A DNA stretch of 64,000 bases from Streptomyces sp. NBC_00654. Lineage in GTDB: Bacteria; Actinomycetota; Actinomycetes; Streptomycetales; Streptomycetaceae. Shown here one piece after another: positions 1 to 64,000 of the stretch; positions within the stretch are counted from its first letter, which is position 1; every line of letters begins with the position of its first letter. A program made the position numbers and the translations under genes. The DNA lies in assembly GCF_026341775.1 (NCBI RefSeq), contig NZ_JAPEOB010000004.1, forward strand, positions 1-64,000. Direction: 5' to 3'. Under the pieces are notes generated by a model, which was not told the DNA's origin, did not search any database, and was given only the letters and a program-made list of their open reading frames with translations.

Positions 1-133
1 GGCTACTGGCAGCATCGCGGCGGTACACCGTTCGCTGCGTTCATGCGTCGTGCGAGGCGTACTGTGCCCCCGCTCATGCCGGCTCGGCCAGGGTGAGGCC
101 GTACCGAGTGCCCGCCCACGGGACTTCTGTGAC

Positions 134-1169
134 CTTCCGGAGGTACGCGATGACGTCCGCCCCGCGCGATACCAGCGAGCTGAGCGCGCAGCTGTCGGAA
201 CACATGAACGGCTATCTGTACACCGCCTGTCTCTACACAGTGACGAAGGCGGGCATCGCCGACCACCTCTCCCAGGGCCCCCGCACCGCGGCCGAGCTGG
301 GCGAGAAGACCGGCCTGCACGGCCCTCACCTGCACCGCGTCCTGCGCTACCTCGCCACCCGCGAGGTATTCCGCGAGGACGAACACGGCCGCTTCGCCCT
401 CACCCCCATGGCCGAACTGCTGCGCACCGACATACCCGGCTCCCTGCACGACCCCTTCCTCATGCTCGGCGAAGACCTGTACTGGAAGCCACTCGCCCGC
501 ATGTACGACACGGTACGGACCGGGCACACCGTGTTCGACGACATATTCGGCACCGGCTTCTTCGCCCACCTCCAGACCGTCCCCGAAACAGCCTCCGTCT
601 TCAACGCCGGCGCAGCAGGGTTCTCCCGGCTGTGGAACGAACACATCGCCACCAGCTACGACTTCCCCCACGGCGCCAGGATCATCGACATCGGCGGCGG
701 CACCGGCAGCCTCCTGCGCGAAATCCTCACCACCCACCCCCACACCACCGGCACCCTCTACGACCAACAGTCCGTCATCGCCGAACACCAACTCGACACC
801 CCCGACACCACCGGCCGCTGGAACGTCGCAACCGGCGACTTCTTCGACAGCGTCCCCACCGGAGCCGACTACTACATCCTCAAATCCGTCCTCCACGACT
901 GGAGCGACACCGACTGCCTGCGCATCCTCAAGTCCGTCCGCGAAGCTGTCCACGACAACAGCAAACTCCTCGTCGTCGACCCCGTCATCCCGCCCGGCAA
1001 CCAACCCCACGCCAGCAAAACCATCGACGCAATGATGATGGTCATTCACGACGGCAAGGAGCGGACCCAGGCGGAGTTCGAGGACGTCCTGGGCAAGGGC
1101 GGTTTCACCGTCACCCGGATCCTGCAGACCCCCTCCCTGATGTCCATCGTCGAGTGCGTCCCCGCCTGA
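134..1169 (+). repeat. Direct repeat copy 1 (O-methyltransferase gene with its RBS)
   Basis: This 1036-bp stretch, from just upstream of the ribosome binding site to the stop codon, recurs at 2469-3504 at a constant offset of 2335 bp. The copies look identical by eye except in three patches near 482-492, 1026-1050 and 1086-1099. The repeat starts a few bases before the shared GGAGG and ends at the shared TGA; the flanks are unrelated. This indicates a recent duplication or continuing gene conversion. Confidence 0.93.
150..1169 (+). CDS. SAM-dependent O-methyltransferase, copy 1
   Basis: A 339-residue plant-type class I O-methyltransferase of the kind that methylates phenolic or other hydroxyls of aromatic polyketides. 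An N-terminal dimerisation/winged-helix region (about 10-90) is followed by a SAM-binding glycine motif (DIGGGTGS, about 180-187) and the catalytic-base motif LHDW (His about 249). The start is the ATG at 150, with GGAGG at 139-143; an in-frame start farther upstream lacks a good RBS. It is nearly identical to the gene at 2485-3504, differing at about residues 111-115 and in a C-terminal patch at about 293-316. It precedes a P450 and probably shares its transcript. The exact hydroxyl methylated cannot be told. Confidence 0.93.
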   Translation: MTSAPRDTSELSAQLSEHMNGYLYTACLYTVTKAGIADHLSQGPRTAAELGEKTGLHGPHLHRVLRYLATREVFREDEHGRFALTPMAELLRTDIPGSLHDPFLMLGEDLYWKPLARMYDTVRTGHTVFDDIFGTGFFAHLQTVPETASVFNAGAAGFSRLWNEHIATSYDFPHGARIIDIGGGTGSLLREILTTHPHTTGTLYDQQSVIAEHQLDTPDTTGRWNVATGDFFDSVPTGADYYILKSVLHDWSDTDCLRILKSVREAVHDNSKLLVVDPVIPPGNQPHASKTIDAMMMVIHDGKERTQAEFEDVLGKGGFTVTRILQTPSLMSIVECVPA

Positions 1170-1202
1170 ACGCGTGCTCCGAGACGGAAAGAGATCCCTG
1201 GG

Positions 1203-2426
1203 ATGAGTGAAGAGGCAATCGTCGATCTGGCCGCGCTGGGACCGGACTTCGCGCGCGACCCGCACCCGACGTATGCGGATCTGCGCAGGCGGGGACCCGT
1301 GCACCGGGTGCTGCTGCCGGAAGGTTTCACTGCCTGGCTCGTCGTGGGATACGAGGAAGCCAGGGCATCACTGTCCGACCCACGTCTGTCGAACGACTGG
1401 CGCAATTCGCCGGGTGCGGCGGACACGGACGACGACCCGTGGTCCAGTCCTCACATGCTGATCTCCGATCCGCCCCGGCACACGAGGCTGCGCAAGCTGG
1501 TGGTGAAGGAGTTCACTCCCCGGCGTGTCCAGGCGCTCGGGCCCCGAGTGCAGGAGGTCACCAACGAGCTGATCGAGGCGATGCTCGCCCGCCCAGACGG
1601 CCGTGCCGACCTCGTCCAGGACTTCGCGTTCCCCCTGCCCGCAGCGATCATCTGCGAGTTGCTCGGAGTTCCGTTCAGCGACCGTGACAAGTTCCATCGC
1701 TGGACCACCCAGGTGACCAAACAGTGGAACGGGGCCGAGGCGGAGGCGGCCCTCGCCGAACTGGACGGCTATCTGACGGCACTGCTGGAGGACAAGCGCG
1801 CGAACCCGAGCGACGACCTGCTCAGCGGGCTCGTCCGCCAGCGCGAGGAGGACGAAGACTCCCTGTCCGACACCGAGATGGTAGGTCTTGCCGTGCTGCT
1901 CCTCGTCGCCGGGCATGAGACCACCACAGGCCTCCTCTCCAACGGCATGCTTGCGCTGCTCCGGCATCCGGATCAACTGAGCGCGCTGCGCGCCGACTTC
2001 TCGCTCCTGGACGGAACCGTCGAGGAGATGCTGCGGCACAGCGGGCCGACCGGAACCTCACTGCACCGCTTCACCACCGAGCCCGTCCAGATCGGCGGCA
2101 CAACCATCCCCGGCGGGGGCGAACTCGTTCTAATCGGGAACACTCCCGCCAACCGCGATCCGAGCCGCTTTCCGGACCCGGACCACTTCGACATCCGGCG
2201 CGGAGCGGCCAACCATCTGGCCTTCGGGCACGGCGTTCACGCTTGTTTCGGCGCCCCTCTGGCCAGACTGGAGGCAAGGACTGCCGTCCGGTCTCTGCTG
2301 GAACGCTGCCCGGACCTGGCCCTCGATGCCGATCCCTCCTCACTGACCTGGTACCCAAGCGCGATGATGCGCGGCCTGCCCCACCTCCCGGTCCGTGTGC
2401 GCTCCGCGGACCATACCGGTTCGTGA
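1203..2426 (+). CDS. Cytochrome P450 monooxygenase (1 of 4)
   Basis: A 407-residue soluble bacterial P450 (CYP105/107-like) expected to hydroxylate or epoxidise the polyketide. It has the ExxR region, the I-helix oxygen-activation motif AGHETT (near residue 238) and the haem-ligand loop FGHGVHACFG with its Cys near 348. It begins 33 bp after the first O-methyltransferase. No redox partner is adjacent; electrons probably come from the ferredoxin and reductase encoded at 36829-38387. It resembles the P450 at 39707-40933 more than the other two (shared FTxRRVQ and LRGLxHLPVR-type segments). Substrate and position of oxidation are unknown. Confidence 0.95.
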   Translation: MSEEAIVDLAALGPDFARDPHPTYADLRRRGPVHRVLLPEGFTAWLVVGYEEARASLSDPRLSNDWRNSPGAADTDDDPWSSPHMLISDPPRHTRLRKLVVKEFTPRRVQALGPRVQEVTNELIEAMLARPDGRADLVQDFAFPLPAAIICELLGVPFSDRDKFHRWTTQVTKQWNGAEAEAALAELDGYLTALLEDKRANPSDDLLSGLVRQREEDEDSLSDTEMVGLAVLLLVAGHETTTGLLSNGMLALLRHPDQLSALRADFSLLDGTVEEMLRHSGPTGTSLHRFTTEPVQIGGTTIPGGGELVLIGNTPANRDPSRFPDPDHFDIRRGAANHLAFGHGVHACFGAPLARLEARTAVRSLLERCPDLALDADPSSLTWYPSAMMRGLPHLPVRVRSADHTGS

Positions 2427-2468
2427 CCTTCTGATCACCTGTACCCGTCCATCCCCCGCTTTCGCCAT

Positions 2469-3504
2469 CTTCCGGAGGTACGCGATGACGTCCGCCCCGC
2501 GCGATACCAGCGAGCTGAGCGCGCAGCTGTCGGAACACATGAACGGCTATCTGTACACCGCCTGTCTCTACACAGTGACGAAGGCGGGCATCGCCGACCA
2601 CCTCTCCCAGGGCCCCCGCACCGCGGCCGAGCTGGGCGAGAAGACCGGCCTGCACGGCCCTCACCTGCACCGCGTCCTGCGCTACCTCGCCACCCGCGAG
2701 GTATTCCGCGAGGACGAACACGGCCGCTTCGCCCTCACCCCCATGGCCGAACTGCTGCGCACCGACATACCCGGCTCCCTGCACGACCCCTTCCTCATGC
2801 TCGGCGAAGACCTGTTCTGGAAGCCGTTTGCCCGCATGTACGACACGGTACGGACCGGGCACACCGTGTTCGACGACATATTCGGCACCGGCTTCTTCGC
2901 CCACCTCCAGACCGTCCCCGAAACAGCCTCCGTCTTCAACGCCGGCGCAGCAGGGTTCTCCCGGCTGTGGAACGAACACATCGCCACCAGCTACGACTTC
3001 CCCCACGGCGCCAGGATCATCGACATCGGCGGCGGCACCGGCAGCCTCCTGCGCGAAATCCTCACCACCCACCCCCACACCACCGGCACCCTCTACGACC
3101 AACAGTCCGTCATCGCCGAACACCAACTCGACACCCCCGACACCACCGGCCGCTGGAACGTCGCAACCGGCGACTTCTTCGACAGCGTCCCCACCGGAGC
3201 CGACTACTACATCCTCAAATCCGTCCTCCACGACTGGAGCGACACCGACTGCCTGCGCATCCTCAAGTCCGTCCGCGAAGCTGTCCACGACAACAGCAAA
3301 CTCCTCGTCGTCGACCCCGTCATCCCGCCCGGCAACCAACCCCACGCCAGCAAAACCATCGATGTGTCCATGCTCGCGGTGGTGGACGGCAAGGAGCGGA
3401 CCCAGGCGGAGTTCGAGGACATCCTCACCAAGGGGCGCTTCACCGTCACCCGGATCCTGCAGACCCCCTCCCTGATGTCCATCGTCGAGTGCGTCCCCGC
3501 CTGA
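2469..3504 (+). repeat. Direct repeat copy 2 (O-methyltransferase gene with its RBS)
   Basis: Second copy of the repeat at 134-1169, including RBS, start codon and stop codon. Together the copies bracket the P450 gene, so homologous recombination between them would delete or amplify a 2335-bp unit holding the P450 and one methyltransferase. Confidence 0.93.
2485..3504 (+). CDS. SAM-dependent O-methyltransferase, copy 2
   Basis: A 339-residue paralogue of the product of 150-1169, with the same SAM motif and LHDW catalytic motif. The start at 2485 has the same GGAGG leader. The differences are concentrated: LYWKPLA becomes LFWKPFA, and IDAMMMVIHDGK becomes IDVSMLAVVDGK, with a further change from VLGKGG to ILTKGR. 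In this family the segment after the catalytic His contributes to the acceptor pocket, so the two enzymes may methylate different hydroxyls or intermediates. The rest of the gene is almost base-for-base identical, which suggests conversion that spares these patches. A glycosyltransferase follows after 53 bp. Confidence 0.93.
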   Translation: MTSAPRDTSELSAQLSEHMNGYLYTACLYTVTKAGIADHLSQGPRTAAELGEKTGLHGPHLHRVLRYLATREVFREDEHGRFALTPMAELLRTDIPGSLHDPFLMLGEDLFWKPFARMYDTVRTGHTVFDDIFGTGFFAHLQTVPETASVFNAGAAGFSRLWNEHIATSYDFPHGARIIDIGGGTGSLLREILTTHPHTTGTLYDQQSVIAEHQLDTPDTTGRWNVATGDFFDSVPTGADYYILKSVLHDWSDTDCLRILKSVREAVHDNSKLLVVDPVIPPGNQPHASKTIDVSMLAVVDGKERTQAEFEDILTKGRFTVTRILQTPSLMSIVECVPA

Positions 3505-3557
3505 ACAAAACCCGTCGGCCCGTCAGCGGCCTCGCGTCCGACCGGAGGAGACCCCAA

Positions 3558-4841
3558 ATGCGCGTCATGATCGTCGTGTGGCCCCTGCCGGCCCACCTCT
3601 ATCCCGCACTCCCACTGGCCTGGGCGCTGCAGGGCGCGGGACACGAGGTCTGCGTCGCCTCGCACCCCGATCTGGCCAGTGTCATCACAGCGGCCGGGTT
3701 CGACGCGGTCACGCTCGGCAACCCGGAGACGATGCCCTCGCCGTCGGCGGTGGGCGACTTCCTCCCCTCCGAGGAACAACGAAGGCGTCTCACCGAGGCG
3801 CTCTCCCTGTCGCCGGAGGACCATGTGTGGGCGACCTTCAGCACCTACACCTACGCGTCCTCGCGGATCTTCCACCCGGAGGACGGCGCCCCGGAGGAGT
3901 GCTGGGCAGGTGTGGACGCCCTGGTCTCCAAGGCACGTCACTGGCGTCCGGACCTGGTGCTCTGGGATCCGAACTGGCCGTCCGGGGCGGTGGCGGCGCG
4001 GGACTGCGGCGCGGCACACGCACGGGTGCTGTGGGGGCACGACTTCGTCGGTTGGGCTGCCCACAGGACCGCCCAGGGCCGGGAGGCGCTGAGGACGGCC
4101 GGCCTGGCCGATCCCGTGACGGAGCTGGTGCGGCCGTGCGCCGAGCGGTACGGCGTCACGGTCGACGACGAACTGCTACTCGGCCAGTTCACCGTCGACC
4201 CGATGCTGCCGGACATGCAACTGCGGGCTCCGTGCCGCAGGGTTCCGGTCCGCCGCATCCCCTACGGGGGGCCTGATGTCGTCCCTGCGTGGCTGCACAC
4301 GCCGACCGGCCGACCGCGGCTGGCAGTGTCACTGGGCACGACACAGCGCGCGTACGACAACGACCGCGGCCTGGTCGCGGATCTACTCGACGTAGTGTCC
4401 GGTCTGGATGTCGACGTGGTCGCGACCTTCGACGCGTTGCAACTGGCGGGCAGGCCGGTGCCGGACAACGTACGCACGGTCAGCTATCTGCCACTCGGCC
4501 TGCTGCTGCCGACCTGCTCGGCGATCGTCCACCACGGCGGCATCGGCACGCTCACGGCGGCGGTCGCGCACGGAGTGCCCCAGTTCGTGGTGGCGGACGC
4601 GACGGCGGCGTACGCGGGCAACGCGCGCTATGTGCACGACTACGGAGCCGGCCTGACCGTCGGCCCGGGGACGGCTGCGGACGAGATGCGGAAGAACCTG
4701 GTGCGGGTACTGACGGAGCCCTCGTTCCAAGACGCCGCAGAGCAGTTGCGCCGCGACTGGCTTGCCGTGCCGAGCCCCAACGACATCGTGCCCGTGCTAG
4801 AGGGACTCGTGTCGTCGCTTCGCCAGGGTCACCGCATCTGA
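3558..4841 (+). CDS. Glycosyltransferase, GT-B fold, GT1 family (1 of 3)
   Basis: A 427-residue macrolide/aromatic-polyketide type glycosyltransferase that would move an activated deoxysugar to the aglycone or to another sugar. The N-terminal acceptor domain starts with the usual beta-strand and GHEV helix. The C-terminal donor domain carries VHHGGIGT (about 320-327) for the nucleotide diphosphate. The start at 3558 follows a GGAGGAG at 3544-3550. It is clearly paralogous to the glycosyltransferase at 13189 (both begin with an R(V/I)xxVVWPxxAHLYP stretch) and less close to the one at 15573. The acyltransferase gene begins 28 bp downstream, so a shared sugar is plausible. Donor and acceptor cannot be assigned. 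Confidence 0.93.
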   Translation: MRVMIVVWPLPAHLYPALPLAWALQGAGHEVCVASHPDLASVITAAGFDAVTLGNPETMPSPSAVGDFLPSEEQRRRLTEALSLSPEDHVWATFSTYTYASSRIFHPEDGAPEECWAGVDALVSKARHWRPDLVLWDPNWPSGAVAARDCGAAHARVLWGHDFVGWAAHRTAQGREALRTAGLADPVTELVRPCAERYGVTVDDELLLGQFTVDPMLPDMQLRAPCRRVPVRRIPYGGPDVVPAWLHTPTGRPRLAVSLGTTQRAYDNDRGLVADLLDVVSGLDVDVVATFDALQLAGRPVPDNVRTVSYLPLGLLLPTCSAIVHHGGIGTLTAAVAHGVPQFVVADATAAYAGNARYVHDYGAGLTVGPGTAADEMRKNLVRVLTEPSFQDAAEQLRRDWLAVPSPNDIVPVLEGLVSSLRQGHRI

Positions 4842-4869
4842 CTGCCGTACTGGACGCAAAGGAGGCATC

Positions 4870-6063
4870 ATGACAGCGTCACCGAGCACGTCGTCGACCG
4901 CGAGCGAGCGGTCACGGTTACCCTCTCTCACCGGTGCCAGGTTCCTCGCCGCCTGCATGGTGCTGGTCTGTCATGTGGGCGTCTCCTTGATTCCCCGGCT
5001 CGGAAACACACGGGCGGCCGACTATCAGCGTTACTTCGACGCCGCGGGAAACGTCGGCGTGTCCTTCTTCTTCGTGCTGAGCGGTTTCATCCTCACCTGG
5101 GTGAGCAGGCCGGACGCCCCCCCGGGGCGTTTCTGGCGCAGGCGTCTCGTGAAGATCTTCCCGAACCACCTCGTCACCCTGGCGGCCGCGCTGTTGCTGA
5201 TGCTGTCCGCGAGTGTGGCAATCACTGCCGTCAACACGGTACCGACGGTCTTCCTCGTGCAGAGCTGGATCCCCGACCAGGAGGCGGTCATCAACTACGG
5301 TGCCAACGCGCCGAGTTGGTCCCTCGCCTGCGAGTTGCTGTTCTATCTGTCGTTCCCCCTGCTGCTTCGGCTGACGCGGGGCATCCGGCCGCAGCACCTG
5401 TGGCGGTGGGTGGTGGGCGTGGCCGTCGTGATCGCCCTGGTTCCGCTGTTGGCCCGGCTGTTGCCCGGACAGCCGCGGATGCCGTTGACGAACGAGCCGT
5501 GGTGGGAGGTGTGGTTCACCTACTACTTCCCCGTCACCCGCATGCTCGAGTTCGTCCTCGGTGTCCTGATGGCACTGATCGTTCTGTATCGGCGCCGGAT
5601 CCCCCTCGGGCGCGGGCCGGCTCTGCTCCTGGCAGCGGGGGCCTTCGTCGGCGGGTCGCACCTGCCCGGCATGTACGACCGGGTGGCGGCGACCGCGCTC
5701 CCCATCGCCCTGCTGATCGCCGCCCTCGCCAAGGCTGACGCGCTTGACCGGGGCAGGGTGCTGGGCAGCCGGCCCATGGTCCGCCTCGGCGAGATCTCGT
5801 TCAGCCTGTATCTGGTGCACTACCTCGTCGTGTGTTACGGACCGATCGGTGCCGTCCACCCGGAAAACTGGGCGAAGCAGGTGAGCGTCCCCGAGGCGCT
5901 GGGGTACGGGATCCTGACGCTGGTGATCAGCCTGGTCCTGGCGTGGCTGCTGTACACGTTCGTGGAGGCCCCGGCCATGCGGCGCTTCAGTCGCCGGGCG
6001 CCCGGGAAGGTTCCTCCGCGCCTGGAGGAACCCGCCACGGAGCGGCCGGCCCCCACCATCTAG
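4870..6063 (+). CDS. Membrane acyltransferase family 3 (sugar O-acyltransferase)
   Basis: A 397-residue integral membrane protein of the acyltransferase-3 (OafA/YrhL) family, with about ten hydrophobic segments, which typically acylates sugar hydroxyls. The N-terminal signature includes LTGARFLAACMVLVCHVG, with the conserved arginine and histidine, followed by FFFVLSGF. The ATG at 4870 has AAAGGAGG upstream. Acetylated deoxysugars are known in trioxacarcin-type antibiotics, which fits this role; a link to one hydroxyl is inference. The stop codon TAG is part of the CTAG target duplicated by the neighbouring IS. The same TAG would end the gene without the insertion, so the protein is unaltered. 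Confidence 0.9.
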   Translation: MTASPSTSSTASERSRLPSLTGARFLAACMVLVCHVGVSLIPRLGNTRAADYQRYFDAAGNVGVSFFFVLSGFILTWVSRPDAPPGRFWRRRLVKIFPNHLVTLAAALLLMLSASVAITAVNTVPTVFLVQSWIPDQEAVINYGANAPSWSLACELLFYLSFPLLLRLTRGIRPQHLWRWVVGVAVVIALVPLLARLLPGQPRMPLTNEPWWEVWFTYYFPVTRMLEFVLGVLMALIVLYRRRIPLGRGPALLLAAGAFVGGSHLPGMYDRVAATALPIALLIAALAKADALDRGRVLGSRPMVRLGEISFSLYLVHYLVVCYGPIGAVHPENWAKQVSVPEALGYGILTLVISLVLAWLLYTFVEAPAMRRFSRRAPGKVPPRLEEPATERPAPTI

Positions 6064-6081
6064 GACTTGTCCGGGCGATCA
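6064..6081 (+). repeat. IS left terminal inverted repeat
   Basis: Perfect 18-bp inverted match to 9872-9889. Its inner end contains the transposase stop codon (reverse strand TGA at 6079-6081). The flanking CTAG at 6060-6063 supplies the stop codon of the upstream acyltransferase. Confidence 0.95.
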
Positions 6082-6459
6082 CGTGCGGAGCCAGATGACG
6101 AGGGCTGCTGCGGTGGCGGTGCCGAGGAAGACGTAGCCGCGCTTGTCGTATCGAGTGGGTGCGCCACGAGGCGCCGTGGAATCGAGTGAGGTGAGAGACC
6201 TTCACCGCCAGTTTGTCGCAGCAATCCGGCTGAAGCTGGGGGCAGTTCGGCTCGGGGGATGCCGAGTCGAGCGGTAAGCAGCCCCGACAACGTCGGGACG
6301 GGCTGGCACTGCCAGACAGCCCGGGTCCGGCAAGTGAGATGGGAAGGTGCACGCGAGGAATCAGTGCTTGACGCCCCGTAATTACGACACCGGCTCCAAC
6401 CTGGCGGATATGGGCCGGACGCAGTGCACGACCGCCATTGACTGGTGGTCGACTCCGAA

Positions 6460-6478
6460 GCCGACTCCACTTATCGGC
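6460..6478 (+). other. Candidate EBS1 hairpin loop of the group II intron
   Basis: GCCGA and TCGGC form a 5-bp stem around the 9-nt loop CTCCACTTA. Loop bases CCACTT (6467-6472) pair with the six exon bases directly 5' of the intron, GAGTGG (6153-6158), with one G-U wobble, as expected of an EBS1-IBS1 contact in domain I. This supports the 5' boundary independently of the reading-frame argument. Confidence 0.65.
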
Positions 6479-6759
6479 GGGGAGGCCACGCCGAAAGCCT
6501 GCGGCGTAAGCGTGGCGATGCTGTCGGGGTAGAGCTGGGCACCTCACCCGTCGATCGATTCCGTGGTGAACGTGGGAACTGCCCACGGTCGCCCCAGGCC
6601 GGACCTCCAGTTCGGTCGAGGGCAGGTCCATCGCCGGCTGATGGCCGTCGGGCAGGGCGGAGGCTCCGTAGTACTCCGAGGCCGGGAGAGCCGGCCACAC
6701 GGGGAAGGGAGCCAGCAAGTCAGCAGTAAGGAAACTGGAATGCCAGGAGGTTGTCGCCG

Positions 6760-8190
6760 GTGAATACCGACGAGCTGGAATGGGCCTTGATGAAGGCCGA
6801 ACGCCGGGTACTGGAGATCCAGACCAAGCTGCACCGTTGGGCAACCGATGATTCTCATCGCAGGTTCGACGATCTGTTCAATCTCGTGGCCGACCCCGCC
6901 TTTCTGTTGATGGCGTGGGATCGGGTCCGGGGAAACAAGGGTGCCCGCACGGCCGGAGTGGACGGCAAGACCGCACGCTCCATCGAGGCCGGGCAAGGAG
7001 TCGAGGCTTTCCTCGGCACGCTGCGAACTCAACTGAGAGAACGTAGCTTCCAGCCGGTCCCTGTCCGTGAACGGATGATCCCGAAGGCGAACGGCAAGCT
7101 CCGTCGTCTCGGCATTCCGACCGTGGCGGACCGGGTGGTCCAGGCATCCTTGAAACTGGTGCTGGAGCCGGTGTTCGAAGCGGATTTCCTTCCGTACTCG
7201 TACGGATTCCGCCCGAATCGCCGGGCTCATGACGCGATCGCCGAGACGCACTACCTTGCCAGCCATTCCTACGAATGGGTGGTGGAAGGCGACATCACGG
7301 CGTGCTTCGACGAGATCTCGCACACGGCTTTGATGGATCGGGTGCGGAATCGGATCGGGGACAAGCGGGTGTTGCTCCTGGTGAAGGCGTTCCTCAAGTC
7401 CGGGATCATGTCCCGGGACGGCGCCTTCACGGACACACGCACCGGAACCCCGCAGGGTGGAATTCTCTCGCCCCTGCTGGCCAACATCGCACTCTCGGCC
7501 CTGGACGAACACATCGCCCAGGCTCCCGGAGGACCAGGCAGTACCTCCGGGGAACGGCGCAAGAGACGTCGCCGAGGGTTACCCAACTACCGGCTGGTCC
7601 GGTACGCGGACGACTTCCTCGTACTCGTCTCCGGCAGCCGGGAGCACGCCGAGGAACTGCGAAGGGGTGTCGCAGAGGCGCTGACACCGATGGGCCTTTG
7701 CCTGTCGGTCGAGAAAACGAGGATCACTCACATTGACGAGGGCTTCGACTTCCTCGGATGGCGCGTCCAGCGTCACCGGAAGCGAGGCACTGACCGGCAG
7801 TACATCTACACCTATCCGGCGCGGAAATCTGTGCGCTCGGCGACGGCCAAGGTGAAGGAACTGACCGGAAGACAGAATGTCGGTCTTCCGTTGACGTCCC
7901 TACTGCACCAGCTGAACTCGGTGCTGCGGGGATGGTGCGCGTACTTCCGCCCCGGGGTGTCGAACGTCGCTTTCTGCTACCTCAGCCACTTCGCATGGAT
8001 GAGGGTTATTCGGTGGATCCGGCGCAAGCACCCAGGGATTACGTGGAAGCAGCTTCGCCGCCGCTACTGCGACGGCGGCTGGTGGCCCGCCACCGAGGGC
8101 GGAGAACTGTTCAATCCGGCGAAGGTAAGCACGACCAGATACCGATACCGAGGAACAGTGATCCAGAGTCCGTGGCCCACTACGGCATGA
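6760..8190 (+). CDS. ltrA: Group II intron reverse transcriptase/maturase
   Basis: An intron-encoded protein of 476 residues from GTG 6760, preceded by AGGAGG at 6745-6750. A TTG at 6751 lies too close to that RBS. It has the reverse transcriptase palm with AGVDG near the N-terminus, the IPKANGKLRRLGIPT motif, TPQGGILSPLLANI and the catalytic YADD at about 282-285, followed by the maturase (X) domain with GWCAYFR. No HNH/CxxC zinc endonuclease is visible at the C-terminus (it ends near RGTVIQSPW), so mobility would rely on primers other than a cut bottom strand. The reading frame is intact, so the intron may still be active. Confidence 0.95.
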   Translation: MNTDELEWALMKAERRVLEIQTKLHRWATDDSHRRFDDLFNLVADPAFLLMAWDRVRGNKGARTAGVDGKTARSIEAGQGVEAFLGTLRTQLRERSFQPVPVRERMIPKANGKLRRLGIPTVADRVVQASLKLVLEPVFEADFLPYSYGFRPNRRAHDAIAETHYLASHSYEWVVEGDITACFDEISHTALMDRVRNRIGDKRVLLLVKAFLKSGIMSRDGAFTDTRTGTPQGGILSPLLANIALSALDEHIAQAPGGPGSTSGERRKRRRRGLPNYRLVRYADDFLVLVSGSREHAEELRRGVAEALTPMGLCLSVEKTRITHIDEGFDFLGWRVQRHRKRGTDRQYIYTYPARKSVRSATAKVKELTGRQNVGLPLTSLLHQLNSVLRGWCAYFRPGVSNVAFCYLSHFAWMRVIRWIRRKHPGITWKQLRRRYCDGGWWPATEGGELFNPAKVSTTRYRYRGTVIQSPWPTTA

Positions 8191-8221
8191 GAATCGGAGT
8201 GTCCCAATCGGGGCTTGTGGA

Positions 8222-8255
8222 GAGCCCGGTGCCCGGAGACGGGCACGCCGGGTTC
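8222..8255 (+). ncRNA. Group II intron domain V
   Basis: A 34-nt hairpin that begins GAGCCCGGTG, with the catalytic AGC triad at 8223-8225, a GAGA-like tetraloop in the middle and GGGTTC at the 3' end. It has the size and shape of bacterial group II domain V and lies 31 nt after the maturase stop. Domain VI and the 3' end follow to 8319. Confidence 0.88.
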
Positions 8256-8753
8256 GGGAGGCGGCTCGGGGAAACCCACTGGTGGAAACACCAGCAGGGC
8301 GCCCCGAGTCGACCTCACCGACGGCTCTGGCGTGCTTGAGCTTGTTGATGGCTCGCTCGACGGTGTTGCGTTTCTTGTACCGCTCTTCGTTGAACGCGGG
8401 CGGTCGCCCGCCGCCTGAGCCTTTGCGTAGGCGGGCGGCCTGGCTGTCGGTCTTCTCCGGGATCGTGTGCCGGACGCCTCGGCGCCGCAAGTAGTCGCGG
8501 ACGAGGCCGTTGCTGTAAGCCTTGTCCGCAGCAAGGCTGTCCGGCTTCTTGCGGGGCCTGCCCGGCCCGAGACGGGGGACCCGGATCTTCTCCAGCACCG
8601 ATTTGAACTGGGTGCAGTCCGCCCGCTGCCCTGGCGTGACGACCAGGGACAGCGGACGGCAGCGGCCATCCGCGCTCAGGTGGATTTTGCTGGTGAAACC
8701 GCCCCGCGAGCGGCCCAAGCCCTCGCCTCCCGCACCACCTCCACCAAGCGGCC

Positions 8754-8765
8754 GTGAAAACTCTG
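8754..8765 (-). other. Probable programmed -1 frameshift site of the transposase
   Basis: On the minus strand the reading changes here from the upstream frame (DETPWQSFHG) to the downstream frame (VAEFSRPLGG) around a run of four T (AGTTTTC). The upstream frame stops at 8676-8678 after unrelated residues, while the downstream frame carries the rest of the catalytic domain. A slip on the T run joins them. Confidence 0.6.
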
Positions 8766-9172
8766 CCACGGCGTCTCGTCCTGGTGTTCTGCCTTCGCGG
8801 CCCCCTTTGAAGCGGGGGCCGGCGGCGGGCCGGTGCGGGCGCCGGCCGCATGCTGATGCGCACGCACGACGGTGGAGTCGACAGAGATGTCCCAGTCGAT
8901 CCCCCCAACCGCGTCGGCCTCGGCCTGGACCTGCTGGAGCAGACGCTCCCAAGTCCCGTCGGCCGACCACAGACGGTGGCGTTCATAGACGGTCTTCCAC
9001 GGCCCGAACCTCTCGGGCAGATCACGCCACTGCACTCCGGTCCGCACCCGGTGCAGAATCCCGTCGATCACCTGCCGATGATCCCGCCACCTGCCACAAC
9101 GCCCGTTACTGACCGGCAGAAACGGCCGCAGCCGTGCCCACTCGGCATCCGTGAGATCGCCCCGCCCCATGC

Positions 9173-9784
9173 TCACCTAAACGATTGGGCACCGCGGCCG
9201 TCACGCAGGCAGCACGACACCTGCGTACTGGCCGCTCTCCGCCTGGAGAGGAACACCCGGCGGGTTGACAGTTCGATCTCTGCGACGACGACGGCAATAT
9301 CCTCTCCGACCTCGAAGTGCCCTGCCGGACTCGCCGCAGGGCGGTCGTCGATCTCTCTGAAGGAGACCAGCCCGAAGATCCCATCCCCGAGGCCGACGAG
9401 GACACCGATGGGAAGCACCTTCTCAACCGTCCCGCGGAATTCCTGGCCCACCACTGTGCGGTCGGCGAAAGCCTCCAGGGGGTCGGGCTCCAGTGCCTTC
9501 AAAGACAGTCTGGCCTCAGCGTTGTGGGTATCGAACCCCATGAACTCGCACGCGACACGCTGCCCTACCTGAACAGCATCGGCGGGATCATCGAAGCGCC
9601 GCCAGGACAGTTCGGGGATACCGAGGAACCCGACACCGGGCAGGGTGGGATGACCAGGCCCGTCGTCCAAGGCCACGAAGACCCCGAATTCTTCGATCAC
9701 CGCGACGGTGCCGGACAGGATGTCGCCGGGGTGCAGGGACTTCAGGAACGCCCAAAGCTCCGGGCTACCAGATTGCCAATCCAT
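9173..9784 (-). CDS. Tandem S1-domain RNA-binding protein carried inside the IS
   Basis: A 203-residue protein from ATG 9784 (it starts MDWQSGSPELW). It contains two OB-fold S1 domains: residues about 15-95 (GDILSGTVAVIEEFGVFVAL) and about 108-190 (FRGTVEKVLPIGVLVGLGDG). It resembles ribosomal-protein-S1-like RNA binders but has only two repeats and no catalytic domain. Its stop codon overlaps the start of the transposase gene (TGA inside GTGAGCATG), so the two are translationally linked. Both lie between the IS inverted repeats, so it looks like a passenger gene. Longer in-frame starts reach into the inverted repeat. Its role is unknown; effects on transposase mRNA or frameshifting are conceivable. 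Confidence 0.85.
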   Translation of the reverse strand: MDWQSGSPELWAFLKSLHPGDILSGTVAVIEEFGVFVALDDGPGHPTLPGVGFLGIPELSWRRFDDPADAVQVGQRVACEFMGFDTHNAEARLSLKALEPDPLEAFADRTVVGQEFRGTVEKVLPIGVLVGLGDGIFGLVSFREIDDRPAASPAGHFEVGEDIAVVVAEIELSTRRVFLSRRRAASTQVSCCLRDGRGAQSFR

Positions 9785-9794
9785 ACCCGCAACC

Positions 9795-9812
9795 CTGGCA
9801 CACGTGTGCCAG
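9795..9812. promoter_or_regulatory. Perfect 18-bp palindrome upstream of the S1 gene
   Basis: CTGGCACACGTGTGCCAG is a perfect palindrome ending 11 bp before the ATG of the S1-domain gene. Its place between the IS end and the coding region fits an operator or an mRNA structure controlling the S1/transposase operon. Confidence 0.55.
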
Positions 9813-9871
9813 TCATGTCCTTGAACCGAGGCCCCGTCCGTAATCCCGCCATGCCTCAACCGCCAGCACCT

Positions 9872-9889
9872 TGATCGCCCGGACAAGTC
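9872..9889 (-). repeat. IS right terminal inverted repeat
   Basis: Perfect 18-bp inverted copy of 6064-6081, followed by CTAG at 9890-9893. No similar sequence is visible between the S1 gene and the transposase start, so the S1 gene lies within the mobile unit. Confidence 0.95.
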
Positions 9890-9959
9890 CTAGGCGCCGC
9901 CCGGGCGCCGTCTCAGCAGTTCCGGGCACGGGCCTTTCGAGGCGCTGTGACCGGTGACC

Positions 9960-10007
9960 GCCCATGTCGCGGTCGGTCGTCCACGGACGACCGACCGCGA
10001 CATGGGC
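9960..10007. terminator. Strong hairpin between the IS and the glycosylase gene
   Basis: A 21-bp perfect stem, GCCCATGTCGCGGTCGGTCG plus T, with its complement around a CCACGG loop (the two outer loop pairs can also close). There is no T run. It probably ends transcription from the acyltransferase side or from the IS. It could also act in the leader of the gene at 10075. Confidence 0.55.
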
Positions 10008-10074
10008 GCTGTTGTGCCGCTGCTAAACTCGCTGCTCCTTTTGCGAGCCATCAGAAAATCGGAGGGCCTTTTCC

Positions 10075-11241
10075 ATGAACTTCGACGCTCCAGGTCTGTC
10101 GTGGCCCGAAGTCTCCGCGAGGCGCATGGACCGAAGCTCCCTTTCCGTGCCTTCGCGACAAGCTGGTCCCGCCGAGATCGTCAGCGCCCTGTGCGGCGCG
10201 CACGCACAGGTGCTGTCGGCTGCCGAACTGTCCGTGGCGCTGCGGATCGACGGCGCCACCCGCAGCGATGTCCGCACCGCGTTATGGGACCGGCGGCAGA
10301 TGGTGAAGATGTACGGTCCGCGCGGCACAGTTCATCTGCTGACCACCGCCGACCTCCCCGTGTGGATCGGTGCGTTCAGCTCCATCCCGCAGTCTCCCAG
10401 CCCCTTCCCCAAGGACGTCCGCATGACCGAGGACCAGACGGAACAGGTCGTCGCGGCCATCGGAAAGTCGTTGGAGAACACCGAGCTGACGATCGACGAA
10501 CTCACCGACGCTGTGGTGGAGGCCACCGGTCCCTGGGCGGGAGACCTCGTCATGGAGGCTTTCCAGGGGAAGTGGCCGCGCTGGCGGCAGGCCATGACCC
10601 TGGCCGCCCATCGAGGGGTCCTGTGCTTTGCCCCGAACCGTGGCCGCAAGGTGACCTACACCAACCCGCTGCTCTACCTGAGCGGCGTCAGCCCGCTCGA
10701 CGGACCCACCGCCCAGCGCAAGCTGGTCCAGCAGTACCTGCACGCCTACGGGCCAGCCACCCCGCAGAACTTCGCCCAGTGGCTCAGCGCACCCCGGGGG
10801 TGGGCCAGTGACCTCTTCCGCTCCCTCGACGGCGAGATACAGCGTGTCGACTTCGAGGGCGCCACCGCCTGGGTCAACGCCGGCGACATCACGGCCCCCG
10901 CCGACCCCCCTCGGGGCGTGCGGCTGCTGCCGTACTTCGACGCCTACGTGGTGGCCTCCCAGCCACGCAACCACCTCTACCCCGGCCGCGCCGCCGAGCG
11001 TGCCCTCACCCCGTCCGGGCAGGCGGGCAACTATCCGGTTCTGCTGGTCGACGGCACCATCGCGGGGGTATGGCACCAACGCCGCTCCGGGCGCAGGATC
11101 CACGTCACTGTGGAGCCCCTCGAACCCCTGTCCGCCGCCCACCTCGCCGAACTGGACGAACAGGTCGAGCGTGTGGGAGCCGTGCTGGAGGGCAAACCCG
11201 AACTCACGATCGGCACGGTGACCGTGGGCGGGCACGCCTGA
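10075..11241 (+). CDS. HTH_42 / AlkZ-like DNA glycosylase homologue (self-resistance candidate 1)
   Basis: A 388-residue winged-helix protein of the HTH_42 superfamily, whose founding member AlkZ excises bulky alkylated or crosslinked DNA bases. The catalytic-motif region reads ALCGAHAQVLSA, an H-phi-Q version of the AlkZ Q-phi-Q motif. Tandem winged helices are predicted to follow, as in the family, and the C-terminal part has the typical LLPYFDAYV and LLVDGTIAGVW strands. The start at 10075 has CGGAGGG 15 bp upstream. As I recall, homologues in trioxacarcin and LL-D49194 clusters remove drug-guanine adducts, so a self-protection role is likely here. A second, divergent member lies at 38438-39547. 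Confidence 0.85.
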   Translation: MNFDAPGLSWPEVSARRMDRSSLSVPSRQAGPAEIVSALCGAHAQVLSAAELSVALRIDGATRSDVRTALWDRRQMVKMYGPRGTVHLLTTADLPVWIGAFSSIPQSPSPFPKDVRMTEDQTEQVVAAIGKSLENTELTIDELTDAVVEATGPWAGDLVMEAFQGKWPRWRQAMTLAAHRGVLCFAPNRGRKVTYTNPLLYLSGVSPLDGPTAQRKLVQQYLHAYGPATPQNFAQWLSAPRGWASDLFRSLDGEIQRVDFEGATAWVNAGDITAPADPPRGVRLLPYFDAYVVASQPRNHLYPGRAAERALTPSGQAGNYPVLLVDGTIAGVWHQRRSGRRIHVTVEPLEPLSAAHLAELDEQVERVGAVLEGKPELTIGTVTVGGHA

Positions 11242-11365
11242 GCCGTCCGGTCGCCGCCGCGTCCACGGACCGGCCGCTTGCGGTGCATCCGTCCTCAAGC
11301 CCTCGTTGAGTGCTCTGCCGCACGCTGTTACCCCCACCGTCATGACGAAGGAGTGGAGACAGCGG

Positions 11366-12382
11366 ATGAGCAGCGCTCTGGAACAGGACAGCAGTCTGCG
11401 CCTGCTGGCGCTCGGTGACGGCTTCATCTACGCACGGGCGCTGCACCTCGCCGCGGAGCTGGGCATAGCCGATCTGCTGGCGGACGGCCCACGGCCCGCA
11501 GAGGAACTCTCGCGGCTCACTGCGACCGATCCGGGCACCTTGCACAGCATGCTGCGGGCCCTGGCCGGCTGCGGTGTGTTCACGGAGCAGTCACCCGGTT
11601 GCTTCGCGCTCACCGCGGTCGGCGAGTGCCTGCGGTCGGACCACCCCCGTTCGGTACGGACCACGATCGCCCAGTCCGGGCGGATCACAGCCCGGGCCTT
11701 TCAGCACGCCGATCACGCTCTGCGTACCGGCGACGGAGCGTTCACCGAGGCCTTCGGCCAGCCGTTCTGGGAGTTCCTGCGGGACAACCCGGAGGAGGGC
11801 GCCGCGTTCAACACGGCCATGCAGGAGCACAGCCGGGTCGAACGGGGGACAATCGTCGAGGCGTACGACTTCCCTGACACGGGCCGGATCATCGATGTGG
11901 GGGGCGGGGACGGCACACTGCTCGCGGCGGTGCTCCAGGCTCGTCCCAAGACGACCGGCGTGCTGTTCGACCTGCCGCACGTGGTGGAGCGGAACTGCAT
12001 CGGGGATGTGGGACTCGCCGAGCGCTGCGAGGTCGTCGGCGGCGACATCTTCGGGGAACTGCCCTCGGGCGGGGACCTGTACCTGATGAAGTCGGTACTG
12101 CACGGCTGGACCGACCACGACGTGCTCACCATCCTGCGCGGCTGCCGACGAGCTATGAAGCCGGACAGCCGGCTGCTGCTCATCGAGCGGGTAATCCCCC
12201 CGGGCGATGTCCCACACACGAGCAAGGCGTTCGACTTCGCCATGCACGTCATGGCGGGCGGCCAGGAACGTACCGGCGACGAGTACACGCGGCTGCTCGC
12301 CGAGGCCGGGTTCGCCGTCGGCCGGGTCATCGCGACAGGCTCGGTGCAGAGCATCGTGGAAGCGGTGCTTCATGGCTCCTGA
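11366..12382 (+). CDS. SAM-dependent O-methyltransferase (third)
   Basis: A 338-residue class I O-methyltransferase from the same family as the pair at 150 and 2485 but well diverged. The SAM motif DVGGGDGTLL is at about 177-186 and the catalytic motif LHGW puts the His near 246. ATG 11366 has GGAG 7-8 bp upstream; an ATG 24 bp earlier in frame is less likely. Its end overlaps the next gene (SDR, start 12372) by 11 bp, so the two are translationally coupled and may act on the same intermediate. Confidence 0.92.
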   Translation: MSSALEQDSSLRLLALGDGFIYARALHLAAELGIADLLADGPRPAEELSRLTATDPGTLHSMLRALAGCGVFTEQSPGCFALTAVGECLRSDHPRSVRTTIAQSGRITARAFQHADHALRTGDGAFTEAFGQPFWEFLRDNPEEGAAFNTAMQEHSRVERGTIVEAYDFPDTGRIIDVGGGDGTLLAAVLQARPKTTGVLFDLPHVVERNCIGDVGLAERCEVVGGDIFGELPSGGDLYLMKSVLHGWTDHDVLTILRGCRRAMKPDSRLLLIERVIPPGDVPHTSKAFDFAMHVMAGGQERTGDEYTRLLAEAGFAVGRVIATGSVQSIVEAVLHGS

Positions 12383-13094
12383 CGGCAAGATCGCCCTGAT
12401 CACGGGCGCCAACAAGGGAATCGGATTCGAAATCGCGCGGCGCCTGGGCGCCTTGGGCGCCGTGGTGTTGGCCGGGGCCCGTGACAAGGCCCGCGGCGAA
12501 GCCACCGTGGAGCAGTTGCGCGGCGAAGGGGCCGACGCGCACTTCCTTCATCTGGACGTGACGGACCCGGGCCTGATCGAGCGGGCCGCCCACCGTATCG
12601 ACGAGCGCCACGGTCGGCTGGACATCCTCGTCAACAACGCCGGGATTAACATCGAGTGGCCGTTCAACGTCCCCAGCAAGGTCAGCGTCGAGCAGCTCAG
12701 GACCACGTTCGAGACGAACGTGCACGGTGTGGCGGCGGTGACGAACGCCGTCCTTCCGCTGCTCCGCCGGTCGGCGGCGGGCCGGATCGTCAACGTCTCC
12801 AGCGAGATGGGGCTGCCCGCCTGGCTGGACGGATCCGAGATGCCGGCGATCACGGCGTACAGCGTGTCCAAGGCGGCGCTGAATATGCTGACCCTGCTGT
12901 ACGCCAACGAGCTGCGAGACACCTCGATCAAGGTGAATGCCTGCTCACCGGGGTTCGTGGCAACGGACATCAACGACGGCGTCGGTGAGCGCACGGCCGA
13001 GGAGGGTGCCGCCATAGAGGTCCGCCTCGCCACGCTCGACGCGGACGGCCCCACGGGCCGGTTCGTCACGGACGAAGGCATCCGGTCCTGGTGA
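12372..13094 (+). CDS. Short-chain dehydrogenase/reductase (carbonyl reductase-like)
   Basis: A 240-residue classical SDR with the cofactor motif TGANKGIG (about 11-18), NNAG and the catalytic YSVSK. It resembles plant/animal-type carbonyl reductases in length and in its TGANKGIGFEIAR start. It overlaps the preceding O-methyltransferase. It probably reduces or oxidises a carbonyl on the polyketide side chain or a tailoring intermediate. It is not the C-9 ketoreductase, which is at 18235-19026. Confidence 0.88.
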   Translation: MAPDGKIALITGANKGIGFEIARRLGALGAVVLAGARDKARGEATVEQLRGEGADAHFLHLDVTDPGLIERAAHRIDERHGRLDILVNNAGINIEWPFNVPSKVSVEQLRTTFETNVHGVAAVTNAVLPLLRRSAAGRIVNVSSEMGLPAWLDGSEMPAITAYSVSKAALNMLTLLYANELRDTSIKVNACSPGFVATDINDGVGERTAEEGAAIEVRLATLDADGPTGRFVTDEGIRSW

Positions 13095-13188
13095 CCGCCC
13101 GACGGCCCCGCCGTCGCAGCAGCACAGGTATCCGACGATCCGGCCTTAGGAACCCAACGCCCTGGTGAGCCCTCCGAGGAGTTCTCTT

Positions 13189-14463
13189 ATGCGCATCCTG
13201 TTCGTCGTCTGGCCCATGGCGGCGCATCTCTACCCGATCGTTCCCCTGGCGCGTGCATTCCAGGCCGCAGGGCACGAGACCCGCGTCGCCTCACACCCCG
13301 CCCTGGTCGAAGAGATCACCGCCGCCGGCCTCGCCGCGGTCTCGGTGGGCACACCGGACACCATGCCGAAACTGTCCGAAGTGGGCGATTACGTAGTGCC
13401 CGAGGAGGAGCGGAACCGTCTGGCCAAGGCGTTCAACGTCACCGGTGCCGACGAGCACGCCTGGTTCATGTTCAGTTACTTCGCTCTCGCCGGGACCCGG
13501 ATCTTCCACTCCCCCGGCGCCGCGTCCGACGGAGCCATTCCCGGAACGGACCACCTGGTGGATCTCGCCCGCGCCTGGGAACCCGATCTCGTCCTCTGGG
13601 ACATGTGGCCCGCCGCGGCTATCGCCGCACGGGTCACCGGCGCGGCGCACGCCCGTTTCCTGTGGGGGCCCGACTACTGCGGCTGGGCACGGCAGCGGTA
13701 CCTAAGGCTCGGCGGAGCGGAGTGGACGGGCCAGCAGGACCCGCTGACGGAGGCGGTGACGGAGGCGGCCCGGCGGCACGGCGTCACGGTCGACGACGAA
13801 CTCCTCCTCGGCCAGCTGACCCTGGACCCGACGCCGACGGCGCTGCGCCTGGACACCCCGGCACAGACCGTCTCGATGCGCCGGGTGCCCTACACCGGGA
13901 CGGATGTCGTGCCGGACTGGCTCCACCAGCGTCCGCAGCGGCCCCGGGTGGCCGTGTCCCTGGGCATGTCGGGCCGGGAGTACGCGACCAACGGGGCTCT
14001 GATCACGAAGTTGCTGGAGATGGTGGCCGACCTGGACGTCGAGGTCGTCGCCACCCTCAACGAGGTCCAGCTGGCCGGGCAACGGGTCCCGGACAATGTC
14101 CGTGTCCTCGACTATGTCCCCTTAAACCAGTTGCTGCCCACCTGTTCGGCGATCGTCCACCACGGCGGCAGCGGCACGGTCATGGCCGCCGTGGCCCATC
14201 GGGTGCCGCAACTCATCGAGGAGGAGGGACTGGAGTCGGCAACGTACGCGCCCTATGTCATGCGGCACGGGGCTGGACTGACCCTCGATCACAAGCGGCA
14301 GTCTGTCGACGTGATGCGCGCGCGGCTCCTGCGGGTGCTGCACGAGCCCTCGTTTCACGCGGGGGCGGACTCCCTGTACGCCGAGTGGCTGACCATGCCG
14401 TCTCCGCGTGACGTCGTGCCGGTCCTCGAGGAGCTGACGAGGCATCACCGCCTGCGTGGCTGA
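13189..14463 (+). CDS. Glycosyltransferase, GT-B fold, GT1 family (2 of 3)
   Basis: A 424-residue paralogue of the glycosyltransferase at 3558, with the same N-terminal start (MRILFVVWPMAAHLYP), a VTVDDELLLGQ segment in common and the donor motif VHHGGSGT near 324. ATG 13189 follows GAGGAG. It contains a TTA codon (codon 312, at 14122-14124), so its translation may depend on the bldA tRNA. It probably attaches one of the cluster's deoxysugars; the acceptor is unknown. Confidence 0.93.
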   Translation: MRILFVVWPMAAHLYPIVPLARAFQAAGHETRVASHPALVEEITAAGLAAVSVGTPDTMPKLSEVGDYVVPEEERNRLAKAFNVTGADEHAWFMFSYFALAGTRIFHSPGAASDGAIPGTDHLVDLARAWEPDLVLWDMWPAAAIAARVTGAAHARFLWGPDYCGWARQRYLRLGGAEWTGQQDPLTEAVTEAARRHGVTVDDELLLGQLTLDPTPTALRLDTPAQTVSMRRVPYTGTDVVPDWLHQRPQRPRVAVSLGMSGREYATNGALITKLLEMVADLDVEVVATLNEVQLAGQRVPDNVRVLDYVPLNQLLPTCSAIVHHGGSGTVMAAVAHRVPQLIEEEGLESATYAPYVMRHGAGLTLDHKRQSVDVMRARLLRVLHEPSFHAGADSLYAEWLTMPSPRDVVPVLEELTRHHRLRG

Positions 14464-14490
14464 GAAAGGCACGTCATGCTTCGACGGAAC

Positions 14491-14518
14491 GCGCCGCACC
14501 CACGTCGGAGTGCGGCGT
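14491..14518. terminator. Possible terminator between convergent genes
   Basis: CGCCGCAC (14492-14499) and GTGCGGCG (14510-14517) form an 8-bp stem with a 10-nt loop between the stop codons of the converging genes at 14463 and 14540. There is no T run; the assignment rests on position and stem strength. Confidence 0.4.
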
Positions 14519-14539
14519 GCTCCGGCGGTGCCGGGGCCG

Positions 14540-14905
14540 TCAGGCGCGGGTCGACCTGCCCTCGGCACGCACACTGGCCAGCAGTCGGTCGTCCGCGTCG
14601 TAGACGTGGGAGATGCCAGTGCAGGTAAAGGTGTCACCGCTCAGCACTCCCGCCTGATCGATGTCCACCCAGCCGGAGAAGATCCCGCTCTCGTCAAACT
14701 CCAGTTCCACGATCCGGAACGAGAACGTATCCGGGCCGGTCCTGCTCCAGTACCCCGCTCCGACGGAACCGGGGCGTGGCCCGGCGAGGATCATGGCCCG
14801 TCCGTTCTCGGTGAAACGCAGCGTGCTCGTGTACGACTGCCCCTCAACCGTTAGGTGTTCGGTCCAGGTGCCAGCCAGCGTCGTAGTTCCCAGAATGTCG
14901 TCCAT
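14540..14905 (-). CDS. Small protein of unknown function, paralogue of 40942-41322
   Basis: A 121-residue protein from ATG 14905, preceded by GGGAAAGG. I do not recognise the family. It reads as an all-beta protein: LAGTWTEHL at the start, alternating strands, then GYWSRTGPDTFSFRI, GWVDIDQ and HVYDADDRLLAS near the end. The GTW start and repeated strands recall calycin/lipocalin-like small barrels. The product of 40942-41322 shares the same landmarks in the same order (GTWT, GAGRW, FLFRI, GWVDIEQ, VYDADGRL). Two copies in one cluster suggest a ligand-binding or cyclase-like helper for polyketide intermediates. No cofactor motif or signal peptide is visible. Confidence 0.72.
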   Translation of the reverse strand: MDDILGTTTLAGTWTEHLTVEGQSYTSTLRFTENGRAMILAGPRPGSVGAGYWSRTGPDTFSFRIVELEFDESGIFSGWVDIDQAGVLSGDTFTCTGISHVYDADDRLLASVRAEGRSTRA

Positions 14906-15108
14906 GCCTTTCCCACCCTCTCGGCTGCGGTGCGCTGACGGGTTCACGGTGCGTCCTCCGGCTCGACGAGCGCTTGAGGCCGGGCCACATGCACAGGAGG
15001 CGGCGGGCCGCACCTCGTACATCGTCCGATTGACCTGGTCTCCAGCAGAGTTGGAGGGGGGGCAGGCACCGTTGATGGCGTCTCGTACATCGTCTAAGGG
15101 GAGTCGCC

Positions 15109-15552
15109 GTGTCCCAAACCGTGCACCACGCCGTCGCGCAGGTCACCGGAGACCTCTACGCGGAGGTCCAGACGTTCTACGCCCGTCAGATGCGGCGGGC
15201 CGACTCCCTCGACATCGAGGGCTTCGCCGAGACGTTCACTGACGAGGGCGAGGTAGTGCACGCCGACGGTGGGCGGACCCGCGGCCGGGCCGAGATGATT
15301 GCCGCCATGCGGGCCAGGCTGTCCCGATACCGGGGCGTGTCGACCCAGCACTGGTTCGGCCAGTTACTCATTGAGCCGCTGGCCGACGGCGCCCTGGGCA
15401 TCTCCTACTACACACTCGTTGCCCAGGTGGACGAGCAGGGGCTGTCCTTCCAACCGACCTACACCGTGGACGATGTGCTGGTGCGCGAGCCAGGCGGTGA
15501 CCTGCGGACGCGTTCGAGGGTCATCCGCCGAAGCGCCCCCGCCCAGCGGTGA
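15109..15552 (+). CDS. SnoaL/NTF2-like protein (1 of 2)
   Basis: A 147-residue alpha+beta cone protein of the SnoaL/NTF2-like group, close in style to ActVI-ORFA proteins of aromatic polyketide clusters, which act as cyclases, hydroxylases or helpers in pyran-ring steps. Landmarks are VQTFYARQMRRAD, EGFAETFTDEGEVVH and a C-terminal TVDDVLVR strand. GTG 15109 follows AAGGGGA. It carries a TTA codon (codon 86, at 15364-15366). It is paralogous to the product of 21018-21548. The glycosyltransferase gene begins 21 bp downstream. The exact reaction is unknown. Confidence 0.82.
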   Translation: MSQTVHHAVAQVTGDLYAEVQTFYARQMRRADSLDIEGFAETFTDEGEVVHADGGRTRGRAEMIAAMRARLSRYRGVSTQHWFGQLLIEPLADGALGISYYTLVAQVDEQGLSFQPTYTVDDVLVREPGGDLRTRSRVIRRSAPAQR

Positions 15553-15572
15553 CGGCGAGGCCGGGAAGATCC

Positions 15573-16724
15573 ATGAGGGTTCTTTTCAGCACCGTGCCCC
15601 TTGCGGGGCACTTCCTGCCGCTGGCGCCACTGGCGTGGGCACTGCGCGCGGCAGGTCACGAAGTCCTGGTGACGACACCGGACAATATTGTCGCCTCTGT
15701 TCTGGGTTCGGGACTACCGGTCGCCTCCTGCGGCCCGCAGGCTGAGTTCACCGGACTCATCAGACGGGAAGACCTGTCCGAGGTGCCAGAGGGCCTCGTG
15801 CCTCAGCGCTATCTGCACGGGCGCGCCTTCGGCCGTATCGCGGGCGGTTCGCTGGCCGGCATCGCCGCGCTGGCAGAGTCATGGCAGCCAGACCTGCTGA
15901 TCTGCGAGCGGGCCGAGTTCGCCGGACCGCTCGTCGCCGCCTCACGGAACGTCCCCTGGGTGCAGTATCACTGGTCGGTGGCGGAACTGCCCGAGTACCG
16001 ACACGCCGCGGCGGAGGAACTCAGCACGGCGATGGCGGCGTCGGGCATCCGGGATCTGCCGCGGCCTGCTGCGGTCTTGGACCCCTGGCCTGCCAGCCTG
16101 CGTCTCGGGCACGCGGCGGGCCACCAGGAGATCCGTCATGTCCCGTCCCACGGTGACGCCCAGGTGCCCAGCTGGGTGTTCGAACGGCGGAGCCGGCCGC
16201 GGATCTGCCTCACATTCGGCACGGTCCTCCCCCAATACGGCGGCGGTGGCCTGCGCGGCCTGATGACGGCTCTGGCGCAGGCCCTGGCCGAGACCGGGGC
16301 GGAGCTGCTGCTCGCGGTGGACGACGCCCTGGCCGTCCAGTGGACGGCACCGCACCCGGCGATACGCCACATCGGCCGGCTGCCGCTCGCCGACACCTTC
16401 CCCACCTGCGATATCGTGGTCCACCACGGAGGGCAGGGCACGTCCCTGACCGCGCTGGCGGCGGGACGGCCGCAGTTCGTGTTGCCGGAGCTGGACGACC
16501 AGTTTGACAATGCCCGGGCCCTGGAGACGGCTGGGGCGGCCGTCGTGCTGCCCATGGCGGCCGCCGCCCCGGAGACGGTGGTCAAAGGGTGTCTGCGGCT
16601 ACTCGAGGACGACCGGTATGCCAAAGCCGCGGCGCGTCTGGCCGAGGTGTCCGCTCTGATGCCCGCGCCCTCGGCGCTGGTGGCACCGCTCGAGGCACTG
16701 GCCCTGGCCGGGACGGGCCCGTGA
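15573..16724 (+). CDS. Glycosyltransferase, GT-B fold, GT1 family (3 of 3)
   Basis: A 383-residue glycosyltransferase, shorter and more diverged than the other two. It starts MRVLFSTVPLAGHFLPLAPL and has the donor-binding VHHGGQGT motif with a downstream ELDDQFDNA stretch, typical of the group that glycosylates aromatic polyketides. ATG 15573 is in the same operon as the SnoaL-like gene. Its stop codon lies within the 5' arm of a strong terminator hairpin at 16710-16751. Confidence 0.92.
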   Translation: MRVLFSTVPLAGHFLPLAPLAWALRAAGHEVLVTTPDNIVASVLGSGLPVASCGPQAEFTGLIRREDLSEVPEGLVPQRYLHGRAFGRIAGGSLAGIAALAESWQPDLLICERAEFAGPLVAASRNVPWVQYHWSVAELPEYRHAAAEELSTAMAASGIRDLPRPAAVLDPWPASLRLGHAAGHQEIRHVPSHGDAQVPSWVFERRSRPRICLTFGTVLPQYGGGGLRGLMTALAQALAETGAELLLAVDDALAVQWTAPHPAIRHIGRLPLADTFPTCDIVVHHGGQGTSLTALAAGRPQFVLPELDDQFDNARALETAGAAVVLPMAAAAPETVVKGCLRLLEDDRYAKAAARLAEVSALMPAPSALVAPLEALALAGTGP

Positions 16725-16751
16725 CGCACTGGTGCGTCACGGGCCCGTCCC
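16710..16751. terminator. Bidirectional terminator hairpin
   Basis: A 20-bp perfect stem (16710-16729 with 16732-16751) with a minimal loop lies between the converging glycosyltransferase and MBL-fold genes. It overlaps the former's stop codon and abuts the latter's stop at 16752. Confidence 0.8.
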
Positions 16752-17675
16752 TCAGGCGCGGCACTCCGGCAGACCGCCGTGGAACTCGCACATCTCCTTG
16801 AACGACCCGGATACGTCGATCCGGGCCCCCGGTGGCAGTCCCTCCAGCTCGGCGTAGGCGCGATGGAGGTTGCCGACGAGGCGTTCCGGGTCGGTCAGGG
16901 CGGCGTACGGGCCCGGCTGGGCCCGCCGGGCAGCCTCGAGCGGGGACAGACCGGCCAGCAGGCCGTCCTGCGCCAGTCCTCGGCACCATCGCAGGTACTC
17001 CTCGGTTTGGTCCAGCAACTCCGGGCCTCCGACCGCGCCGTGGCCCGGCACCACCACCCGGGGCCGCAGCGCGCGCATCCGGGCCATGGCCTGTAGCGAA
17101 CCGGCCACGGACCCCATGAGCACGTACGGCGTGACGCCCGACCAGACCACGTCACCGGTGAACAGCACACGCCGCTCGGGAACCCAGACGGCGACGTCGG
17201 TCGCCGTGTGAGCGGGTCCGATGTGCAGTAGCTCCACGCGCGGACCGGCTCTGCCCAGGTGCAGCGTGAGTGCGGTGCGGAAGGTCAGCGTCGGCAGGGC
17301 GAGGGGGGTCTCGCCCCACGCGACCTGCGGCCACAGGCCGCGCAGGCCCAGTCCCGCCTCCGCCATGTCGGCGCGGGTCCCCTCGTGCGCGACGATGGTC
17401 GCCCGCGGCGCGAAGAGGCTGTTGCCGAAGACGTGGTCGCCGTGGAAGTGGGTGTTGACGACGATGTCCGGGCCGCCCCCGGCGACCGCGTCGACCTGGT
17501 CTGCCAGGTGCCTGGTACGGGCTTCGGTAGCGGCGGTGTCCACCAGCACGGAGGCTTCGGGGCCGACGACGAGTCCGGCGTTGTTCAGGCACCAGCCGCC
17601 CGGAAGCTGGAGATAGGCGTACACGCCGTCGGCGAGCCGGGTCAGCCGTCCGGGCGGGGCGACGACGCCGGTCAC
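16752..17675 (-). CDS. MBL-fold polyketide cyclase/thioesterase (ActIV-like)
   Basis: A 307-residue metallo-beta-lactamase-fold protein with the metal motif THFHGDH (His 76, His 78, Asp 80, His 81), a GPAHTATD second-shell strand and a late PGHGAVGG. In the actinorhodin pathway ActIV, of this fold, is the cyclase/thioesterase that closes a later ring and releases the chain. The neighbours here (ActIII-like ketoreductase, flavin reductase, ActVA-like monooxygenase) support that role over antibiotic resistance. The GTG start at 17675 overlaps the TGA of the flavin reductase gene, so they are co-translated. Confidence 0.8.
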   Translation of the reverse strand: MTGVVAPPGRLTRLADGVYAYLQLPGGWCLNNAGLVVGPEASVLVDTAATEARTRHLADQVDAVAGGGPDIVVNTHFHGDHVFGNSLFAPRATIVAHEGTRADMAEAGLGLRGLWPQVAWGETPLALPTLTFRTALTLHLGRAGPRVELLHIGPAHTATDVAVWVPERRVLFTGDVVWSGVTPYVLMGSVAGSLQAMARMRALRPRVVVPGHGAVGGPELLDQTEEYLRWCRGLAQDGLLAGLSPLEAARRAQPGPYAALTDPERLVGNLHRAYAELEGLPPGARIDVSGSFKEMCEFHGGLPECRA

Positions 17676-18235
17676 GGCCGTACCCCGGGCGGGTCGGGCA
17701 GGGCTGTGTAGCCGCCGCCGTGGAAGACGAGGGGCTGCCGGCCCGACGCGCCGCCGGAGACGGCGACCACCCGGCCGACGAGCAGCGCATGGTCCCCGGC
17801 CTCGAACTCGTGGTGAAGCTCGCACTCGAACCAGGCAGCCGCCGAGGGGACCACGGCGTTCCCCGTGATGCCGGGCACGCCACCGAGGCGTCTCATGGCA
17901 GTGGCGCCCTCAGGCCGGTCCGGTAGGCAGAACTCCCGTGCCAGGTCGTGCTGGTCACTGTTCAGCACACTGACCGCGTAGCCGCCGTGGGCCCGCACGC
18001 GCGGCCGCATCCGGCCGTCCGCCTTGACGGACACCAGGATCAGCAGCGGGTCCAGGGAGACGGAGGTCAGGCTGTTGAGGGTCATGACGACCAGGTCGTC
18101 GTCCCGGCCGCACGTGAGCAGGGTCACCCCGGTGGGGAAGCAGCCCATCGTCGCCCGGAAGACTGCCGCGTCCGGACGCGTCTGTGTGGTGGCGACCGGA
18201 TTCGTCATCGTTTCGCTCCGGATAGTGGGAGTCAT
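17672..18235 (-). CDS. Flavin reductase (ActVB-like)
   Basis: A 187-residue flavin:NAD(P)H reductase-domain protein (HpaC/ActVB group): FRATMGCFPTGVTLLT near the N-terminus, then NSLTSVSLDPLLILVSV, and HALLVGRVV with GGGYTAL at the end. It would supply reduced FMN to the monooxygenase encoded at 19710. ATG 18235 overlaps the ketoreductase stop (TGATG); an internal ATG nine codons on is the alternative start. Confidence 0.9.
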   Translation of the reverse strand: MTPTIRSETMTNPVATTQTRPDAAVFRATMGCFPTGVTLLTCGRDDDLVVMTLNSLTSVSLDPLLILVSVKADGRMRPRVRAHGGYAVSVLNSDQHDLAREFCLPDRPEGATAMRRLGGVPGITGNAVVPSAAAWFECELHHEFEAGDHALLVGRVVAVSGGASGRQPLVFHGGGYTALPDPPGVRP

Positions 18236-19026
18236 CAGTAGTTGCCGAGTCCACCGCAGACGTTGAGTGCCTGGGCCGTGATCGCGGCGGCGGCGTCCGT
18301 CGTCAGGTAGCCCACGAGCCCGGCGACCTCCTCCGGTGACACATAGCGCCCCATGGGGATCCGCCCTTCGAACCGGCTCCGGATCTCCTCTTCGCTGACG
18401 CCGTGGTAAGAGGCGTGTCCCTGGCGGACGCGTTCGGCCATGGGGGTCTCGACGAAGCCGGGGCAGACGGCGTTCACGGTGACGCCGGTGCGGGCCAGTT
18501 CCAGGCCGACGGCCTTGGTGAAGCCGACCACGCCGTGCTTGGACGCCGAGTAGGGGGCGGCCAGCGCCACGCCCTGCTTGCCGCCCGTGGAGGCAATGTT
18601 GATCACTCGCCCCCAGCCGGCTTCGACCATTCCGCCCCTGGCCAGCACTTCGCGGGTGACCCTGAAGACACCGTGCAGGTTGGTGTCGATCACGTCGAAC
18701 CATGTGGCGTCGTCGAGCCGCGCGGTCTCGCCGCCGCCGTTGCGTCCCGCGTTGTTGACCAGCACGCCGATCGGTCCGTGGGCGGCGACCGCGTCCGCCA
18801 CGGCCGCCCGCACCTGCTCCGTCGAGGTGACGTCGCATACCGTGCCTGAAACCTCCAGTCCTTCCTCACGCAGCCTCTTCACGAGGCCACGCACGTTCTC
18901 CGCACTGCGTGCGCACCCGAAGACCGCCATGCCCTGGCGGGCCAGCAGCTCGGTCACGGCCAGGCCGATCCCGCTGGTCGCACCAGTGACGAGGGCCACC
19001 CGGCGTTCCATGCCTGTCATCGTCAT
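18235..19026 (-). CDS. Polyketide C-9 ketoreductase (ActIII-like)
   Basis: A 263-residue SDR strongly resembling ActIII: TGATSGIG cofactor motif, NNAGRNGGGE, ASTGGKQGV, catalytic YSASK, CPGFVETPMAERV and the C-terminus ITAQALNVCGGLGNY. It reduces the C-9 carbonyl of the nascent poly-beta-ketone before aromatisation, using NADPH. ATG 19026 follows GGGAGAG. It is the first gene of a minus-strand operon with the flavin reductase and MBL cyclase. The didomain aromatase at 49201 is the usual partner for a reduced chain. Confidence 0.97.
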   Translation of the reverse strand: MTMTGMERRVALVTGATSGIGLAVTELLARQGMAVFGCARSAENVRGLVKRLREEGLEVSGTVCDVTSTEQVRAAVADAVAAHGPIGVLVNNAGRNGGGETARLDDATWFDVIDTNLHGVFRVTREVLARGGMVEAGWGRVINIASTGGKQGVALAAPYSASKHGVVGFTKAVGLELARTGVTVNAVCPGFVETPMAERVRQGHASYHGVSEEEIRSRFEGRIPMGRYVSPEEVAGLVGYLTTDAAAAITAQALNVCGGLGNY

Positions 19027-19212
19027 CCTGCTCTCCCGCCATCGACAGTCCGCCGTGCACGACCGTGGCAACGTCTGCTTGCGCGGGTCTCGAAACGGGC
19101 TGGAGGCCCCGGCCGGTCGAGCACGGTTCGACGGTGCGTCGAGGCCCCGGCGCAAGAGTGGACGACGTCCGTACGCGCGGGCACCGCGCCGCCCGGAGTT
19201 GAGGAGTTTTCG
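19027..19212. promoter_or_regulatory. Divergent promoter region
   Basis: This 186-bp gap separates the divergent ketoreductase operon (minus) and SRPBCC operon (plus), so promoters for both must lie here or nearby. I see no clear -35/-10 pair. Confidence 0.4.
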
Positions 19213-19677
19213 ATGCCCGAAGAGATCCCTGACGTCAGGAAGTCGGTCGTTGTAGCAGCGTCCATGGAGCACTGCTTCGAGGTCTTCACCCAGCGTCCCG
19301 CCGACTGGTGGCCGCCCTCACACGTACTGGTGAGGAAGGAGCGCGCGGGTCTGGCCTTCGAGCCCTTCGTCGGCGGCCGCTACTACGAGTGGGACGTCGA
19401 CGGCGCCGAGATCGCCTGGGGCCGCATCCTGGAATGGGATCCGCCGCACCGGCTCGCCATGACCTGGCGGATCGACGGCCGCTGGCAGCCCGTTCCGGAC
19501 GACGACCGGGCCAGCGAGATCGAGGTCGACTTCACCGCGGCCGGCAGCGGAGGCACACGGGTGGAGCTGGCGCACGTCAAGCTGCACCGGCACGGCGACG
19601 GCGCGTGGAACATCCACAAAGCACTGGACGGCCCGGACCCGGGAGAGACTCTGGCCCGTTTCGCGAACGCCATCTGA
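19213..19677 (+). CDS. SRPBCC (START/AHSA1-like) domain protein
   Basis: A 154-residue helix-grip protein: VRKSVVVAASMEHCFEVFT strand-helix start, PFVGGRYYEWD, GRILEWDPPHRLAMTWRI and a long C-terminal helix region, matching AHSA1-type SRPBCC proteins. In polyketide clusters such proteins act as cyclases or carry hydrophobic intermediates. ATG 19213 has GAGGAG upstream. It is the first gene of the operon leading to the FMN monooxygenase and the second SnoaL-like protein. Confidence 0.82.
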   Translation: MPEEIPDVRKSVVVAASMEHCFEVFTQRPADWWPPSHVLVRKERAGLAFEPFVGGRYYEWDVDGAEIAWGRILEWDPPHRLAMTWRIDGRWQPVPDDDRASEIEVDFTAAGSGGTRVELAHVKLHRHGDGAWNIHKALDGPDPGETLARFANAI

Positions 19678-19709
19678 CCCGTCACAACGGCCGGCAGGAA
19701 GGGCACGAG

Positions 19710-20825
19710 ATGTACGAGGCCACCCCACGGAGCGCCGAACCGACCGGCCCTGTCGAGAAGTTGTGCACCCTCGCCGCACAGCAGGCCGATACCGCCGACC
19801 ACACCGGCCGGCTCGCGCCGGAGGTCACCGACTCCCTCCGGGAGGCCGGGTTCGCCCGGCATTTCGTGGCCACCCGGTGGAGCGGCTCCGAAGGATCGTT
19901 CGCCGACCTCACGCGGGCGGTCGTCGCCCTGGGGCAGGCGTGTCCGGCCACCGCCTGGTGTGCGTCGCTGAGCGCTTACTCCGCGCGATTCGCCTGCCAC
20001 CTTCCGCCCGAGGGACAACAGGCGCTGTGGGAGGGGGGGCCGGACACCGTGATCGCGACGGCGCTGATGCCTGGCGGACGAGCCGAGGCCGCCGGGGGCA
20101 GCTGGCGGCTGGCGGGCCGGTGGAGTTACGTCAGCGGCATCGACTTCGCCGACTGGGTCCTGCTCTGCGCCACCGTGGACTGCGGTGACGGGGCTCCCCG
20201 GCTGAGGTTCTTCGCCCTTCCCCGGGGCATGTACACGGTTCACGGTGACTGGGACAGCGTCGGCATGCGGGCGACTGCCAGTCACACCGTCGTCGTGGAC
20301 TCCGTCACCGTCCCGGACCATCTGACGTTCGACCGGAGTGTCATGATCACCGGAAGCAATCCGCACTCCGACGTCCCCGCCCACAGCGTGCCGTTCCAGG
20401 CGGTGGGCGGACTGACCTTCATCGCACCGGTGATCGGCGCGGGGATCGGCGCGCTGAGCGCCTTCGCCGCCGGTCTCACCGGACGTCGGCGTACAGCGGC
20501 CAACGAGTCAGCTCTGGTACGTGCCTCGGGTCGGGTCGACGCCGCACGCCACCTCGTCGAAGAGAACACCCGGGTGCTCGACGAGCGGTGGTTCACGCCC
20601 GACCACATGGCGCGCAACGAACGCAACGCCACCTACGCCGCGGAGGCTGTCAGGGAAGCCGTCGGTCTTCTCATCTCCGCAGCGGGCACCGCGGGTCTCG
20701 GGTCCCGGCATCCGCTGCAGCGGTTCTGGCGGGACGTCACCTCCGCGACGAGCCATGTGGCACTGCAGTACGACACTGCGGCCAGGAAGAACTACTCGGC
20801 GGTACTCGCTGGACCGGCGCGGTGA
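19710..20825 (+). CDS. FMNH2-dependent monooxygenase (ActVA-ORF5 / HpaB-like)
   Basis: A 371-residue protein with an acyl-CoA-dehydrogenase fold, the oxygenase half of a two-component flavin system. It shows ACPATAWCASL, WRLAGRWSYVSGIDFADW and GMRATASHTVVVDSVTVP, typical of ActVA-ORF5, which hydroxylates aromatic polyketide rings. Its reductase partner is most likely the product of 17672-18235 on the other strand. ATG 19710 has GGAAGG upstream. It probably introduces one or more ring hydroxyls on the anthraquinone core. Confidence 0.88.
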   Translation: MYEATPRSAEPTGPVEKLCTLAAQQADTADHTGRLAPEVTDSLREAGFARHFVATRWSGSEGSFADLTRAVVALGQACPATAWCASLSAYSARFACHLPPEGQQALWEGGPDTVIATALMPGGRAEAAGGSWRLAGRWSYVSGIDFADWVLLCATVDCGDGAPRLRFFALPRGMYTVHGDWDSVGMRATASHTVVVDSVTVPDHLTFDRSVMITGSNPHSDVPAHSVPFQAVGGLTFIAPVIGAGIGALSAFAAGLTGRRRTAANESALVRASGRVDAARHLVEENTRVLDERWFTPDHMARNERNATYAAEAVREAVGLLISAAGTAGLGSRHPLQRFWRDVTSATSHVALQYDTAARKNYSAVLAGPAR

Positions 20826-21017
20826 GGGCCCCGTTCGCCGACCGGGCGACGTGGCAGATCAGGAGAGACGGCGAGGGGCAGGCTTCGCCAGGCAGACGGC
20901 GGTCGGCCCGTGGTGGCCCTAGCAGCGTTCCAGGGCCGGTCCAGCCCACCGCACGAAGGTGAGGAGCGGCGCGCGAGGCCGGGACCTGCACGTACTCCGA
21001 GGTCATGAGGAGATCAG

Positions 21018-21548
21018 GTGACACACGCATCGCAGCGTTCCGTTCGGCGGGTCAACGCGGAACTCTACGTCGATGTCCTGCAGTTCTACGCCCGGCAGAT
21101 GCCGTTGCTGGAGGAGCGGCGTCTGGAGGAGTTCCTGGAGACGATGACCGAGGACGGCTCCATCGAACACGTGCCCAACGGTTGGCGGATCGAGGGCAGG
21201 AGCGCCCTGCTCGCCGAGATGCGTGCTCGCCGGGGCGATCCCGGCCGGCCGCTGGTCGGGGAGGTGTCAGCGCGTCAGGCGCGGGGGGACGACGTGGCCT
21301 ACTACGACGGGATCGTCTACCGGTACTGGTTCGACAGGATGCGCATCGAGCCGGAGTCGGACGACGTCCTGAGGGTTGGCTACCAGGCGATGGTCAGCAT
21401 GACGGACGCCACCGGCAAGGTGAGCTTCGAGCCGACGACGACGGTCGAGGACGTACTGGTCCGCCATGACGGCGAGTGGTACACGCGGTCGCGACGGGTC
21501 ACCCACGACTCGCCCAACTGGGCCGACAAGATCCATAACCCGTCGTGA
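21018..21548 (+). CDS. SnoaL/NTF2-like protein (2 of 2)
   Basis: A 176-residue paralogue of the product of 15109-15552, with the same opening (VLQFYARQMPLLE, then EEFLETMTEDGSIEHV) and the same late strand (TTTVEDVLVRHDG). GTG 21018 follows AGGAG. It is about 30 residues longer than the other, with an insertion before YWFDRMRIE. It sits between the FMN monooxygenase and a P450, so it probably works on an oxidised intermediate, as a cyclase or in pyran or ketal formation. The reaction is not known. Confidence 0.82.
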   Translation: MTHASQRSVRRVNAELYVDVLQFYARQMPLLEERRLEEFLETMTEDGSIEHVPNGWRIEGRSALLAEMRARRGDPGRPLVGEVSARQARGDDVAYYDGIVYRYWFDRMRIEPESDDVLRVGYQAMVSMTDATGKVSFEPTTTVEDVLVRHDGEWYTRSRRVTHDSPNWADKIHNPS

Positions 21549-21625
21549 CCGGGTGCCCGGCTCTCATTCCGACGTTCCCAGCCGCATGCCCACCGGTAGT
21601 CGACACCAACGGAGGTGCCACGATC

Positions 21626-22846
21626 GTGTCATCGTCTCAAGAACCCGAGGTCTTCCCCTTCGAGGGCTCCTCCTACAGGGGGCCGGACCCCCGGTACGCC
21701 CGGTGGCGGGCCCAGGAGCCGGTGAAACGCGTCCGTACGGCGGGCGGGGTGGATGCCTGGCTCGTCACCCGGTATGAGGACGTGCGGGCGGCCCAGGCCG
21801 ACCCCCGTCTGAGCAGGGCCCTGGCCTGCGGCCCCGGCGCTCCCCGGATCGGCGGCACCATGTACACGACTCCCGACATGATCATTTCCATGGACTCGCC
21901 CGAACACTCCCGCCTGCGCAAGCTGGTGGCCGGGGCCTTCACAGGCCGCCGGGTCGAGCGGATGCGGCCGCGTGTGCAGTCGGTGCTGGACGAGCTGCTC
22001 GACGGTATCGAGGCCAAGGGTTCGCCGGCGGACCTCGTACCGCAGCTCACCCTCCCCTTTCCCCTGACGGTGATCGGCGAGCTGCTTGGCGTCCCGCCCG
22101 AGGACCTGCGGAAGTTCGAGGTGTGGGCCCGTGCCTTCGCCACCGTCGACGACCGGGCGGGTGGCGAGGCGTCGCTGGAGGGCCTGGCGAAACTGAGCGA
22201 GTACATCGTCGGCCTGATCGCGGACAAGCGGACCGGGCCGGCGGACGACATGCTGTCGGAGCTGATCGCGGCCCGTGACCAGGACGACCGGCTCAGCGAG
22301 CCGGAGCTGGTCACGTTCGGCTTCACTCTCATCGGCGCGGGTTTCGACACGACGGCCAATCAGCTCGCCAACTCGGTCCTGGCACTGATCGCGCGCCATC
22401 GCGACCAGTGGGACCTGCTGGTCGAGGACCCCGCCCGCGTCCCGGCCGCGGTGGACGAGCTTCTCCGTCACGTCAATCTGTTCGCCACGGACACGTCCGG
22501 CTTCCCGCGGATCGCGGCACAGGACATGGAGATCGGCGGTGTCAAAATCTCCGCCGGTGACGCGGTCCTTCTGTCGCTGGCCTCGGCGAACCGGGACGAG
22601 ACCGTTTTCGAGGATCCGGACCGCTTGGACCTGGGCCGGGTGCGCAACCCGCATCTGTCCTTCGGCCACGGTCTCCATCACTGCCTCGGCAAGCACCTCG
22701 GCCGGATGGAGATGGAGATCGCGCTGACCGGCCTGGTCCGGCGCCTGCCGGACCTGCGCCTGGCGGTGGACGAGGGGGAACTGCCCTGGCATGTGGGCGA
22801 GATCAACCACACCTTGACGTCCCTGCCGGTCACCTGGGGACCCTGA
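21626..22846 (+). CDS. Cytochrome P450 monooxygenase (2 of 4)
   Basis: A 406-residue P450 from GTG 21626 (GGAGG at 21611-21615); a longer reading from 21545 overlaps the preceding stop. The I-helix reads IGAGFDTTANQ, with GFDTT instead of the usual G(H/G)(E/D)TT, and the haem loop reads FGHGLHHCLGKHLGR. MDSPEHSRLRKL is the usual C-helix region. The Phe in place of the usual His in the oxygen-activation motif is a mild oddity also seen in some biosynthetic P450s. It probably acts on the same intermediate as the flanking FMN monooxygenase and SnoaL-like protein. Confidence 0.94.
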   Translation: MSSSQEPEVFPFEGSSYRGPDPRYARWRAQEPVKRVRTAGGVDAWLVTRYEDVRAAQADPRLSRALACGPGAPRIGGTMYTTPDMIISMDSPEHSRLRKLVAGAFTGRRVERMRPRVQSVLDELLDGIEAKGSPADLVPQLTLPFPLTVIGELLGVPPEDLRKFEVWARAFATVDDRAGGEASLEGLAKLSEYIVGLIADKRTGPADDMLSELIAARDQDDRLSEPELVTFGFTLIGAGFDTTANQLANSVLALIARHRDQWDLLVEDPARVPAAVDELLRHVNLFATDTSGFPRIAAQDMEIGGVKISAGDAVLLSLASANRDETVFEDPDRLDLGRVRNPHLSFGHGLHHCLGKHLGRMEMEIALTGLVRRLPDLRLAVDEGELPWHVGEINHTLTSLPVTWGP

Positions 22847-22930
22847 TCCCGTGGCCGAGACATCGCCGCCGTTGGTACGGCCGCGGACGGGCCCCGGGGC
22901 CGCCTGCGAACAGCTGACATCCTGGACGCC

Positions 22931-23953
22931 ATGAGTGAGACCTCAGCCCGATTACTGAAGTTGTTGTCCCTGCTGCAGACACCGCGGGAGTGGCCCGGCA
23001 GCGAACTCGCCGAACGCATGGGCGTCAGTCCCCGTACCATCCGCCGGGACATCGACCGCCTGCGTGACCTCGGGTATCCGGTCCACGCCACGAGAGGCGC
23101 GGTGGGCGGCTACCGTCTGGTCGCGGGAGCCGCCATGCCCCCACTCCTGCTGGACGACGACGAGGCCGTCGCCATCACCGTCGGACTGCGCACGGCGGCA
23201 CACGCGGTGGACGGCATCGAGGAGGCCGCCGTGCGGGCGCTGGTGAAGCTGGAGCAGGTCCTGCCGTCGCGTCTGCGGCACAGGGTGAGCGCCCTGGGTG
23301 CCGCAACCGTACCGTTGCCGGGTTACGGACCCGGGGTCGCCGCCGAGCATCTGACCGTGCTCGCCGCGGCCGTTGCCGGCCGGGAACAACTGCGATTCGC
23401 GTACCGGTCGGCATACGGCCGGCCCAGGCAGGAGCCGAGCCGGCCGCAGGACACCCAACGGCTCGTGGAACCTCACCGGCTGGTGTCGACCGGCCGCCGC
23501 TGGTACCTCGTGGCGTACGACAACGAACGTGAGGACTGGCGGACGTTCCGTGTCGACCGCATCCGGGGTCCGCGGCCGACGGGCGTACGCGTGCCAACTC
23601 GGTCCCTGCCGGTCGAGGACGCCGCCGCGTATGTCACCCACCGGCTCTCGGAGCTCGCTCCCCTCTACCGGGCTGTGGCCACCTTGTACGCCCCGGCGAG
23701 CGAGGTCGAGGACCGGCTCGGGGGCACCGGCGACGAACTCGAGGAACTGTCCGAACACAGCTGCCGGTTGCGCACGCAGGCGGATTCCCTGGGGTGGCTG
23801 GCGTTTCGGCTGGTGAGCATCGGATGCCCGTTTGACGTGCACGAACCGCCCGCTCTGGTGGCATACATGCGTGATCTGGGCGCCAGGGCCAGCCAGTCCG
23901 TCGACGGCTCCGCACGGCCTCCCGTGGGGCGGGCCATCTCGGACACCCCCTGA
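22931..23953 (+). CDS. WYL-domain transcriptional regulator
   Basis: A 340-residue regulator with an N-terminal DeoR-type winged helix (about 5-60: WPGSELAERMGVSPRTIRRD) and a central WYL domain (about 140-230, with RRWYLVAYDNEREDWRTFRVDRI), followed by a WCX-like C-terminal extension. WYL domains bind nucleic-acid or small ligands. It follows a P450 by 84 bp and precedes an exporter gene by 74 bp, so exporter control is plausible. Codon 8 is TTA (22952-22954), a sign of bldA-dependent timing. Confidence 0.9.
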   Translation: MSETSARLLKLLSLLQTPREWPGSELAERMGVSPRTIRRDIDRLRDLGYPVHATRGAVGGYRLVAGAAMPPLLLDDDEAVAITVGLRTAAHAVDGIEEAAVRALVKLEQVLPSRLRHRVSALGAATVPLPGYGPGVAAEHLTVLAAAVAGREQLRFAYRSAYGRPRQEPSRPQDTQRLVEPHRLVSTGRRWYLVAYDNEREDWRTFRVDRIRGPRPTGVRVPTRSLPVEDAAAYVTHRLSELAPLYRAVATLYAPASEVEDRLGGTGDELEELSEHSCRLRTQADSLGWLAFRLVSIGCPFDVHEPPALVAYMRDLGARASQSVDGSARPPVGRAISDTP

Positions 23954-24027
23954 CCTATATGGGGTCTAGCGTCGAAGCGTCCGTGGGACGACACCCCGCA
24001 CCCCTCAAATCTTCAGGAGCGAAGGCC

Positions 24028-25533
24028 ATGAACCCTGCCCAGGAGGCTCCTCCGGGCTCTGCCGAGGACCGGCGCCGATGGATCGCGCTGGCCGTAGTCC
24101 TGACCGCGTCCTTGCTGGACCTGGTCGACGCGACCATCGTCAACGTCGCGATCCCCGCTATCCAGCGGGACATCGACGCCTCGTACAGCGCTATCCAGTG
24201 GATCACGGGCGGCTACACCCTCGCGTTCGCCGTGGGTCTGATCACCGGCGGGCGGCTCGGCGACATCTGGGGCCGCAAGCGGGTCTTCCAGCTCTCCATG
24301 CTGGGCTTCACTGCGGCATCCGCCCTCTCCGGTCTGGCGATGGGCCCCGAGATGCTGATCGGCGCGCGTATCCTGCAGGGCCTCATGGCCGCCATGATGG
24401 TGCCGCAGGTGCTGTCGATCATCCATGTGACGTTCAGTCCCCAGGAGAGCGGTAGGGTCTACGGGCTGTTCGGCGCCATCAGCGGCATCGGCGCGGTGTC
24501 CGGACCGGTCATCGGTGCGCTGCTCGTCGAGGCGGATCTGTTTGGCCTTGGCTGGCGACCGATCTTCCTCATCAACCTCCCGATCGGCCTCGTCGGTCTG
24601 GTCCTGGGCCAGCGCTACCTCACCGAGTCAAAGGCGCCGCACGCCGTCCGTCTCGATCTCATCGGGGTCGCCCTGGCCTCGCTGAGTCTCCTGCTGCTGG
24701 TCTACCCGCTCACCCAGGGCAGGGAGGCGGGCTGGCCGGCCTGGAGCTTCGTGGCCATGTGCGCGAGCATCCCCGCCTTCGTCGTCTTCGTACTGCATCA
24801 GCGAGCCAGGATCCGCGCCGGTAGCACCCCGCTCATCGAGTTGTCGCTGTTCAGGATCAAGAGCTTCGCGGCCGGCATCACCGTTCAGTTGAGTTTCGGC
24901 ACCACGTTCGGCCTTTTCTCGCTCACCGGCGCCCTGTACATGCAGATCGGGCTCGGCTGGAGTGCGATCCACGCCGCTCTCACGAGCTTGATGTTCGGTG
25001 CCACAATGGCTTTGTCGACCAACGTCGCCATGCGAGTGCTGATGCCGAAGTACGGGCGCACGGTGCTCCAGGCCGGTGCCCTGCTGATGATCGCCGGGCT
25101 ATTCGGCTATTACTGGGTCGCCGACAGCCAGGGAATCGGCACCACGTCCTGGGAGCTGGCGCCGGTCATGGTCGTGGCGGGCTGGGCTCTTGGCATGATC
25201 ATGGCACCCTTGATGAGTGCGGTCCTGACCGACGTCCCGTTCCAGCACGCCGGCTCCGCTTCCGGACTGACCAACACCGTCAACCAGATGGGCATGGCGC
25301 TCGGTCTCGGCCTGGCCTCGGTGGCATACTTTGCCGTCGTCGACGACGCCACCGAGGCGGATCAGGCCAGTGGTGCCGCCTTCGTCGACGCTTTCATCAA
25401 CACGTTGTGGTGGGTGATCGGCGGCATGGTGCTCGCCTTCCTCCTCATGTTCGCGCTGCCCGCGATGAAGCCTGGCGCGAAGGCAAAGGAGCGGGAGGCC
25501 GTCCCCGAAGACGTCTCCGAGCCGACGCGCTGA
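24028..25533 (+). CDS. MFS drug exporter, DHA2 (14-TM) family (1 of 3)
   Basis: A 501-residue EmrB/QacA-type antiporter with about 14 membrane segments. It has the family motifs LDLVDATIVNVAIPAI in TM1, GRLGDIWGRKRVF in the loop between TM2 and TM3, and the motif C-like GAVSGPVIGALL. ATG 24028 follows AGGAGCG; an ATG at 23959 lacks an RBS. It probably exports the antibiotic or an intermediate. The upstream WYL regulator may control it. Confidence 0.93.
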   Translation: MNPAQEAPPGSAEDRRRWIALAVVLTASLLDLVDATIVNVAIPAIQRDIDASYSAIQWITGGYTLAFAVGLITGGRLGDIWGRKRVFQLSMLGFTAASALSGLAMGPEMLIGARILQGLMAAMMVPQVLSIIHVTFSPQESGRVYGLFGAISGIGAVSGPVIGALLVEADLFGLGWRPIFLINLPIGLVGLVLGQRYLTESKAPHAVRLDLIGVALASLSLLLLVYPLTQGREAGWPAWSFVAMCASIPAFVVFVLHQRARIRAGSTPLIELSLFRIKSFAAGITVQLSFGTTFGLFSLTGALYMQIGLGWSAIHAALTSLMFGATMALSTNVAMRVLMPKYGRTVLQAGALLMIAGLFGYYWVADSQGIGTTSWELAPVMVVAGWALGMIMAPLMSAVLTDVPFQHAGSASGLTNTVNQMGMALGLGLASVAYFAVVDDATEADQASGAAFVDAFINTLWWVIGGMVLAFLLMFALPAMKPGAKAKEREAVPEDVSEPTR

Positions 25534-25546
25534 GGACCCGTACGGT

Positions 25547-25579
25547 GGGCGGGCTCCGGCACTCGGCCGGGGCCCGCCC
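25547..25579. terminator. Bidirectional terminator hairpin
   Basis: A 14-bp stem (25547-25560 with 25566-25579, one G-U pair) and a 5-nt loop lie between the converging exporter and 3-ketoreductase genes. Confidence 0.75.
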
Positions 25580-25595
25580 AAGGCTCCGTGGAGAC

Positions 25596-26564
25596 TCAAC
25601 CGCGCAGCGAAGCCGCCGCACGCACGTCGTCGAGCAGGCGGGCCTGCTCCAGGCAGACACCGTCGGGCGTGCCCCCGGCACGGGCCGCCGCCGCGAACGC
25701 CATCACGGTGTTGTACGCCTGGTCCTCGGGGGGAACAAGCAGGTCCCGTGGGCCGGAGCCGTCGTCCACTCGGATGACCGGCCGATGGTCGGCGGGGGGT
25801 GTGAAGGCCTGGCCCACCGTGATGCTGCCGCCGGTTCCCCACAGGGCGTACGTGCTGCAATAGGCGTGATCCAGACCGAAGGAGACGTGCACGCCGGTGC
25901 CGTCCGGTGCCACAAGAAGCGCCGACCCGGCCGAGTCGACCTGGTGCCCGCTGCCCCGCACCAGGGACGCACCGACAACCTCCAGACCCGGCCCCAGGAA
26001 GTGGCAGGCGGCGCGCAGCGGATACACACCTGTGTCCCACAGGGCGCCGCCGCCCAGCTCGGGCCGACGGCGAATGTCGTCCTGGGCACGTCGAGGCACC
26101 ATGAAGTGCGCCTCGAAACCGCGTAATTCACCGACGGCCCCCTCATCGAGGAGTTTCCGAACGACGGCGTGCAGGCCATGGTGGACGAACATGACGTTCT
26201 CCATCAGGGCCAGACGCTGGCTCCGGGCCAGTTCGACCAGCCTGCCGGTCGACTCGCGGCGCAACGACAGCGGCTTCTCCACAAGCACGTGCTTGCCCGC
26301 GAGCAGTGCCGCTTCGGTCCATTCGGCGTGCAGGGCCGCCGGCAGCGGCACATACACGGCCTCGACCGCCTCGTCCGTCAGTAGCGCCTCATATCCGTGC
26401 ACCGCCCGGCAGCCGTAGACGTCGGCCAGTTCTGCGGCGCGCGCCGGGTCACGGCTCGCCACCGCGACGACCTCGGTCCGCGGAGCGCGAGCGATGGCGG
26501 GGAGCATTCTGCGCCTGGCGATGTCCGCGCACCCCATGACCCCGATCCGAAGCGGTTCCGTCAC
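25596..26564 (-). CDS. NDP-hexose 3-ketoreductase (Gfo/Idh/MocA family)
   Basis: A 322-residue oxidoreductase with an N-terminal Rossmann motif (IGVMGCADIA, about 7-16) and the catalytic EKP motif (about 96-98), as in OleW, SpnN and KijD10, which reduce the 3-keto group after 2,3-dehydration in 2,6-dideoxysugar pathways. Its start overlaps the end of the 2,3-dehydratase gene by 4 bp (ATGA), so the two consecutive enzymes are co-translated. The product should be an NDP-4-keto-2,6-dideoxyhexose. Confidence 0.9.
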   Translation of the reverse strand: MTEPLRIGVMGCADIARRRMLPAIARAPRTEVVAVASRDPARAAELADVYGCRAVHGYEALLTDEAVEAVYVPLPAALHAEWTEAALLAGKHVLVEKPLSLRRESTGRLVELARSQRLALMENVMFVHHGLHAVVRKLLDEGAVGELRGFEAHFMVPRRAQDDIRRRPELGGGALWDTGVYPLRAACHFLGPGLEVVGASLVRGSGHQVDSAGSALLVAPDGTGVHVSFGLDHAYCSTYALWGTGGSITVGQAFTPPADHRPVIRVDDGSGPRDLLVPPEDQAYNTVMAFAAAARAGGTPDGVCLEQARLLDDVRAAASLRG

Positions 26565-28027
26565 AGCTTCACCGCCCCGCTGTTGAGGGCCGACAGCAGA
26601 GAGCGAGCCTGCACGTTCACATAACGGCTGTGCCGTACGAGCCAGTTCAGCTGCCCCGGGGTCACCCAGCGGTATCCCGGAGGCGGCGTCGACAGTCCGG
26701 CGGCGGCGACATCATCGATGTCCACGACGAGATGACGGCTGACTGCGTTGAGGAAACGGCCGCCTTCCTCGGAGTGCAGCGCGGCGTAACGGATGTTCGT
26801 CGGCGCGGCGTCCAGCACCAGGTCGAGAAAGCGCGGGGCGGCGGGCTCCGTGTACCCCTGGTAGTTGTCCGGGACGCACTGCACGGTGGGTCCCAGTTCC
26901 ACGGTCTCGAGGAACCCGCCCTCCGCCCGGGCGTGGACCAGCACGTGCGGCACCCCGTCGAATCGGCCCGCCAAGAAAGCCGTCACGCCGGTCGCGACCG
27001 GCTCGAACAGCGGCTGCGTCCAGCCGGACACCTCCCGGTTCGCCGCCTCGGCCCGAACGGCGACCACCTGGAAGAACCGGTTGTCGGGACGGCGGACGGC
27101 TGATTCGGTCCGCACCCATCCGTCCACTTCGGCGAGCGGCAGCGGCTCGGCGCGCACCTGGTGCCGGGCCTTCTCCCTCGTGACCCAGGACAGCAGATCG
27201 GTGTCGGAGGACAGCGCGTCCGGCTCGGCCCGGAGGTTCGGTGCGCACGCCAGGACCGTCCGTGCGTCCATGTTCACCACGTGGTCCTGCAGCAGCAGTT
27301 CGCCGAGCTGGCCCAGGGTCAGCCAGCAGAAGTCCGGGTCGGCCGGCACGTCCTCGCGCGTCTCGACGATGACGTTCCGGTTGGCCTTGTGCAGGAACCA
27401 CGACCCGTGCTCGGACTGCAGGACGTCGACGAGGACGCGGGCCGGGCGCAGGCCCGTAAAGTACTCAAGGTATTTTACGGCCGCGCCGCCGTGCGCCTTG
27501 GTGTAGTTGCTGCGGGTGGCCTGCACGGTCGGCGAGAGCTGGACCAGCCGCGGATTGCCCGGCTCCATCTTCGCCTGCATCAGGAAGTGCAGCACGCCGT
27601 CGAACTCCTTGGCGAGGATGCCGAGGATGCCGACCTCCGGCTGGTTGATGATCGGCTGCTGCCAGTCATGGGCTCCCTCCCCCACCTGCACTCGCAGACC
27701 GTGCACGGTGAAAAAACGCCCGCTGTCGTGGACCAGGTTTCCCGTGGACCGTTCGAACGACCAGCCCTCGAGCTGGTTGAACGGAATCCTGTGCACCCGG
27801 AACGGATGAGCGGCACTGCGCTCGGCCATCCAGCCGAAGAAGTCCGCAGTAGGCATCCCGGCACCGGACCCGGCGGCCTCCGCGGAACGCCGGAATCTCT
27901 CCGGCAGCGCGGCATCCGCACGGGGCCGCAGGAGGGTGGCCCCTGTCGGGAGGTCACCCTTCAGCCTCGTGCGCTGTGCCCACCCCGCAGAGGTGTCGAC
28001 CAGCGCCGCTTCGGTCAGTTCGCTCAT
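26561..28027 (-). CDS. NDP-hexose 2,3-dehydratase
   Basis: A 488-residue protein with two homologous halves of about 220 residues, as in UrdS, OleV and SpnO, which remove water across C-2/C-3 of NDP-4-keto-6-deoxyglucose. The halves show matching landmarks: WQQPIINQPEVG in the first and WTQPLFEPVATG in the second, each followed by a VQxxxxNY element. ATG 28027 is preceded by GAAGGGA. It is the committing 2-deoxygenation step; the substrate would come from RmlA (63209) and an RmlB not seen in this window. Confidence 0.93.
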   Translation of the reverse strand: MSELTEAALVDTSAGWAQRTRLKGDLPTGATLLRPRADAALPERFRRSAEAAGSGAGMPTADFFGWMAERSAAHPFRVHRIPFNQLEGWSFERSTGNLVHDSGRFFTVHGLRVQVGEGAHDWQQPIINQPEVGILGILAKEFDGVLHFLMQAKMEPGNPRLVQLSPTVQATRSNYTKAHGGAAVKYLEYFTGLRPARVLVDVLQSEHGSWFLHKANRNVIVETREDVPADPDFCWLTLGQLGELLLQDHVVNMDARTVLACAPNLRAEPDALSSDTDLLSWVTREKARHQVRAEPLPLAEVDGWVRTESAVRRPDNRFFQVVAVRAEAANREVSGWTQPLFEPVATGVTAFLAGRFDGVPHVLVHARAEGGFLETVELGPTVQCVPDNYQGYTEPAAPRFLDLVLDAAPTNIRYAALHSEEGGRFLNAVSRHLVVDIDDVAAAGLSTPPPGYRWVTPGQLNWLVRHSRYVNVQARSLLSALNSGAVKL

Positions 28028-28240
28028 GCCGGTGTCCCTTCCAGAAGGAGCCGTCGGCCTCTGATGGCGCTCACCGTAGAAGCAGGGTCTGGAGACCCGG
28101 TCGTACGGTCCTCGGTCCACTCGGCGGACCACGAAGGAGCGAGTCGACGGATCCTCAAGGCCCTCATGGCACCGTCTCGACTCACTGGCTTCTGCGGAGC
28201 CGGTCGGGACAAGAGGGCGCTTTCACCACCAGGAGGACGA
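28028..28240. promoter_or_regulatory. Divergent promoter region of the sugar genes
   Basis: This 213-bp gap lies between the divergent dehydratase and C-methyltransferase genes and must contain start signals for both sugar operons. I see no convincing promoter motif. Confidence 0.4.
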
Positions 28241-29482
28241 GTGGTCATCGATCGCTGCCGCGTCTGCGGCAACCGCACGCTGCTGCCCGTACTGGACCTC
28301 GGTCCACAGGCCCTGACCGGTGTCTTTCCCCGGTCGCGCGAGGAAATCGTCCCCGTCGTCCCGCTCGAACTCGTCCGGTGCTCGCCGGACGGCTGCGGCC
28401 TCGTGCAGCTGCGGCACGTCGCCGACTTCGGCCTCATGTACGGCGGCAGTTACGGCTACCGCTCGGGCATACGCCCCTTCATGGTCCGGCACCTGGCGAG
28501 CAAGGTGAACGCGGTCATGAAGCTGGTCACTCCCGGCCCCGGTGACCTGGTGGTGGACATCGGCAGCAATGACTCCACCTTGTTGCGGCAGTACCCAGCG
28601 GACGGCCCGGCCCTGGTGGGCGTGGACCCGGTCGGTGCCAAGTTCCGTCATCTGTACCCGGCCCGGGCGGAGTTGATCACCGACTTCTTCTCCAAGAAGG
28701 TGTTCACCGAGCGGTTCGGTTCGCGCCGGGCCAAGGCCGTCACCTCAATCGCGATGTTCTACGACCTGCCGCACCCCCTGCAGTTCATGCAGGGCATCCG
28801 CGACATCCTTGCCGACGACGGGGTGTGGGTGACCGAGCAGAGCTACCTGCCATCGATGCTTGATGCCACCGCCTACGACGTCGTCTGCCACGAACACCTG
28901 GGGTACTACAGCCTGCGGCAGATCGAGTGGATGGCCGAGCGGGTGGGGCTGACGGTCATCAGGGCGGAACTGACCGACGTGTACGGCGGCAGTCTGGACG
29001 TCACCTTCGCCAGGACCCCCACCCGTCACCGGGTGGACGAGACGGGCCTGGCCGCGATCCGCGCGCGGGAGTCCGCTCTCGGTCTGGACGGCCCGGCCCC
29101 GTTCGCCCGGTTCGCGGAACGGAGCAGGCGATACCGCGACGCGCTCCGGGAGTTCCTCGACGACTCCCGCAAGGCCGGAAAGCTGACGGTCGGCTACGGC
29201 GCCTCAACCAAGGGGAACGTGATCCTCCAGTACTGCGGGCTGGGCCCGGACGACCTCCTGTGCATCGGCGAGCCCAACGAGGAGAAGGCCGGGTGCTTCA
29301 CTCCCGGCACCGGGATACCGATCGTCTCCGAATCCGAGGCCAAGGCGTATGGGCCCGACCAGTTGCTGGTACTTCCGTGGATCTACCGCGACGGGTTCGT
29401 CGAGCGGGAGCGCGACTTCCTCGACGGCGGGGGAAAGCTGGTCTTCCCGCTTCCCGTCCTCAGCGTCGTCGAGGGGCGGTGA
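28241..29482 (+). CDS. NDP-hexose 3-C-methyltransferase
   Basis: A 413-residue three-domain sugar C-methyltransferase (TylC3/EryBIII type). The N-terminal zinc-binding domain starts CRVCGN. The SAM domain follows with DIGSNDSTLL (about 105-114) and CHEHLGYYS, whose His-Glu-His region is in the active site. A C-terminal Rossmann-like domain contains GYGASTKGN. GTG 28241 follows AGGAGG. It would add the methyl branch at C-3 of a 4-keto-2,6-dideoxysugar, as in axenose- or mycarose-type sugars. The next gene starts 5 bp after its stop. Confidence 0.94.
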   Translation: MVIDRCRVCGNRTLLPVLDLGPQALTGVFPRSREEIVPVVPLELVRCSPDGCGLVQLRHVADFGLMYGGSYGYRSGIRPFMVRHLASKVNAVMKLVTPGPGDLVVDIGSNDSTLLRQYPADGPALVGVDPVGAKFRHLYPARAELITDFFSKKVFTERFGSRRAKAVTSIAMFYDLPHPLQFMQGIRDILADDGVWVTEQSYLPSMLDATAYDVVCHEHLGYYSLRQIEWMAERVGLTVIRAELTDVYGGSLDVTFARTPTRHRVDETGLAAIRARESALGLDGPAPFARFAERSRRYRDALREFLDDSRKAGKLTVGYGASTKGNVILQYCGLGPDDLLCIGEPNEEKAGCFTPGTGIPIVSESEAKAYGPDQLLVLPWIYRDGFVERERDFLDGGGKLVFPLPVLSVVEGR

Positions 29483-29487
29483 CCGGG

Positions 29488-30111
29488 ATGCGCACCCGCG
29501 CGCTCGCCGTGGCCGGAGCCTTCGAGTTCACGCCCGAGGTGCATAGCGACGAGCGCGGTCTCTTCGTGTCCCCCCTGCAGCAGTCCGCGTTCGTGGCCGC
29601 GGTCGGCCATGGTTTCACAATCGCCCAGACCAATCACAGCAGATCGGCGAAGGGGGTCCTGCGCGGCATTCACTTCACGACCACTCCGCCGGGGCAGGCC
29701 AAGTACGTCTACTGCGCGCGGGGACGCGCGATGGACGTCGTGGTGGACATCAGGGTGGGCTCACCGACCTTCGGCCGGTGGGACGTCGTCCACATGGATC
29801 CCCACACTTTCCGGGCGGCGTACTTCCCGGTCGGGGTCGGACACGCCTTCCTCGCCCTCGAGGATGACACCGTCATGTCCTACCTGGTCAGTTCCGCGTA
29901 CCGAGCCGAACTGGAGCTGGCCATCGACCCGTTCGACCGCTCACTCGGCGTGCCCTGGCCGAGCGGCATGGAGTTCGTCGTCTCCGGGCGGGACCGGGCC
30001 GCACCGGGTCTGGCGCAGACGGAGGCCGCAGGCGGACTTCCGCGGTACGCCGACTGCCTGGACCTCGAGGACGGCCATCCGGCCGCCGGCCGCGCCGGCG
30101 GTCCGGAGTGA
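29488..30111 (+). CDS. dTDP-4-keto-6-deoxyhexose epimerase (RmlC-like)
   Basis: A 207-residue cupin epimerase that inverts C-5 (or C-3 and C-5) and so turns a D- into an L-sugar. The catalytic His is in GVLRGIHF (about His 62), followed by QAKYVYCARGRAMDVVVD. ATG 29488 is chosen; a GTG at 29479 overlapping the previous stop is possible. With a C-3 methyl branch already present, activity is likely at C-5 only. It overlaps the 4-ketoreductase gene by 4 bp. Confidence 0.92.
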   Translation: MRTRALAVAGAFEFTPEVHSDERGLFVSPLQQSAFVAAVGHGFTIAQTNHSRSAKGVLRGIHFTTTPPGQAKYVYCARGRAMDVVVDIRVGSPTFGRWDVVHMDPHTFRAAYFPVGVGHAFLALEDDTVMSYLVSSAYRAELELAIDPFDRSLGVPWPSGMEFVVSGRDRAAPGLAQTEAAGGLPRYADCLDLEDGHPAAGRAGGPE

Positions 30112-31094
30112 CCCAGCACGGAGCGGCCGGGGCGGTCGCGGTCCTCGGCGGCACTGGCTGCATGGGCCGCCACATCTGCGCCGCGTTCGCGGAACAGGGC
30201 GCTCACGTCGTGGCCGTCTCTCGCCGCCGTACACCCGCCGTCGACGGGTACCGGTTCCTGCCATTGGACGCCGCCCGGTGCACGGCCGAGGAACTGGCCG
30301 CCGTGCTGGCCGCCGAGAAGGTCGACACGGTCGTCAACGCGACACTCGGCTGGGGCCGGACCAAGGAGGAAATGGGCTACACCAACGTCCGTCTGGTGGA
30401 GCGGCTGCTCTGCGCCCTGCGCAGCATGGCGCATCCCCCGCGCCTGGTTCATCTGGGCACCATCCACGAGTACGGCCCGGTGTCGCACGGCACGCTGATC
30501 GACGAGGACGTGCCGCCGCGGCCACAGACGCTGTACGCCCTGGCAAAGCTCACCGCCTCGCACATGGTGCTGGAGGCTGTTCGGGCCGGCCGGCTGGACG
30601 GCACCGTGCTACGGGTAACGAACACGATCGGCCCGCATCCGGCCCCGGAAAGCTTCTTCGGCGCGCTCGCCGCCCGGCTCCGGGACAGCGGAGCGGCCGA
30701 GGGCATCGAGCTGACCATCGCCGACGCCCGACGGGACTACGTCGATGTCAGGGATGCGGCCGACGCCGTGGTCCGGGCGGCCCAGAGCCCGCTCGCCGGT
30801 CCTCTGGTGAACATCGGCCGAGGTGAGGCTCTGCACATCCGCGAGCTGGTCGACGCGCTGGTCAGGGCGACGGGGCTGGCGCCGGAGAGTGTTCGTGAGC
30901 GTCGGGGCGCCGTGACCGGCCGGAGCGCCGGAGCCGACTGGATCCGGGTCGACAACTCCCGTGCCAGGCAGCTCCTGGGTTGGCAGTCCCGCTACGGCAT
31001 TGACGAGTCCATGCAGGACCTGTGGGACACCGTTCGTCCGGCGTCCGCCCCACCGGCGCCAGTCCCCACCAGGGACGACCGGCCCCGGCGGTGA
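30108..31094 (+). CDS. NDP-hexose 4-ketoreductase
   Basis: A 328-residue extended SDR with GGTGCMGRH (about 14-22), the catalytic YALAK and VDVRDAADAVV, similar to TylCIV/EryBIV/UrdR-type 4-ketoreductases. It would complete the dideoxysugar by fixing the C-4 hydroxyl. GTG 30108 overlaps the epimerase stop. Together with the four neighbours this is a full route from NDP-4-keto-6-deoxyglucose to a 2,6-dideoxy-3-C-methyl-L-hexose. Confidence 0.9.
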   Translation: MTQHGAAGAVAVLGGTGCMGRHICAAFAEQGAHVVAVSRRRTPAVDGYRFLPLDAARCTAEELAAVLAAEKVDTVVNATLGWGRTKEEMGYTNVRLVERLLCALRSMAHPPRLVHLGTIHEYGPVSHGTLIDEDVPPRPQTLYALAKLTASHMVLEAVRAGRLDGTVLRVTNTIGPHPAPESFFGALAARLRDSGAAEGIELTIADARRDYVDVRDAADAVVRAAQSPLAGPLVNIGRGEALHIRELVDALVRATGLAPESVRERRGAVTGRSAGADWIRVDNSRARQLLGWQSRYGIDESMQDLWDTVRPASAPPAPVPTRDDRPRR

Positions 31095-31211
31095 CGCGTC
31101 GGTGCCGGGCCGGGTCACCGCTGCACGCGGACTCTAGCCCCGTTCGACAGCAGCACGCGACCTTGTTGCCCGGCCGCCCGGGCCGTCCCGAGGATCCCAA
31201 AAGGAGCCTGT

Positions 31212-32333
31212 ATGAGCCCGCCCGTCACCCCTTACCTGGTGCACATCCCCGACGCGCAACTCGCCGATCTGCGGCACCGGCTGGCAAGCGCCCGGTGGCC
31301 GGAGGCCGAGACGGTCGGCGACTGGTCCCAGGGGATGCCGCTGACGTACGCGAAAGATCTGGCCGCGTACTGGGCGCAGCGGTACGACTGGCGGGCCGCC
31401 GAGGCCCGGCTGAACGCCGTTCCCCAGTTCCGCACCGACATCGACGGGCTGGGGATCCACTTCCTGCACGCCCGCTCGCCTCATCCACGGGCACTTCCCC
31501 TGCTGGTCAGCCACGGCTGGCCCGGGTCGGTGGTGGAGTTCCTGGACATCGTCGATCCGCTCACCGATCCGCCGGACCCCGCAGACGCCTTCCACGTCGT
31601 GTGCCCGTCACTGCCCGGATATGGATTCAGCGGCAAGCCGTCGGACTCCGGCTGGCCGGTGGACCGGGTCGCCGGCGCCTGGGCGACGCTGATGGGGCGA
31701 CTCGGTTACGACCGGTACGGGGCGCACGGCGTGGACTGGGGGTCCTTTGTCACTGCGGCCATGGCGGAGACCGACACCGGCAACCTGGCCGGCATCCATC
31801 TGACGATGCCGTTCGCCCGGCCGCCCAAGGAGCAGGTCGCGCTGGACGAACGCGACCTGGCAGGGCTGGCCGCGATGAAGGAGTTCCAGCAGCAGGAGGG
31901 TGGCTATTCGGTCGTCCAGAGCACCCGCCCGCAGACGCTCGGCTACGCCCTGAGCGACTCGCCGGTGGGGCAGCTGGCCTGGATGGCTGAGAAGTACTGG
32001 GCCTGGAGCGACCACGACGGGGATCTGGACAAGGTCATCCCCAGGGACCGGCTGCTGGACGCTGTGTCGGTCAGCTGGTTCCGCTCGACGGCAGCGTCCT
32101 CGGCCCGCATTTACTGGGAGAGCCAGAACAAGCTGGCCCTCGGCCCGGTCCGCGTGCCAGCCGCGGTCTCCAACTTCCCGAAGGACGGCCGGATGCCGCG
32201 GCCGTGGATCGAACACAGGTTCACGGATCTGCGCCGCTGGACGGACCATCCCGTCGGTGGTCACTTCCCGGCTCTCGAACAGCCTGACGCCCTCGTCGGG
32301 GAACTGCGCGCCTTCTTCCGCACCCTGCGTTGA
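31212..32333 (+). CDS. Epoxide hydrolase (EHN plus alpha/beta hydrolase)
   Basis: A 373-residue microsomal-type epoxide hydrolase. The EHN domain fills about 5-110; then come the HGWPGS oxyanion motif (about 101-106) and the nucleophile elbow GVDWGS with Asp near 175 in place of the Ser of esterases. The lid tyrosines and a C-terminal GGHFPALEQP with the catalytic His are present. In a pathway to a reactive spiro-epoxide it could make a vicinal diol or ring during biosynthesis, or detoxify the product. ATG 31212 follows AAAAGGAG. The P450 gene follows 27 bp downstream. Confidence 0.93.
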   Translation: MSPPVTPYLVHIPDAQLADLRHRLASARWPEAETVGDWSQGMPLTYAKDLAAYWAQRYDWRAAEARLNAVPQFRTDIDGLGIHFLHARSPHPRALPLLVSHGWPGSVVEFLDIVDPLTDPPDPADAFHVVCPSLPGYGFSGKPSDSGWPVDRVAGAWATLMGRLGYDRYGAHGVDWGSFVTAAMAETDTGNLAGIHLTMPFARPPKEQVALDERDLAGLAAMKEFQQQEGGYSVVQSTRPQTLGYALSDSPVGQLAWMAEKYWAWSDHDGDLDKVIPRDRLLDAVSVSWFRSTAASSARIYWESQNKLALGPVRVPAAVSNFPKDGRMPRPWIEHRFTDLRRWTDHPVGGHFPALEQPDALVGELRAFFRTLR

Positions 32334-32360
32334 CGACATGCCATCAGGAGGGATTCACCC

Positions 32361-33590
32361 GTGACGACGAGTTCGACCGAACCCGAGGCCGGCACCGAAC
32401 CGGAGGCCAAGACCTTCCCGTACCAGCGGAAGTGCCCCTTCAGCCCGCCGCCGGAGTATGCGGCGATGACCGAGCAGAACGTCTCGCAGGTCGTGTTGCG
32501 GGGCTCTGGCCTGCGGATATGGACGGTCACCGGATACGACACCATCCGTGGGCTGCTCACGGATCCGCGCGTCAGTGCCTCTCGCAAGCACGCGAACTTC
32601 CCCTTCTACTTCATCGCCCCGCCGGAGTACCGCACCGAGACGTCCTTCATTGGCTATGACGGCGACGAGCACGTACGCACCCGTCGCAAGGCCGCGCTGA
32701 CCTTCACCAACCGGCAGGTGCAGCGACTGCGCCCGCGCATCGAGGAGATCGTCGACGCGCATCTCGACAAGATGTTGTTGCTCTCCCCGCCGGTGGACAT
32801 GCACCGGGTCTTCTCGCTGGCCGTCCCGATGACCGTCATCTGCGAACTGCTCGGTATTCCGCAGGACCGGCACGACTTCTTCATCAAGCACGGGACGGCG
32901 CTGCTGGGTGGGCACAGCAGCACCGAGGAGCGGCAGGCGGCGATTGTGGAGGTCAACGCCTACATCAGCGACCTGATCCGGGCCAAGCGCCGTGAGCCCG
33001 GGGACGACCTGCTCAGCCGCGCTATGGCGGACTACGAGTCGTCGGGCGAGGAGTACACGGACCGGGACCTGTTCAACATGGTCCGGTTGCTCATGAACGG
33101 CGGGCACGAGACCACCGCGAGCCAGATCTCTCTGGGCACCGCCTGCCTGCTGGAGCACCCCGACCAGTTGGACCTGCTCCGCAGCGATCCCTCGCTGGTG
33201 AAACCTGCCGTCGAGGAACTCATCAGGTTCGCCACCATCGGGGACACGGCCGTACCCCGGGTCGCTCTTGAGGACATCGAGATCGGCGGCAGGCTGATCC
33301 GCAAGGGCGACGGCATTCTCTGCCTGGGGCTGGCCGCCAACCGGGATCCGGAGGTCTTCCCGGACCCCGACCGCCTCGACATCACCCGGGGCAGCCGCAA
33401 GCATCTCGGCTTCGGCCACGGGGTGCACCACTGCATCGGTGCGGACCTGGCACGCCTGGAGCTGGAGATCGTGTGGAGCAAGCTCTTCCACCGTATTCCG
33501 ACACTGAGGCTCGCCAAGCCCTTCGACCGCGTCCCCCGCAAGGAGGGCGCGGTGATCTACAGCCTGTGGGAGCTGCCGGTCGCCTGGTGA
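32361..33590 (+). CDS. Cytochrome P450 monooxygenase (3 of 4)
   Basis: A 409-residue P450 with CPFSPPPEY and YDGDEHVRTRRKAA at the N-terminal side, the I-helix MNGGHETTAS and the haem loop FGHGVHHCIGADLARLE. Its N-terminal pattern (YQRKCPFSPP) groups it with P450s of the CYP105/107 type from polyketide clusters. It is in the same transcript as the epoxide hydrolase, so epoxidation followed by hydrolysis is a reasonable guess, though not shown. GTG 32361 follows AGGAGGG. Confidence 0.95.
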   Translation: MTTSSTEPEAGTEPEAKTFPYQRKCPFSPPPEYAAMTEQNVSQVVLRGSGLRIWTVTGYDTIRGLLTDPRVSASRKHANFPFYFIAPPEYRTETSFIGYDGDEHVRTRRKAALTFTNRQVQRLRPRIEEIVDAHLDKMLLLSPPVDMHRVFSLAVPMTVICELLGIPQDRHDFFIKHGTALLGGHSSTEERQAAIVEVNAYISDLIRAKRREPGDDLLSRAMADYESSGEEYTDRDLFNMVRLLMNGGHETTASQISLGTACLLEHPDQLDLLRSDPSLVKPAVEELIRFATIGDTAVPRVALEDIEIGGRLIRKGDGILCLGLAANRDPEVFPDPDRLDITRGSRKHLGFGHGVHHCIGADLARLELEIVWSKLFHRIPTLRLAKPFDRVPRKEGAVIYSLWELPVAW

Positions 33591-33594
33591 ACCC

Positions 33595-33654
33595 CCGTTG
33601 TGCGGACGGCTCCGTCCCGGGGCTGGCCTCGGGACGGAGCCGTCCGCACAACGG
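33595..33654. terminator. Strong bidirectional terminator
   Basis: A 25-bp perfect stem (33595-33619 with 33630-33654) and a 10-nt loop lie between the stop codons of the converging P450 and TAP-like hydrolase genes, ending 1 bp before the latter's stop. Confidence 0.85.
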
Positions 33655-33655
33655 T

Positions 33656-35140
33656 TCAGGTGGGGTCGGCAGGGATGTCCGGGCGGGGCGACACGCCCCG
33701 GCAGAAGGTGTTCTCCGCGGGCAGTCGGCCGTCCACCAGGTAGCGGTGAACGACTGCGTCGACGTGCGGATTGGCACCGAGAACGTAGATCTCGTGCTCG
33801 CCGGCATCCTCGACCGTCAGCAGCCTGTGGCCCAGCAGCTCCGCCATGGCGACGCCACCCGCGTAGTGGTCCATCGGGTCTCCGTCGGCCTGGACGACCA
33901 GGCCCGTCGGATAGCCGTCGCGGCGCAGGAGCGTCGGCGGCTCGGCCGGCTGGAATGTGCGGAACGCCCCGACCCAGGGCTGAGCCCGCAGCACTCCGTA
34001 GCCGTACGGGAAGCTTTTGCGGAAGTCACGCATGTCGTTGTAGTAGACCTCCAGATCGGAGGGCCACTCGTGTTCGAGGGTGACGGCCTCCAGCACACCG
34101 ATGCGCATCGTGCCCTCGCTGTCCGCAGGCCGCCAGGTGGCCTGCTCGGACAGCAGTTCCTCACAGGCCCGCGGGCCTGCACCACCGGGTGCGGCCGCGG
34201 TCAGCAGCGCGCCGACGACCTCGGCGAGTTCCGCCCAGCGCCCGCGGTCGGCGGAGCGGGTCCCCACCGCCCCGTCGAAGAGCGTGCGCAGCCGAACGCC
34301 GCCGGGCTGGCGCTCCAGCAGATCGGCGGCCTGCTCCACGGCCGCGAGCACTTGCCCCCTCCCCCGGCCCAGCCCGAAGACGGTGTGGCGCTGTCCGGTC
34401 CACCGGGCCCAGTGGCTCACGTTGCGGTGCACGGCGTCGCCCTGCCACAGGAACTGTTCGCGCCAGGTCCACCGGGGTCCGACGCAGGAGTCCAGCACAC
34501 TGCGGTCCAGATGCGCCGGGAACATGCTGCCGTACACGGCCCCGACGTAGGCTCCGTATGCATAGCCGACGAAACTCAGGTGTGCCTCACCGAGCACCCG
34601 GCGGATCATGTCCATGTCCCGGGCGGTGTTGCGGGTGCTGATATGGCGGCGCAGGGCGCCCCCGGCCCGGTTGCAGGCCAGCTCCCGCTGCCGCATGTCC
34701 TCCGCGAGCTGGGGGAACGCCGAGTCGGGGGGCCGCGAATCGAACGGCGCGGTCGGGACGGAGACCTCGGCATAGAGCCTCGTCGACTCACCGGTGCCCC
34801 GCGGGTCGAAGCCGATCAGGTCGTAGACCTGATGCAGTTCGGTCTCGGCGAACCGCTCCGGCAGGGCCCTGCCAAAGCCCCCCTCGCCGCCGGGACCGCC
34901 GTTGACGGCCAGCAGGATGCCACGGCGTCGTGCGGGGTCGGCGGCGCGCAGCCGGCTGATGGCGAGCGTGATGCGTTCTCCTGAGGGGTCCGCGTAGTCG
35001 CGGGGCACTTCGATGGTCGCGTACTCGGTGCCGGAAAAGCCTTCCCGCTCGGCCAAGGGCTTCGCCGACCAGCACGGTCGCTGGGTGTGGAACTCCTCAG
35101 GAACGGGCGCCGCATCGGTGCCGGGCCAGATTGTTGCCAC
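33656..35140 (-). CDS. TAP-like alpha/beta-hydrolase lacking the nucleophilic serine
   Basis: A 494-residue protein with the architecture of SlpD/SlpE-type secreted aminopeptidases: GGPGGEGG oxyanion region, FDPRGTGES, then the nucleophile elbow, and a C-terminal TAP-like domain ending in NTFCRGVSP. The elbow reads GYAYGAYVG, so the usual Ser is Ala 194 (codon GCA). An acid-His pair is still present (DGDPMDH, DAGEHE). There is no signal peptide. It is therefore probably not a peptidase; similar Ser-less folds can serve as cyclases or binding proteins in polyketide pathways. GTG 35140 has GGAGG upstream. Confidence 0.82.
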   Translation of the reverse strand: MATIWPGTDAAPVPEEFHTQRPCWSAKPLAEREGFSGTEYATIEVPRDYADPSGERITLAISRLRAADPARRRGILLAVNGGPGGEGGFGRALPERFAETELHQVYDLIGFDPRGTGESTRLYAEVSVPTAPFDSRPPDSAFPQLAEDMRQRELACNRAGGALRRHISTRNTARDMDMIRRVLGEAHLSFVGYAYGAYVGAVYGSMFPAHLDRSVLDSCVGPRWTWREQFLWQGDAVHRNVSHWARWTGQRHTVFGLGRGRGQVLAAVEQAADLLERQPGGVRLRTLFDGAVGTRSADRGRWAELAEVVGALLTAAAPGGAGPRACEELLSEQATWRPADSEGTMRIGVLEAVTLEHEWPSDLEVYYNDMRDFRKSFPYGYGVLRAQPWVGAFRTFQPAEPPTLLRRDGYPTGLVVQADGDPMDHYAGGVAMAELLGHRLLTVEDAGEHEIYVLGANPHVDAVVHRYLVDGRLPAENTFCRGVSPRPDIPADPT

Positions 35141-35239
35141 CTCATACCTCCGTTCGGATCAGGGTGTCCAGGGTTGCGGATGCGCCTCGAAGGCCCCTGG
35201 AACAGGGTTGGACCGTCATCGGCCGCGACCGGTGCGGCG

Positions 35240-36682
35240 TCAGCGGGGGGAGCGCCCCGCCCGCGCCGGTACGGTGAGTGCCGCCAGGAAGCCGAGCACG
35301 GCGCAGCCCGCCGCACCGGTGAAGGCCGCTCCGTAGGCGGACGCCAGAACCTCAGGGGCCGCCTCGGTGCCGTTGGCTTTGCCGGTGCGGGAGGCGGCGA
35401 GGGTGGCCAGGGCCACCAGCCCCACCGCGCTGCCGAGTTGGCGCGTGGTGTTCAGCAGCCCGGAGGCCAGCCCGGCACGCTCCGGTGGGAGGCCGGAGGT
35501 GGCAGCCGCCGTCGTGGCGTTGAGCACCACGCCCATGCCGAGGCCGAGCAGCAGCGAAGGCCCCAGTAGATCGGCCGCGTACGTGGCGTCCACGCCGGCC
35601 CGTGACAGCCATACCAACGCGGCGCAGGCCGTCCCCAGACCGCACAGCATCACCGGCCTCGGCCCGATGGCGGGTATCACGGCGGAGATCCGCCAGCCGG
35701 CGAGGGCGATCCCGGCGGACAGGGGCAGATAGGCCAGGCCGGTCTCCAACGGGCTGTAGCCGAGGACCTGTTGGAGAAGCATGGTGAAGAAGTAGAAGGT
35801 GCTGAACAGCGCCGCAACGCCGAAGAAGGCGACCAGGTTGGCCGACGCCACCGCGCGGTTGCGGAACACACCCAGGGGCACCAGGGGCGACCGGGCGAAC
35901 CAGCGCTCGACGACGAGGAAGAGCGACAGCAGCACGGCCCCCGCCGACAGGGCGCACACCACCCGGGGCGACGTCCAGCCGTGACTGCGCGACGCGGCGA
36001 TCCCGTACACGGTGGCCATGAGGCCGGCCGTGGCGGTCACAGCGCCTGACAGGTCGAGTGCCTGGCGCCGGTGCGGTTGCTCGTCCTGCGGCAGCAGCCA
36101 CCCGACAGCGACGACGAGCAGCGCGCCGAGGGGCAGGTTGACCAGGAGGGTCCAGCGCCAGGAGAGCCACTGGGTGATGATCCCGCCGAGGAGCACGCCC
36201 ACCGTGCCGGCCGATCCGCCCACCGCGCTCCACGCTCCGAAGGCCCGGGCGCGAGCGGCGGGCTCCGTGAAGGTGACACTCAGGACGGTGAGCGTGGTCG
36301 GGGCCATGGCAGCCGCGCCCAGTCCCTGGAAGGCGCGGGCGATGACTAGGGTCGACGGATCCGTGGCCGCTCCTGCGACGCTGCTGGCCAGCGTGAACAT
36401 GACCGCGCCGCAGAGGAAGACCCTGCGCCGTCCGTACAGGTCGGCCAGCCGCCCGCCGAGCAGCAGGAAGCCGCAGAGCACGACGGCGTACGCGTTGTTG
36501 ACCCACTGGAGCGCCTCCTGCCGGAACCGGAGATCAGAGGCCAGGACGGGCAGCGCGACGTTCACGACCGATGCGTCGACCACGATCATGAACTGGGCGA
36601 GGCAGCAGACGGCCAGGACCAGACCGCTCCGGTGTCGTCCGAGCCGTCCTGACGTGGTGGCCCGCAGCGGCTGAGTACTCAT
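35240..36682 (-). CDS. MFS drug exporter, DHA2 (14-TM) family (2 of 3)
   Basis: A 480-residue EmrB/QacA-type exporter with about 14 membrane segments: [17 protein letters not shown] in TM1, [13 protein letters not shown] after TM2 and a [12 protein letters not shown] segment. It is upstream of and on the same strand as the TAP-like gene. It is clearly different from the exporters at 24028 and 42479, which resemble each other more (SLxDLVDxTxVNVA). It probably exports the antibiotic. Confidence 0.93.
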
Positions 36683-36828
36683 GCGCGCACTCTTGCGTGT
36701 GGTCGTCGACGGCCGGTAGCGGCCAGGTCGAGCCAGGCGGCTTCGAGGTCTTCTCGACCCCGCTCCCAGCGGAGGCCGTCACAGTCACCCGCTCAACCGG
36801 TCACGCGGCCTGCCACGAGGAGGGCACC

Positions 36829-37152
36829 ATGGCCAAGATCACGTACCAGCATCCCGACGGCACGGAGACCGTCGTGGAGGTGGCGGCTCCCAACACGGTC
36901 ATGCGGGGCGCGAAGCTGAACAACATCGAGGGCATCGTGGCCCAGTGCGGCGGCTCGGCCCAGTGCGGGACGTGCCACGTGTACATCGACGAGGGCAACA
37001 CACTGCCGCTCCCCGAGATGCACGAGGCCGAGGACGACGTGCTGTGCGGCACGGCCGCCGAGCGCCGGCCCACCAGTCGGCTCAGCTGCCAGCTGCCCGT
37101 CTCGGAAGCCATCGACGGGTTGATCGTGCACCTTCCGACGACCCAGATCTGA
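36829..37152 (+). CDS. [2Fe-2S] ferredoxin, adrenodoxin type
   Basis: A 107-residue ferredoxin with the cluster ligands Cys 40, Cys 46, Cys 49 and Cys 87 (C-X5-C-X2-C-X37-C), as in P450 redox partners such as putidaredoxin. ATG 36829 follows GAGGAGGG. Its stop overlaps the ATG of the ferredoxin reductase. It most likely carries electrons to the four P450s of the cluster. Confidence 0.95.
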   Translation: MAKITYQHPDGTETVVEVAAPNTVMRGAKLNNIEGIVAQCGGSAQCGTCHVYIDEGNTLPLPEMHEAEDDVLCGTAAERRPTSRLSCQLPVSEAIDGLIVHLPTTQI

Positions 37153-38387
37153 TGGGCACCGGACCAGTCGTCATCGTCGGAGCGGGCCATGCCGCGCTGG
37201 AGGCCGCGGCGGCCCTGCGAGCGGAAGGTCACACCCGTCCCGTCATCCTGGTCGGCGCGGAGACCGCACCTCCGTACGCGCGACCGCCGTTGTCGAAGGA
37301 CTACCTCACCGGGCGGATCCGGCCGCACGAGTTGTGGCTGCGTCCCAGGAGCTTCTTCGCCGAACAGCACATCACCGCGATGCTCGGAGACAGGGCCGTC
37401 GAGATCGACCGTGACGCAAGCCGGGTGAGACTCGCGTCAGGAGAGCGGATCACCTACGACAGGCTGATCCTGGCTACCGGGTCCAGACCGCGTCGGCTGA
37501 GTGTCCCGGGGGCGGACCTGGAGGGTGTCGTGGCCCTGCGGAGCCTTGCCGACGCCGAGGAGCTGCGGTGCGCGCTGCGCGACGCCGGTGATCTGCTGGT
37601 GGTCGGCGGTGGCTTCATCGGCCTGGAGGTGGCCTCCGTCGCCCGGGGGCTGGGTCTGCGGGTCACCGTCGTGGAGTCCGGCCCGCACCTGATGGGCCGT
37701 TCGGTCAGCCGGACGCTGTCCGCCCACCTCGCGACCCTGCACCGGGCCGAGGGCACCCGGGTCCTGCTCAATCGGGAGCTGGTCGCCCTGCGGGGTGAGA
37801 GGGGCCATGTCCGTGTCGCCGAACTGAACAACGGCGCACGTGTCGCCGCCGACGTGGTGGTGGTCGGCATCGGCGTCCTGCCGAACACCGCACTGGCCGC
37901 TCAGGCGGACCTGACGACGGGTGACGGCGTCATCGTGGACCGGTGGCTGCGCACCTCTGACCGGAGCGTGTACGCCATCGGAGACTGCGCGCGCTTTCCC
38001 AGCCCCCACACGGCGCGCCCGGTGCGGCTGGAGTCCGTCCAGAACGCGTCCGACCAGGCCCGTTGCGTGGCCGCCGCGCTCACCGGACACCGGCGGCCGT
38101 ACATTTCTGTGCCCTGGTTCTGGACCGAGCAGTGCGGTGCCAGGGTGCAGATGGCCGGCATCACCCGGGATCACGACCGTACGGTCGTCTCCGGCTCACC
38201 GGCCGAGGGGCGGTTCTCGGTCTTCTGCTTCCGCGGCGGGCGCCTCGTGGGGACCGAATCGGTGAACCGGTCGGCCGACCACATGATCACCCGTCGGCTG
38301 CTGGCCAACGGCGCGGCGGGACTGGCTGCAGACGACGTCGCCCGTCCCGGCTTCGACATCCGGCGGTGGCCGGCACAACCCATCTGA
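37152..38387 (+). CDS. Ferredoxin reductase (FAD, NAD(P)H)
   Basis: A 411-residue putidaredoxin-reductase-type flavoprotein. The FAD fold starts VVIVGAGHAALEAAAALR, the NAD(P)H fold is VVGGGFIGLEVA (about 152-163) and the second FAD motif is VYAIGDCARF. A C-terminal reductase domain includes WFWTEQCGARVQMAG. Translationally coupled to the ferredoxin, it completes a dedicated P450 electron-transfer chain. Confidence 0.95.
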   Translation: MGTGPVVIVGAGHAALEAAAALRAEGHTRPVILVGAETAPPYARPPLSKDYLTGRIRPHELWLRPRSFFAEQHITAMLGDRAVEIDRDASRVRLASGERITYDRLILATGSRPRRLSVPGADLEGVVALRSLADAEELRCALRDAGDLLVVGGGFIGLEVASVARGLGLRVTVVESGPHLMGRSVSRTLSAHLATLHRAEGTRVLLNRELVALRGERGHVRVAELNNGARVAADVVVVGIGVLPNTALAAQADLTTGDGVIVDRWLRTSDRSVYAIGDCARFPSPHTARPVRLESVQNASDQARCVAAALTGHRRPYISVPWFWTEQCGARVQMAGITRDHDRTVVSGSPAEGRFSVFCFRGGRLVGTESVNRSADHMITRRLLANGAAGLAADDVARPGFDIRRWPAQPI

Positions 38388-38398
38388 CCGGGGACCAG

Positions 38399-38430
38399 GG
38401 CCGTTGCGGCGGTGGACCGCCGCAACGGCC
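38399..38430. terminator. Terminator hairpin
   Basis: A 15-bp perfect inverted repeat (38399-38413 with 38416-38430) lies between the converging ferredoxin reductase and AlkZ-like genes. Confidence 0.75.
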
Positions 38431-38437
38431 ACTCCCG

Positions 38438-39547
38438 TCACGCGCTTCGATCCGGTTCAGGGCCAAGCCGGACGTCCGGCCGGGCACCATCCGGGAGCAC
38501 GAACTCCGCCAGCCGCCACGACTCCTCCAGTACGGCCGCGAGATCGGTCTTCGGCAGGGTACGGAACGGGGAGACCAGCAGCCGCCTCTCTTTGACCGAC
38601 CAGGTGCCGCTCACGAAGCCGTCGACGAGGAAGGTGGGCCGTACCATCGCCTGCCCGGGAGCAACCAGCTTCCGGTACTCGTCCGCGATCACCCGGCTGC
38701 GGTCCGCGTGGCCGAGGAGGAGGTTGTCGAAGGACGGCAGGAAACGCACCGGCGCCGGGCGGTCAGGGTCGCCGGGATCCGCCTGCGGCAGATCGAACAG
38801 TTCCCTGCCGTGCTCGTCGCGGTGGACTCGCAGCCGCGGCCGGAGTTCGTCGACCACCTCGCGCAACCTGCTCAGTCCCGACCACGCCTGGATGTCCTTC
38901 ACATCGGCCGGGCCGAAGGCGGCCAAATACCTGGTGACCATCGCCTGGATCCGCGGTGCCGGCTCCAGCGGCTGCCCTATCCAGTCTTCCGCGAGCGTGC
39001 ACGGCACCGCCCCTCGCCGCCCCCACAGACCGCTCGGCGGGGGATGGACCATCGCCACCAGGAAGTGCGCGGACACGGCGAGGGCGTTGGCCCGGTGATC
39101 CGGGAAATGCTCGGCGAGCAGAGTCCCCAGTTCCTGTCGGGTCAGGGTCCGGCCCGCCAGCAGCCGTCGTCCGGCGGCGGCGAGTTCGGCCAGTTCAAGC
39201 CCCTCGATGTCGCGCCGCAGGCCCCCCAGCGGAGCGCGGTCCAGCCGGGGCTGGAGCAGCGGACGCAGCCAGAGGAAGTCCTCCGCGAGAGCAAGGTGCT
39301 GGGTGGTGCGCAAGTGGGCTCCGCGCACGATCCGGCGTTCGTGCAGCAACGACGACAACGCGTCGTGCCGGAAGCCGGCGATCCGCGTCCAGAGTCCCAC
39401 GTACGGTGCGTCGGGCTCCTGTCCCTGCATCGCGACCAGGCGCCCGACCACCTCGGGCACGGACCACTCAACGCGGTCGAGCAGTAACTGGCGTTCCAGC
39501 AGGGACCGGTTGAGCGCGCGTGTGGAGAGTAACGGCATGCCGCTCAT
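38438..39547 (-). CDS. HTH_42 / AlkZ-like DNA glycosylase homologue (self-resistance candidate 2)
   Basis: A 369-residue winged-helix HTH_42 protein that keeps the canonical AlkZ catalytic Q-phi-Q motif, in RLVAMQGQEPDAPYVG. Other family landmarks are LRTTQHLAL, AMVTRYLAAFGPAD and RFLPSFDNLLLGH, and the C-terminal VDGFVSGTW strand. It is only distantly similar to the paralogue at 10075 (H-phi-Q), so the two may handle different adducts. The start is taken as ATG 39547 (ATG 39538 and GTG 39553 are alternatives). TTA codons at codons 6 and 21 suggest bldA-dependent expression, timed with antibiotic production. Confidence 0.86.
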   Translation of the reverse strand: MSGMPLLSTRALNRSLLERQLLLDRVEWSVPEVVGRLVAMQGQEPDAPYVGLWTRIAGFRHDALSSLLHERRIVRGAHLRTTQHLALAEDFLWLRPLLQPRLDRAPLGGLRRDIEGLELAELAAAGRRLLAGRTLTRQELGTLLAEHFPDHRANALAVSAHFLVAMVHPPPSGLWGRRGAVPCTLAEDWIGQPLEPAPRIQAMVTRYLAAFGPADVKDIQAWSGLSRLREVVDELRPRLRVHRDEHGRELFDLPQADPGDPDRPAPVRFLPSFDNLLLGHADRSRVIADEYRKLVAPGQAMVRPTFLVDGFVSGTWSVKERRLLVSPFRTLPKTDLAAVLEESWRLAEFVLPDGARPDVRLGPEPDRSA

Positions 39548-39706
39548 TATCACCGGGCCTCGCTGGCCTCATGCCCCGTCCGAAGAGGCGGTCCTGCCCT
39601 TCATGAGCTGGGCACGAGCGAAGGTCGAGGGCCACGGCCTACGTTTTCGGACCGGGCGCCTGCCGCTCCTGCGTAGCCATCACCGTTCCGACTCCCTGGA
39701 GCCGTC

Positions 39707-40933
39707 ATGACCGAGGCCCTGGTCGCCGATCTCACCGGATCCGACCCGAGTTTCACCGCCGACCCCTATCCGCTCTTCGCCGAACTGCGCGAGCGGGGTC
39801 CGGTTCACCGGGCCCGCGTCCTGGACGGACGTGACTGCTGGCTGATCACCGACTACGAGGTAGCGCGGGCCGCCTTCACCGATCCGCGGCTGAGCAATGA
39901 CATCCGACATCTGAAAGCGTGGGAGAACCTCGGCCGGAACGTCGTGGGTAAGACCTTGATGCAGGTCGACCCCCCGGACCACACCCGTCTGCGCAGGTTC
40001 ATCGCACGGGAGTTCACACTGCGCCGCGTGCAGTCCATGCGCCCGCGTGTCGAGCGGATCGCCCACGAACTGCTCGACTCCATGCTGTCGTTGGGTGAGG
40101 CGGACCTGGTCAAGTCCTACGCGCTGCCGCTTCCCATGTCCGTCATCTGCGAACTGCTGGGCGTCCCCGAGGGGGACCGCGCGGACTTCCACCGGTGGTC
40201 GAGCGATCTGTCGGCGCCGCCGACACCCGAACGGGGAAACGCCGCGCAGGAAGCGATGACTGCCTACCTGTCCGCCCTGGTGGATACCAAGCGCAAGAAG
40301 GGCGGTGAGGATCTGCTCGGCGCGATGGCCCGTGCTGTGCAGGAGGACGGCGACCGGCTCTCCCCGGAGGAACTCCTCGGTATGGCGTTCCTTCTGCTGG
40401 TCGGCGGGCACGAGTCCACAGCAAACGTCATCTCCAGCGGAACGCTGGCGCTGCTGCGCAACCCTGATCAGCTCGCCGTGCTGCGGGCCGACTGGTCTCT
40501 GCTGGAAGCCACTGTCGAGGAAGTCCTGCGGTTTGACGGGCCGGTTGAGGTGTCCGCGTACCGCTACACCACCGAGCCGGTGCTCATCGGCGACACCGAG
40601 ATCCCGGCGGGCGAGGTGGTACTGATCGGTATGTCGGCCGCCGGGCGGGACGCTCGGCGGTTCCCCGAGGCGGACAGGTTCGATCTCGGCCGGGAACTGC
40701 GCGAGGTGCGCGCGCACCTGGCGTTCGGGCATGGTGTCCATCACTGCGTCGGTGCCCCGCTGGCACGGATGGAAAGTGCCATCGCCCTGCGCGCGTTGCT
40801 GGAGCGGTGCCCGGATCTGGCGCTGGCGGTGTCATACGAGGACCTCGCATGGAAGCCCCCCACGTTCCAGTTGCGGGGTCTGCAGCACCTTCCGGTGCGG
40901 TTCACGCCGGTCGGACCGGCCTCCCGTTCGTAG
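39707..40933 (+). CDS. Cytochrome P450 monooxygenase (4 of 4)
   Basis: A 408-residue P450 with I-helix LLVGGHESTAN (Ser in place of the first Thr of ETT), haem loop FGHGVHHCVGAPLARME and VDPPDHTRLRRFIAREFT. The overall pattern is close to the P450 at 1203-2426. ATG 39707 follows GGAGCC. The next gene, for a small beta protein, begins 9 bp after its stop, so they probably form an operon. Confidence 0.95.
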   Translation: MTEALVADLTGSDPSFTADPYPLFAELRERGPVHRARVLDGRDCWLITDYEVARAAFTDPRLSNDIRHLKAWENLGRNVVGKTLMQVDPPDHTRLRRFIAREFTLRRVQSMRPRVERIAHELLDSMLSLGEADLVKSYALPLPMSVICELLGVPEGDRADFHRWSSDLSAPPTPERGNAAQEAMTAYLSALVDTKRKKGGEDLLGAMARAVQEDGDRLSPEELLGMAFLLLVGGHESTANVISSGTLALLRNPDQLAVLRADWSLLEATVEEVLRFDGPVEVSAYRYTTEPVLIGDTEIPAGEVVLIGMSAAGRDARRFPEADRFDLGRELREVRAHLAFGHGVHHCVGAPLARMESAIALRALLERCPDLALAVSYEDLAWKPPTFQLRGLQHLPVRFTPVGPASRS

Positions 40934-40941
40934 CCGGGCAG

Positions 40942-41322
40942 GTGTCCGCGGCAACGGCGGGAAAGCCACCGCCCCGTGCTCCTTCGACCCTGGTCGGCAC
41001 CTGGACGGCTCGGGTGAGCAGGCCAGGAGGCGACTCAGTCGGCTCGTTCTGCTTCACGGCCTACGGACACGCACTGCTCACCGCGGGTGGGATCGGTGCC
41101 GGGCGCTGGTCGTCGCTCGGGCCGGGTGGCTTTCTGTTCCGTATCACGGAGCCGGTTGTCGACGACGGCGGACGTTGTGTCGGGTGGGTGGACATCGAGC
41201 AGCACGCAAGCCAGAGCGGCCGGTCCTTCGCCAGCCGGGGGACTTCCCGGGTCTACGACGCGGACGGCCGGCTCGCCAGGGCCGTACCTGTGGAGATCCA
41301 CGCGACTCGCGTCGGGTCTTGA
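40942..41322 (+). CDS. Small protein of unknown function, paralogue of 14540-14905
   Basis: A 126-residue protein from GTG 40942, 9 bp after the P450 stop. A longer reading overlapping the P450 is possible but unlikely. It shares ordered landmarks with the product of 14540-14905: GTWTARV, GAGRWSSLGPGGFLFRI, GWVDIEQ, SRVYDADGRLARA. It is predicted all-beta, possibly a small calycin-like barrel. The P450 link suggests it handles an oxidised intermediate. I do not recognise a named family. Confidence 0.72.
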   Translation: MSAATAGKPPPRAPSTLVGTWTARVSRPGGDSVGSFCFTAYGHALLTAGGIGAGRWSSLGPGGFLFRITEPVVDDGGRCVGWVDIEQHASQSGRSFASRGTSRVYDADGRLARAVPVEIHATRVGS

Positions 41323-41335
41323 AAACGATGGCGAC

Positions 41336-41375
41336 ACGACGGTGGCGGGTGCCGGACGGCACCCGCCACCGTCGT
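41336..41375. terminator. Bidirectional terminator hairpin
   Basis: An 18-bp perfect stem (41336-41353 with 41358-41375) and a GGAC loop lie between the converging genes ending at 41322 and 41383. Confidence 0.85.
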
Positions 41376-41382
41376 CGTACTG

Positions 41383-42420
41383 TCAGCCGGAGGTAACCCG
41401 TACGGCGACGTTTCCTCGGTAGCGCCCCTTCAGCAGCGCGAGCATCGCCTCGGGGGCCTGCGTGAGGCCGCCCTCGACGGTGGTGTGCGGGAAGACGAAG
41501 CGGCCCTCGCGGTGCCACTGCACGAAGTGTTCGTACCAGGCGTTGATCTGCTCGGGTGTGTGGTAGCAGGCGAACGGCCTGATCTCCAGGTGCCTGGTGA
41601 TGGCCCGCATGAGGTCGAACTTTGGGTGACCGGCCTGACCGTCGCCGATCTGACCTGCCAGCGCCCCGCACAGAGCGAAGCGCGCGTGCGGGGCCGCTAC
41701 CTGGACCGCGGCCTCGAACTGCTCGCCGCCGACGTTGTCGAAGAACACGTTGATCCCGTCGGGCGCGAGTTCTCGCAGGTGATCGACGACGGGCCCGTCG
41801 TGGTAGTCGAAGGCGGCGTCGTAGCCGAGTTCGTCGACCAGGTAGTCGGCCTTCTCCTTGCTGCCGGCGCTGCCGATCACCTGGGCGGCACCGCGGCACT
41901 TGGCGATCTGTCCCGCGAGGGACCCGACCCCGCCCGCAGCACCGGAGACGAAGACGACGTCCCCCTCGCCCGCCCGGGCGATGTCAGCCATCCCGTAGTA
42001 GGCGGTAGGGCCCTGGCTGAGGAAGTACACGGGGCTCGGGAAAAGGCCCGGCTCAAGCTTGACGTACGCCTCGGCGGGACCTGCCGAGTACTCCGACCAG
42101 CCGCTCATCGACTGAACCAGGTCTCCGGCTGCCAGTGTCTGGCTGGCGGAGCGCACCACCGTGCCCAGCACACCGCCGCCGAGGCGTTCGCTTGGCAGGA
42201 AGGGGGGAACCGGTAACTGGCAGCCGGGCCGCATGAGGTCTGCGTAGGCCGCTGCCAGGGACAGGTAGTCGGTGCGGACGAGCACCTCACCCCTGCTCGG
42301 CTGCGGGACCTGCGTCTCGACGATGTCGAAGTGGTCGAGGGTCAGTTCCCCCTCCAGCTGTTTGGTGAGCCGGACCTCCCGAGCCGTCTTCGGTATCTTC
42401 GGAACGTTCCGCGTGCTCAT
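41383..42420 (-). CDS. NADP-dependent MDR-family oxidoreductase
   Basis: A 345-residue medium-chain reductase of the CurA/leukotriene B4 12-hydroxydehydrogenase group without zinc ligands. It has GAAGGVGSLAGQIAKCRG (cofactor fold, about 159-176) and FDNVGGEQFEAAV. Such enzymes reduce activated C=C bonds using NADPH. ATG 42420 follows AAGGAG. A role in reducing an enone intermediate is plausible but not shown. An exporter gene lies upstream on the same strand. Confidence 0.88.
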   Translation of the reverse strand: MSTRNVPKIPKTAREVRLTKQLEGELTLDHFDIVETQVPQPSRGEVLVRTDYLSLAAAYADLMRPGCQLPVPPFLPSERLGGGVLGTVVRSASQTLAAGDLVQSMSGWSEYSAGPAEAYVKLEPGLFPSPVYFLSQGPTAYYGMADIARAGEGDVVFVSGAAGGVGSLAGQIAKCRGAAQVIGSAGSKEKADYLVDELGYDAAFDYHDGPVVDHLRELAPDGINVFFDNVGGEQFEAAVQVAAPHARFALCGALAGQIGDGQAGHPKFDLMRAITRHLEIRPFACYHTPEQINAWYEHFVQWHREGRFVFPHTTVEGGLTQAPEAMLALLKGRYRGNVAVRVTSG

Positions 42421-42478
42421 CGTTCTCCTTCCGTGGTGATCTTGTGGGCGAGGTGGGGCCGCGGCCGCGCACGGTGGC

Positions 42479-43984
42479 TCAGACGGCCGAGGAAGTGCCG
42501 CCCGCCGCCACGCCGGGCGCCCGGGACACCTCCGACGGATGCCGCCGAGGATGCCGAGGCAGCGCAAAGGTGAGCAGGAAGGCCGTCGCGAGGAGACAGG
42601 CCAACCACCGCAGGGTGTGGGAGAAGGCCACGGAGACCGGATGTCCGGTGTCCAGCAGCCCTGGGAAGGCCACCGGGAGCAGGATCATCCCAAGCGCTGT
42701 CCCCAGCTGATAGGTCGTGTTGCCGAGCGCCGCCGCAGACCGCAACCGCTCGTGAGACACATCGGCCAACAACACCGTTGACAGCGGTGCCACTGTCAGT
42801 CCCATGCCGCCGCCGAGCAGGACCAGTACCGGCAGAATCTGCCACGGTTGGATGTCCGTACCGTAGTGCTGCGTCTGCCAGCCGTACACCAAGGCCCCGG
42901 TCAACTGCGTGAGCGCTCCGGCCTGAAGCACCTTCCGCCCGTACCTCGGGAACAGCGTGTCACGCGACAGTCCGGCGAAGACGGCCACCGCCGCGCCGAA
43001 GAACAGCATGCACAGGGCGGCTCGCAACGGGGACCAGCCGAGCCCGGCCTGCATGTGAAAGCACCAGGCGAGAAAGTAGATGCCGCCCAAAGTGCCGTAG
43101 AGGAATTCGATTCCGACGCCGACGGCGTAGCTCCGGATGGTGAAGAGGGATGTCACCACCAGCGGACCGCCGCGTCGGCCGCCCCTGGCCCGTTCATGGC
43201 AGACGAAGGCGGCCAACATGCCCGAGCCTCCTGCAATGGACAGAAGGCCCCACGGCGACCACCCCGTCCCCGGTCCGCGGCTCAGCGGGTAGAGGATCAT
43301 CAGCAGTCCGGTGGCAGCCACGGCCGTCCCCGGCCAGTTCGAGGCGGAGGTCAGGCGGTCCCGGCGCTCGGCGATACACAGGCGTCCAAGTACCAGACCC
43401 GCGAGCCCGATCGGCAGATTGACCAGGAGCACCGAACGCCAGCCGAGGCCGAACAGGTCGCTCTCCAGGAGAGCGGCACCGAACACCGGGCCAGCCACCG
43501 AGCCCAGCCCGATCACCGCGCCAAAAAGGGCCACAGCCTTCCCCTGCCCGCCTGCGGGGAACACGGCGTCGATGATGAAGGGCACCTGCGGAACCATGAG
43601 CGCCGCCGCCGCACCCTGCGCCACCCGGGCGGCCACCAACGTCTCGGGGCCGGGTGCGAGCCCGCCCATCGCAGACGCGACAGTGAAGGCACCCATGCCG
43701 ACGAGGAACACCCGCCGGCGGCCGTGAATGCCGCCCAGCCAGGTACCAGGCGCGAGGACGACGGCGAACGCGAGAGCGTAACCACCGGTTATCCAGGGGA
43801 GCGTGCCGGAGGGAACGCCGATGTCGGTCCGGATGTTTGGAAGGGCGACATTGACCATGGTGAGGTCGACCAGGTCCATGAGGCTCGCTGCCATGACCAC
43901 GGCCATGGCCGACCGGCGCATCCGGGCGGCCGCCAGCTTCGGCACGGGCGCTTCGCTTGCCGCAGGACGAGACGTGAACCTCAT
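42479..43984 (-). CDS. MFS drug exporter, DHA2 family (3 of 3)
   Basis: A 501-residue EmrB/QacA-type exporter with about 14 membrane segments. TM1 is ASLMDLVDLTMVNVALPNI, the loop after TM2 reads GTWLGGIHGRRRVF, and motif C-like GSVAGPVFGAALLESDLFGLGWR is close to that of the exporter at 24028, so the two are paralogues. It leads an operon with the MDR oxidoreductase. Confidence 0.93.
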   Translation of the reverse strand: MRFTSRPAASEAPVPKLAAARMRRSAMAVVMAASLMDLVDLTMVNVALPNIRTDIGVPSGTLPWITGGYALAFAVVLAPGTWLGGIHGRRRVFLVGMGAFTVASAMGGLAPGPETLVAARVAQGAAAALMVPQVPFIIDAVFPAGGQGKAVALFGAVIGLGSVAGPVFGAALLESDLFGLGWRSVLLVNLPIGLAGLVLGRLCIAERRDRLTSASNWPGTAVAATGLLMILYPLSRGPGTGWSPWGLLSIAGGSGMLAAFVCHERARGGRRGGPLVVTSLFTIRSYAVGVGIEFLYGTLGGIYFLAWCFHMQAGLGWSPLRAALCMLFFGAAVAVFAGLSRDTLFPRYGRKVLQAGALTQLTGALVYGWQTQHYGTDIQPWQILPVLVLLGGGMGLTVAPLSTVLLADVSHERLRSAAALGNTTYQLGTALGMILLPVAFPGLLDTGHPVSVAFSHTLRWLACLLATAFLLTFALPRHPRRHPSEVSRAPGVAAGGTSSAV

Positions 43985-44110
43985 TGGATTTCTCCCTGCT
44001 CACAGTGGTGGTGGACCCTCGTGAGCGACGCTAGGTGCCATTTAGGTCAGGTGACGTCCGCGAGGGGCAGCGCACCAAGCCGAACGGCACACGATCCGGC
44101 GCGCCCTTTC

Positions 44111-44893
44111 TCAGCGGTCATGGCCAGCCTGGTCCGAGCCCGTGTCCATGCCTCCGTCGACGGTGATGATCTGGCCGGTGACCAACGACGCCGCCGGGTC
44201 GGCCAACCGCGTGATCCACGGGGTGATGTCGTCGACGTCCGCCACCCGCCCCAGCGGAATGTCTGGGGTGATCGCGTCGAACAACCCCGCCACCTGCTGC
44301 GGTGTCATGCCGTTGGCCTCGTAGGCCTCGGTACGCACGAAGCCGGGGGCCACCGCGTTGACCCGGATCCCGTGTGAGGCAAGCTCTGCCGCCCAACTGC
44401 GGGTCAGGCTGTGCACGCCCGCCTTGGTAGCCGCGTACACCGAACTTCCGGGGCCCGGGTTGTGACCAGCCCGGCTGGAGACCAGGACGATGCTTCCGCG
44501 CTGCGGGAGCAGGTACGGCAGCAGGTGCCCGGTGACGAGCAACGGTCCCAGGAGGTTGGTGTCCAGCACTTCCCTCACGGTGTCCGGCCCGAGCCCGGCA
44601 AGCGGTGTGAAGCGGAAGACACCGGCGCTGTGCACCAGGACGTCCAGCGCGCCACCGCGGGCCCGCACCTCGACGGCCAGCGCCTCCGCTCCCGCTTCGC
44701 TCGTCACGTCGGCGGTCACCGGTACGACGGCCGGATGCTCGGCCGCGACCTGGTCCAGACGTTCCTTGCGGCGACCGCAGACGATCACGGTGGTGGCGCC
44801 CTGCGCGGCGAAGGCCAGCGCGGTGGCGCGGCCTATGCCCGTGCCCGCGCCGGTGACGACGACGGTGCGGCCCGCGAAGGTTCGGTCCGGCAT
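44111..44893 (-). CDS. Short-chain dehydrogenase/reductase (FabG-like)
   Basis: A 260-residue classical SDR: TGAGTGIG, an HSAG variant of NNAG, VSSRAGHNPGPGSS and catalytic YAATK, ending in TVDGGMDTGS. ATG 44893 follows GAGGAGGG. The role is unassigned; it could oxidise or reduce a side-chain alcohol. It is transcribed divergently from the racemase gene. Confidence 0.88.
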   Translation of the reverse strand: MPDRTFAGRTVVVTGAGTGIGRATALAFAAQGATTVIVCGRRKERLDQVAAEHPAVVPVTADVTSEAGAEALAVEVRARGGALDVLVHSAGVFRFTPLAGLGPDTVREVLDTNLLGPLLVTGHLLPYLLPQRGSIVLVSSRAGHNPGPGSSVYAATKAGVHSLTRSWAAELASHGIRVNAVAPGFVRTEAYEANGMTPQQVAGLFDAITPDIPLGRVADVDDITPWITRLADPAASLVTGQIITVDGGMDTGSDQAGHDR

Positions 44894-45113
44894 GGTTTCC
44901 CTCCTCGAAGCGGTCGGCTGAGGGCGGACCGGCGACCCACCGTGCCGCCGTGAGCCGAAGACGGTCGGACGGCCAGCGTGGACCACCACGGTTGTGCCCC
45001 TCTGGACCTCGGGTGGACCTGTCTGCGCGAGGGCGCTTCCTGCGTTCGAGCCGCTCTTGACCGGTGTAGCGAAGGCTGAACCGCAACCGTGTCGCCGATC
45101 GACGGAGCGTGTC
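44894..45113. promoter_or_regulatory. Divergent promoter region before the starter-unit operon
   Basis: This 220-bp gap lies between the SDR (minus) and the racemase (plus) genes. It is expected to hold the promoter of the racemase-citramalate synthase-KAS III-aromatase-ligase operon. I see no clear motif. Confidence 0.4.
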
Positions 45114-46349
45114 ATGTCAGCATTCGGTGGTCACTCACCCGCAGGAGCGCAGGCGGAAGCGGGGTCAAAACCGCTGTCCGGTCTGCGCGTACTGGAGTTG
45201 ACCGGCATCGGCCCGGCGCCCTTCGCCTGCATGCTGCTGGCCGATCTGGGGGCCGAGGTGATCCGGGTCGACCGGGCCGACGGCGACCGCCCCTTCGCCG
45301 AGTGGCACCGGGTGCTGGACCGGGGGCGCCGCTCGGTCGCTCTCGATCTGAAGAATCCCCACGCGGTGCGGGCCACGCTGCGGCTGGCGGAACAGTGCGA
45401 CGTCCTCGTCGAGGGGTTCCGCCCGGGAGTGGCCGAGCGTCTGGGCATAGGGCCGCACCAGTGCCACGCCCGCAATCCCTCCCTGGTGTACGCCCGCATG
45501 ACCGGGTGGGGACAGCACGGCCCGCTGGCCCAGACACCGGGGCACGACATCAACTACATCGCGCTGACCGGCGTCCTAGACGCGATCGGCCCGGCCGGAG
45601 GGCCCCCGGTTCCTCCGGTCAACCTGCTGGGCGACTTCGCGGGCGGCGGGATGCTGCTCTTCGGCGGCATCCTCGCGGCTGTGCTGGAGCAGCGGCGGAC
45701 GGGCCGGGGCCGGGTAGTGGACGCGGCCATCGTGGACGGCACGGCACTGCTCATGAGCATGCTGCTGGGCATGTCGGGCACCGGGCAGTGGCAGTCCGCC
45801 AGAGGCGGCAACCTGCTCGACGGCGGAGCGCCGTTCTACTGCGTATACCCCTGCCATGACGGGAGGTACGTCGCCGTGGGAGCCATCGAGGACCGGTTCT
45901 TCACGGCCCTGGTACGGGGTCTGGGACTGGACCCCGGCCGGTTGCCGGACCGGTGGAGGCGCGCCAACTGGGACGCGCTGCGCACCGTGTTCGCGGAACG
46001 CTTCGCCCGGCGTACCCGGGACGAGTGGGCGTCCGCTTTCGCCGACACCGACGCGTGCGTGACCCCGGTGCTGAGCGTTGAGGAGGCGGCCCGCCATCCG
46101 CACCTGAGGGCCCGCGGATCGTTTCTGCCGGACGGGTCGGCCCTCCAGCCCGCCTCCGCGCCGCGGTACGACGGTGGCGAACCGCCTCGGCCCGCGCCGC
46201 CCCCGATTCCCGGCCAGCACACGCGCGAGGTCCTGGCCGAGTCCGGGTGGTCCGAGGAGGAGATCGAGCGGCTGCTGTCGTCCGGCGCCGCACGCGCCGG
46301 CACCGAACCCGCCGACGGTGTGCGTCGGGGCGCGCCCAGCCGCTCTTGA
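45114..46349 (+). CDS. Alpha-methylacyl-CoA racemase (type III CoA-transferase fold)
   Basis: A 411-residue member of the CaiB/AMACR family. The opening [20 protein letters not shown] and [11 protein letters not shown] are typical of racemases, not transferases. The catalytic His (in GHDINY), Asp (in LLGDFAGG) and Glu (in GAIEDRFF) equivalents are all present. The enzyme would epimerise the alpha-methyl centre of a 2-methylacyl-CoA. Placed just before citramalate synthase and a KAS III-like gene, the likely substrate is 2-methylbutyryl-CoA, the isoleucine-derived starter of trioxacarcin-type polyketides; that is inference. ATG 45114 has a CGGAGC upstream. Confidence 0.87.
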
Positions 46350-46431
46350 GCGCGACGCGAGCACCCGGCCGCACGCTTTCGCGTCGCAGCCGACACGACC
46401 TGGTACCCCACCAGCACCGGAGGACGGGCAG

Positions 46432-48063
46432 ATGGCAGGACAAAGCTTCCAGCTCTACGACACGACCCTGCGGGACGGGATGCAGCAGGAAGGTCTCGTG
46501 CTGTCGGTGGAGGACAAGCTCGCCGTGGCGCGTTGCCTCGACACGTTGGGTGTGGGGTTCATCGAGGGCGGCTGGCCGGGAGCCGTACCGAAGGACACAG
46601 AGTTCTTCCGGCGCGCGGCCACCGAACTGCACCTGGACAACGCCGTACTGGTGGCGTTCGGCGCCACCCGCAAACCCGAGACCTCGGCCGCCACCGATCC
46701 GCAGGTGCGGGCGCTCGTCGCTGCCGGAACTCCGGTCGTGACCCTGGTGGCCAAGAGCCATCCCCGGCATGTGGAACTGGCCCTCAGGACAACCCTGGCC
46801 GAGAACCTCGCGGCGATCGGCAACACCGTGCGGCACCTGGTCCTTGCCGGCCGGAGGGTCTTCCTCGACGCGGAGCACTTCTTCGACGGCCACCGGGCCA
46901 ACCGCGACTACGCCCTGGAAGTCGTGCGCACCGCCGCGGAGGCCGGCGCCGAGACCGTCGTGCTGTGCGACACCAACGGCGGTTCGCTGCCCGACGAGGT
47001 GGGCGCGGTAGTGACCGACACGCTCCAGAGCACGGGTGTGCCGCTGGGCATCCACTGCCACGACGATTCCGGGTGCGCGGTCGCCAACACGATGGCGGCG
47101 GTGGCGTCCGGGGCCCGCCACGTCCAGGGCACGGTGCACGGCTACGGCGAGCGGTGCGGCAACGCCAATCTCCTCACGCTCGCCGCGAACCTGATCCTCA
47201 AGCGCGGTGTGCCGGCCCTGCCGCCCAGCCGGTTGGGCGACCTGGCCGCCGTAGGCCGCGCCATCGCCGAGATCACAGGACGCTCCCCGGCCGCCGGCGC
47301 CCCGTACGTGGGAAGGTCGGCCTTCACGCACAAGGCGGGTCTGCATGCCTCCGCGCTGCGGGTGAACAGTGAGCTGTACCAGCACGTCGACCCTCATGAC
47401 GTCGGCAATGCCATGCGCACGCTGGTGTCCGACATGGGCGGCCGGTCGTCGGTCCTGCTCAAGGCTCGAGAGCTGGGCTACGACGTCGCCTCCGCAGGGG
47501 ACGCGGTTGCACGGCTGGCTACGAAGGTCAAGGAGCTGGAGCACCGCGGCTACAGCTTCGAGTCCGCGGACGCCTCCTTCGAGTTGCTGCTGCGCGCGGA
47601 GCTGTCGACGGACCGCACCGTGCCGTCGGTCGATGTCCTCTCCTGGTACGTCGGCACGGAGGCGGGCGGCGCCGGCCGGACGCGGTCCAGCGCATCGGTC
47701 AGTCTGCGTGTGAACGGCATGCCGTTCGAGGGCGACGGCGCCGGCGCCGGCCCGGTCGACGCCCTCGAACGGGCCGTGCACCAGGCCCTCGACCCGTGTT
47801 TTCCCCGGCTGCGGCAGCTGCGGCTGGCCGACTACCAGGTCCGCCTCCCGGCCGGCGGGTCCGGCGGCCGAGTGACGGCCCGGGTTCTCGCCTCCTTCAC
47901 CGACGGCCCCGCCCGGCTGAACACCGTGGGGGTGGACGGTGACACCGGGTCCGCCTTCTTCCAGGCTCTGATGGACGCCGTGCGTTACCTGCTGACGCCG
48001 GTCGACGGCCTGAACCCTGAAGCGCGGGCCGCCGGCCACGAATCGGCCGCCACAGCGCACTGA
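46432..48063 (+). CDS. cimA: Citramalate synthase (CimA type)
   Basis: A 543-residue DRE-TIM enzyme. The N-terminal TIM barrel starts [14 protein letters not shown] and includes [10 protein letters not shown] and [14 protein letters not shown]. The C-terminal LeuA-type regulatory domain starts near 400. It matches the citramalate synthase branch more than 2-isopropylmalate synthase ([20 protein letters not shown]). It would join pyruvate and acetyl-CoA to citramalate, feeding 2-ketobutyrate and isoleucine. In this cluster it presumably boosts isoleucine for the 2-methylbutyryl starter. ATG 46432 follows GGAGGACGGG. Confidence 0.9.
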
Positions 48064-48089
48064 CGGACCGAGCCCCAGGACGGAAGATC

Positions 48090-49124
48090 ATGCGTTTGGA
48101 AGGCATCTTCATACGGGCCACCGGCATCCGGCTCCCGGCCGCGCTGCGGGTGAGCGACGCGGTCGCCGCGGGCGAGTGTCCGCCACGGACCGCCGACACC
48201 ACCGGCATCGTCTCGGTGGCGTACTCGCCCGACGAGTCGGCGGCGGAGATGGCGGTCTCGGCGGCCGCCAGCGCCCTCGACCGCGCCGAGGCGCAGGCGG
48301 ACGACATCGACCTGATCCTGCACGCGAGCACCTACCACCAGGGCCAGGATCTCTGGCCGGTGGCCTCCTACATCCAGCGGGAGACGCTCCGTAACTCCTG
48401 CCCCGCTCTGGAGATCCGACAGATGTCCAACGGCGGCCTGGCCGCGCTCGACCTGGCCGCCGCGTATCTGAGGTCCACGCCCAGCCGCCACGAGGCTCTG
48501 CTCACCACCGCCGACCGGTTCTGTCCACCTGGCATCGACCGCTGGCGCACCGACCCCGGCACGCCCTACGCCGACGGAGGTACCGCACTGGTACTCTCCC
48601 GACGCGCCGGGTTCGCGTCGGTGTCCTCGCTGGCGTTGTTCGCCGACTCCGAACTCGAACCCCTGCACCGTGGCAACACTCCGTTCTCACCGGCGCCGTT
48701 CACCCATGGCATGCCCGTCGACTTCGACGCAGCCAAGCAGTCTTTCGTCGAGCGCATGGGTATCTCGTACGCCGTCGCCCGCAGCAGTGCGGGGCAGTAC
48801 AGCGTCGTCAAAGAGGCGTTGTCGGACGCCGGGATGGAACTCGCCGACGCCGCGTGGGTGATCCTTCCGCATTTCGGCCGCCGTCGGCTGCAGTCCATCT
48901 ACTACAGGCCGTTCGGAATCGATCCGGACCGCACCACGTGGGACTGGAGCCGGACGGTTGGCCACCTGGGCGCCGGCGACCAGTTCGCGAGCCTGGACCA
49001 ACTCGTCGTGTCCGGCCTGGCCGTGCCCGGTGACCGCTGTGTCCTGATGTCGGTGGGCGCGGGATACAGCTGGGGCTGCGCGGTGGTCGACATCCTCGAC
49101 CGTCCGGCCTGGGCCGCTGGCTGA
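48090..49124 (+). CDS. KAS III-like starter acyltransferase with Ser in place of Cys
   Basis: A 344-residue thiolase-fold protein related to FabH. The usual active-site Cys is replaced by Ser 113 (RQMSNGGLAAL). The His is kept in LPHFGRR (His 261), and the usual Asn is replaced by Asp 297 (HLGAGDQFAS). A Ser-His-Asp set resembles DpsC and CerJ, KAS III homologues that select starter units or transfer acyl groups and do not run a normal condensation. It probably loads the branched starter (2-methylbutyryl) onto the PKS. ATG 48090 follows GGAAG. Confidence 0.87.
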   Translation: MRLEGIFIRATGIRLPAALRVSDAVAAGECPPRTADTTGIVSVAYSPDESAAEMAVSAAASALDRAEAQADDIDLILHASTYHQGQDLWPVASYIQRETLRNSCPALEIRQMSNGGLAALDLAAAYLRSTPSRHEALLTTADRFCPPGIDRWRTDPGTPYADGGTALVLSRRAGFASVSSLALFADSELEPLHRGNTPFSPAPFTHGMPVDFDAAKQSFVERMGISYAVARSSAGQYSVVKEALSDAGMELADAAWVILPHFGRRRLQSIYYRPFGIDPDRTTWDWSRTVGHLGAGDQFASLDQLVVSGLAVPGDRCVLMSVGAGYSWGCAVVDILDRPAWAAG

Positions 49125-49200
49125 CGTTCTGTCCGGTGTCCGACCGACCCTCGACCCCGGAAGACGCCGCTGCGGCGGCCCTGCTGAAAGGAAGCGTCCT

Positions 49201-50160
49201 GTGGTGCGTAGCAGTGCGGCAACGACCCATGTCGCGGAGCACAGTGTCATCGTCGCGGCGCCTGCCGCAGACGTCTACGGTCTCATCGCCGACGTGGCCG
49301 GCTGGCCCGATGTCTTCGGTCCGACGGTCCACGCCGAGGTGCTGGAGGAGACCGGGCAACACCAGTTGCTGCGGATCTGGGCGTTCGCGAACGGCCAGGT
49401 GCGCAACTGGACCTCTCGTCGGTCCCTCGACCCGTCGGCCAGCACGGTGACGTTCCGTCAGGTGGTGTCCGCGCCGCCGGTGGCGTCGATGGGCGGCGTG
49501 TGGCGGATCGAGGAGACGGCGGGCGGCTGCCGGGTGACGCTGCTGCACGACTACCGGGCCGTCGACGACGACCCCGAGGCGCTGCGCCTGATCGAGACCG
49601 CCGTGGACACCAACAGCACAGCGGAGCTGCATGCGCTGAGGACCACGGCCGAGCGGTTCGCCGACTTCACGCAGTCGAGGTTCACCTTCAGCACCCATCA
49701 GGACATCAGCGGCAGTCCGCGAGAGGTATTCGACTTCCTGGCACGGGCCGAGTCGTGGCCGAGCCGTCTTCCGCACGTCGCCCGGCTCGAGCTGAGCGAG
49801 GACGAGCCCGGCGTGCAGCACATGACCATGGACACCTACGGCCCGGACGGCTCCGTGCACACGACGTCCTCGGTCAGGCTTTGCTTTCCTGACCGGGGGC
49901 TGATCGTCTACAAGCAGACGACGCCACCGCCGGTGATGACCGGCCACACGGGGCGATGGGTCGTGGATTCCGTCCAGGACGAGTCCGGTACGCCCGTGGT
50001 ACGTGCCACCTCCTGGCACACGGTCGTGCTCGACCCGGAGGGCGTACGCCGGGTGCTGGGGCCCAGCACGAAGCTGGCCGAGGCGCGTGCCAGGGTCCGT
50101 CGGTCCCTCGGCACCAACAGCTCCGCGACCCTGCTCATGGCTAAACAGCACGTGGAGTAG
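49201..50160 (+). CDS. Didomain polyketide aromatase/cyclase
   Basis: A 319-residue protein made of two START/SRPBCC helix-grip domains (about 10-150 and 160-310), each starting with a strand-helix pattern (HSVIVAAPAADVYGLIAD; HQDISGSPREVFDFLA). Didomain ARO/CYCs such as GraORF4 and ActVII cyclise and aromatise the first ring of C-9-reduced chains, in keeping with the ActIII-like ketoreductase at 18235. GTG 49201 follows AAAGGAAG. Confidence 0.95.
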   Translation: MVRSSAATTHVAEHSVIVAAPAADVYGLIADVAGWPDVFGPTVHAEVLEETGQHQLLRIWAFANGQVRNWTSRRSLDPSASTVTFRQVVSAPPVASMGGVWRIEETAGGCRVTLLHDYRAVDDDPEALRLIETAVDTNSTAELHALRTTAERFADFTQSRFTFSTHQDISGSPREVFDFLARAESWPSRLPHVARLELSEDEPGVQHMTMDTYGPDGSVHTTSSVRLCFPDRGLIVYKQTTPPPVMTGHTGRWVVDSVQDESGTPVVRATSWHTVVLDPEGVRRVLGPSTKLAEARARVRRSLGTNSSATLLMAKQHVE

Positions 50161-50286
50161 CGCGCCCGACGGCGGGGCGCCAGGGACGCTTCGTCCCAGT
50201 CCTCCGCCGCGCGGTCGCCGTTCGAGACCACCGATGCGTGACCCGGGGCGATTGCCGACGGGCCCGGCTGCTTTCCAGGGGGAGCG

Positions 50287-52026
50287 TTGAAGAACGACCG
50301 TACGTATGGCGAGGTGATCCGCGAGAGGGCCGCGGCGACCCCCGACCGGGAGGCGCTGGTGTCCCTGGGCGAGAACGGCACAGGCACGCCGATCGAGCGT
50401 CTGACCTACGGTGAACTCGACCGCGGCGCCGCGGCACTGGCTGGCTGGCTGCGGGAGCACGGCCCCGCCGGTCAGCACGTGCTGGTGCTGCAGCCCTCCC
50501 CCCTACTCTTCGCGGTCAGCATGCTCGCCTGCCTGTACGCCGCCGCGGTCGCTGTGCCTGTCGCGGTGCCGGGTGCGAGCCGCCATCACGCGGAGCGGGT
50601 GCTCGGGATCGCCAGGGACGCGTCAGCCAGGGTCGCCCTCACGGACGCTGCGACGGCCCCGGACCTCTCCGTGCTGCTGGCCCGTCACGGCCACGACCGG
50701 ATCAGCTGCCTGGCGGTGGAGTCGGTGCCGGACGGGGACGGACTGCGCACGCCGATGGCCGACGCCGACGAACCGGCGCTCGTGCAGTACACGTCAGGTT
50801 CCGCCAGGGAACCCCGTGGCGTGGTCCTGACCCACCGGAACCTGCTCGCCGGCCAGCGGGCCGTCGCCCGGGCGCTGGACACGCGGCCGGGCGACCGAAT
50901 CGGCGGCTGGCTGCCGATCCACCACGGCATGGGCCTGGTCGGACAGTTCCTGCACCCGCTCTGGCTCGGAGGCACCTGCATCCTGCTGAGTCCGAGCGTG
51001 TTCACCCGGCGACCGGCGGCCTGGCTGGAGGCCGTCTCGGCCCACCGGATACGAGTGAGCGGAGGTCCCGGCTCGGCGTACGACCTATGTGTGCGCCAGG
51101 TCGGTGACCGGGAACTGGCCGGGCTGGACCTGTCGGGCTGGGAGACGGCCGTCAGCGCGTCGGGGCCAGTCCGGCCCGAGACGTTGCGCGCCTTCGCCGA
51201 CCGGTTCGCTCCGGCGGGTTTTCGGTCCGACTCGCTCAGGACCTGCTACGGACCGGCCAAGGTCCCCCTGCTGGTGTCCGGTCTCGGACCGGGTGCCGAA
51301 GCGGCCCACCGCACCGTGGACGTGGCAGGACTGGAACACCAGGAGCTGTGTGATCCGGTTCCCGGCCGCCCTACGCGCACCCTAGCGGACCGCGGCACCC
51401 CGGTCGGTGCCGAACTGCGCATCGTCGACCCGGTGAGCCTCGAGGTCCTGCCGGACGGACGGACCGGCGAGATCTGGGTCCGGGGGTCGGCGGTTGCGCA
51501 CAGCTACTGGAACCGTCCTCGGGAGACCGCCGAGACGTTCAACGCCCGAACCGGCGACGGCGCGCGCGGCTTCCTGCGCACGGGAGACCTCGGCGCGCTG
51601 TCGGACGGCCGTCTGTATGTGACCGGACGGATTGAGGACACCGTTGTGCTGGCCGACCGCCATCTGTTTCCCGGGGATCTGGAACGTGCTGTCCGCCAGG
51701 TCAGCAATCTGTTCGGGGCCGGCGCCGCTTTCGGGGTCGGCGCTGAGCGCGAGCACGTGGTGGTGGTCCTGGAACTGCGGGGGGACGGCCACTATGACGT
51801 CGATCTCCCCGCTCTCGTCAGCGCGGTGCGGGAATGCCTCGCCGCGGAGTTCCAGCTCACCCCGGGCGGGGTGTTCCTCGTACGATCCGGGACGATACGC
51901 CGGACAACCGGCGGCGCGCTGAAACGCGGCGAGTTGCGTCAGCTCCTGCTCAGCGGCGAACTCAAGGCCATCCATCAGCTGGTGGCGCGCGACGTTCAGG
52001 AATTCATCGGCGCCGGGGACGCCTGA
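50287..52026 (+). CDS. Fatty acyl-AMP ligase-like adenylating enzyme
   Basis: A 579-residue ANL-superfamily protein of the FAAL type: phosphate loop VQYTSGSAREPRGV, GWLPIHHGMGLVGQ, then YGPAKVPLLVS and RTGDLG. C-terminal residues GGALKRGELR place the catalytic Lys. FAALs make acyl-adenylates and pass them to carrier proteins. Here it might activate a carboxylic acid starter for loading. TTG 50287 is the apparent start, with GGGGGAG just upstream; an upstream start was not found. It is the last gene of the starter-unit operon. Confidence 0.85.
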   Translation: MKNDRTYGEVIRERAAATPDREALVSLGENGTGTPIERLTYGELDRGAAALAGWLREHGPAGQHVLVLQPSPLLFAVSMLACLYAAAVAVPVAVPGASRHHAERVLGIARDASARVALTDAATAPDLSVLLARHGHDRISCLAVESVPDGDGLRTPMADADEPALVQYTSGSAREPRGVVLTHRNLLAGQRAVARALDTRPGDRIGGWLPIHHGMGLVGQFLHPLWLGGTCILLSPSVFTRRPAAWLEAVSAHRIRVSGGPGSAYDLCVRQVGDRELAGLDLSGWETAVSASGPVRPETLRAFADRFAPAGFRSDSLRTCYGPAKVPLLVSGLGPGAEAAHRTVDVAGLEHQELCDPVPGRPTRTLADRGTPVGAELRIVDPVSLEVLPDGRTGEIWVRGSAVAHSYWNRPRETAETFNARTGDGARGFLRTGDLGALSDGRLYVTGRIEDTVVLADRHLFPGDLERAVRQVSNLFGAGAAFGVGAEREHVVVVLELRGDGHYDVDLPALVSAVRECLAAEFQLTPGGVFLVRSGTIRRTTGGALKRGELRQLLLSGELKAIHQLVARDVQEFIGAGDA

Positions 52027-52070
52027 GCCGCCACATCGAGGCGGCCCGTTCGGCGCTCCCCTGCCGGCTC

Positions 52071-52685
52071 TCAGGGGATCCACCCCGCCTGTTCGGCGAT
52101 ACGGATGGCGTCGACCCGGTTGCGGGCGTTGAGCTTGGTCACGATGGACGTCAGGTAGTTCCGGACGGTGCCCTTGGACAGGTACAGGCGTCCGGCGATC
52201 TCCTCCGCCTCCGCGCCCTGGGCCGCCAGCCTGAGCACCTCCAGCTCTCGCCTGGTCAGGGGACTGTCCTGGACGTCCCAGGCCGACAGTGCCAGTTCGG
52301 GATCGATGGCACGCTGCCCCGCCGCGACGGCACGAATGGCGTGGGCGAGTCGTTGCGGATCGGAATCCTTGAGCAGAAAACCGGAGACCCTGGCGTCCAG
52401 GGCACGGCGCAGTGTGCCCGAGCGGCCCAGCCCGGTCAGCATGATGGTGCGGCAGTTGGGCAGTTGTCGGTGCAGCTCCATCGCGGCGCTCAACCCGTCG
52501 ATGCCGGGCAGGCTGATATCTATGACGGCGACGTCCGGCTGAGTCCTGAGGGCGGTCGGCACGATCGCGTCCCCGCGTCCGACTGCCGCCACCACTTCCA
52601 GGTCCCACTCCAGTTCCAGCAGGGCGACCAGGGCCCCACGAAGCATAGAGACGTCTTCGGCAATGAGCACTCTGACGGACAACAT
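52071..52685 (-). CDS. Response regulator, NarL/LuxR family
   Basis: A 204-residue response regulator: receiver domain with the phospho-acceptor Asp 56 (AVIDISLPG) and Lys in LLKDSD, then a C-terminal LuxR helix-turn-helix (LTRRELEVLRLAAQGAEAEE, KGTVRNYLTSI). It is encoded 6 bp after the histidine kinase gene. The pair probably senses an envelope or antibiotic signal and may feed into the SARP next door. Confidence 0.93.
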   Translation of the reverse strand: MLSVRVLIAEDVSMLRGALVALLELEWDLEVVAAVGRGDAIVPTALRTQPDVAVIDISLPGIDGLSAAMELHRQLPNCRTIMLTGLGRSGTLRRALDARVSGFLLKDSDPQRLAHAIRAVAAGQRAIDPELALSAWDVQDSPLTRRELEVLRLAAQGAEAEEIAGRLYLSKGTVRNYLTSIVTKLNARNRVDAIRIAEQAGWIP

Positions 52686-52691
52686 GGACCT

Positions 52692-53885
52692 CTAATCTCC
52701 CTGTCGGGAGGCTGGCCGGACGGATTCCAGTGGGACGGCCAGGGGAATCTCGCCCACCAGGTGGAACCAGCCGTCATCCATCACTCCCGCGACGATGCGG
52801 CCCGCGACGACATCGAACCGGCTGGCCAGGTTGTGCAGACCGCTGCCGTCGGAACAACGTTGTCCGGATGCCGTGCTGACTACGCCGTCGTTGGCCACCA
52901 TGAGCCGGACCTTCCCCTGCTCGTCGACCACCCGAATCGTGACGTGCCTGACGTGGGCGTGTCGGAGGGCGTTGGTCACGCCCTCGCGCACCGCGGTGGC
53001 CAGGACGGTGTCCACGTCAGGTGGCAGACTCCCGCACCGGATGTCCACGTGGGCGACGACGCCGAGGGAGTTCAGCACCGACTCCGCGGAAGACGCTTCC
53101 CCCTCCAGCGACATGCCCCGGTAGCCCCTCGCCACCAGCCTCACGTCCGACAGGGCCTGGCGGGAGATGTCGAGGATCTCGTCGATCTCCTTGCGCGCCT
53201 GATCCGGCTGGTTGGGCACCAGCCGATAGATCAGCTCGCTCTTCAACGCGATCGACGACAGGCTGTAGCCGAGCAGGTCATGCAGGTCCATGGAGAAGCG
53301 GAGCCGCTCGCGCACGACAGCCGTGCGAGCTGCCTCCGCGCGCGAGGCCCATGCCTCCGAGACGAGATGGGTGAGCCGGGCGAGGCCGAAGACGACGAGC
53401 CCGCTCAGACCGGCGGCCAGAGCGAAACCGACGGAAGGCAACAGAGCTGCCCCGTGAACCGCGGCACGCACGGGTGCGCTGACGACGACTAGTGCGTAGG
53501 CGCCCCACGCGCGGACTCCGGGCAGCAACAGCAGCGCGGAACCGGCCAGTGGCGCGGCCAATCCATTCCAGTTCGCTCCGCCGAACACGACGGCGACGTA
53601 CGTAGCTGTCCCAACGAAAAGGAAAACAGAAACTCTGCATGTCGACGCCCATTGCCGATAGGGCAAGAATGGGAGAACGGCTTGAAAACCGAGCAGCGGT
53701 ACCGCACACAGCACACAGGCGACGATTTCACCCGCCCCCCGAGCGCGCTGCGCAACGTCGGCCAGAACCAGCACACCGTGGCTCAACACCACAGCGACGA
53801 CCAGCATCCGGGCATTTCGCAGAGCCATACAGGTGAGGTTTGATCGCCTCCCGGCACGGGACTCACCACGAAATAAGGAATCCAT
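52692..53885 (-). CDS. Sensor histidine kinase, NarL/DesK type
   Basis: A 397-residue membrane sensor: about five hydrophobic helices in the first 170 residues, then a HisKA_3 dimerisation domain with the phospho-acceptor His in MDLHDLLGYSLSSIALK, and an HATPase domain (REGVTNALRHA; DGSGLHNLASR). Starting at ATG 53885, codon 4 is TTA (53874-53876), which would make it bldA-dependent; an ATG at 53828 would drop that codon. It is cotranscribed with the response regulator. Confidence 0.9.
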   Translation of the reverse strand: MDSLFRGESRAGRRSNLTCMALRNARMLVVAVVLSHGVLVLADVAQRARGAGEIVACVLCAVPLLGFQAVLPFLPYRQWASTCRVSVFLFVGTATYVAVVFGGANWNGLAAPLAGSALLLLPGVRAWGAYALVVVSAPVRAAVHGAALLPSVGFALAAGLSGLVVFGLARLTHLVSEAWASRAEAARTAVVRERLRFSMDLHDLLGYSLSSIALKSELIYRLVPNQPDQARKEIDEILDISRQALSDVRLVARGYRGMSLEGEASSAESVLNSLGVVAHVDIRCGSLPPDVDTVLATAVREGVTNALRHAHVRHVTIRVVDEQGKVRLMVANDGVVSTASGQRCSDGSGLHNLASRFDVVAGRIVAGVMDDGWFHLVGEIPLAVPLESVRPASRQGD

Positions 53886-53912
53886 GCATCCCCCGAATAC
53901 CTGAATTCAAAA

Positions 53913-53947
53913 ATGCCCTATTGGTCATATTATAAAACCATTGGCAT
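53913..53947. promoter_or_regulatory. Imperfect palindrome, candidate operator
   Basis: ATGCCCTATTGGT and ACCATTGGCAT are near-inverted repeats around an AT-rich centre, 28 bp upstream of the kinase start. It may be an autoregulatory site for the adjacent response regulator. Confidence 0.4.
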
Positions 53948-54321
53948 ATCGAACTGATAATAACAGGAGGACAACTGCGCCCATCCGTGCGATCACAGGC
54001 AGTGATTTAAACCTGCACAAATCAGCCTCCCTCGGCTCAGAGCTCACTCCAGCGACGCGGCCGATCCCGGACCCGGGGAGTCCGGAACTCACGCCCCACT
54101 GCGAGCAGTAGGGCGAGAACCGCCTACTCCAGTTGCGACTCAAAACATGGCTGGTTCACTGCGGTATATCGCTTCTGGAAGAAGTGGCGCATAGGGGGCG
54201 CATCCCGCGAGACTGCCCGCCACGCGCTCCCTGCTCTCACGATCCCCACAGGCAGTGGCCTGTGCGGCACATCGTCAGTACAGATCCTCAGTGCAATTCT
54301 GTGGCTCTTGGTAGTGCAGCC

Positions 54322-54349
54322 TTCACACACTCGGTATGACATATTCACA
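54322..54349 (+). promoter_or_regulatory. TTCACA direct repeats upstream of the SARP gene
   Basis: TTCACA occurs at 54322-54327 and 54344-54349, 22 bp apart (two helical turns), about 90-115 bp before the SARP start. SARPs bind short direct repeats spaced by whole turns, so autoregulation is possible. Confidence 0.3.
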
Positions 54350-54437
54350 ACGCCGCTCGTGTCTCCCTCACTGTGCCACGGAGCAGCCGGAGTGCGAGGC
54401 TCCACCACTGTCGTACCGGTGTGCGAGGGGAGCGCAG

Positions 54438-55229
54438 ATGGAAATCAAGGTACTGGGTCCGCTAGGCGCTGAAGAGCGCGGGATCTCGGTGGTGCCGAGT
54501 GCGGCTAAGCCCAGACAGATCCTCGCTTTGCTCGCCCTCCAGGCAGGGCGGGTTGTCACGGTGTCCACCCTGATGGAGGAGATCTGGGGAGAGGCCGTGC
54601 CCCGCAGTGCCGCGACCACGCTGCAGACCTACATCCTCCAGCTGCGCCGCAAGATCACAGCGGCGTTCCCGGACCGTCCCGGACGGGGGGCCAAGGACGT
54701 TCTGGTCACCCGCCACGGCGGCTATCTGCTCGACATATCCCCAGGGCAGGTGGACGCTGAGGAGTACGCGCGGTATGCGTCCGCCGGGCGGGCCGCGCTC
54801 GACGCGCATGACGACCACGCGGCGTCCGAACTGCTCAGTACGGCCCTCGGCATGTGGCGGGGGCCGGCCCTGGTCGACGTGCGCGTCGGAAGGGTGCTGG
54901 AACTGGAGGTGCTCCGGATCGACCAGGACCGGCTGGCGGTCCTGGAGCGGCGTATCGGCGCCGACCTGCGGCTGGGCCGCCATTCCGAACTCGTGCCGGA
55001 GCTAACCGTGCTGACGGCCCGTTACCCCATGCACGAGAACTTCTGCGCGCTGCTCATGCTGGCCGCCTACCGCTCCGGCAACGCCTGGCGGGCTCTTCAG
55101 GCGTTCCAGCAACTGCGGTCCACTCTCGTCGAAGAGTTGGGCCTCGAGCCTTCCCCCCGGCTGCGGCGGCTGCATCAGTCGGTACTGACCGGTGACCCGG
55201 CGCTGGACCTGGAAGTCGCCGCGCTCTGA
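54438..55229 (+). CDS. SARP-family pathway activator
   Basis: A 263-residue Streptomyces antibiotic regulatory protein (ActII-ORF4/DnrI type): N-terminal OmpR-like winged helix (about 1-95, with ALQAGRVVTVSTLMEEIW and TTLQTYILQLRRKI) and a bacterial transcriptional activation (BTAD) domain (about 100-250). It lacks the ATPase part of larger AfsR proteins. ATG 54438 follows GAGGGGAG; an in-frame ATG at 54336 adds a tail with no RBS. It is the most likely direct activator of the PKS genes that follow. Confidence 0.94.
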   Translation: MEIKVLGPLGAEERGISVVPSAAKPRQILALLALQAGRVVTVSTLMEEIWGEAVPRSAATTLQTYILQLRRKITAAFPDRPGRGAKDVLVTRHGGYLLDISPGQVDAEEYARYASAGRAALDAHDDHAASELLSTALGMWRGPALVDVRVGRVLELEVLRIDQDRLAVLERRIGADLRLGRHSELVPELTVLTARYPMHENFCALLMLAAYRSGNAWRALQAFQQLRSTLVEELGLEPSPRLRRLHQSVLTGDPALDLEVAAL

Positions 55230-55546
55230 ACCGGTCCGCTCGCCCGAGGTGTGGACGTGCCCTCGGCACGTCCACATTTTCGCGTCGGCGTGCCCGCCTC
55301 AGCCCCAGCGACGCGCTCCATGTCGGCACAAGCGTTCATCGAGGGGGCCACCGAACGATGAACCGGATCGACAGCGGCGGCGCGTCACGAGCGCACCCCG
55401 ACCGATTCAGCGGGCGGGACGCGAAGGCAGAGACCCTGCGGCGTCTCGCCCGCTGGCCCGGCTCGATGAGAGAGGAAACCCACAGTGACTGGCACAGCTC
55501 GGCCCGGCCCACGAACCCGCAGCCGCTCGGTCCTCACGGAAACGAG
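55230..55546. promoter_or_regulatory. Non-coding region before the minimal PKS operon
   Basis: These 317 bp hold the SARP terminator (55250-55280) and presumably the minimal PKS promoter. An inverted repeat, GTTCATCG (55334-55341) with CGATGAAC (55356-55363), has half-sites 22 bp apart centre to centre and may bind a regulator. The KS frame is open from 55358, but the residues before 55547 do not look like KS sequence. Confidence 0.45.
55250..55280 (+). terminator. Rho-independent terminator after the SARP gene
   Basis: A 12-bp perfect stem (55250-55261 with 55265-55276) with a CTC loop is followed directly by TTTT. Confidence 0.8.
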
Positions 55547-56818
55547 GTGACGAACTTGCGCAGAGTCGCCATCACGGGTCTGGGGGCGGTAGCCCCGGGA
55601 GGCATCGGGGTGAAGGAGTACTGGGAACTCCTCACCGCCGGCCGGTCCGCCACACGCACCATAAGCTTCTTCGACCCTTCGCCCTTCCGCTCACGGGTCG
55701 CGGCCGAGTGCGACTTCGATCCGGTGTCCGCGGGCCTGACGCCGCAGGAGATCCGACGACTCGACCGAGCTGCCCAGTTCGCCGTGGTGAGCACCCGCGA
55801 GGCACTCGCCGACAGCGGCTTGGACGTCTCCCGCCTCGACCCTGGCCGGATCGGCACGTCGATCGGCAGTGCAGTGGGGTGCACCACGAGCCTGGAGCGC
55901 GAGTACGTGGTCGTCAGCGACGGCGGGCGCAAGTGGAACGTTGACCACGAGTACGCCGTACCGGAGCTGTACCGGCATTTCGTACCCAACACGATGGCGG
56001 CCGAAGTCGCCTGGGTCGCACAGGCCGAAGGCCCTGCCGCCGTAGTGTCGACCGGCTGCACCTCGGGGCTCGACGCGCTCGGTCACGCGGTGGAGCTGAT
56101 CCGCGAGGGAAGTGTCGACGTGATGGTCGCGGGCGCCACCGAGGCCCCGATCTCCCCCATTACCTCCGCCTGCTTCGACGCCATCCACGCCACCACCCCG
56201 CACAACGACGAACCGGAACGCGCCTGCCGGCCCTTCGACCGCACCCGCGCCGGCCTGGTGCTGGGGGAAGGCGCGGCGATCGTGGTCCTCGAGGAGTGGG
56301 AGAGCGCCCGGAGGCGTGGGGCACACATATATGCCGAGATCGCCGGGTTCGCCTCCCGTTGCAACGCGTACCACATGACGGGGCTCAAGCCGGACGGACG
56401 CGAGATGGCCGAGGCCATCGACGCCGCCCTGCAGGAGGCCCGCCTTGCGCCGGATGCCATCGGCTACATCAACGCTCACGGCTCCGGCACCAAGATGAAC
56501 GACCGCCACGAAACGGGCGCGTTCAAGCGCAGTCTGGGCGATCACGCCTACAAGGTGCCGATCAGCTCGGTCAAGTCGATGATCGGGCACTCGCTCGGCG
56601 CGATCGGCTCCCTGGAGATCGTCGCCTGTGCGTTGGCGATGGAACACGGTGTGCTGCCCCCGACCGCCAACCTGCACGAGCCCGATCCCGAACTCGACCT
56701 CGACTACATCCCGTTGACGGCGCGCGAGCGGCAGGCAGACGTGGTGCTCAGCGTCGGCAGCGGCTTCGGCGGTTTCCAGAGCGCCATGCTCCTCACCCGT
56801 CCGGAGACGCGGTCATGA
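55547..56818 (+). CDS. Type II PKS ketosynthase alpha
   Basis: A 423-residue ketosynthase from GTG 55547 (GGAAACGAG upstream). The active-site Cys 171 is in VVSTGCTSGLD, with the catalytic His residues in INAHGSGTKMNDRHET and MIGHSLGAIGSLE. It extends the poly-beta-ketone from malonyl-ACP together with KS beta. A longer reading to 55358 adds about 60 residues unlike any KS. Its stop overlaps the KS beta start (ATGA), so the heterodimer subunits are co-translated. Confidence 0.97.
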   Translation: MTNLRRVAITGLGAVAPGGIGVKEYWELLTAGRSATRTISFFDPSPFRSRVAAECDFDPVSAGLTPQEIRRLDRAAQFAVVSTREALADSGLDVSRLDPGRIGTSIGSAVGCTTSLEREYVVVSDGGRKWNVDHEYAVPELYRHFVPNTMAAEVAWVAQAEGPAAVVSTGCTSGLDALGHAVELIREGSVDVMVAGATEAPISPITSACFDAIHATTPHNDEPERACRPFDRTRAGLVLGEGAAIVVLEEWESARRRGAHIYAEIAGFASRCNAYHMTGLKPDGREMAEAIDAALQEARLAPDAIGYINAHGSGTKMNDRHETGAFKRSLGDHAYKVPISSVKSMIGHSLGAIGSLEIVACALAMEHGVLPPTANLHEPDPELDLDYIPLTARERQADVVLSVGSGFGGFQSAMLLTRPETRS

Positions 56819-58035
56819 CCGCCGCTGTTGTGACGGGCCTCGGTGTCGCCGCGCCCAACGGCCTCGGAACGGAGGCTTTCTGGAAGGCTACCCTGGCGGG
56901 GCAGAGCGGTCTGGCCCCGCTGACCCGCTTCGATCCCGCCCAGTACCCGTCCGTGCTCGCCGGTGAGGTCAAGGGCTTCGTCGCCGAGGAGCACATACCC
57001 AGCCGGCTGATGCCGCAGACGGACCACATGACCCGGCTCGCACTCGCCGCCGCCGACTGGGCCATCGGCGACTCCGGTGCCGACCTGCGGCAACTGCCCG
57101 AGTACGGCATGGGTGTGGTGACCGCCGCCTCCGGCGGGGCCGTCGAGTTCGGCCAGCGGGAACTGGAGAACCTGTGGAGCAAGGGCAAGGAGTACGTCAG
57201 TGCCTACCAGTCCTTCGCCTGGTTCTACGCGGTCAACACCGGCCAGATCTCCATCCGGCACAAGATGCGCGGCCCCAGCGGAGTCCTGCTCACCGAACAG
57301 GCCGGGGGCATCGACGCCATCGGCCACGCCCGGCGGCACGTCCGCAAGGGCACTCCCCTCGTCGTGTCCGGCGGTGTGGACGCGGCCCTGTGTCCCTGGG
57401 GGTGGGTGCCCCAGATCGCTTCCGGCCGCATGAGCACCGTCACGGAAGCGGACCGCGCCTACCTGCCCTTCTCCACGGACGCCTGCGGGTACGTCGTCGG
57501 CGAGGGAGGTGCCGTCGTCATTCTCGAGGACGCCGCGTCGGCGCGGGAACGCGGTGCTCCACGCGTCTACGGCGAGGTCGCCGGCTATGCGGCGACCATG
57601 GACCCGGCGCCGGGCACCGGCCGGCCATCCGGCCTGCGGCGGGCGGCCGAGAACGCCATCACCGACGCGGGCCTCACCCCACAGGGCATCGACGTGGTCT
57701 TCGCCGACGCGGCGGGCGTACCCGAACTCGACCAGGCCGAGGCGGCGGCCATCACCGGGCTGTTCGGGCGGCGCGCAGTGCCGGTGACCGCTCCCAAGAC
57801 CATGACCGGCCGACTCCTCGCCGGAGGCGCCGCCCTCGATGTGGCCACCGCGTTGCTTTCCCTGCGTGACGGGGTGATTCCCCCGACCGTCAACGTGCGC
57901 GTCCCCGCGCCCGCGTACGGGCTCGACTTGGTCACAGGGCAGCCCCGCGACACGAACCCGAGCTCGGCCCTCGTCCTGGCGCGCGGATACGGGGGCTTCA
58001 ACGCGGCCCTCGTCCTGCGCCGTACCGAGAACTGA
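56815..58035 (+). CDS. Type II PKS ketosynthase beta (chain length factor)
   Basis: A 406-residue KS-fold partner in which the active Cys is replaced by Gln 162 (LLTEQAGGID), the hallmark of the chain length factor. It sets the number of extensions and decarboxylates malonyl-ACP. It overlaps the KS alpha stop by 4 bp. ACP follows after 31 bp, the standard alpha-beta-ACP order. Confidence 0.97.
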   Translation: MTAAVVTGLGVAAPNGLGTEAFWKATLAGQSGLAPLTRFDPAQYPSVLAGEVKGFVAEEHIPSRLMPQTDHMTRLALAAADWAIGDSGADLRQLPEYGMGVVTAASGGAVEFGQRELENLWSKGKEYVSAYQSFAWFYAVNTGQISIRHKMRGPSGVLLTEQAGGIDAIGHARRHVRKGTPLVVSGGVDAALCPWGWVPQIASGRMSTVTEADRAYLPFSTDACGYVVGEGGAVVILEDAASARERGAPRVYGEVAGYAATMDPAPGTGRPSGLRRAAENAITDAGLTPQGIDVVFADAAGVPELDQAEAAAITGLFGRRAVPVTAPKTMTGRLLAGGAALDVATALLSLRDGVIPPTVNVRVPAPAYGLDLVTGQPRDTNPSSALVLARGYGGFNAALVLRRTEN

Positions 58036-58066
58036 CCGTCCGACACCGAACGAGAGGATCCCTGGC

Positions 58067-58339
58067 ATGTCTGCCACGACCACGGTAACCCTGACCGACC
58101 TCACCCGGATGCTGCGTGAGAGCGCGGGCGAGGAAGAAGGTGTCGACCTGGACGGGGACGTCCTGGACGTCCCCTTCGACGAACTCGGCTACGACTCCCT
58201 GGCCATGCTCCAAGTCATCGGCCAGATCCAGCGCGAATACGGCATCCGGCTGCCGGACGAGGCAATCGCCCACGCGGACACCCCGCATGCCCTGCTGACG
58301 CTGATCAACACCAGTGGGGAAGTACCGCAGGCCGGCTGA
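58067..58339 (+). CDS. Type II PKS acyl carrier protein
   Basis: A 90-residue ACP with the phosphopantetheine site Ser 44 in ELGYDSLAML and the usual four-helix pattern with an acidic helix II. ATG 58067 follows GAGAGGAT. It carries the growing chain for the KS alpha/beta pair. Confidence 0.96.
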   Translation: MSATTTVTLTDLTRMLRESAGEEEGVDLDGDVLDVPFDELGYDSLAMLQVIGQIQREYGIRLPDEAIAHADTPHALLTLINTSGEVPQAG

Positions 58340-58499
58340 AGCACCACGTGCCCGCCCCCGGGGCGGGCTGGAGGCCCCCTCTGCCCGGGCGCTGCCTCTC
58401 GCCACCCGGGCCGACGGCCGACCAACGCGGCACCCACCCCACGTCCGGACGGCGGGTTGCCCCGACCGTCGTCGGCCCATGCGACCCCAGGAGACACAG

Positions 58500-60191
58500 A
58501 TGCTCTGCACAGCTCTGGCCGTGGTCACACGTGAGCTGACAGTCCCCGAGGAGAACCCGGCGATTTACCCGCCGGCCGACCGGCAGGGCGTCAGTGCCGC
58601 ACTCGCGGCCTACGGCCTCACCAGTTCGATGCGCTCCAGGACCGTCGTCTTCATAGTGAGCGGCGATTGCCCGCTGCCAACCGGCTCCGGCATCGAGGGT
58701 ATCGCCGTGCACATGGCGGAGTCGATGGTCGGGGCCCTGATGCTGGCACACGCCGCACTCACCGACGGCACCAAGGACGTGGCGCTGGTCCTGGCCGGTC
58801 CCAGTGAGCCCGGCACCGTCCGGGCCAGCCGGGTGACCCTGCGCAGGATGCCGTCGCAGGACCGCACGGCACCCGCATCCGGTTCGTTGCACGGACCGCT
58901 GTACGACGCCGCGCGGATGCTGCTCTGGTCCGGCCGCCATGCGAGCGACGAGGCACAGACCCGTGCTCAACTGCGCTCGGTGGTCGACCGGATGACGGAC
59001 CACGTGTTCCGCGCCCTGCCCGCCGTGGTGCCCTGCGGACAGGACGCAGGTCCCGTCCGGGCGGCCGCGCTGTGCAGCCGTGAGGACCCCACCGCCGCGC
59101 TGGACGCGGCCCGCGCGGTCACCGTCGGCAACCCCCGTCCAGTGGCCCTGCTCTTTCCGGGCCAAGGCTCCCAACACACCGCGATGGCCTGCGGGCTCTA
59201 CACGCACGAGCCGGTGTTCACCGAGGCCGTCGACACGGTCCTGGACCTCATGGGCGACGAGGGCGCAGCCGTCCGCGCCGACTGGCTCGCCCCACGGGAA
59301 CGGGCCATCGGCATCGACGACGTCCGGCGCGCGCAGCCACTGCTGTTCGCCGTGGACTACGCGCTCGGCAAGGTGATCATGAGCTGGGGAGTCCGTCCGA
59401 CGGCACTGCTCGGCCACAGTGCCGGCGAACTCGTGGCCGCCACCTTCGCCGGCGTCATGTCGCTTGAGGACGCTGTCATGATGATGCGTGAGCGCGTCCG
59501 CCACGCACTGTCCGTTCCGGCCGGGGGAATGCTCGCGGTCGCGGCGTCCGAGGCACAACTGCGCCCCTACCTGGTCGGCGAGGTGGCTATCGCCGCGGTC
59601 AACACCGGCTTGCAGACCATGCTGGCCGGACCGGCGGAACAGTTGCTCTCCGTAAGGAAACGGCTGCAGGCCGACGGCCACACCGTCATGCCGGTGCCGG
59701 CGACCAGCCCCTTCCACTCTCCCGCGATGGCCCCGGCCGCCGACGCCATCGAACGGGAGTACGCCCGGATCGGGTTCCGTCCCCCGCGCCTTGCGCTCTA
59801 CTCCGGTTACACCGGGGAGCTGATGAGCGAGCGGGACGCGCTGAGCCCGCGGTTCTGGGCCCGCCAGATCACGGACACCGTGTACTTCAGGCCGGCCCTC
59901 GACCAGTTGCTCGCCGCGCAGGACATGCTCTTAGTCGAGGCCGGACCGCTCCAGACTCTGACCGCGTTCGCACGCCGGCACCCTGCAGTGCGGAGCGGGG
60001 CGAGCGCGGTGGTGCCTATGCTTCCAGCCCGCCCCCAGGGGCAGGCAGCGGACCGGCGGTCCCTGCTCGGCGCGGTGGCCCGGCTGTGGACCGAGGGCCA
60101 TGATCTGAACGCCGCCTCACTCAGTCAACTGTGGGCCGACGGCGAGAGCCATGCCGCCCGCCGGTCACCGGTCGCACCGGGACGGTCGTGA
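58500..60191 (+). CDS. Acyltransferase with a KS-like N-terminal extension
   Basis: A 563-residue protein. Residues about 213-500 form a malonyl/acyl-CoA:ACP transacylase-type AT: LLFPGQGSQ, nucleophile Ser 307 in GHSAGELVAA and the His in SPFHSPAM. The first 210 residues are unusual; a segment near 69-100 (VHMAESMVGALMLAHAALTD) resembles the KS helix that follows the active Cys, but without Cys, so this may be a degenerate condensing-enzyme remnant. The AT may supply starter or extender units or edit wrong ones. ATG 58500 has AGGAG upstream. Codon 478 is TTA (59931-59933). Confidence 0.87.
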   Translation: MLCTALAVVTRELTVPEENPAIYPPADRQGVSAALAAYGLTSSMRSRTVVFIVSGDCPLPTGSGIEGIAVHMAESMVGALMLAHAALTDGTKDVALVLAGPSEPGTVRASRVTLRRMPSQDRTAPASGSLHGPLYDAARMLLWSGRHASDEAQTRAQLRSVVDRMTDHVFRALPAVVPCGQDAGPVRAAALCSREDPTAALDAARAVTVGNPRPVALLFPGQGSQHTAMACGLYTHEPVFTEAVDTVLDLMGDEGAAVRADWLAPRERAIGIDDVRRAQPLLFAVDYALGKVIMSWGVRPTALLGHSAGELVAATFAGVMSLEDAVMMMRERVRHALSVPAGGMLAVAASEAQLRPYLVGEVAIAAVNTGLQTMLAGPAEQLLSVRKRLQADGHTVMPVPATSPFHSPAMAPAADAIEREYARIGFRPPRLALYSGYTGELMSERDALSPRFWARQITDTVYFRPALDQLLAAQDMLLVEAGPLQTLTAFARRHPAVRSGASAVVPMLPARPQGQAADRRSLLGAVARLWTEGHDLNAASLSQLWADGESHAARRSPVAPGRS

Positions 60192-60370
60192 TGCTCGTGC
60201 GACTCCTGCGTGCCGTTGCCCAGGCGATGATCGCCGCAGGGAGCATCTGGGTGTACGTCCCGCCCGTCCGCCAGCTCGACGAACCCGGCCCGGGACATCC
60301 CGAGAGAGTCGTCCCGCTCAGCGACGTCGAGCGCAGCCTGGAGCGTGCGCTGCTCGGCGAGTGCGAATGA
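60191..60370 (+). CDS. Small protein, DUF6059-like
   Basis: A 59-residue protein whose ATG overlaps the acyltransferase stop (TGATG). It has a hydrophobic N-terminal segment with basic residues (MLVRLLRAVAQAMIAAG), then PGHPERVVPLSDVERSLERAL. The PGHPER and VERxL pattern recalls small DUF6059-type proteins seen in Streptomyces secondary-metabolite clusters. Function unknown; tight coupling to the acyltransferase suggests a partner. Confidence 0.65.
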   Translation: MLVRLLRAVAQAMIAAGSIWVYVPPVRQLDEPGPGHPERVVPLSDVERSLERALLGECE

Positions 60371-60420
60371 CGGCGGATCCTCGCCCGGACACCGTGGGGG
60401 AAGCCGACAGGTCGCGTCAC

Positions 60421-60451
60421 GCCGGCCCACCCGGCGTCCGGGTGGGCCGGC
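60421..60451. terminator. Bidirectional terminator hairpin
   Basis: A 14-bp perfect stem (60421-60434 with 60438-60451) with a CGT loop lies between the converging genes ending at 60370 and 60494. Confidence 0.8.
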
Positions 60452-60493
60452 CGCTGACGGTCTGCGAAGCGGTACGCGGGCCGCCCGCGGCGG

Positions 60494-61531
60494 TCAGTAT
60501 GGTCCCTGAAATCCGGCGGCAACGTCCGCCAGCGCGGGCAGGTCCACCGGTGCCTGTCCGCACAGTTGCAGACATGCCTCCACTATGCTGCCAGCACCGG
60601 GGTGGAACGCCTCCTCCAGCGGCCAGGACACCGGCGCCGGACAGTCCGGCAGCGCCAGCCGCCGTACCGGCGCCGTCAAGGCGTCCGGTATGTGCTCGGC
60701 CACCACCGCCGCCACCTCTGCGGTGAATCCGTACCGTGCCCAGCTGGTGTCGGCCACGACCAGCCGCCCCGTCCTGGCAACCGACTCGCAGATGATCCGC
60801 TCGTCCAACGGCCGCAGGCTGCGCACGTCGATCACTTCCGCGCTGATCCCACGTTCGGCCAGCTGACCGGCCGCCCGTTCCGCCTCGTGCACCATGAGCG
60901 AGGTCGCGACCACGGTGACATCGTCGCCTCGTCGCGCGATCCGTCCGACGCCGAAGGGGATTCCGATGGCCTCCGCCGGCACCTCTCCGGTCAGCGGATA
61001 CAGGTTGCGGTTCTCCACGAGTACGACGGGTGTGTCACCGGTCAGCGCCTGGACCAGCAGCCCCTTGGCATCGGCCGGCGACGCGGGTGCCGCCACGTAC
61101 AGTCCCGCGTAGTGGGCGAAGGTCGCGTGCGGGCTCTGCGAGTGCGTCGCACCCTGTCCCCAGCCGCGGCCGACCACGCCTCGCGTGACGACGGGCACCC
61201 CGCCCTTGTCGCCGCCGTACATGTAGCGCCACTTGGCGGCCAGGTTCACCAGCGGGTCCAGCGCCAGGAACATGAAGTCGGCCCGCGTGTGCACCAACAG
61301 GGGCCGCAGTCCGCCAGCTGCAGCACCCACGGCGAACCCCGCCGTGGCGTTCTCGGAGTTGGGCACATCGATCACGCGGCTCGCGCCGAACCGCGCGAAC
61401 GCCTCCTTCGTGGTGCCGAAGGTGCCCTTGACATCGTCAACTCCCTCCCCCGCGATGAAGATGCTCTCGTCCGCCTCCATGCACTGCACGGTCGCCTCGC
61501 TGATCGCCTGCCAATAAGTGAGAGTACGCAC
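60494..61531 (-). CDS. Pyruvate-dehydrogenase-like E1 beta subunit (sugar two-carbon branching)
   Basis: A 345-residue transketolase-type pyrimidine-binding plus C-terminal domain protein, like the beta subunit of 2-oxo-acid dehydrogenase E1: AGEGVDD near the start, VPNSENATAGFAVGAA, LVENRNLYP and DVRSLRPLD. Together with the alpha subunit upstream it forms a ThDP enzyme. In avilamycin (AviB1/B2) and related pathways such pairs attach a two-carbon unit from pyruvate to a keto sugar. No E2 or E3 gene is nearby, in keeping with this use and against oxidative decarboxylation. Confidence 0.9.
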   Translation of the reverse strand: MRTLTYWQAISEATVQCMEADESIFIAGEGVDDVKGTFGTTKEAFARFGASRVIDVPNSENATAGFAVGAAAGGLRPLLVHTRADFMFLALDPLVNLAAKWRYMYGGDKGGVPVVTRGVVGRGWGQGATHSQSPHATFAHYAGLYVAAPASPADAKGLLVQALTGDTPVVLVENRNLYPLTGEVPAEAIGIPFGVGRIARRGDDVTVVATSLMVHEAERAAGQLAERGISAEVIDVRSLRPLDERIICESVARTGRLVVADTSWARYGFTAEVAAVVAEHIPDALTAPVRRLALPDCPAPVSWPLEEAFHPGAGSIVEACLQLCGQAPVDLPALADVAAGFQGPY

Positions 61532-61564
61532 GTGTGCTGGTCCTCTTCGTCGAGTGCACCGGAG

Positions 61565-62548
61565 TCAGCGGGGCACGGGCTGGTAGACACCGTCGAGCAG
61601 CGCTTCGATGTCAGGGAAGGGCTGCTCCTTGGCGTAGGCGACCGCGCTCTGGATCTCGTCGTCGAACCGCACCCGCCACTCTGCGACCGTCCGGTCGATG
61701 TCGGGGTCCTGCTCACGCAACGTTTCGGTGGCACGCAGAATCGGGCAGCGGGCCATCCACCCCTCCGTCTCCTCCACCGGGCGGTACCCGTGGTCATGGC
61801 CGTGGTCGAAGCCCGGCCCCACGTGTTCCCGCCACCGATAGGTCGCGAGTTCCAGCAGGTACGGACCCCTGCCTTCCCTGCAGTGCCGCAGCGCTAGTCG
61901 CGCTGCATCGTGCACGGCGAACACGTCGTTGCCGTCCACCTGCACTGCCGTGACCCCGGCTGCCTCGGCACGGTCCCGGATGGTCGAGCCCGCAGGCTGC
62001 CGGGCGCCGATCGAGGAAGAGATGGAGTACAGGTTGTTCTCGCAGACGAAGACCACCGGAGCTCGACGCACCGCCGCCAGGTTGAGCGACTCGGCGAACA
62101 CGCCCTCCTCCGTCGCACCATCACCGAAGAAGGTGATCGCAGCCCTCGGTTCGCCGCTGCGTGCGAAGGCCCAGGCCGTTCCCACCGCCACCGGGATCAT
62201 CTCGCCAAGGATGGCCGCCGAGCCCGCGAAGCCGACCTCGCGGTCGACCAGGTGGATCGAACCACCGCGACCGTGTGCGCAGCCAGCCTGCTTGCCGTAC
62301 AACTCGGCGACCATGGCCTTGAGGTTGCCTCCCTTGGCCAGGTAGGGGGCATGGGAACGGTGGGCGGTGTAGACCCAATCCCGGGTAGTCGTGGCGGCGC
62401 AGACGCCTACGGCGGTCGCCTCCTGACCGATCGAGAAGTGCGTGGGGGTACGCATCTGCTGCTCGTCGCGATAATAGTCGGCGAGCGTTTCCTCTACTAC
62501 GCGGATACGCACCATGTCGCGAAGCAACCGGGCACGGCCGGACGTCAT
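61565..62548 (-). CDS. Pyruvate-dehydrogenase-like E1 alpha subunit (sugar two-carbon branching)
   Basis: A 327-residue ThDP-binding subunit with the canonical [15 protein letters not shown] motif followed by [22 protein letters not shown] contains the active-site histidines of E1 alpha. It lies 33 bp upstream of the beta gene in one operon. The pair should generate an enamine (hydroxyethyl-ThDP) from pyruvate and add it to C-4 of a 4-keto sugar, giving a branched octose such as trioxacarcinose B; this assignment is inference from the family and cluster type. Confidence 0.9.
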
Positions 62549-63208
62549 GTTCGAGCCTCCCTACAATCAGTTTCGGGGCGCCGCCAAGGACATCGAGTTC
62601 TCCTCACGCGCGCTGCCCGGTCGTTACCTGCCCGCCGACGCCCGGCGCGGCCTTCACTCGGAACGGACCCGGTGGCTTCCGCTGACCTTCTGACGGCACG
62701 CATCCGAGTCGCCGCCCGAAGAGAGCGAGAGCCGCCACACCCGCGCGTGCCGCAGTGGGATCCTGTGATCGGCTTTCTCCTCCCTCCGAACGGTGCCGAC
62801 CTGCCGGACGACGACCCCATCGGGGCCCTTATCGTCGGAGCATCGCCTAGAGGGCTGGTGAAGTCGGACTGGACGCCCCTGGGGACGCCCGCTCGCGGGC
62901 GGAGTCCGTCGACGCCTCTGTGGCCAGCACCAGGAGTCGAGCCTCGTTCAAGAGACAAACAAGCCGTGTGCGGTGCTGTGGATGCCTTCGCCTGGACTGG
63001 TGATGAGGTGTTCAACGGGGTAGCAGGTGCCGATCACCTGCCTGTGACCACCGCGCAGGGCGGCGGGAGCCGATCGCCGCGCTGGCCGACCCCGGACCGG
63101 CCAGCGCGGTGCCGGCACGGACCAGTCCTCACCCGCGACACGGAACGGGCCCGCAGCGCCGCCTCGCCGGGACACGAACCCAACGCGATTCCGAAGGGGC
63201 ACGCGCAC
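62549..63208. other. Divergent non-coding region before rmlA
   Basis: These 660 bp between E1 alpha (minus) and rmlA (plus) show no convincing gene. A minus-strand open frame at about 62545-63015 is rich in Arg/Gly/Ser and has no recognisable domain. Promoters for both directions are expected here. No repeats or RNA genes were seen. Confidence 0.5.
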
Positions 63209-64000
63209 ATGAAGGGCATCATTCTCGCTGGCGGGACAGGAACCCGTCTGCACCCGATCACCATCGGCACTTCCAAGCAGCTTCTTCCGGTGGGCGACAA
63301 GCCGATGATCTACTATCCGCTCTCGGTGCTCATGCTCGCCGGCATCCGGGACATACTCACCATCACCAACCCCTCCGACACACCGAGGTTTCAGGCACTC
63401 CTGGGAGACGGTTCCCATCTCGGACTGCGCATCACCTACGCAGAGCAGAACGCCCCGCGCGGCATCGCGGACGCGATCCTCATCGGTGCCGAACACATCG
63501 GGGACGGTCCGGTGGCGTTGGTCCTCGGTGACAACATCTTTCACGGCAACAACTTCTCAGAGACGCTTACGGAGAACGTCGGGAACGTCCGTGGATGCGT
63601 GCTGTTCGGCTATCCGGTCAACGACCCTCAGCGGTACGGCGTGGGAGAGACCGATGCCAACGGCGCTCTCGTCTCCATCGAGGAGAAACCCCTGCGCCCC
63701 CGCTCCAACCGTGCGATCACCGGCCTCTATCTGTACGACAACGACGTGGTCGACATCGTGAAGAACCTCCGGCCCTCGGCGCGCGGCGAACTGGAGATCA
63801 CCGATGTGAACCACGTCTACATGGAGCGGGGTCGGGCCCGGCTCGTGGACCTGGGCCGGGGATTCGCCTGGCTGGACACCGGAACGCCGGAATCGCTTCT
63901 CCAGGCGGGTCAGTACGTCCGTACGCTCGAGGAGCACCAGGGTGTGCGGATATCCTGTATCGAGGAGATCGCGTTGCGCATGGGCTTCATCAACGCCGAT
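63209..64000 (+). CDS. rmlA: Glucose-1-phosphate thymidylyltransferase, truncated by the window end
   Basis: The first 264 residues of an RmlA-type nucleotidyltransferase. The signature [11 protein letters not shown], then [31 protein letters not shown] and LGDNIFHG are all present. It makes dTDP-glucose from glucose-1-phosphate and dTTP, the entry to every deoxysugar here. The family is about 290-355 residues long, so only the C-terminus is missing. ATG 63209 has GAAGGGG upstream. The dTDP-glucose 4,6-dehydratase expected next is outside the window. Confidence 0.96.

Follow-up and report, generated by a model that had tools for sequence, protein, structure and literature searches.

The locus raises the question of whether a gene for a tandem S1-domain protein, lying beside an IS5-family transposase, belongs to the mobile element and, if so, whether it serves transposition or travels as cargo. 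It lies in the window analysed here, a 64,000-nucleotide stretch of the Streptomyces sp. NBC_00654 genome (contig NZ_JAPEOB010000004.1, positions 1 to 64,000). The features in question are as follows.

6061–6062, unstranded: TA target duplication, left side, in a CTAG context.
6063–9890, unstranded: IS5-family element, 3,828 bp with the ends read with a TA target duplication.
6063–6081, plus strand: terminal inverted repeat GGACTTGTCCGGGCGATCA, the right end in the element sense, on the 3' side of the transposase.
6079–6158, minus strand: C-terminal part of the transposase, severed by the intron, from comparison with the uninterrupted copy L015.
6159–8318, plus strand: group II intron, 2,160 bp, 5' GTGCG ... 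CTCAC 3', antisense to the transposase.
6751–8190, plus strand: intron-encoded reverse transcriptase/maturase, 479 aa (PF00078, PF08388; TIGR04416 373.5 bits, cut-off 300).
8220–8318: Rfam RF00029, the catalytic RNA domain of the intron.
8319–8970, minus strand: transposase frame B, with the DDE domain, up to the intron (PF01609, NF033580).
8676–9176, minus strand: transposase frame A, 166 aa (DUF4096; PF13340, E 4.2e-28).
9173–9784, minus strand: S1 passenger gene, two S1 domains, 203 aa (PF00575, E 2.9e-20).
9177–9204, minus strand: leader of the transposase, which aligns with that of the bare sister elements.
9872–9890, minus strand: terminal inverted repeat, the left end in the element sense, on the S1 side.
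9891–9892, unstranded: TA target duplication, right side, in a CTAG context.

The perfect inverted ends in a CTAG context described in an earlier note on this DNA are present as a perfect inverted repeat of 22 bp, CTAG included (6060–6081 and 9872–9893). Sister elements show TTA/GG on one side and CC/TAG on the other, which fits a target duplication of TA better than one of CTAG. With up to three mismatches, the pattern of the terminal inverted repeats (TIRs) has eight matches in its own 9.6-Mb genome versus two for a reversed control; with up to two mismatches across 295 genomes, the reversed control gave one match in each of two genomes and none elsewhere. Profile matches place the S1 gene and the transposase, both on the minus strand, between the ends, as the note had said. 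Its assignment to the IS5 family likewise stands, with NF033580 (transpos_IS5_3) above its cut-off of 110 bits in both frames (A, 137.2 bits; B, 110.6 bits), a DDE_Tnp_1 match (E 1.9e-11), TIRs and a short TA-type target duplication; we take the transposase group to be IS427-type. Frame B, which runs up to the intron, differs from frame A, and the stop codon of the C-terminal part overlaps the inner edge of the terminal repeat.

The earlier note made no mention of the intron. It has a maturase/reverse transcriptase, a catalytic RNA domain and an exact insertion without duplication, all characteristic of group II introns, and its junction matches the uninterrupted site in L015. Since the transposase is broken by the intron, the window copy could move only with transposase supplied in trans. 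Without the intron the element measures 1,668 bp (3,828 − 2,160), so that a spacing of about 1.6 kb between the ends, as previously expected, is correct for the uninterrupted unit and wrong for the window copy itself.

That the S1 gene lies inside the element follows from L015, a second S1-bearing copy in the same genome (G000), without an intron, which holds S1 between the same ends at an unrelated site. The two copies have sequence in common only between their ends (flank identity 0.31 and 0.26). Two further genomes (G178, G237) have S1 elements in which both ends are present and the transposase is matched along its length, another has an element with a degraded transposase (G267), and two have elements with only 54–59 transposase codons matched (G362, G393). 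The left end is not in place at seven of 19 S1 loci, most of which are taken as degraded copies. S1 is a genuine passenger, as had been proposed, since these ends surround it in both unlinked copies of this genome and in several others. It is vanishingly improbable that the IS landed beside a resident S1 gene with the outer repeat there by coincidence: S1 genes are common in Streptomyces chromosomes (among the best matches listed in 295 genomes), but the second copy has identical boundaries although its site is unlinked, which already refutes this reading, and reversed-pattern controls near zero count against it too. A search of 290 genomes with the joined flanks of the window copy matched its own genome only (1/290), and found no empty target site outside it.

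The S1 protein matches domains 3–4 of ribosomal protein bS1 (E 1.2e-28), with residues 11–184 aligning with M. smegmatis bS1 200–365 (domains 3–4). These bS1 domains bind RNA. Unlike bS1 (rpsA), the passenger has only two domains and falls far under the rpsA equivalog cut-offs (NF005911, 104.1 bits against 691), and its first domain holds an extra segment, DDGPxHPxxPGV. The gene would have originated from bS1 domains 3–4 by way of a standalone chromosomal family. Its dN/dS has a median of 0.33 (range 0.17–0.53, over 120 non-independent pairs), and such purifying selection may stem from a benefit to the element in addition to one to the host. The product most likely binds RNA or the ribosome and earns its place as cargo useful to the host. 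Upstream of the gene, a conserved hairpin or operator was considered and rejected: ten bases 5' of the S1 ATG the window copy holds a perfect palindrome, CTGGCACACGTGTGCCAG, whose right arm (TGTGCCA) is kept in 13 of 15 aligned copies and whose left arm (TGGCACA) is kept in five of the 15, and this uneven retention leaves a conserved hairpin unsupported.

A related S1 gene also occurs as cargo in an IS630-family element, which is unrelated to the first. BLAST found IS630 with S1 in one genome (G365) as three 1.94-kb copies at 100% identity, with a transposase in one open frame of 373 codons, and complete copies occur in G029, G412 and G440, with a longer one in G440. These elements have the DDE_3 transposase (PF13358 on that of L218), TIRs and TA of the IS630 family, and their ends were determined for L081, L249–L251, L253 and L255. 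On the S1 tree the IS5-borne and IS630-borne genes form separate clades. Passage of S1 between the IS families is possible, because the node joining the two clades has a support of 0.40 and the IS630-side clade includes rows with no detected IS630 mark (L112, L087, L100, L084, L026, L124). When the neighbours of 52 S1 relatives from beyond the IS5 set were clustered, the informative cluster, apart from those of S1 itself, was an IS630 transposase piece beside four loci. The same analysis also returned an ArsR-like and an SDR-like cluster, named by eye, at four loci each.

The stop codon of S1 overlaps the GTG start of the transposase in the window copy (GTGA, 9173–9176). The overlap had been reported correctly, and it is peculiar to this copy: close to its 3' end the S1 gene differs in length by one base, which takes the frame to 203 aa, against 186–194 aa in the uninterrupted close copies compared, and so into the transposase start. 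This difference is seen at none of the 16 alignable loci among 18 others compared (L113 and L077 are unalignable there). The transposase start is retained at nine of the 18, where S1 ends 30–31 bases before the transposase ATG in eight and 54 bases ahead of it in L064. Translational coupling via the overlap was accordingly rejected as a family trait.

S1 might nevertheless regulate transposition, binding the transposase mRNA or the ribosome and tuning translation or frameshifting. In the IS5 elements it lies directly upstream of the transposase on the same strand, it resembles RNA-binding domains, and a −1 two-frame layout is present in 14 of 22 transposases checked. However, 13 of those 14 have no S1, and the S1-bearing element L072 encodes its transposase in a single 312-codon frame. 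In the three identical IS630 copies, moreover, S1 lies after a one-frame transposase, and at six loci (L066, L067, L074, L076, L256, L257) the S1 frame is open where the transposase has been lost or nearly so. Control of transposase frameshifting by S1, in line with the earlier suggestion that it acts on transposase translation or mRNA, is therefore unsupported, and with the overlap also private to one copy we consider such a regulatory role quite unlikely.

The reading that we favour instead, of S1 as cargo, draws on sister elements that have the same ends without S1, and whose transposases are 79–88% identical in DNA. Some are bare, at about 1,007 bp, and many carry other single genes. For a census of 295 Streptomyces genomes, TIRs with up to two mismatches and ends within about 6 kb were paired by eye; 60 end-bounded elements were retrieved, of which 53 have a transposase. 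Extra DNA is present in 38 of these 53, and S1 in four of the 38. Because of these pairing criteria, degraded elements and ends at contig edges (many in G073, G149, G264 and G290) are uncounted, and where terminal regions are duplicated the element's second copy (L071; one of G092) was left out. Among genomes with retrieved elements, passenger-bearing elements occur in 27 and full-length bare ones in five, with four long doubtful cases excluded. The long 'passengers' of L180, L182, L196 and L209 may be two separate ends around ordinary DNA. One genome (G245) has four 100% identical copies of one element with another passenger, in unrelated flanks; one bare type and one other-passenger type have several identical or near-identical copies, in one genome each. 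Since the close relatives carry many other single genes, the elements act as small gene couriers and not as bare parasites.

These sisters overturn the proposal that S1 marks an unrecognised IS subgroup. S1 as the defining trait of a subgroup was also rejected on the transposase tree, where the S1-bearing elements are not one group: the window copy and L015 stand apart from L070 and L072, with support of 0.97 at the separating node (the degraded rows L068 and L061 are unreliable in this tree). Copies that end at the transposase and lack S1, which the earlier note had named as evidence against its view, do exist among the sisters; none was seen among copies of the S1-bearing type.

Among the other passengers are a colicin/pyocin-immunity-like protein (PF01320, E 0.00055, 20.4 bits, below the cut-off of 21.2), YxiG-like proteins and numerous small proteins that lack a Pfam match. 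These would suit a reading in which S1 is one of several protective or immunity-type cargoes for conflict with neighbours. SnoaL/DUF4440, glyoxalase, pyridoxamine oxidase and APH-like passengers are of other kinds, however; no toxin was seen by eye among the 14 largest neighbour clusters of the S1 relatives, and S1 has no match in PADLOC. We know of no S1 immunity family, and we regard this role as unlikely. An accidental catch, with S1 as a neutral hitchhiker that has no selected role, would fit the opportunistic look of capture and a diverse cargo in which some types were found once. Against it stand the dN/dS of about 0.33, full-length S1 frames next to degraded transposases, and the division of S1 into separate clades in the two IS families, which together make it rather improbable. 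Selected cargo is the best reading of S1.

How a gene might be taken up is suggested by a few intermediates. Sequence at the junction of S1 and transposase can be aligned with the left end of bare elements, and the usual S1 stop sits just inside a decayed inner left end. An inner left end is kept in L187 (one mismatch) and an inner right end in L161 (three mismatches). Capture would begin with an IS adjoining a gene, with a second, like end present or arising on the far side; the transposase would then act on the two outer ends, leaving the inner one to decay.

The same ends thus carry many single genes other than S1, and S1 itself, lying between them, has been carried with them to unlinked sites. 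We consider it probable that the window holds a transporter IS, an IS5-family element with a captured S1 host gene as cargo and not as a dedicated transposase regulator. The transporter IS concept is already in print (PMC9330008, PMC3129680), and, as those papers outline it, IS ends enclose a gene unrelated to transposition, as they do here. Movement of the whole unit, passenger included, is evident in the two S1 copies of G000, the four identical copies in G245 and the three of IS630 with S1. What differs here is that a single IS lineage has many alternative cargoes, each one gene and on either side, and that S1 cargo of the same kind turns up again in a second IS family. L256 and L257 resemble the mobile insertion cassettes named in PMC3129680 in that little transposase is left between their two ends beside S1; unlike them, these two, only putatively mobile, derive from an S1-bearing IS. 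Passengers have also been reported in Tn3-family transposons (PMC7371123). No IS with an S1 passenger was found among the titles and abstract openings listed in searches of the open literature. The elements resemble the IS5 family (NF033580, DUF4096) in their DDE transposase, often in two overlapping frames, their TIR of about 19 bp starting GG, their TA/CTAG target and their bare length; they differ in how often extra DNA lies between an end and the transposase.

More tentatively, the IS5-type and IS630-type lineages could both be single-gene capture and courier systems, in which small host genes are taken between an old inner and a new outer end and swapped among transposase lineages, with an overlapping cargo pool and a recurrent, selected S1 derived from bS1 domains 3–4 that would act on host translation. 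ISs are usually annotated as bare transposase units, so that passengers are missed, and in this lineage passenger-bearing elements span more genomes than bare ones of full length do. Intermediates that have an inner as well as an outer end offer material for testing how an IS captures a gene, and related S1 genes in two IS families make selection on cargo directly testable. Such carriage may account for the orphan S1-domain and small hypothetical genes that recur near broken transposases in Streptomyces.

The window element is inserted on the minus strand, and comparison with L015, the second S1 element of the same genome, resolves a further insertion within it.

9890 to 6063, minus strand: IS5-family element with a perfect 22-bp inverted repeat at its ends, CTAG counted
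6159–8318, opposite to the transposase: group II intron with reverse transcriptase, its junction exact against L015

Some copies are flanked by TTA at one end and by TAG at the opposite one, which indicates that the duplicated target is TA, and the element proper is therefore GGAC...GTCC between TA and TA. Read from left to right in its own sense, it carries a gene for two S1 domains (S1), transposase frame A (DUF4096), frame B (DDE) and the right end, and NCBIfam assigns the transposase to the IS5 family (NF033580). Reverse transcriptase and maturase domains of the intron are matched in Pfam, with no Pfam match for an endonuclease domain. Since an antisense intron would be unable to splice from the transposase mRNA, the transposase of this copy is presumably broken. 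The upstream acyltransferase gene (4870–6063) takes its stop from the duplicated TA and the element's first G (6061–6063), and the empty site would likewise give it a TAG stop. Just outside the element lies a terminator-like, perfect 24-bp inverted repeat with a 2-base loop (9959–10008), an AlkZ-like DNA glycosylase gene (PF06224; 10075–11241) adjoins the insertion, and the ORF list gives the impression of a secondary-metabolite cluster around it.

That the element encloses the S1 gene, as the earlier note proposed, is borne out by L015 (G000:C2:36962-39940), which has S1 and the same ends, is without the intron and lies between unrelated flanks, whose identity to the window flanks is 0.31 and 0.26. 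Its transposase is interrupted at L015 4313–5615 by an insertion with a PF01527 match (IS3-type, in our own naming), and neither of the two full transposase copies seen in this genome is intact; a third trace (G000:C6) is a 70-bp left-end fragment. Nineteen S1 loci were compared, two from this genome, 16 others at ≥70% identity and L077 at 62%; two of the loci (L070 and L071) are one case, as the chromosome end and plasmid of G178 have 5.6 kb in common. In 12 of the 19, a left end with at most four mismatches stands 102–113 bases upstream of the S1 start, and at that threshold none is in place in the other seven (L066, L067, L069, L074–L077). The bases directly before S1 are still similar by eye to those of other loci in L067, L069, L074 and L076, so most of the seven (not L066, L075 or L077) are taken as degraded copies.

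In a DNA search with the transposase, 49 of 150 genomes had hits at E 1e-100 or better. Of 31 loci examined, 20 have the left end 48 or 57 bases upstream of the transposase start, and a high-identity S1 gene was found at just one of the 31, the window itself. The end pattern was searched in 295 Streptomyces genomes in four batches of 61, 80, 80 and 74, with matches in 35, 39, 30 and 32 genomes respectively; a reversed-pattern control over all 295 gave one match each in G191 and G236 and zero elsewhere. Ends were paired by eye, and 56 fetched elements, together with the window, L015, L070 and L072, make a set of 60. Seven have no transposase match, namely three 191-bp MITE-like pairs with the same ends (L162, L206 and L215, from three Streptomyces genomes) and four of 775–1,338 bp. 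The expectation that S1 would always be found between such ends fails among the remaining 53: 12 are bare (from five genomes, seven in G055), and of the 38 with extra DNA just four carry S1. Two more are deleted bare forms, and one further bare element has an inserted IS, which we take from its ORF to be IS21-type. S1 is thus one cargo among many. Four elements (L180, L182, L196 and L209, ~1.8–4.2 kb inside) may be chance end pairs; excluding them leaves 34 with extra DNA, S1 included, in 27 genomes.

Twenty passenger ORFs judged coding were scanned, 18 from transposase-bearing elements and two (L164, L207) from elements that lack a transposase match. Fourteen of them had no hit in Pfam at E 0.1, and one passenger without a hit is widespread, with 373 matching proteins at E 0.001 or better. 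The others are YxiG-like (E 1.5e-72), SnoaL/DUF4440, DUF6082 (in L207), two colicin/pyocin-immunity-like ORFs, both under cut-off (E 0.00055 and E 0.046), and a weak MauE match (E 0.047). Cargo occurs on both sides of the transposase and in both orientations, and G245 holds four copies that are 100% identical, cargo included, in unrelated flanks. L164, L171, L191 and L207 resemble mobile cassettes, with the same ends, single genes inside and no transposase match; among their genes, judged by eye, one is APH-like (with no hit in Pfam) and another GNAT-like, and a third matches DUF6082. Transporter ISs (PMC9330008, PMC3129680) and MICs (PMC3129680) are described concepts. Our search of titles and abstract openings in the openly accessible literature turned up neither an IS with an S1 passenger nor a description of these Streptomyces lineages.

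Two elements retain what may be intermediates of capture. L187 has two left ends, one outer and one inner (the inner with 1 mismatch), around a SnoaL gene, and in L161 an inner (3 mismatches) and an outer right end surround the passenger. The transposase leader of S1 elements can be aligned with the left terminus of bare ones, and S1 usually stops at GTGAC, just inside the expected place of the inner repeat. We infer from these two features a route in which an S1 gene would receive an IS at its 3' end, a more distant end would come into use, enclosing S1, and the inner end would then decay. On the transposase tree the S1 elements do not cluster together, nor do those of several other cargo types, a scatter that suggests cargo has been swapped between transposase lineages; recombination inside the transposase could mimic such exchange.

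S1 relatives at about 58% identity follow an IS630-type transposase. L081 has both IS630-type ends around transposase and S1, its transposase frame interrupted, and G365 holds copies at three sites that agree with 100% identity over about 1,945 bp and have an open transposase of 373 codons. Further complete copies occur in G412 and G440, the second G440 copy being longer. The IS630 end pattern was matched in 31 of 70 genomes, a chosen set; 10 of 11 fetched end pairs encode most of a transposase (several in pieces), L223 has traces only, and one of the 11 carries S1. Other IS630 cargo comprises MDMPI/DinB-like, pyridoxamine-oxidase-like, glyoxalase, DUF6368 and APH-like genes. On the S1 tree the IS5-borne clade (node 0.84) is apart from the IS630-borne clade (node 0.93, including some rows without detected IS630 marks), with other relatives near both. 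These separate clades make two captures likely, one per IS family, but the node joining them has only 0.40 support.

Residues 11–184 of S1 align with domains 3–4 of mycobacterial bS1 (E 1.2e-28), its score is far under the rpsA equivalog cut-offs, and its first domain differs from bS1 in an extra segment, DDGPxHPxxPGV. Among the matches listed for the 295 Streptomyces genomes, S1 at ≥70% identity accounts for 13 rows in 11 genomes, with a partial match at 72% in a twelfth (G236), and 50–62% identity for 35 rows that span 149 residues or more, plus two shorter; a very common 38% match is taken as rpsA itself. Matches at E 1e-35 or better occur in 30 of 197 genomes of an order-level sample, four of another family. 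Longer chromosomal relatives of 249–360 aa (L082, L093–L096, L103, L105, L109, L111 and others) are common in Streptomyces and have a second, weaker S1-type match. The median dN/dS of S1 is 0.33 (range 0.17–0.53; 120 non-independent pairs), and eight copies with a degraded or absent transposase give 0.24–0.53 against their nearest relative; judged from these substitution ratios, S1 is under purifying selection.

The earlier note suggested that S1 controls the translation or mRNA of a transposase that needs frameshifting, in which case S1 should accompany frameshifting transposases and be lost once the transposase is lost. Neither prediction holds as a rule. Frame layout was assessed in 22 transposases, of which 14 are −1 two-frame, four one-frame, two differently shifted and two gave no answer; the two-frame group includes the bare elements L172 and L194 as well as some with other cargo, whereas the S1 element L072 is one-frame, as are L163 (both 312 codons), L188 and L204. 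S1 also remains open, between both ends, in L256 (G362) and L257 (G393, taken as on the same contig as L062), where just 54–59 transposase codons are matched. PADLOC gave no support for a defence role. With neither prediction holding generally, we favour S1 as host-serving cargo that, judging from its fold family, would most likely act by binding RNA or ribosomes.
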